Of a DNA stretch of 17,458 nucleotides, positions 1-17,458 are shown piece after piece. The stretch comes from Streptosporangiaceae bacterium (GTDB lineage Bacteria > Actinomycetota > Actinomycetes > Streptosporangiales > Streptosporangiaceae). The translations under genes were made by a program, and so were the position numbers. The notes beneath the pieces are model-generated. The model was not told the DNA's origin and made no database searches. It worked only from the letters and a program-made list of their open reading frames with translations. Every line of letters starts with the position of its first letter. The stretch's first letter is position 1. Location of the stretch: the NCBI GenBank assembly GCA_030045215.1, contig JASIBJ010000372.1, positions 1 through 17,458 of the forward strand. Direction: 5' to 3'.

Positions 1-1
1 G

Positions 2-556
2 CTCGCCGGCACGGCGGGCGCGTGCCCTGGCCGCAAGGGACTCGAGAGCAGCGTTGTCAGGGCCGGCGAGGCAGCTGCGCCCCGGTCGCCCTGGCCGTTC
101 TTGCTGCACGTCGCGACCGACGGGGGCGCTGTGCGCATCGCCCAGGGCGCCGATTCGCCTGGTGACCCTGATCTGATCATGCACTACGTCGTGTGCCGGG
201 CCGCGGGCTGGGCCGCGCACGGGCCGGAGGCGGGAACGCAGGTCGGCCCGGTCCCGCGCGAGGTGATCCTCGGCTACCTCGCCGACGAGGCCGCGTGGGG
301 GCTCGAGAATGCGCCCGAGGCGTACGTGGTGCTGAACGCGTGCCGCGCCATGGCGTTTCTCGCCGATGGCCAGATCGTGTCGAAGGCGGACGGCGGGGAG
401 ATCGCGTTGCGCCGCGGTCTGGGCCCGGTCGCGGTCATCGAGCGGGCGCTCGCCCAGCAGCGGGGCGCAGCCTCCGAGCGCAGGCCCGCTGCGGACGCGG
501 CCGAGTTCGTCCGGGCCACCGCGGCGACCCTGCGTGCCGCCACCGCGGCCGGTTAG
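2..556 (+). CDS. AadA-like aminoglycoside nucleotidyltransferase, C-terminal part (5' end outside window)
   Basis: The frame is open from base 2 with no convincing start, so this is the last 184 residues of a gene that begins upstream; the TTG at 101 is probably internal. The visible part matches the helical C-terminal domain (DUF4111) of AadA/ANT(3'')-type nucleotidyltransferases: a WPFLLHV segment, a GDPDLIMHYVVCRAAG stretch, the GPVPREVILGYLADE region and the typical YVVLNACR...IVSKADGGE signature near the C terminus. Family members are usually about 250-270 residues, so the N-terminal catalytic domain with the GSxxxG and DxD motifs lies upstream. Such enzymes adenylylate streptomycin/spectinomycin, but many actinomycete chromosomal homologues are untested, so the substrate is unknown. 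Its stop codon lies inside a 23-bp tandem duplication. The thiolase follows 61 bp downstream in the same direction, so they may share a transcript. Confidence 0.8.
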   Translation, partial: LAGTAGACPGRKGLESSVVRAGEAAAPRSPWPFLLHVATDGGAVRIAQGADSPGDPDLIMHYVVCRAAGWAAHGPEAGTQVGPVPREVILGYLADEAAWGLENAPEAYVVLNACRAMAFLADGQIVSKADGGEIALRRGLGPVAVIERALAQQRGAASERRPAADAAEFVRATAATLRAATAAG

Positions 557-589
557 GGTCGGGCATCGCGGCCGGTTAGAGTCGGGAAT
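544..589. repeat. 23-bp tandem duplication spanning a stop codon
   Basis: Two adjacent 23-bp units (544-566 and 567-589) begin CGCGGCCGGTTAG and CGCGGCCGGTTAG and differ at two positions only (G to A near the middle of the unit, C to A near its end). The first copy contains the last codons and TAG stop of the nucleotidyltransferase gene; the second copy is in the spacer before the thiolase. It reads as a local slippage duplication. Confidence 0.8.
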
Positions 590-617
590 CGCCAGGGTCT
601 CACCGGAGGAGCACGCC

Positions 618-1823
618 ATGACTACCACTCGCAGGGCCGCCATCGTCGCACCCGTGCGCACGCCCGTCGGTACCTTCGGGGGCAGCCTGCGCGACGCGCC
701 GGTCGAAGAGCTCGCGGCGGTCGTGATCAAGGAGGTCGTGGCTCGTTCCGGTATTGATCCGCAGCGGATAGATGACGTCGCCTTCGCGCAGTCGTATGTG
801 AACGGCGAGACGCCGTGCGTGGGCCGGTGGGCGGCGCTGCAGGCCGGACTGCCGGTCGAGGTGCCCGGCTTCCAGCTCGACCGGCGCTGCGGCGGCGGGC
901 TGCAGGCGATCGCCACCGCGGCGATGATGGTGCAGACCGGCGCCGCGGACGCGGTAGTGGCCGGGGGCGTGGAGAGCATGAGTAATGCCGAGCACTACAC
1001 GACGTCCATGCGCTGGGGCGCGCGGTCAGGAAGCCAGTTCCTGTACGACCGGATCGACCGGGGGCGAGAGCGGTCGCAGCCGGAATGGCGGTTCGGCAAG
1101 ATCTCCGGGATGATCGAGACGGCCGAGAACCTGGCCAGGGAGTACGGCATCACCAGGGACGAGGCGGACGCCTACGCCGCCCGCAGCCACCAGCGCGCGG
1201 CCGCAGCCTGGGACGCCGGGAAGTTTGATGACGAGGTCGTGCCGGTCGAAGTCCCGCAGCGGCGGGGCGAGCCCGTCGTAGTCAGCCGGGATGAGGGAGT
1301 GCGGCCGGACTCCACTCCCGAGTCGCTCGGCAAGTTGCGCACGATCATGCCCGGCGGCACGGTGACGGCCGGCAACGCAAGCCAGCAGAACGACGCGGCC
1401 GCGGCGTGCCTGGTCGTGGCCGAGGACCGGCTGGACGCGCTCGGCCTTGAGCCGCTCGGCTACCTGACCGGCTGGGCGGCGGCCGGGTGCGAGCCCGCCA
1501 CGATGGGAATCGGGCCGGTACCCGCGGTCGCGAAGATCTTCGCCCGCACCGGGCTCGGCTGGGACTCGATGGACCTGGTCGAGCTGAACGAGGCGTTCGC
1601 CGCGCAGGTGCTCGCGGTGCTGGCCGCCTGGGGCTGGAACGATCCCGACAAGCTCAACGTGAACGGCTCGGGCATCTCGCTCGGTCACCCGATCGGGGCC
1701 ACCGGCGCCCGCATGCTCGCCACCGGGCTGCGCGAACTGCGGCGACGCGAGGGGCGTTACCTGCTCGAGACGATGTGCGTCGGGGGCGGCCAGGGCGTGG
1801 CGGCCATCTTTGAGGCCGCCTGA
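618..1823 (+). CDS. Thiolase family protein (acetyl-CoA C-acyltransferase)
   Basis: Complete 401-residue thiolase. The start is the ATG at 618, preceded by a clear GGAGG (605-609); the open frame extends further upstream but overlaps the previous gene and carries no homology there. Catalytic features are all present: nucleophile Cys91 in RRCGGGLQA, NEAFA at 324-328, the His of GHPIGATG at 357, and the second Cys at 387 in CVGGGQG. Length and motif order fit degradative or biosynthetic thiolases that cleave 3-ketoacyl-CoA or condense two acyl-CoAs in the cytoplasm. The sequence alone does not show chain-length preference; the gene stands without a neighbouring 3-hydroxyacyl-CoA dehydrogenase, so a role in beta-oxidation is possible but not shown. 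It converges on the sigma-factor gene, with a strong hairpin between the two. Confidence 0.95.
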   Translation: MTTTRRAAIVAPVRTPVGTFGGSLRDAPVEELAAVVIKEVVARSGIDPQRIDDVAFAQSYVNGETPCVGRWAALQAGLPVEVPGFQLDRRCGGGLQAIATAAMMVQTGAADAVVAGGVESMSNAEHYTTSMRWGARSGSQFLYDRIDRGRERSQPEWRFGKISGMIETAENLAREYGITRDEADAYAARSHQRAAAAWDAGKFDDEVVPVEVPQRRGEPVVVSRDEGVRPDSTPESLGKLRTIMPGGTVTAGNASQQNDAAAACLVVAEDRLDALGLEPLGYLTGWAAAGCEPATMGIGPVPAVAKIFARTGLGWDSMDLVELNEAFAAQVLAVLAAWGWNDPDKLNVNGSGISLGHPIGATGARMLATGLRELRRREGRYLLETMCVGGGQGVAAIFEAA

Positions 1824-1868
1824 CTCGCGGGGCCGCCCACCGTCGGCACTGGCAGTCGGGCTACCTGC

Positions 1869-1889
1869 CCCGGCGGCCTCGCCGCCGGG
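1869..1889. terminator. GC-rich hairpin between convergent genes
   Basis: A perfect 9-bp stem (CCCGGCGGC / GCCGCCGGG) closes a 3-base loop (CTC). It lies between the thiolase stop and the sigma-factor stop. There is no T-tract, as is common for actinomycete terminators, and the symmetry would serve both strands. Function is inferred from structure and position. Confidence 0.5.
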
Positions 1890-1899
1890 CGCCGGCCGG

Positions 1900-3444
1900 T
1901 CAGGTGAGGAGCCGCTCGATCGTACTCAAGGGGACGAGCCGCGTGATGGACATCTGCGCGGCTGATGCGGAAGTGCCCGCCCGGGGCGAGCTCGTCGTTG
2001 GCGAAGAGGTCGACGACCCGGACGAGCTCGGCGACGCTGAGGTGGGCGTCGGCGACGGCGTTGAAATTGTCGGTGTCGGCGACGCCTTAGTCGGCGACGG
2101 GGTTGGCTTGGCCGACTTCGACGGCGACGGCTGCGTGATCGAGCTCGGCTTCGACGACGGCGCCGCGGAGGAACTTACGGTCGACGGTGCAGGTGCGGGC
2201 GCATTGCCGTTGGTGCTGGTGGGGTTGGGTACGGGCAAGACGCCCTGGCTGGGCTGGCCGGGGAACAGCGACGAGATCGGCAGGGCGCCATGGTGGCCTC
2301 GTGCGTGGCCCCGCGGGGAGCCAGCTGCGCTGCGCGAATGATGCACGGCAGCCGCGGTGGAGGCGCCATCCGGGGTCGGCGTCGGCAGGCCGGGCGTCGT
2401 GCCGCCGGACGACGACCCGGCGAGGTACACGAGCAAGGCGACGGCGGCCAAAGCCGGCACCAGCACCGCGGCGGTTACCTTCAGCGTCTGGCCGCGGGCG
2501 CCCGGAGCGGTCCGCTGGGTCGGGAAGCCGTCGGGCCGGAGGCGGCCCACGTGCGCGAGGACGGCGTTCCGGTAACTGCGCAATTCCGGGTCGAACGCCG
2601 CCCTGGACGCGCGCCGCCACACCGACGAGGGCATTCTCGCCACCGGCATGGCCGCAGCCAGCTTGGCCCCGGATCCCTCGGGTTCCTGGCCAGACTCCTC
2701 GGCAGTGGCGGCGACGCTGTCCGCCGCCTCCCGAAACCGGTGCACGGCCCCCGCAAGCAGGGTCTGAGCGCGCTGGGCAGGGATATCGAGTATCGCGGGC
2801 AGTTCCGCCGGAGCCAGGCCGTGCCAGTACACGAGGTCCAGCACCTCGCGGTCGCGCGATGACAGCGCGCTAAAGGCCGTTAGCACCTCGCGGTCTTCCT
2901 CGGCCAGGCGGCTGAATGCCGACAGCGCCTTGCGAGCGCTAATCCTTCGCTCGGATGTGTGGGTGAGCGCGCTCAGCTCATCGGTCTCGTCGGCAGCGGC
3001 GGTCCCGGCCCGATCGGCATTCGACCGCGCCAGGCCTGCCACGGCCGCGCTGCCCGCCAGGCCAGGCTGCTCCTCGCCGCTCGCGGTGCCACCACCGGCG
3101 CCGGGCCGGGAACTGCCGTTACGGACTGCTCCGAATCCAGCGCCATCTGGCACCTTCTCCGACCGTGCCGGATGCCCGCTCGTGCACTCCCGCCGGGCCA
3201 GCGCGTACAGCCATGCCTCAAGCCGGTCGTGATTGTAGAGGTGGCCGAGCATCGCCTGAGCGGCAATGAACGTGACGGTGGTCGCTCCCGCGGCCTCGCT
3301 CTCATCGTTCAGCAGTTTGACGCAATACTCGAAAATGTATTCCGCGTATTCGCCGAAGATGTCGCTGAACGTGGCCCAGTCTGCCGACGCCCGTTCCTGA
3401 GCATCCTCCGCTGGCGTGGCGCTCGACCGGGACTGAACAGCCAT
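1900..3444 (-). CDS. Membrane-tethered sigma-70/ECF-like factor with Ser/Thr/Pro-rich tail
   Basis: The 514-residue product starts at ATG 3444, chosen because a strong GGAGGAGG lies just upstream; the frame runs on to 3657 but that stretch has no recognisable content. Residues about 25-88 look like sigma region 2 (FSDIFGEYAEYIFEYC... AWLYALARREC). After a Gly/Ala-rich spacer, residues about 170-245 look like region 4 (LSSRDREVLDLVYWHGL...LPAILDIPAQRAQTLL). Residues about 321-343 form one hydrophobic helix (VTAAVLVPALAAVALLVYLAG). The last 170 residues are almost only Ser, Thr, Pro, Ala and Gly, typical of a wall-spanning extracytoplasmic stalk. Known sigma factors direct RNA polymerase to promoters; large actinobacterial ECF groups with C-terminal membrane extensions exist, and I infer that the tail ties activity to an envelope signal. 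No anti-sigma gene is adjacent. Confidence 0.75.
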   Translation of the reverse strand: MAVQSRSSATPAEDAQERASADWATFSDIFGEYAEYIFEYCVKLLNDESEAAGATTVTFIAAQAMLGHLYNHDRLEAWLYALARRECTSGHPARSEKVPDGAGFGAVRNGSSRPGAGGGTASGEEQPGLAGSAAVAGLARSNADRAGTAAADETDELSALTHTSERRISARKALSAFSRLAEEDREVLTAFSALSSRDREVLDLVYWHGLAPAELPAILDIPAQRAQTLLAGAVHRFREAADSVAATAEESGQEPEGSGAKLAAAMPVARMPSSVWRRASRAAFDPELRSYRNAVLAHVGRLRPDGFPTQRTAPGARGQTLKVTAAVLVPALAAVALLVYLAGSSSGGTTPGLPTPTPDGASTAAAVHHSRSAAGSPRGHARGHHGALPISSLFPGQPSQGVLPVPNPTSTNGNAPAPAPSTVSSSAAPSSKPSSITQPSPSKSAKPTPSPTKASPTPTISTPSPTPTSASPSSSGSSTSSPTTSSPRAGTSASAAQMSITRLVPLSTIERLLT

Positions 3445-3904
3445 GGCCCCCCTCCTCCACCTGCAGTCTTGGGCATAACCACTCGCCGTGTCCAGATTCC
3501 GCGTGAGCCCGGCCAAGGCAGCAGCACGAACCGGGCGCGGCCGGCACGGGCCGGGCCGGCCGCTTCGCGCGCCCGGTCGGGCGGCATTGCGCGCGTGAGC
3601 GGCGCGCCTGACCCTACTTTCCAGCAATTGACCTCGAGAAGTCCGGCCAATTTGCATGCCGGCGCGTCAAGATGGTCGGATGGCTAGGAAGTTGTCTACC
3701 GGAGGCGACGTGAGCGCGCCACCCGGGCGACGACTTCCGCCGCACGCCGGAGGCAGATTACACCCGCCGCCGACTCAGGACTCGTAGGGCAGCCAGGCGG
3801 ATGGCCCCGCTGCCGGTCCGGCCGCCGCCCTGGGGCCGGCCCAGAGGCCGGGATCGGCGCACCTGCCGATGGCCGCTAACTGGTAGCACAGCGCAAGGAG
3901 AAGC
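3445..3904. other. 460-bp divergent intergenic region
   Basis: Lies between the divergent sigma-factor and fusion-enzyme genes. Visible items: the ECF-like promoter for the minus strand; a TTGACC (3628-3633) with only a poor -10 (TTTGCA, 3651) on the plus strand; a short possible leader ORF starting GTG 3710 (25 codons, stop TAG 3785-3787) behind a good GGAGG at 3701-3705; and an inverted repeat ATCGGC-6 bp-GCCGAT at 3853-3870, about 35 bp before the fusion gene start. None is proven. No other gene is supported. Confidence 0.4.
3475..3500 (-). promoter_or_regulatory. Possible ECF-type promoter of the sigma-factor gene
   Basis: Reading the minus strand, GGAAT (3500-3496) is followed after 16 bp by GTTAT (3479-3475), about 30 bp before the ATG at 3444. 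GGAA(C/T) at -35 is the hallmark of ECF-recognised promoters, with a -10 often near CGTT or GTT. This would fit autoregulation, but the motif is short and rests on one site. Confidence 0.25.
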
Positions 3905-6592
3905 ATGCCCTTCGATGTAGCCCGCGCGTTCGCGGAACGTTCCGGGGAGAACTTCGCCCTGCACGAGCAGTACATGAACCGTCAGCTCGCCAGGACACTG
4001 AAGACTCTGGGGTTCGATCGCACCTACGTCAGGGGAGAGGGCTGCTACCTCTACGACGACGCGGGCAACTCCTACCTTGACTTCCTGTCCGGATTCGGGG
4101 TCTACGCACTGGGCCGCAGCCACCCGGGCATCAAGGCGGCCCTGCACCAGGCGCTCGACCTGGACCTGCCCAACATGATCCAGCTCGATTGTGCCTTGCT
4201 GCCCGGGCTGCTCGCCGAGCAACTGGTGGCCAGGTCGCACGCCGGCATCAAGCGGGTCTTCTTCTGCAACTCCGGGGCCGAGTCGATCGAGGCGGCGATC
4301 AAGTTCGCCCGGCACTCAACGCAGCGGCCCAAGATCCTCTACGCTGAGCACGCCTTCCACGGGCTGACCACCGGAAGCCTGTCCCTGAACGGAGGCAAGG
4401 AGTTCAGGTCGGGATTCGGGGCGCTGCTCCCCGAGACCGTCCCCGTACCGTTTGGCGACCTCGGCGCCCTCGAACGCCAGCTGGCCGGAAGGGACGCGGC
4501 GGCCTTCATCGTCGAGCCGATCCAGGGCAAAGGGGTCTACTGCGCAACGGCCGAGTACTGGAAGGCCGCCCAGGAGCTGTGCCGCCGGCACGGAACGCTG
4601 CTGGTCATCGACGAAGTGCAAACCGGGCTCGGGCGGACTGGACGGTTCTTCTGCCACGAGCACTGGGGCCTGGAGCCGGACATCATCACGATCTCCAAGG
4701 CGCTGTCCGGCGGCTATGTGCCGGTCGGAGCCATGCTGACTACCGAGAAGATCTTCGCGAGCGTGTACGACTCAATGGAAGACGCGCTCAAGCACTCGAC
4801 CACGTTCGGCCGCAACCAGCTCGCCATGGTGGCCGGCCTGGCAACGCTAGCGGCCTTCGACGATGAGAACATCGTCGCCAGGGCCCAGGCTACCGGCCTG
4901 GCCCTGCAGGCCGGGCTTCGCGATCTCGCTGAGAAGTACGAGCTGATCCACGACGTCCGCGGCCTCGGGCTGATGGTCGGCATCGAGTTCGGCGAGCCGG
5001 AGGCGAAGGGAGCGGGCCGCCGGTTCCGGGCGGTCGAGCGGCTGCGACCCGGCATGTTCTCGCAGATGGTAGTCGTACCGCTATTCCACCGGCACCGGAT
5101 CCTGACCCAGGTGGCGGCGGACAACGTCAACATCGTGAAGCTGCTACCGCCGCTGATCAGCGGGCAGGAGGAGGTCGACTACTTCATCGCCGCGTTGGAC
5201 GACGTCATGGCCGACGCCCACCGCGGCTCGGGACTTGCGATCGAGTTCGGCCGCACGATGGCGCGGAACGCCCTGGGCCGCAAGCCGCAGCACCGAGCGG
5301 CGGGCTCCGGCGTCACGGCCGGCGCCGAGGACACGGAGGACCAGGCAACAGCGGTCAGCACGCTGCGCGACATCGCCGCGAGTCAGCCCCCGGCCGACCT
5401 GACCGTCCGAGGGCAACTGGCGGGGTCCGGGCCCGGCGGCACGCGTCCCGAGGCCGGCCCGGCCAGCGCAGGCAGCCTCACCGCCACAGGCAGCGCCGCC
5501 GGCACGAGCAGCATCGCCAGCACCGGTAGCTCGGTGCCGGAGGCGGCGCCGATCGATCCGGGCGATCGGGTCGTGATCACCGGCGCGTCTGGTTTCATCG
5601 GATCAGCCGTGGTCCGGGCGGTGCTCGCGAAAGGCGCCAGGGTCGTCGCCGTGACCGAGCCCGGCGCGGACGCCGCCAACCTGGCCGGGCTGGACGTCGA
5701 GCAGGTCACGGCCGACATCCGCGATGCGACCGCGCTCCGGTCGATCTGCGTGGGCGCCAGGTATGTCTTCCACCTGGCGGCGATCTACCGCTTCTGGGCG
5801 AAGGACCCGCGGATCTTCAGCGATGTCAACGTCGGCGGCACGCTGAACGTGATGGAGGCCGTCAGCGCGGCCGGGTGCCAGCGGATGGTCTACACCTCCA
5901 CCGTCGGCGTCCTCGGGCTGCGCGGCACCCGCGACGGGCGCGCTGCCGACGAGACCGCGTATGCCGACGTAGCGCACCTGTTCGGACATTACAAGCGGAC
6001 GAAGTTCGCCGCGGAGCATGAGGTGCTGCGGGCGGCCGCGGAAGGGCTCGACGTCAGCCTGGCGCTGCCGACGTTCCCGCTCGGTCCCGGCGACCGCGCG
6101 CCGACGCCGTCGGGCAAGCTCGTGCTGGACTTCCTCAACGGCCGCATGCCGGCCTACGTCGACACCGCCCTGAACGTCTGCCATGTGGACGATCTGGCGC
6201 GCGGGCACGTCGCCGCGCTCGAGCACGGGCGGAAGGGCCGCAGCTACATCCTTGGCGGCGAGAACTTGTCCATGCGCGAGATCTTGCAGACTCTGGCTGA
6301 CTGCTCGGGCCTGCCGGTGCCGCGACTGGAGGTTCCGCGCGCCGTGGTGCTGCCGACCGCCATGGCATCGGCGCTGGTGGAGGGCCGCCTGCTCCGCCGG
6401 GAGCCGCGGGTTCCGCTGGAGGGCGCGCGGATGTCCACGACAAAGATGATCTTCAATGACAACCGTGCGCGCGCGGAGATCGGGCACAAGTCCCGGCCGG
6501 CCCGGCTGGCTATCGAGGATTCGGCCCGCTGGTTCGCCGACAACGGGTACGTGACGCCGAAGCGCCTGGCGGCGATCCGCTGGCAGAAGTGA
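3905..6592 (+). CDS. HpnO-like class III aminotransferase fused to HpnA-like NAD(P)-dependent epimerase
   Basis: An 895-residue two-enzyme fusion; ATG 3905 is preceded by AAGGAG. Residues 1-455 are a class III PLP aminotransferase: CNSGAES at 121-127 binds phosphate, the Asp of IDEVQ is at 236, and the Schiff-base Lys is at 265 in ISKALSGG. FDRTYVRGEG, FLSGFGVYALGR and the C-terminal VKLLPPL pattern resemble HpnO, the aminotransferase of aminobacteriohopanetriol synthesis. Residues about 456-552 are an Ala/Gly/Ser/Thr linker. Residues 553-895 are an extended short-chain dehydrogenase: GASGFIG (560-566), Tyr696/Lys700 in YKRTK, and PTPSGKLVLDFLNGRMPAYVD plus YILGGENL as in HpnA, the hopanoid-associated epimerase/reductase. 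I infer successive steps on one cytoplasmic or membrane-associated substrate, an oxidation and transamination pair on a lipid or sugar side chain. No squalene or hopanoid gene lies in the window, so the substrate may differ. Confidence 0.85.
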   Translation: MPFDVARAFAERSGENFALHEQYMNRQLARTLKTLGFDRTYVRGEGCYLYDDAGNSYLDFLSGFGVYALGRSHPGIKAALHQALDLDLPNMIQLDCALLPGLLAEQLVARSHAGIKRVFFCNSGAESIEAAIKFARHSTQRPKILYAEHAFHGLTTGSLSLNGGKEFRSGFGALLPETVPVPFGDLGALERQLAGRDAAAFIVEPIQGKGVYCATAEYWKAAQELCRRHGTLLVIDEVQTGLGRTGRFFCHEHWGLEPDIITISKALSGGYVPVGAMLTTEKIFASVYDSMEDALKHSTTFGRNQLAMVAGLATLAAFDDENIVARAQATGLALQAGLRDLAEKYELIHDVRGLGLMVGIEFGEPEAKGAGRRFRAVERLRPGMFSQMVVVPLFHRHRILTQVAADNVNIVKLLPPLISGQEEVDYFIAALDDVMADAHRGSGLAIEFGRTMARNALGRKPQHRAAGSGVTAGAEDTEDQATAVSTLRDIAASQPPADLTVRGQLAGSGPGGTRPEAGPASAGSLTATGSAAGTSSIASTGSSVPEAAPIDPGDRVVITGASGFIGSAVVRAVLAKGARVVAVTEPGADAANLAGLDVEQVTADIRDATALRSICVGARYVFHLAAIYRFWAKDPRIFSDVNVGGTLNVMEAVSAAGCQRMVYTSTVGVLGLRGTRDGRAADETAYADVAHLFGHYKRTKFAAEHEVLRAAAEGLDVSLALPTFPLGPGDRAPTPSGKLVLDFLNGRMPAYVDTALNVCHVDDLARGHVAALEHGRKGRSYILGGENLSMREILQTLADCSGLPVPRLEVPRAVVLPTAMASALVEGRLLRREPRVPLEGARMSTTKMIFNDNRARAEIGHKSRPARLAIEDSARWFADNGYVTPKRLAAIRWQK

Positions 6593-6637
6593 GCCGCCCG
6601 ACCTGAGTGGCGAGCCGGGCGAAGATAGCCACCGTCC

Positions 6638-7306
6638 TCACTCGGCGAACGCGCAGAACTCGTTGCCCTCCGGGTCGGCCAGTACGTACCAGTCGATGTC
6701 GCCTCCTGGCTCGCGCACGACCGTGGCGCCAAGCTCGGCCAGCGGGGTCACGCTGCTCACGGTGACGTCCCAGTGCACGCGGTTCTTCGCGGTCTTAGGC
6801 TCGGGCACGCCAACGAAATCCATGGTGAGGATCGGCATGCCGGGAACGCCTTCGAGCGTGAACCAGCCGTCGTTCTTGGTCACACCGACTCCGTAGACAC
6901 CGGCCCACCACCGGGCCTGCGCCTCCGCGTCCGTGCTGTCCACGACCAGGCCGTGCAGCCTCTCGGCGGGGACCTCGGGACGCAGGAACGCGCAGAACTC
7001 ACCACCCTCGGGATCGGCCATGACCGTCCACCGCCGCGTCCCCTGCGGCTCCACGATCGTCGCGCCGAGCGCCTGCAGGTCCGCGAGATCGGCGGCGTAG
7101 ATGTCCAGGTGCACTCGGTTCTTGACCGTCTTGAGCTCCGCAACCGTGTTAACCCAGATCGTGTGCCGGCGAGATGGCCCGGTCAGCACGACGTCACCGT
7201 CATCTCTGGCCTCGAAGGCGCGCCCGAGCGCCCCCGCCCAGAACCGGCCGAGCCGGGCCGGGTCATTCGCATCGATGCACAGGTCCTTGAATCGCGCGAT
7301 TGGCAT
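6638..7306 (-). CDS. Tandem VOC (glyoxalase-like) domain protein
   Basis: 222 residues made of two copies of a glyoxalase-like (Glyoxalase_6-type) VOC module. The repeat is clear: KTVKNRVHLD at 59-68 matches KTAKNRVHWD at 171-180, and MADPEGGEFCAF at 96-107 matches LADPEGNEFCAF at 209-220. The metal-ligand pattern of classical glyoxalases (His and Glu) is represented by the RVH and NEFCAF/GEFCAF positions. Members of this group are mostly uncharacterised; some VOC proteins bind or modify drugs. It starts at ATG 7306 with only a poor ribosome site, and sits 94 bp downstream of the exporter gene on the same strand, so co-expression with that exporter is possible. It converges on the fusion-enzyme gene, 45 bp apart. 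Confidence 0.85.
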   Translation of the reverse strand: MPIARFKDLCIDANDPARLGRFWAGALGRAFEARDDGDVVLTGPSRRHTIWVNTVAELKTVKNRVHLDIYAADLADLQALGATIVEPQGTRRWTVMADPEGGEFCAFLRPEVPAERLHGLVVDSTDAEAQARWWAGVYGVGVTKNDGWFTLEGVPGMPILTMDFVGVPEPKTAKNRVHWDVTVSSVTPLAELGATVVREPGGDIDWYVLADPEGNEFCAFAE

Positions 7307-7400
7307 GGGAACGAAGGCTACACTCCGGCCGGTCGGCGCTCGACGCGACGCCGTTGCTCCCAGCCGCCGCCAGGACCGGGAAGGCGTTATCCGGCCGCGC

Positions 7401-9181
7401 TCACTGTCCCTGGGCGAGCGATGCCCCGTGCTGGTCCTGCGCCAGCGAGGACGGCGGTTCCTGCGCGGCTGGCTCCCGGTAGTGGTACTTGCCGCCGCGC
7501 AGCCAGGACATCGCCGCCGCGGCGAGGCACGCCGCGATCGCGAAGTCGAAGGCCTCGTGCAGGCCGCTGGCGAACGGGCCGGAGATCAGCGCGGGGAAGA
7601 AACCGCGCCCGGTCAGCGTGGCAGCCTGATGCGCGGGCAGCCTGGCCAGCACGGCCGGGCCCACCAGGTGCTGGACCGGGCTGTAGCCGAGGAACGCCGC
7701 GAACAGCGTCGATACCGGCGGCAGGTGAGCCGCCGACGACGCGACCGGCGCCGGCACGCCGTGCGCGACGAGCCCGTGGCACAGCGTGCCCGGCAGCGTC
7801 GCCGACAGCCCGAGGATCATCAGCGTGAAGAAGACGCCGATCGACAGGACCTGAGCGCTGTTCTGGAACGTGGAGTTCATCCCCGAGCCGACACCGCGGT
7901 GCTGCGGCGGCAGGCTGTTCATGACGCCGGCCCGGTTCGGCGCGGCGAACGCGCCATGGCCAGGCCGTTCAGCAGCAAGATGAGCCCGAACGCCCAGTAC
8001 GAGAAGTTGATCGGCAGCATTTCCAGCAGCAGAAAGGATCCGGCGGCAACGACCATGCCCCCGGAGGCGAATGGCCGCGACCCGAACCGGTCGGACAGGA
8101 AGCCGGAGACGGGACCCGCGAGCAGGAATCCCGCGGTGAGCGGCAACATGTAGATGCCGGCCCACAGCGGCGTCTGGCTGAAGCTGTAGCCGTGCCGGGG
8201 GAGCCAGATCCCCTGCAGCCAGATGATGAGGATGAACATCAGCCCGCCCCGCCCGATCGAGGCGAGCAGGGACGACAGGCTGCCCGCGGTGAAGGCCCTG
8301 ATCCTGAACAACGACAGCCGGAACATCGGGTCGGCGACCTTGGTCTCGATCACCGCGAACGCGGTGAGGAGGGCGACGCCACCGACCAGGCAGCCGATGA
8401 CGAACGGGCTCGTCCAGCCCATGGTCGAGTGGCCGTACGGCTGGATGCCGTAGGTGATGCCGATCATGACCCCGATCAGGCCGAGCGCGAAGGTGATGTT
8501 GCCCGGCCAGTCAACCTTCGCAGTGCCGCGGCGAGGCACCTCGCGGAGCTTGCGGTAGGCCCATACCGTGCCGAACAGCCCGATCGGCACCGAGACCAGG
8601 AAGATCAGCCGCCACTGGATCGGCGCCAGCACGCCGCCGAGCACCAGGCCAAGGAACGATCCGCTGATCGCGGCGACCTGATTGATGCCGATCGCCATGC
8701 CCCGCTGATCCTCGGGGAACGCGTCGGTCAGGATCGCCGCCGAGTTCGCCAGCAGCAGCGCGGCCCCGACGCCCTGGAAAATGCGCATGACCACCAGGTA
8801 GATCGCCGCTGCTGTACCGCCGAACCAGGTGATCGTGAGCAGCAGGGAGAACAGCGTGTACACGACGAAGCCGAGGTTGTACATGCGGACCCGGCCATAC
8901 ATGTCGCCCAGCCGGCCCAGGCTGACCACCAGCACGCTGGTGACGACCATGAAGCTCAGGATCAGCCACAGCAGGTAGAAGCTGTTGCCGGGGGCGAGCG
9001 GGTCGATGTGGATGCCGCGGAAGATGTCCGGCAGCGCGATCAGCATGATCGAGATATCGATGGTCGCCATCGTCACGCCGAGCGTGGTGTTGGACAGGAC
9101 TATCCACTTGTAGCGGTCGGGCCGGACCGCTGGCTTGGCCAGGAGGCCGTCTGGATGGTGGTTCGAGATGGGCTCCCGCAC
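7401..9181 (-). pseudogene. DHA2-type MFS drug exporter, frameshifted near 7955
   Basis: Two overlapping minus-strand frames together encode one 14-TM MFS exporter of about 593 residues. The 5' part (GTG 9181, chosen because DRYKWI and the first TM segment follow closely) shows the DHA2 motif around TIDISIMLIALPDIF (41-54), motif A GRLGDMYGR (89-97) and a motif C-like GSFLGLVLGG (about 174-183). It runs correctly to residue 409 (...LLLNGLAM) and would stop at 7919. The next frame resumes exactly at GAFAAPNRAGVMNSLPP and continues through the last TM segments to TGA 7403-7401. One C missing from the plus-strand CC run at 7954-7955 explains the break. It could be a real inactivating mutation or a sequencing error. 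It is divergent from the aldo/keto reductase, 91 bp away. The substrate is unknown. The start is uncertain because no good ribosome site is visible. Confidence 0.8.
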
Positions 9182-9272
9182 AAGGCCCAGGGTACCGCCG
9201 GACGCGGCAAGCGATCTTCCTGCCGGTGGCGAGGGCCTGGTGCCAGCGCGCGCTAGCGGCGAGGATGGCGCC

Positions 9273-10205
9273 GTGACCGACACCGTCGAACTGCCGGGCG
9301 CTGCCGGGCTCGGCACCGCCCCGCTGGGCTCGGGGCCCGGCTGGTACCTCGACTGGGGCGCCACCGACCGTGAGGGTGCGGTGGCCACCGTCCTGGCGGC
9401 GATCAGGGCAGGCGTGGGCTGGATCGACACGGCCCCGTTCTACGGCTGGGGGCGGGCGGAGATGATCACCGGCGCCGCGCTGGCGGGCAGGGAGACCAGG
9501 CCGGTGCTGCTGACCAAGTGCGGCACGTTCCGGCGGCCGGACGGCCGCTCGTACGAGGATCACTCTGCCCATGCCATCCGCGCCGACGTCGAGGCCAGCC
9601 TCAGCCGGCTCGGCGTCTCGTCCGTGGACGTGCTGCAGTTGCATGACCCGGACCCGGACACGCCAGTGGAACGAGCGTGGGAGACCGTCTGCGACCTAGT
9701 CGGCGAGGGAAAGGCGCGAGCAGGCGGCCTGTCCAACCACGCGGTCGAGCTGATGGACCGCGCCGCAGCGATCGGCCAGGTCAGCGTCGTCCAGCATCAG
9801 TTCTCGCTGCTGCACCGCGATCCTTACGCGGACGGAGTACTCGACTGGTGCGCCAGCCACGGCGCCGCCTTCCTGGCCTGGTCGCCGCTCGCATCAGGCT
9901 TCCTGGCTGACGACTTTGAGCTGGACGCGCTCGGGACCGGCGACTTTCGGCGGGACCTGCCCTGGGCTGATCCGGCCCGGCTGGACCTCGCCCAGCTTCG
10001 GCGCGAGCTGGGCGAACTCGCCGCACAGGGGTGGATGACGATGGCCGGCCTTGCCGTCGGCTGGGTGCTCGCCAAGGGAGCACGGGCCATCGTCGGCGCC
10101 CGCTCCCCGGCCGAGGCCAGGGCCATCACGGACTTCCGGCCCCTGCCCCCCGACTTCGCGGCCGCCGTTGAGGATGTCGTCCGCCGGGCCACGCGGGCCG
10201 GCTGA
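9273..10205 (+). CDS. Aldo/keto reductase
   Basis: 310 residues, starting at GTG 9273 behind GAGGA (9261-9265); the frame is open further upstream but that part lies in the divergent promoter region. The full AKR catalytic tetrad is visible: Asp52 and Tyr57 in WIDTAPFYGWG, Lys82 in LLTKCGT and His124 in LQLHDPD. WSPLASGFL (203-211) and the C-terminal IVGARSPAEA segment (about 273-282) match the NADPH-binding parts of the barrel. The enzyme should reduce aldehydes or ketones, or oxidise sugars, with NADP(H) in the cytoplasm. It resembles the aldose-dehydrogenase-like branch (DWGATD, GGLSNHAVEL), but the substrate cannot be read from sequence. The NUDIX gene follows 49 bp downstream on the same strand. 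Confidence 0.92.
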   Translation: MTDTVELPGAAGLGTAPLGSGPGWYLDWGATDREGAVATVLAAIRAGVGWIDTAPFYGWGRAEMITGAALAGRETRPVLLTKCGTFRRPDGRSYEDHSAHAIRADVEASLSRLGVSSVDVLQLHDPDPDTPVERAWETVCDLVGEGKARAGGLSNHAVELMDRAAAIGQVSVVQHQFSLLHRDPYADGVLDWCASHGAAFLAWSPLASGFLADDFELDALGTGDFRRDLPWADPARLDLAQLRRELGELAAQGWMTMAGLAVGWVLAKGARAIVGARSPAEARAITDFRPLPPDFAAAVEDVVRRATRAG

Positions 10206-10242
10206 GCCCGGTGCCCGCCTCTGGCGTCGACCGGGACACCGG

Positions 10243-10248
10243 GACAAT
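10243..10248 (+). promoter_or_regulatory. Possible -10 for a leaderless NUDIX transcript
   Basis: GACAAT ends 6 bp before the NUDIX ATG (10255), and no Shine-Dalgarno is visible. It overlaps the second of two tandem copies of CCGGGACA (10231-10238 and 10239-10246). The -35 is weak (CTGGCG at 10221). Read-through from the aldo/keto reductase gene is equally possible. Confidence 0.25.
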
Positions 10249-10254
10249 GGACAT

Positions 10255-10797
10255 ATGCCGACTCCTCAGTTCGTTCTCGACCTGCGCCAGAAGGTCGGCC
10301 ATGACCAGCTCTGGCTGTCCACCGCCATGGGCGTTGTGCTGGACGACCAGCGCAGGGTGCTTCTCGGACGACGCAACGACACCGGCAACTGGACGCTGCC
10401 CGGCGGGATTATCGATCCCGGCGAGCAGCCGGCCGACGCGGCCTGCCGGGAGATCTACGAGGAAACCGGCGTGATCGCCGTCCCTGAGGTGCTCACGACC
10501 ATCAGCGTCTCGCCGCCGATCACCTACCCAAACGGGGACCAAGTCCGGTACCTGGAGTACTGCTTCCGCTGCCGGGCCGCGGGCGGCGAGGCCCGGGTCC
10601 ATGACGGTGAGCTGGTGGAAGTCGCCTGGCATGGCCTCGACGCACTGCCGGTTCTGGGCCCGGCCGCGACACCACTGCTGAGGACGGCGCTGGAGGCCGA
10701 TGCCGCCGCGTTCGCGTTCTCCGGCCCTGGCGCGGTTCTCGGGCAGGCAATGGCGCAGCCGCCGCCGCCCGGCCGCAACGCGGGCGGGCGGTCTTAG
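10255..10797 (+). CDS. NUDIX hydrolase
   Basis: 180 residues with a perfect NUDIX box (G-x5-E-x7-REU-x-EE-x-G-U) from Gly51 to Val73, including REIYEETG; the Glu residues bind the divalent metals used to split X-diphosphate bonds. It is preceded by VVLDDQRRVLLGRR and GNWTLPGG, typical of MutT/ADP-ribose-pyrophosphatase-like members. The substrate (oxidised nucleotide, NDP-sugar, ADP-ribose or other) is not predictable. Start ATG 10255 is favoured because the protein begins MPTPQFVLDLR, just before the conserved fold, although there is no ribosome site. Its TAG stop (10795-10797) overlaps the stop of the convergent DUF1810 gene. Confidence 0.93.
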   Translation: MPTPQFVLDLRQKVGHDQLWLSTAMGVVLDDQRRVLLGRRNDTGNWTLPGGIIDPGEQPADAACREIYEETGVIAVPEVLTTISVSPPITYPNGDQVRYLEYCFRCRAAGGEARVHDGELVEVAWHGLDALPVLGPAATPLLRTALEADAAAFAFSGPGAVLGQAMAQPPPPGRNAGGRS

Positions 10798-11219
10798 ATG
10801 CGCCGCTCGGTGGCAGGGTCGGGAACGCCGCCGAAGAACTGCTCGATAACCTGCCGGAACGCCGGCTGCTCCGGCGCGGCGTGCATGAACAGGGTCATGG
10901 ACGACCGGAGCTTCATCGCGTCTATTCCCCCGAAGATCTGCTCAGCGGTTCGGCCCCGGTGAGTGGCGAGGATGTCCGCGCACTGCGCCAGCCGAGCGCC
11001 GAGCTCCGGATGATCCAGGTAGGCCCGTGCCTCCGCGAGCGAGCTGATCGCGTACAGCTTCGACGTCGGGCTCTGGCCCAGACCCGCGATCTGCGGGAAC
11101 ACGAACCACATCCAGTGGCTGGTCTTCCGCCCGCGGCGCAGTTCATCAAGTGCGCGCTGATAGCTGCCGTGGGCATCCTGGGCGGTCACGAAGCGTTCCA
11201 GGTCATACGGATCTTCCAT
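10794..11219 (-). CDS. DUF1810 family protein
   Basis: 141 residues, matching the small DUF1810 family over its full length: YDLERFVTAQ at the N terminus, the signature HWMWFVFPQIAGLG at 35-48, SLAEARAYLDHPELGARL at 60-77, and IFGGIDAMKLRSSMTLF near the C terminus. The family is common in proteobacteria and actinobacteria and has no established biochemical function that I can state. No signal peptide or membrane segment is visible, so it should be cytoplasmic. ATG 11219 fits the family N terminus; there is no strong ribosome site, and a TANNNT hexamer lies 6 bp upstream, which suggests a leaderless message. It diverges from the CoA-binding gene across 22 bp and converges on the NUDIX gene with a 4-bp overlap. 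Confidence 0.9.
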   Translation of the reverse strand: MEDPYDLERFVTAQDAHGSYQRALDELRRGRKTSHWMWFVFPQIAGLGQSPTSKLYAISSLAEARAYLDHPELGARLAQCADILATHRGRTAEQIFGGIDAMKLRSSMTLFMHAAPEQPAFRQVIEQFFGGVPDPATERRI

Positions 11220-11225
11220 CGCCCC

Positions 11226-11235
11226 AGGTTACGGT
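11226..11235. promoter_or_regulatory. Interlocked divergent -10 elements
   Basis: The 22-bp gap between the DUF1810 and CoA-binding starts contains TACGGT (11230-11235) on the plus strand and TAACCT (11231-11226) on the minus strand. Each is a TANNNT hexamer exactly 6 bp before its start codon, and the two share bases 11230-11231. With no ribosome sites on either side, this fits two leaderless promoters that cannot be occupied together. The -35 regions would lie inside the opposite genes. Confidence 0.45.
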
Positions 11236-11241
11236 GACAAC

Positions 11242-11694
11242 GTGAGCCAGACCGATGCGATCGTCGAGCACATCCTGACCTCGTACGACACGATCACGGT
11301 GATCGGCGCCAGTTCCGTGGCGGCCAAGGCGGCGCACTCGGTGCCGGCGCACATGCAGCGGCACGGCTGGCGCATCATTCCCGTGAACCCGCATGCCGAC
11401 CAGATCCTCGGCGAGCGGGTCTACCGGGCGGTGGCCGACGTGCCGGAGCAGGTGGGGCTGGTCGACGTGTTCCGGCCATCGGCGCAGACGGCTGAGTTCG
11501 CCCGGCAGGCCATCGCCGCAGGCGCCACTGCGCTGTGGCTGCAGCTCGGCATCGCCTCACCGCAGGCGCGCCGCATTGCCGAGAGCGCCGGCCTGCTCTA
11601 CGTCGAAGACCGCTGCCTCGCGATCGAGCAGCGGCGCCTCGGCCTGGACGCGCCCGCTCCTGACTGCCCGCGCCGCTCTCCGGCTCGGCCTTAG
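11242..11694 (+). CDS. YccU-like CoA-binding protein
   Basis: 150 residues forming one Rossmann-like CoA_binding_2 domain. Motifs in order: VIGASS (20-25) at the nucleotide loop, IIPVNP (45-50), the VDVFRPS strand (74-80), LWLQLGI (98-104) and VEDRCLAIEQ (121-130), all typical of the YccU/YneT group. These proteins bind CoA or related ligands; their cell role is not well defined. Start is GTG 11242, inferred as leaderless because the -10-like TACGGT ends 6 bp earlier and no ribosome site exists. The last 15 residues (Pro/Arg-rich) are beyond the conserved domain. Its TAG stop overlaps the TAA of the convergent nitroreductase-YceI gene by 4 bp. Confidence 0.92.
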   Translation: MSQTDAIVEHILTSYDTITVIGASSVAAKAAHSVPAHMQRHGWRIIPVNPHADQILGERVYRAVADVPEQVGLVDVFRPSAQTAEFARQAIAAGATALWLQLGIASPQARRIAESAGLLYVEDRCLAIEQRRLGLDAPAPDCPRRSPARP

Positions 11695-12863
11695 TCCGGT
11701 GAACCGCGGTGCAGCACGACCAGAAACTCCGCGACGCCACGGTTGGCGAGTGAGCCGAGGAAACCGAAGCCGGCGGGCCCCCTGATGCCCCAGGCCGAGA
11801 ACGCTACCGGGATCGATCCAGCAGCCTCGAGGCCCAGCCCGTCCCGTCGGGCCGTGATCGAGAACGTCACCAGGCGGGAGAATCCGCGCAGCGTGAGCCG
11901 GCCGGTGCCACTCACCGTGACGGTCGTGCCAGCGGCGAAGGCGGGACCCAGCGTGACCGGCTGCGCGAGCGTGAACGTGGCCACCGGATGGTGCGCGGTG
12001 TCGAGGCTCGTGGCGAACTGAGGCTGCGTCTTGCCGCTCACGGTGACGGTAGCCAGGTCGATGCGGAACATCGCCGCTCTGACTTGGTCGCCCGACACAG
12101 TGATCGTGCCGGTGACGCCGTTCGTCCGGCCGACGACCTCGTTACTGAAGCCGAGCACGCTCTCGCCGACCCGGAAGCCCGCCTCCGATCCGGCTCCAGT
12201 GCTCCAGGTGCCGTCGAGGGGACCCACCGGGGGGCGGGCGCCGCCCGAGGGCAACGCGAGCGCGGCCGGGACCGGCTGGAGCGTGACGAACAGGCCGGCC
12301 GCCAGAACCAGCAGGAGCACGAGCGCGACCAGGCTCGCGGCAATCCACCGCCACCAGTGACGCTTCCGCGCCTGCCGACCTGGCCCGTTCTGCGGGGCGA
12401 CGCGGAACACAGGGTAGCGCGGCGCAACCGCCTCGAATCCGGCCACCGGCGCACGCCGGTCGACCGGGATGTGCGGGCGTGCCCCCGGCACCTTTTGGAG
12501 GTAGCGCTTGATGATCGGGGCGCGCTCGCTCGCCGGCACCTCGGTGAGCCTGCACTCCACCGCGCGGCCGCGGCGCAACGTCGCCCTGCCCCCGGCGGCG
12601 CGCACGTTCTGGACCCAGTTGCACCGCTCGCCGAGGAACGACACCAGATACCACTGCCCCTCCCGATCGGCCATTCCCAGCGGGAACCGCGCGACCCGTC
12701 CCGAGCGGCGGCCCGTGACCTCGAGCGTCACCCACCGTCTCGGCATCAGCCCCAGCCCAATTACCCCGGCCCACATCCGGGCGAGACGACGTGCGGTCGC
12801 GTCGGCACGGCCTCCTGGGTACATGGCCCGGAGCCTCTCATCGCTATAAGGCCAGCTACGCAT
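11691..12863 (-). CDS. F420-type nitroreductase/quinone reductase domain fused to TM helix and YceI domain
   Basis: A 390-residue fusion, starting at ATG 12863 behind AGGAGG (12874-12869). The longer open frame to 13502 is rejected because it runs through the TetR gene. Residues about 40-156 match the Ddn-like deazaflavin-dependent nitroreductase family (VTLEVTGRRSGRVARFPLG, WYLVSFLGERCNWVQNVRA, PVFRV), whose characterised members use F420H2 and include menaquinone reductases. RKRHWWRW then leads into one TM helix (about 172-194), with positive charges on the inner side, so the C-terminal part should be outside. Residues about 216-386 match YceI (LDGTWSTGAGSEAGFRV, FRIDLATVTVSG, SLDTAHHPVATFTL, ITARRDGLGLEAAG), a lipocalin-like fold that binds polyisoprenoids. 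I infer a membrane protein pairing inside redox chemistry with an outside isoprenoid or quinone pocket. Divergent from a TetR gene, its likely regulator. Confidence 0.85.
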   Translation of the reverse strand: MRSWPYSDERLRAMYPGGRADATARRLARMWAGVIGLGLMPRRWVTLEVTGRRSGRVARFPLGMADREGQWYLVSFLGERCNWVQNVRAAGGRATLRRGRAVECRLTEVPASERAPIIKRYLQKVPGARPHIPVDRRAPVAGFEAVAPRYPVFRVAPQNGPGRQARKRHWWRWIAASLVALVLLLVLAAGLFVTLQPVPAALALPSGGARPPVGPLDGTWSTGAGSEAGFRVGESVLGFSNEVVGRTNGVTGTITVSGDQVRAAMFRIDLATVTVSGKTQPQFATSLDTAHHPVATFTLAQPVTLGPAFAAGTTVTVSGTGRLTLRGFSRLVTFSITARRDGLGLEAAGSIPVAFSAWGIRGPAGFGFLGSLANRGVAEFLVVLHRGSPD

Positions 12864-12910
12864 TGCTTCCTCCTCGTGCCGCCGGTGAGCCGCCGGTTCC
12901 GGACGACTCG

Positions 12911-12955
12911 TCTCGGGTATCCTGAGGTCAGAATCTCGAATACGAAACTTGAAAC
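12911..12955. promoter_or_regulatory. Candidate operator region between nitroreductase-YceI and TetR genes
   Basis: The 126-bp divergent gap holds an AT-richer stretch unlike its surroundings. Inside are a direct repeat TCTCGGGTAT (12911-12920) / TCTCGAATAC (12934-12943), start to start 23 bp, and a tandem GAAAC (12944-12948, 12951-12955). TTGAAA (12949-12954) followed after 17 bp by TAAGGC could be the TetR promoter; TAGAGT (12957-12962) is another -10 candidate. I see no clean palindrome of the usual TetR type. Confidence 0.3.
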
Positions 12956-12989
12956 ATAGAGTCTTAAGTCCTAAGGCAGGTGCCCAGCG

Positions 12990-13841
12990 ATGGACCACTC
13001 CCAGGCGCCAACGGGCCTGGCCCGGCGTGCGCGCAGGCTGTCTGACCACGAGACCGAGCAGCGCATGCTTCAGGCGGCCGTCGCCATGGTGAATCGTGCC
13101 GGCCTGACCGTGAGCCTGGATCACATCAGCCTCGAGGAGGTCATCCGCGACGCCGACGTCTCGCGCAGCGCGGTCTATCGGCGCTGGCCGTACAAGGACC
13201 TGTTCTTCAGCGACCTCGTCAAGGAGCTGGCCCTGGGCGCCACCCCGACGATTGTCGATGACGAGCTCGCCCTGATCAGGCGCATCGTGGCCGAGCGCCC
13301 GGACGCGCTGGACACCCCCGAGCAGCGCCACGGCCTGGTACTCGAGCTCGTCCGCCGGCTCGCGTTGTTCGACTTCGAGACCCTTTCCGGGTCGTTGCAG
13401 TGGCGTACCTACCTCGCCCTGCAAGCGACGTTCGCGAGCCTTCCCGACGGCGAGCTGCGAGATCAGGTCCGGGCAGCGCTGGCCCAGTCCGAGCACGACC
13501 ACCGGGCCCAGGTCGCCAGGGCCTGGCAGCGTCTGGCGGGACTGCTCGGTTACCGGCTGCGGCCCGATCTCGGGGCTACGTTTGAGACGCTGGCCACGCT
13601 GGTGGACGCGACCATGCGCGGGCTGGTCATCGAGGCCCTGTCCGAGCCTGGGCTGGGCACCTACCGGGCGCGGGCCATTCCCTCCGGGGCCGGGAAACCG
13701 CAGGAGTGGTCCCTGGCCAGCCTGGGCGTGGCAAGTATCGCCTTGGCGTTCCTTGAGCCTGACCCGGCGATCGAGTGGGATGGCGAGCGACTCGCCCGCG
13801 CCTACGAGGCACTGAACAATCTGACCCTCCGGGAGGAATGA
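12990..13841 (+). CDS. TetR/AcrR family transcriptional regulator
   Basis: 283 residues, longer than the usual 190-220 for the family. The N-terminal DNA-binding domain spans about 22-80; the helix-turn-helix is SLEEVIRDADVSRSAVYRRWPYKDLF-like around 47-72, with the typical VYRRWPYKD end of the recognition helix. The large C-terminal part is the ligand-binding, dimerising domain; its ligand cannot be read. Start is ATG 12990, with AAGGCAGG about 10 bp upstream. TetR proteins usually repress a divergent neighbour and themselves, so the nitroreductase-YceI gene 126 bp away is the expected target. The downstream Acg-type gene has its own promoter region, so it is a less likely target. Confidence 0.93.
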   Translation: MDHSQAPTGLARRARRLSDHETEQRMLQAAVAMVNRAGLTVSLDHISLEEVIRDADVSRSAVYRRWPYKDLFFSDLVKELALGATPTIVDDELALIRRIVAERPDALDTPEQRHGLVLELVRRLALFDFETLSGSLQWRTYLALQATFASLPDGELRDQVRAALAQSEHDHRAQVARAWQRLAGLLGYRLRPDLGATFETLATLVDATMRGLVIEALSEPGLGTYRARAIPSGAGKPQEWSLASLGVASIALAFLEPDPAIEWDGERLARAYEALNNLTLREE

Positions 13842-13876
13842 CCTGGTCCGTTCGCCAGGCTGCCAACGCCACGGCC

Positions 13877-13911
13877 GGGACCTTGGTCAGTCCCGCGGGG
13901 GCCATAGGCAC
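13877..13911 (+). promoter_or_regulatory. Two DosR/DevR-box-like sites upstream of the Acg-family gene
   Basis: GGGACCTTGGTCAG (13877-13890) and GGGGCCATAGGCAC (13898-13911) each agree at 10 of 14 positions, by my count, with the core of the DosR box (GGGACTWWAGTCCC). They are spaced 21 bp start to start, two helix turns, like paired DosR sites. A TATAAC (13946-13951) with no recognisable -35 lies downstream, as expected for an activated promoter, although the spacing is about 10 bp longer than typical. Association with an Acg-type gene supports the reading. Confidence 0.4.
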
Positions 13912-13967
13912 TGGCCTTGCGCGCCCGGCGAGGAGCACCGTGACCTATAACGAGGCAGGTGATGCTC

Positions 13968-15005
13968 ATGACCAGCAGGATCCCGTGCGGCGCCCGGCAC
14001 GGCCAGGCCCCGGCGCGCGCCAGCGAAGCGGTGCCGATCCCCGCCGGCCGGGTGGGCTACCTGATCAGGACAGCGGCGCGCGCGCCGTCGGTGCACAACA
14101 CGCAGCCGTGGCGGTTCAAGATCAGCGAAGACGCAATCGAACTGTACGCCGACCCGCGCCGCAAGCTCCGGACCGATCCGGTCGGCCGGGAGATGCTCAT
14201 CAGCTGCGGTGCCGCGTTGTTCGGACTCCGGCTCGCGATCCGCTCAATCGGATACCAGCCCTACGTCGATCTGCTCCCTGACCCCGCCAGGCTGCGGCTG
14301 CTCGCCAGGGTACGGCTGAGCGCCGGGGCCCCGCTGACCGAGGCCGAGCGCCGGATGCTCGACGCGATCCCGCACCGGCACACCCATCGCGGCCCGTTCG
14401 CCGATGAGCCACTCCCGGACGGGCTGCTGCCTGCGCTTCAGCATGATGCGCTGGCCGAAGGGGCCACCCTCGTCCTCGTCCCGCCGACCATCATCTACCG
14501 GCAGCTCGCGGATATCATCGTTGCGGCCAGCCGCCGACAGGATCTCGACCCCGTGGCCCGCGCGGAGGTCCGGCGATGGACCCGGGTCATGGGCAGCACT
14601 GCCCGCGACGGCGTCCCGGCCCAGGCGTTCCCGGCCACCACGGCCCCTGGCGACGGGATGCGCGGGCGGCTGCGCCAGCGCGATTTCGACCTTGGGCGCG
14701 AGCTCGGCCAGCTCACGACGGGGGGGTCACCTGCCGCTGCGACCGCGGTGCTGGTCACCCATGGAGACGGACGGGCCGACTGGCTACTCGCCGGCCAGGC
14801 GCTGCACCGGGCGCTTGCCCACGCCGCGGGAAGCTGGGTCTTCGCCAGCCTCTACACCCAGCCACTGGAGGCCGCCGCCATCCGCTCGCTGATTAGCGCC
14901 CGCCTGAGCCTGCCCGGGGCTCCCCAGATGCTCCTTCAATTCGGCCGGGCGCGAACCACCCTGGCCACGGCCCGCCGCGAGCCGGCGGAGCTTATGGAGC
15001 CATGA
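13968..15005 (+). CDS. Acg-family FMN-binding nitroreductase-like protein
   Basis: 345 residues. The start is taken as ATG 13968, because AGGTGAT (13957-13963) complements the 16S tail at suitable spacing; GTG 13959 and ATG 13962 in the same frame are alternatives. APSVHNTQPWRF (39-50) is the hallmark of the Acg family (Rv2032/Rv3127-like), followed by HRHTHRGPF and the C-terminal PQMLLQFGRA. The fold is a single-chain double nitroreductase; the mycobacterial Acg protein binds FMN with the active site covered by a lid and is thought to store flavin or act in dormancy, so catalysis is not assured. Members are classic DosR/Osd regulon genes under hypoxia. DosR-like boxes lie upstream and a DevS-type kinase starts 2 kb downstream. 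Confidence 0.9.
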   Translation: MTSRIPCGARHGQAPARASEAVPIPAGRVGYLIRTAARAPSVHNTQPWRFKISEDAIELYADPRRKLRTDPVGREMLISCGAALFGLRLAIRSIGYQPYVDLLPDPARLRLLARVRLSAGAPLTEAERRMLDAIPHRHTHRGPFADEPLPDGLLPALQHDALAEGATLVLVPPTIIYRQLADIIVAASRRQDLDPVARAEVRRWTRVMGSTARDGVPAQAFPATTAPGDGMRGRLRQRDFDLGRELGQLTTGGSPAAATAVLVTHGDGRADWLLAGQALHRALAHAAGSWVFASLYTQPLEAAAIRSLISARLSLPGAPQMLLQFGRARTTLATARREPAELMEP

Positions 15006-15021
15006 GGCGGCGCGGCTCCAC

Positions 15022-15064
15022 GGTGTCCCGGATCGGACTTTGGGAGTGGCCGATCCGGGGCACC
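15022..15064. terminator. Long hairpin after the Acg-family gene
   Basis: Fifteen base pairs (15022-15036 with 15050-15064, one T-G wobble at 15026/15060) enclose a 13-base loop; the core arms are CCCGGATCGG and CCGATCCGGG. It starts 17 bp after the Acg gene stop and lacks a T-tract. It most likely ends that transcript; a protein-binding palindrome is the alternative. A smaller hairpin (CTGGCC-GGA-GGCCAG, 15091-15105) follows. Confidence 0.55.
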
Positions 15065-15156
15065 ACACATCAGCCGTAAAGCCGCTGTGACTGGCCGGAG
15101 GCCAGCCCACCGCGGCGGCAACACCGCGGCCCACTACCCAGGCAGCCCTGGACCCG

Positions 15157-15162
15157 TAGACT
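15157..15162 (+). promoter_or_regulatory. -10 element of the STAS-PAS gene
   Basis: TAGACT is a good actinomycete -10 (TANNNT) and ends 9 bp before ATG 15172, which has no Shine-Dalgarno. This suggests a transcript with almost no leader. I see no clear -35. Confidence 0.35.
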
Positions 15163-15171
15163 CTGGCTGCC

Positions 15172-16242
15172 ATGCCTCAAGATGCTTTCCCTGTGGAGTG
15201 GGCTGGTCTGCAGGCGGTCGTGACGCTTCCCGAGCACCTCGACGTGTCGAACGCGGGCCAGCTCCGCGAGCAGCTGCTGTCGGTGATCAACCGCGGGGCT
15301 GCGGTACTGGTCGCGGACATGACCAGTACGGTGTCGTGCGATCACGCCGCCGTAGACGCGATTGCGCGCGCCTACCAGCGGGCGGCAGTCAATGGCACCC
15401 AGCTGAGGCTCGCCGTCGGTGCGCCGGTCGTCAGGCGCGTGCTGAGCATCGAGGGACTCGACCGCCTGGTTTCGATCTACCCGTCGGTGGAGGCGGCGCT
15501 GGCGGCCGGCACGCCAGGTCAGGCCGGGGCTGCCTCGATCTCGGCCGGGTCCCGGCCAGTCAGTCCGCATCCAGCCCAGCTCGCTAGCCAGCCACGCATA
15601 CGAGCGATCACGCCGGCAGTGCTCTGGCACCTGATCGACGCACTGGGCGACGGACTGGTCCTGACCAGCCACGACGGGGAAATCGTCCTGGTTAACCGGC
15701 GATGCGGGGAGATGCTCGGCTATGAGCCCAACGAGCTGGTCGGCCGTCCCGTCGAGTCCCTCGTTCCAGTCGATCTGCGGGCCGCGCACCTGCGGTACCG
15801 CGCTGCATACTCGCAGGTACCGCAGACACGACCGATGGCCGAACGGTCCCGGCTGGTCGCGCTGCGCAAGGACGGCGCCACCCTTCCGGTCGAGATCAGC
15901 CTGAGCCCTGTGCCGACGGCGACCGGCCAGTTCATCCTGGCTGTGATCCGGGACGCCACCGAGGCCCGACGGCGCGAGGATCTCGCGGACCTGGCCCGTG
16001 GTGCCGTCGCCGAGCACACGCGCCGCGACCAGGAGCTGCTCGACCGGGTGGTTGACGGCTTGTTCCAGGTCGGCCTCAGCCTGCAGGCTGCCGTCGACCT
16101 GCCCAGCGAGGTAGCCCGCGAGCGCATCACGGAAGCGCTGCGCCAGCTGGATGACACGATCCACGAGATCCGGACGTACGCCTTCTCGCCCGGCCAGGAA
16201 GGCATGCCACCTCGGGCGGCATCATCGAGCGGCCCCGGCTGA
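15172..16242 (+). CDS. STAS-PAS protein with His-less DHp-like C terminus
   Basis: 356 residues in three parts. Residues about 8-112 are a STAS (anti-sigma-antagonist-like) domain, but the usual phospho-serine motif D-S-S-G is D57-H58-A59-A60, so the SpoIIAA-type switch is absent. Residues about 146-263 are a PAS domain (LIDALGDGLVLTSHDGEIVLVNRRCGEM, then ALRKDGATLPVEISLSPV). Residues about 270-338 resemble the HisKA_3 dimerisation helix pair of DevS-type kinases (LFQVGLSLQA, LDDTIHEIRTYAF), but the phospho-acceptor His is Leu290 (ELLDRVV instead of DLHDxV), and no ATPase domain follows. It should therefore sense a signal and dimerise but not act as a kinase. I infer partnership with a real kinase, such as the DevS-like one 0.7 kb downstream. 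The Ala/Ser/Gly-rich end after 340 is not conserved. Confidence 0.85.
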   Translation: MPQDAFPVEWAGLQAVVTLPEHLDVSNAGQLREQLLSVINRGAAVLVADMTSTVSCDHAAVDAIARAYQRAAVNGTQLRLAVGAPVVRRVLSIEGLDRLVSIYPSVEAALAAGTPGQAGAASISAGSRPVSPHPAQLASQPRIRAITPAVLWHLIDALGDGLVLTSHDGEIVLVNRRCGEMLGYEPNELVGRPVESLVPVDLRAAHLRYRAAYSQVPQTRPMAERSRLVALRKDGATLPVEISLSPVPTATGQFILAVIRDATEARRREDLADLARGAVAEHTRRDQELLDRVVDGLFQVGLSLQAAVDLPSEVARERITEALRQLDDTIHEIRTYAFSPGQEGMPPRAASSSGPG

Positions 16243-16249
16243 CCCGGAT

Positions 16250-16262
16250 ACCCGTCGCGGGT
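16250..16262. terminator. Short hairpin between convergent genes
   Basis: ACCCG (16250-16254) and CGGGT (16258-16262) form a 5-bp stem with a 3-base loop, followed on the plus strand by TT. It sits in the 32-bp gap between the stops of the STAS-PAS and SRPBCC-like genes. Weak as a terminator. Confidence 0.3.
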
Positions 16263-16274
16263 TTGAGGCCCTTC

Positions 16275-16784
16275 TCAGTACGTCCCTGGTATGCAGGGCA
16301 GCGAGGACGGGTCGGTCCCCGCGTCGGCCGGCCCGGGGCGGCCTGTGATCTCGGCCGCAATGCGGCTGAGGAAGTTCCGCGCGGTCGCGGCGGCGACTCG
16401 GTGCAAGATCGCGCGGTCAAGTGCCTGACCCAGGGCGCCGAGCGGCGGTCGGTACGCGCCCGCTAGCGTCAGCAGCGTGGCATTTTCCCCGGCGGGATGC
16501 ACCGTGATATCTGCGTCGAGGACCGGGAAGAGCCCGCCGCCGGGGCCGGTAACCTCCCACCGGATGGCCAGCCCGGCTGAGCCCGCCCGCTCGGAAAGCT
16601 CGCGAGCCTGAACCTGCACCTCCCGGCTCAGGCCGAGGGCACCGACCCTGGACAAGCCGGTGACCCCGAGGCCGTAGGCGTCTTCGGATGCACTCGAGAG
16701 CCAGCCGCCCATGGCCAGTCTCGCCAGCCCGGCGCGGGCGACCTCGAAGCTGACATCCAGCCCCACTTCATCGCCTACGAACAT
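16275..16784 (-). CDS. SRPBCC-like (START-fold) protein, uncharacterised
   Basis: 169 residues from ATG 16784, chosen because the sequence MFVGDEVGLDVSFEVARAGL looks like the beginning of a START/SRPBCC strand-helix unit; ATG 16808 would add eight residues. The pattern of alternating beta strands (VGLDVSF, REVQVQARELS, GLAIRWEVTG, LDADITVHPAG, ATLLTLAGAYRPP) and a long final helix (ALDRAILHRVAAATARNFLSRIAAEI, about 121-146) fits the helix-grip fold that holds hydrophobic ligands. I recognise no catalytic residues and no named family member. No membrane segment is visible. It is divergent from the DevS-like kinase across 174 bp, with a DosR-like box between them, so hypoxia-linked expression is possible. 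Confidence 0.7.
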   Translation of the reverse strand: MFVGDEVGLDVSFEVARAGLARLAMGGWLSSASEDAYGLGVTGLSRVGALGLSREVQVQARELSERAGSAGLAIRWEVTGPGGGLFPVLDADITVHPAGENATLLTLAGAYRPPLGALGQALDRAILHRVAAATARNFLSRIAAEITGRPGPADAGTDPSSLPCIPGTY

Positions 16785-16819
16785 TGGTCCAGTAAAGCTG
16801 CGTGGCATCGGCGCTGGTA

Positions 16820-16845
16820 GTGACCTTCGTCCCGGCAATGGTCCC
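16820..16845. promoter_or_regulatory. DosR/DevR-box-like sequence in the divergent gap before the sensor kinase
   Basis: GTGACCTTCGTCCC (16820-16833) agrees with the DosR core GGGACTWWAGTCCC at 11 of 14 positions by my count and is a near-palindrome (GTGAC-4 bp-GTCCC). An overlapping poorer site follows: the minus strand of 16832-16845 reads GGGACCATTGCCGG. A TATCTT (16894-16899) could be the -10 for the kinase gene. The sites lie farther from it than in well-studied DosR promoters, and might serve the minus-strand gene instead. Confidence 0.35.
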
Positions 16846-16958
16846 GTTGACGCTTGGCCCTACCTCTTCTGCCCGGCCGATTCGGTTTGCGGCTATCTTG
16901 GCAGGCAAGTGCCGCCGCACTATCAGATCGTCTCGGGCCGGTAATAGTGGAGCGAATC

Positions 16959-17458
16959 GTGGAAACCCCGCCGAATCGACTGCTTCCTAATCTCCGTCTC
17001 GATGACCTGCTTGCAGAGCTTCAGGTCAGACTCCAGGCAATACTTTCCACCAGGGACAGGGTCAATGCCCTCTTCGAAGCAGTGATGGCGGTTGGCACGA
17101 ACCTGGATCTGGAGGTAGTACTTCGCAAAATTGTTGAATCCGCCGTTAGTCTGGTTGATGCCCGCTATGGGGCCATGGGCGTCATCGGTGAAGGAAACCG
17201 GCTGGCGGAATTCATTCCCGTCGGCCTCACCGAGGACGAGATCGCGGAAATCCACCACTGGCCAGAAGGCCATGGGCTGCTCGGCGCGCTGATTACCGAT
17301 CCCAAGCCGATGCGCATCGCGAACCTGGGCGCGCATGTGTTGTCTGCGGGCTTCCCGCCAGGCCACCCGCCGATGCGGACATTCCTCGGCGTCCCTATCC
17401 GGGTCAGGAACGAGGTGTACGGCAACCTCTACCTGACCGAGAAGCACGGCGGCGGCGA
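16959..17458 (+). CDS. DevS/DosT-type GAF sensor histidine kinase, N-terminal part (3' end outside window)
   Basis: The first 166 residues are visible and the frame is open to the window end. Start GTG 16959 is preferred because GGAG (16949-16952) lies 6 bp before it; GTG 16947 is in frame but has no ribosome site. The protein opens with RLLPNLRLDDLLAELQVRL and TRDRVNALFEAVMAVG, then a GAF domain (LVDARYGAMGVI, FIPVGL, HPPMRTFLGVPI, GNLYLTEK), which is the order in DevS and DosT. The His before PPMRTFLG is His136, and a Tyr follows exactly 22 residues later at 158; in Mycobacterium tuberculosis DevS the same spacing separates the haem ligand His149 and distal Tyr171. It is therefore a likely haem-based oxygen or redox sensor that phosphorylates a DevR/DosR-type regulator. 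A second GAF and the kinase core should lie beyond the window. Confidence 0.88.
   Translation, partial: METPPNRLLPNLRLDDLLAELQVRLQAILSTRDRVNALFEAVMAVGTNLDLEVVLRKIVESAVSLVDARYGAMGVIGEGNRLAEFIPVGLTEDEIAEIHHWPEGHGLLGALITDPKPMRIANLGAHVLSAGFPPGHPPMRTFLGVPIRVRNEVYGNLYLTEKHGGG

Follow-up and report, generated by a model that had tools for sequence, protein, structure and literature searches.

Hopanoids are cholesterol-like lipids of bacteria. The gene at 3905..6592 of the window (the whole 17,458-nucleotide stretch of Streptosporangiaceae DNA analysed here) was likened in the initial annotation to two hopanoid proteins at once, HpnO and HpnA, which raises the question of why an aminotransferase and a sugar epimerase-like enzyme should share one polypeptide and what they act upon. 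The gene is a single open frame of 895 codons on the forward strand, with an ATG at 3905 and a stop codon ending at 6592, and its G+C content by codon position (0.69/0.49/0.89) is of the coding type. Pfam searches identified an Aminotran_3 domain at residues 40–434 (E-value 4.7e-90) and an Epimerase domain at residues 556–784 (E-value 9.9e-32); the frame, the Pfam matches and the TIGR03466 family model agree with the annotated fusion. Both active sites were described as complete, and indeed K265, G560-A561-x-G563-F564-I565-G566, Y696 and K700 are present and invariant in all 30 aligned fusions (position 562 varies, with 19 S, 9 A and 2 T), so that the GxxGxxG and YxxxK motifs of the SDR half are invariant among them, while K265 is also invariant in 11 of 11 unfused aminotransferase relatives. 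The linker, estimated earlier at about 95 residues, counts 90. The host of the fused protein is a soil actinobacterium.

Table 1. Features of the fused gene, in window coordinates.
Feature	Position	Strand	Basis
HpnO-like class III PLP aminotransferase half, residues 1–455	3905..5269	+	Pfam PF00202
Catalytic lysine K265 of the aminotransferase half	4697–4699	+	alignment
Low-complexity linker, residues 462–552, A/G/P/S-rich	5288..5560	+	alignment, pLDDT
HpnA-like extended SDR half, residues 553–895	5561..6589	+	TIGR03466
GASGFIG of the SDR half	5582–5602	+	motif
E585, coenzyme position of the SDR half	5657–5659	+	
Y696	5990–5992	+	SDR motif residue
K700	6002–6004	+	SDR motif residue
Stop codon of the fused gene	6590..6592	+	translation

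The search for the same fusion elsewhere was productive. Among the best 120 of 638 proteins matched, the first of which is the window's own, all 119 others possess both Pfam domains (826–948 aa), and in our sample of 200 Streptosporangiaceae genomes the fusion occurs in one frame in eight (G001, G002, G003, G004, G008, G200, G212 and G221; in G221 a contig end cuts the SDR half, and the G004 gene is divided between two contigs, the larger piece still being fused). An assembly artefact was rejected, since the same two-domain protein recurs in so many homologues and in eight genomes. Comparison of the window's gene with six other fusion genes yielded dN/dS values of 0.05–0.18 for the aminotransferase half, 0.06–0.19 for the SDR half and 0.37–1.15 for the linker; purifying selection acts on both halves, and the linker is variable. 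The latter ranges from 34 to 143 residues across 30 fusions, exhibits no invariant column between positions 460 and 553 (20 fusions), is conserved in composition only, and is predicted to be disordered (pLDDT below 50 over residues 458–544 of the predicted monomer, pTM 0.51). Channelling between the halves, one of the early suggestions, is therefore not supported, and a version of it that relies on a conserved linker was rejected.

The aminotransferase half does not belong to the ArgD family: the TIGR00707 model scores 297.5 bits against a cut-off of 410.05, 40 sequences separate in the tree from three ArgD-like ones (support 93/96; one of the three is on a long branch), and the fusion genomes possess separate ArgD-like genes, about 40% identical. 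Instead, the half falls into one clade with an aminotransferase of an hpn operon, and members of this clade lie in or beside hpn clusters in two genomes. The operon of G207 reads hpnC-hpnD-hpnE-prenyl synthase-shc-hpnG/ispH-hpnH-aminotransferase, its last gene being 55% identical to the N-terminal half, and G379 has a cluster of hpnC, D, E, shc, hpnG/ispH and hpnH, with an aminotransferase 60% identical to this half beginning some 3 kb away from its hpnC. Like HpnO, the enzyme that forms aminobacteriohopanetriol, the half is a class III PLP aminotransferase, and its homologues with 52–57% identity are found mostly in genomes with squalene-hopene cyclase (SHC) or HpnH; it differs from HpnO in being fused to HpnA and in forming a clade of its own apart from the hpn-operon type (branch length 0.74). 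From these sequence comparisons we infer its identity with the experimentally studied HpnO. The best relative among solved structures is the aminotransferase domain of PigE (4ppm, 36% identity), which likewise aminates an aldehyde carbon; the cut-off of the PigE model (850) is not reached by the fusion (408.6 bits), and to our knowledge the other half of PigE is not an SDR.

The C-terminal half is recognized by the HpnA model TIGR03466 with 373.7 bits (370.3 bits for the whole protein), above the curated cut-off of 367.65. The margin is small, and of the ten Streptosporangiaceae genomes with an HpnA match at E ≤ 1e-80 three pass the cut-off, the rest scoring 351–367. The half shares with HpnA the GxxGxxG and YxxxK motifs, and differs from it by being fused and by exhibiting Glu at the coenzyme position, where Gox2253 (3wj7) exhibits Arg; Glu occurs in 28 of 30 fusions and in 8 of 9 unfused relatives. 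By the general rules for SDRs, a Glu in this position favours NAD(H), which is unusual for a biosynthetic reductase. Could the half then be an epimerase or another stereochemical editor of the polyol chain, acting before or after amination, rather than an aldehyde/alcohol oxidoreductase? The curated name of TIGR03466 (hopanoid-associated sugar epimerase) and the runner-up among the solved relatives (2x4g, whose deposition names a nucleotide-sugar epimerase) speak for it, as does the Glu itself, which fits NAD as the coenzyme, as in GalE-type epimerases. We nevertheless consider this distinctly unlikely: GalE yields only 64 bits (cut-off 262), compared with 199 for SdmB and 115 for OleD, those also being below their cut-offs, and 3wj7 is deposited as a putative oxidoreductase. 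Further relatives include the plant cinnamoyl-CoA, dihydroflavonol and vestitone reductases. SdmB, the sterol C-4 demethylation reductase, is the second NCBIfam model for this half, which falls far short of its cut-off of 600; because SdmB reduces a sterol 3-ketone (PMC10202945 and PMC6385002), SDRs of this type can handle polycyclic triterpenoids.

As annotated, the window contains no SHC and no other hpn gene, with HpnC, HpnD, HpnE, SHC, HpnG-IspH and HpnH all lacking a match at E ≤ 1e-20 and 150 bits. The genomic neighborhood of the fusion loci gave no functional clue. The genes around the window's fusion recur chiefly in its closest relatives (L002, L003, L004 and L016), the window's MFS gene has distant matches in four loci with unfused pairs, and the fusion loci L001, L009, L178 and L179 have an upstream gene in common, which in L178 and L179 is DNA polymerase III alpha (with one gene intervening in L179).

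The fusion does, however, keep company with hopanoid genes at the genome level. SHC was found over the cut-off in 8 of 8 fusion genomes, each time on a different contig from the fusion, versus 73 of the 192 others (p 6e-4). Neither outcome that the initial annotation named as refuting its reading was therefore observed: the aminotransferase half stands apart from ArgD, and every fusion genome in the sample has a hopanoid gene. It is likewise present in all ten genomes with HpnA at E ≤ 1e-80, versus 71/190 (p 8e-5), and in 5/5 after removal of the five first found through the fusion (p 0.008). An HpnO-like aminotransferase occurs in 30 of the 200 genomes (G033, 40% identical and ArgD-like, was dropped from 31 before counting), 29 of which possess SHC or HpnH, versus 56/170 (p 1e-11); for the unfused aminotransferase alone, SHC is present in 18 of 22 genomes (p 1e-5). 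HpnH exceeds the cut-off in five of the eight fusion genomes, and gives partial matches in G001 and G002 where contigs end. In G003, which carries a fusion 89% identical to that of the window, SHC is present and neither HpnH nor HpnG is matched. HpnG was matched only below the cut-off, in seven fusion genomes, by a model that also matches 6 of 14 control genomes; the match adjoins SHC and shares one frame with IspH in six of the seven (in G001 the contig ends). The converse association is much looser: at the thresholds used, 55 of 81 SHC genomes lack such an HpnO and 71 lack such an HpnA, thus HpnA cannot be the reductase that forms bacteriohopanetetrol (BHT) throughout Streptosporangiaceae. 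Ten genomes that lack a close HpnO were examined over 18–19 kb around their SHC clusters, and none has a match to the aminotransferase half there (E ≤ 1e-8). This HpnA is also rare in the order of G008, where none of 150 genomes passes the cut-off, G008 itself scoring 367.0 and the next 237.

Where did the fusion come from? Genomes of the Acidimicrobiaceae-type family encode the two halves as separate, adjacent genes, and 45 of 47 such pairs overlap by exactly the four bases NTGA. The fused halves form a single clade each (support 99/94 and 99/98), and a single origin of the fusion from an overlapping hpnO-hpnA pair of this kind is probable; a single clade uniting fused and paired HpnA halves is not rejected by the AU test (p-AU 0.33). 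One might object that neighbours were merely fused in translation, with no functional coupling and with halves that serve unrelated steps, all the more so as the linker preserves nothing but its composition, and HpnA and HpnO are unlinked in G181, G242 and G245. Retention of the overlap in nearly all pairs makes this very improbable, as do the persistence of the fusion across lineages down to 72% identity (among the matches listed) and the presence of HpnO in 3 of 3 genomes with unfused HpnA, versus 19/189 (p 0.0013). HpnO accompanies HpnA in all ten HpnA genomes, trivially so in the seven where they are fused.

The pair is not confined to genomes with an evident hopanoid pathway. SHC is absent from 39 of the 69 Acidimicrobiaceae-type genomes that carry the pair, too many, in our judgement, to be explained by missing MAG sequence alone. 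Three SHC-positive genomes, in turn, have the aminotransferase but no intact HpnA next to it. Thus, of the proposal that both halves share a substrate, the sharing itself is likely, and the substrate need not always be a hopanoid. In 12 of 50 loci, moreover, the pair is preceded in the same orientation by homologues of an NDMA-dependent alcohol dehydrogenase and of MftR, accompanied by MftC in 11 of the twelve and by a mycofactocin OYE in 9; on the representative L227 all mycofactocin family models tested score over the cut-off, and ten of the twelve genomes are SHC-negative. Perhaps, then, aminotransferase and SDR together form a general module that turns alcohols or aldehydes into amines and is not specific to hopanoids, which in Acidimicrobiaceae-type genomes without SHC would use the aldehyde from a mycofactocin-dependent alcohol dehydrogenase, hopanoids being one of several uses? 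We find this unlikely. The twelve loci are confined to one 16-row clade, separate from that of the fusion, and two of their genomes do have SHC; neither the window nor any of the seven fusion loci inspected contains a mycofactocin gene; and 30 of 31 SHC genomes of the Acidimicrobiaceae-type family carry the pair. Within the fusion's clade, 12 of 14 pair genomes possess SHC, versus 8 of 35 other pair genomes, a comparison in which the clade was picked after the tree had been seen and G016 (a partial row) was left out.

Building on the domains, motifs, selection, overlapping pair, single clades and SHC co-occurrence that the sequences establish, we propose that the protein is probably, if by no means certainly, a bifunctional enzyme that finishes the hopanoid side chain, in which HpnO and HpnA became tethered by fusion of a coupled pair of the kind still found in Acidimicrobiaceae-type genomes. 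The N-terminal PLP half would aminate the end of the side chain, with the open aldehyde form of ribosylhopane as its substrate and aminobacteriohopanetriol as its product. The C-terminal half would most likely interconvert the aldehyde and alcohol of the same end group, i.e. ribosylhopane and bacteriohopanetetrol. The flexible tether would hold the halves at fixed 1:1 amounts, and one polypeptide would determine how the product is divided into amino and hydroxy forms. A hopanoid as the substrate in the window's organism is suggested by the genomic associations; the bond acted on by HpnA and the direction of its reaction are suggested more faintly. A more specific version, in which an NAD(H)-linked HpnA joins ribosylhopane and bacteriohopanetetrol and is tied to HpnO for amine/alcohol interconversion, the HpnO-HpnA unit having been taken from, or drawn into, a mycofactocin-linked route from alcohol to amine in relatives that make no hopanoids, is put forward only as a tentative possibility.

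A 2025 study (PMC12583986) gives ribosylhopane as the HpnO substrate, states that both the ribosylhopane-to-BHT enzyme and the function of HpnA are open, and reports that in Alphaproteobacteria hpnA occurs in 42 of 48 hpnH genomes and hpnO in only a part of Hyphomicrobiales, so that HpnA does not need HpnO everywhere. The words fusion and fused are absent from that study, and no title or abstract among the open-licence PMC papers listed in our searches concerns an HpnO-HpnA fusion. A precedent for fused neighbouring hpn genes, at another step of the pathway, is the hpnC-hpnD fusion of subdivision 2 Acidobacteria (PMC5462960), where at least 12 of the 15 occurrences of these words refer to hpnCD, laboratory equipment and the like. 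The fusion and the translational overlap with HpnO hint that HpnA, whose function is stated to be open, shares a job with HpnO, with the HpnO substrate or a molecule close to it as its own substrate. The existence of the pair without SHC calls for caution in using hpnO and hpnA homologues as hopanoid markers in metagenomes, and the fusion allows both activities to be assayed with a single protein.

The aminotransferase and epimerase proposed in the initial annotation lie in a single 895-codon frame (window 3905-6592, plus strand) with coding-type codon composition, in which both Pfam domains were found. The HpnA-like character of the second half was likewise borne out, as this SDR half passes the curated cut-off of TIGR03466 (HpnA; 373.7 bits alone and 370.3 within the whole protein, cut-off 367.65). 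For the aminotransferase half, PigE is both the nearest NCBIfam model (408.6 bits, below the cut-off of 850) and the best solved relative (4ppm); the ArgD model was rejected (297.5 bits, below the cut-off of 410). The best solved relative of the SDR half is 3wj7 (Gox2253, deposited as 'putative oxidoreductase'), followed by 2x4g, an epimerase by deposition.

The fusion is a real, widespread gene: among the 120 homologs listed of 638 proteins found, the window's own included, all 119 others possess both domains (826-948 aa), so that the suggested search of other genomes gave a positive answer. Their organism names, where given, are Streptosporangiaceae or end at 'Strepto'. The fusion is thus already in the databases, under partial names that reflect one half only ('ornithine--oxo-acid transaminase' or 'hopanoid-associated sugar epimerase'), and is undescribed in the available portions of the open-licence PMC literature searched, including PMC12583986 and PMC5462960. 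Comparison of the window with six other fusion genes revealed strong constraint on the aminotransferase half (dN/dS 0.05-0.18) and the SDR half (0.06-0.19), which is absent from the linker (0.37-1.15). The linker is rich in A, G, P and S and ranges from 34 to 143 residues among 30 fusions, and the AlphaFold monomer (mean pLDDT 78, pTM 0.51) has pLDDT <50 over residues 458-544. The constrained halves and the variable, low-confidence linker therefore suggest two intact enzymes joined by a tether; the same features, in a model of a monomer, lend no support to a tunnel or fixed interface, as the earlier idea of channelling would have it.

The aminotransferase half is predicted to be of the HpnO kind. 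In a 43-row tree the fused, paired and operon-type aminotransferases separate from three ArgD-like rows, two of them from fusion genomes, which answers the concern that this half might fall in the acetylornithine aminotransferase clade. The link to HpnO comes from gene neighborhood. In genome G207 an aminotransferase with 55% identity to the fused half lies directly 3' of hpnH in the operon hpnC-hpnD-hpnE-prenyl synthase-shc-hpnG/ispH-hpnH-aminotransferase-dihydropteroate synthase, and in G379 a homolog of 60% identity begins ~3 kb from hpnC, on the opposite strand to a cluster of hpnC, D, E, shc, hpnG/ispH and hpnH. A long branch (0.74) divides the operon type from the fused/paired type, so the two may possibly differ in substrate. 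The prenyl synthase of the G207 operon (L172:4868-5881) best matches the model for the family 2 encapsulin cargo polyprenyl transferase (423.6 bits, below the cut-off of 450).

The distribution of hopanoid genes was analyzed in 200 Streptosporangiaceae genomes. Squalene-hopene cyclase (SHC), sought as a check on the hopanoid assignment, is present in all 8 fusion genomes vs 73/192 others (p 6e-4), and in 81 genomes altogether, always above the cut-off. HpnA (E<=1e-80) occurs in 10 genomes, 3 of them above the curated cut-off, and SHC accompanies it in 10/10 vs 71/190 of the rest (p 8e-5), or in 5/5 after leaving out five found through the fusion (p 0.008). HpnO-like aminotransferases (E<=1e-75, one row of 40% identity left out) occur in 30 genomes, 26 with SHC and 29 with SHC or HpnH; for the unfused ones SHC is found in 18/22 (p 1e-5). 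All 10 HpnA genomes also have such an aminotransferase, and since 7 of these are fused, the fair figure for co-occurrence is that of unfused HpnA, 3/3 vs 19/189 (p 0.0013). In G181, G242 and G245 HpnA and an operon-type HpnO lie on separate contigs. The other hopanoid genes proposed as a check were recovered in part: of the 8 fusion genomes, 5 have HpnH above the cut-off and 2 have partial matches at contig ends, and the search of G003 found none. HpnG matches in 7 are all below the cut-off of a model that also matches 6/14 control genomes, but those in the fusion genomes adjoin SHC, mostly in the same frame as IspH. SHC and the fusion lie on different contigs in all 8; in Alphaproteobacteria, according to PMC12583986, hpnO is likewise typically outside the hpn cluster. 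G001 carries, besides the fusion, a second HpnA copy (L143, G001:C225), cut by the contig end, which groups with unlinked HpnA.

In Acidimicrobiaceae-type genomes, hpnO and hpnA are adjacent in 47 of 50 loci examined, and in 45 of these pairs (10/10 in the first set of loci) the hpnO stop shares bases with the hpnA start in an exact NTGA overlap. An intact HpnA is missing beside the aminotransferase in L011 (G010), L245 (G379) and L254 (G354), all from genomes with SHC; fragments of HpnA similarity persist in G010. The fused aminotransferase and SDR halves each form one clade (support 99/94 and 99/98), the former nested among paired genes, and therefore one fusion event from a coupled hpnO-hpnA pair would be the simplest history.

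The reading that best fits both fusion and overlap is that the two halves would act on the same aldehyde/alcohol end group. According to two published studies, HpnO converts ribosylhopane to aminobacteriohopanetriol, the enzyme leading from ribosylhopane to bacteriohopanetetrol (BHT) is not established and HpnA is of unknown function (PMC12583986); HpnA has been suggested for this BHT step, for which evidence cited there indicates that it is not essential in B. cenocepacia (PMC5462960). The SDR half is closer to ketone/aldehyde reductases than to GalE, judging from solved relatives and NCBIfam scores. Its coenzyme-site residue is Glu in 28/30 fusions and 8/9 unfused HpnA, whereas Gox2253 has Arg; Glu at this site favors NAD(H) in SDRs. 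With such a preference for NAD(H), the half may also work as a dehydrogenase, which would return BHT to the aldehyde. The second NCBIfam match is SdmB (199 bits, below the cut-off of 600), which acts on sterols (PMC10202945 and PMC6385002). HpnA as the general BHT-forming reductase of Streptosporangiaceae is ruled out, because, at the threshold used, it is missing from 71 of the 81 genomes with SHC. Alphaproteobacteria commonly have hpnA without hpnO (PMC12583986). The fusion makes the function of HpnA testable.

Of 150 genomes of the Acidimicrobiaceae-type family, 31 have SHC and 69 carry all or part of the pair (E<=1e-90). These 69 include 30 of the 31 SHC genomes (p 2e-11), but SHC was not found in the other 39, which speaks against a purely hopanoid role of the pair. 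In our judgement incomplete MAGs could account for some of the 39, not most. HpnH above the cut-off was found in none of three SHC-negative genomes searched (G006, G009, G012). In the aminotransferase tree, SHC accompanies 12/14 pair genomes in the fusion's clade, a clade selected after inspection of the tree, vs 8/35 of the remainder. At 12 of 50 loci the pair is preceded, on its own strand, by homologs of NDMA-dependent alcohol dehydrogenase and MftR; MftC is present at 11 of these loci and mycofactocin OYE at 9. SHC is missing from 10 of the 12 genomes.

Coordinates of domains, loci and neighboring frames
Feature	Location	Strand	Remark
Aminotran_3	residues 40-434 of fused protein		Pfam
Epimerase	residues 556-784 of fused protein		Pfam
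hpnO-hpnA pair downstream of MftR and NDMA-dependent alcohol dehydrogenase	L227:8437-18723; 11 further loci		MftC and mycofactocin OYE mostly in the opposite orientation
HpnG-like/IspH single frame	L172:7821-9359	+	HpnG match below cut-off; adjoins shc
Further HpnG-like/IspH loci	L175, L177, L181, L182, L185, L187, L190, L195, L197, L199-L201, L207-L209, L213, L214, L218, L219, L245
585-aa protein	window 1900-3657	-	weak ECF sigma-70 similarity ~90-313, below cut-offs
603-aa frame	window 11691-13502	-	F420H2-dependent quinone reductase-like domain 244-352; YceI-like domain 437-574

In 21 of the genomes examined, IspH and an HpnG-like domain that scores below the curated cut-off are encoded in one frame adjoining shc, a second fusion within the hopanoid pathway; in seven other genomes the HpnG-like part was seen alone, two of these ending at a contig or locus edge. 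Within the window, the 585-aa protein has a long C-terminal remainder with no Pfam or NCBIfam match and is matched in L003 and L016 only, among the loci compared. The 603-aa frame, with its two predicted domains, is possibly another fusion.
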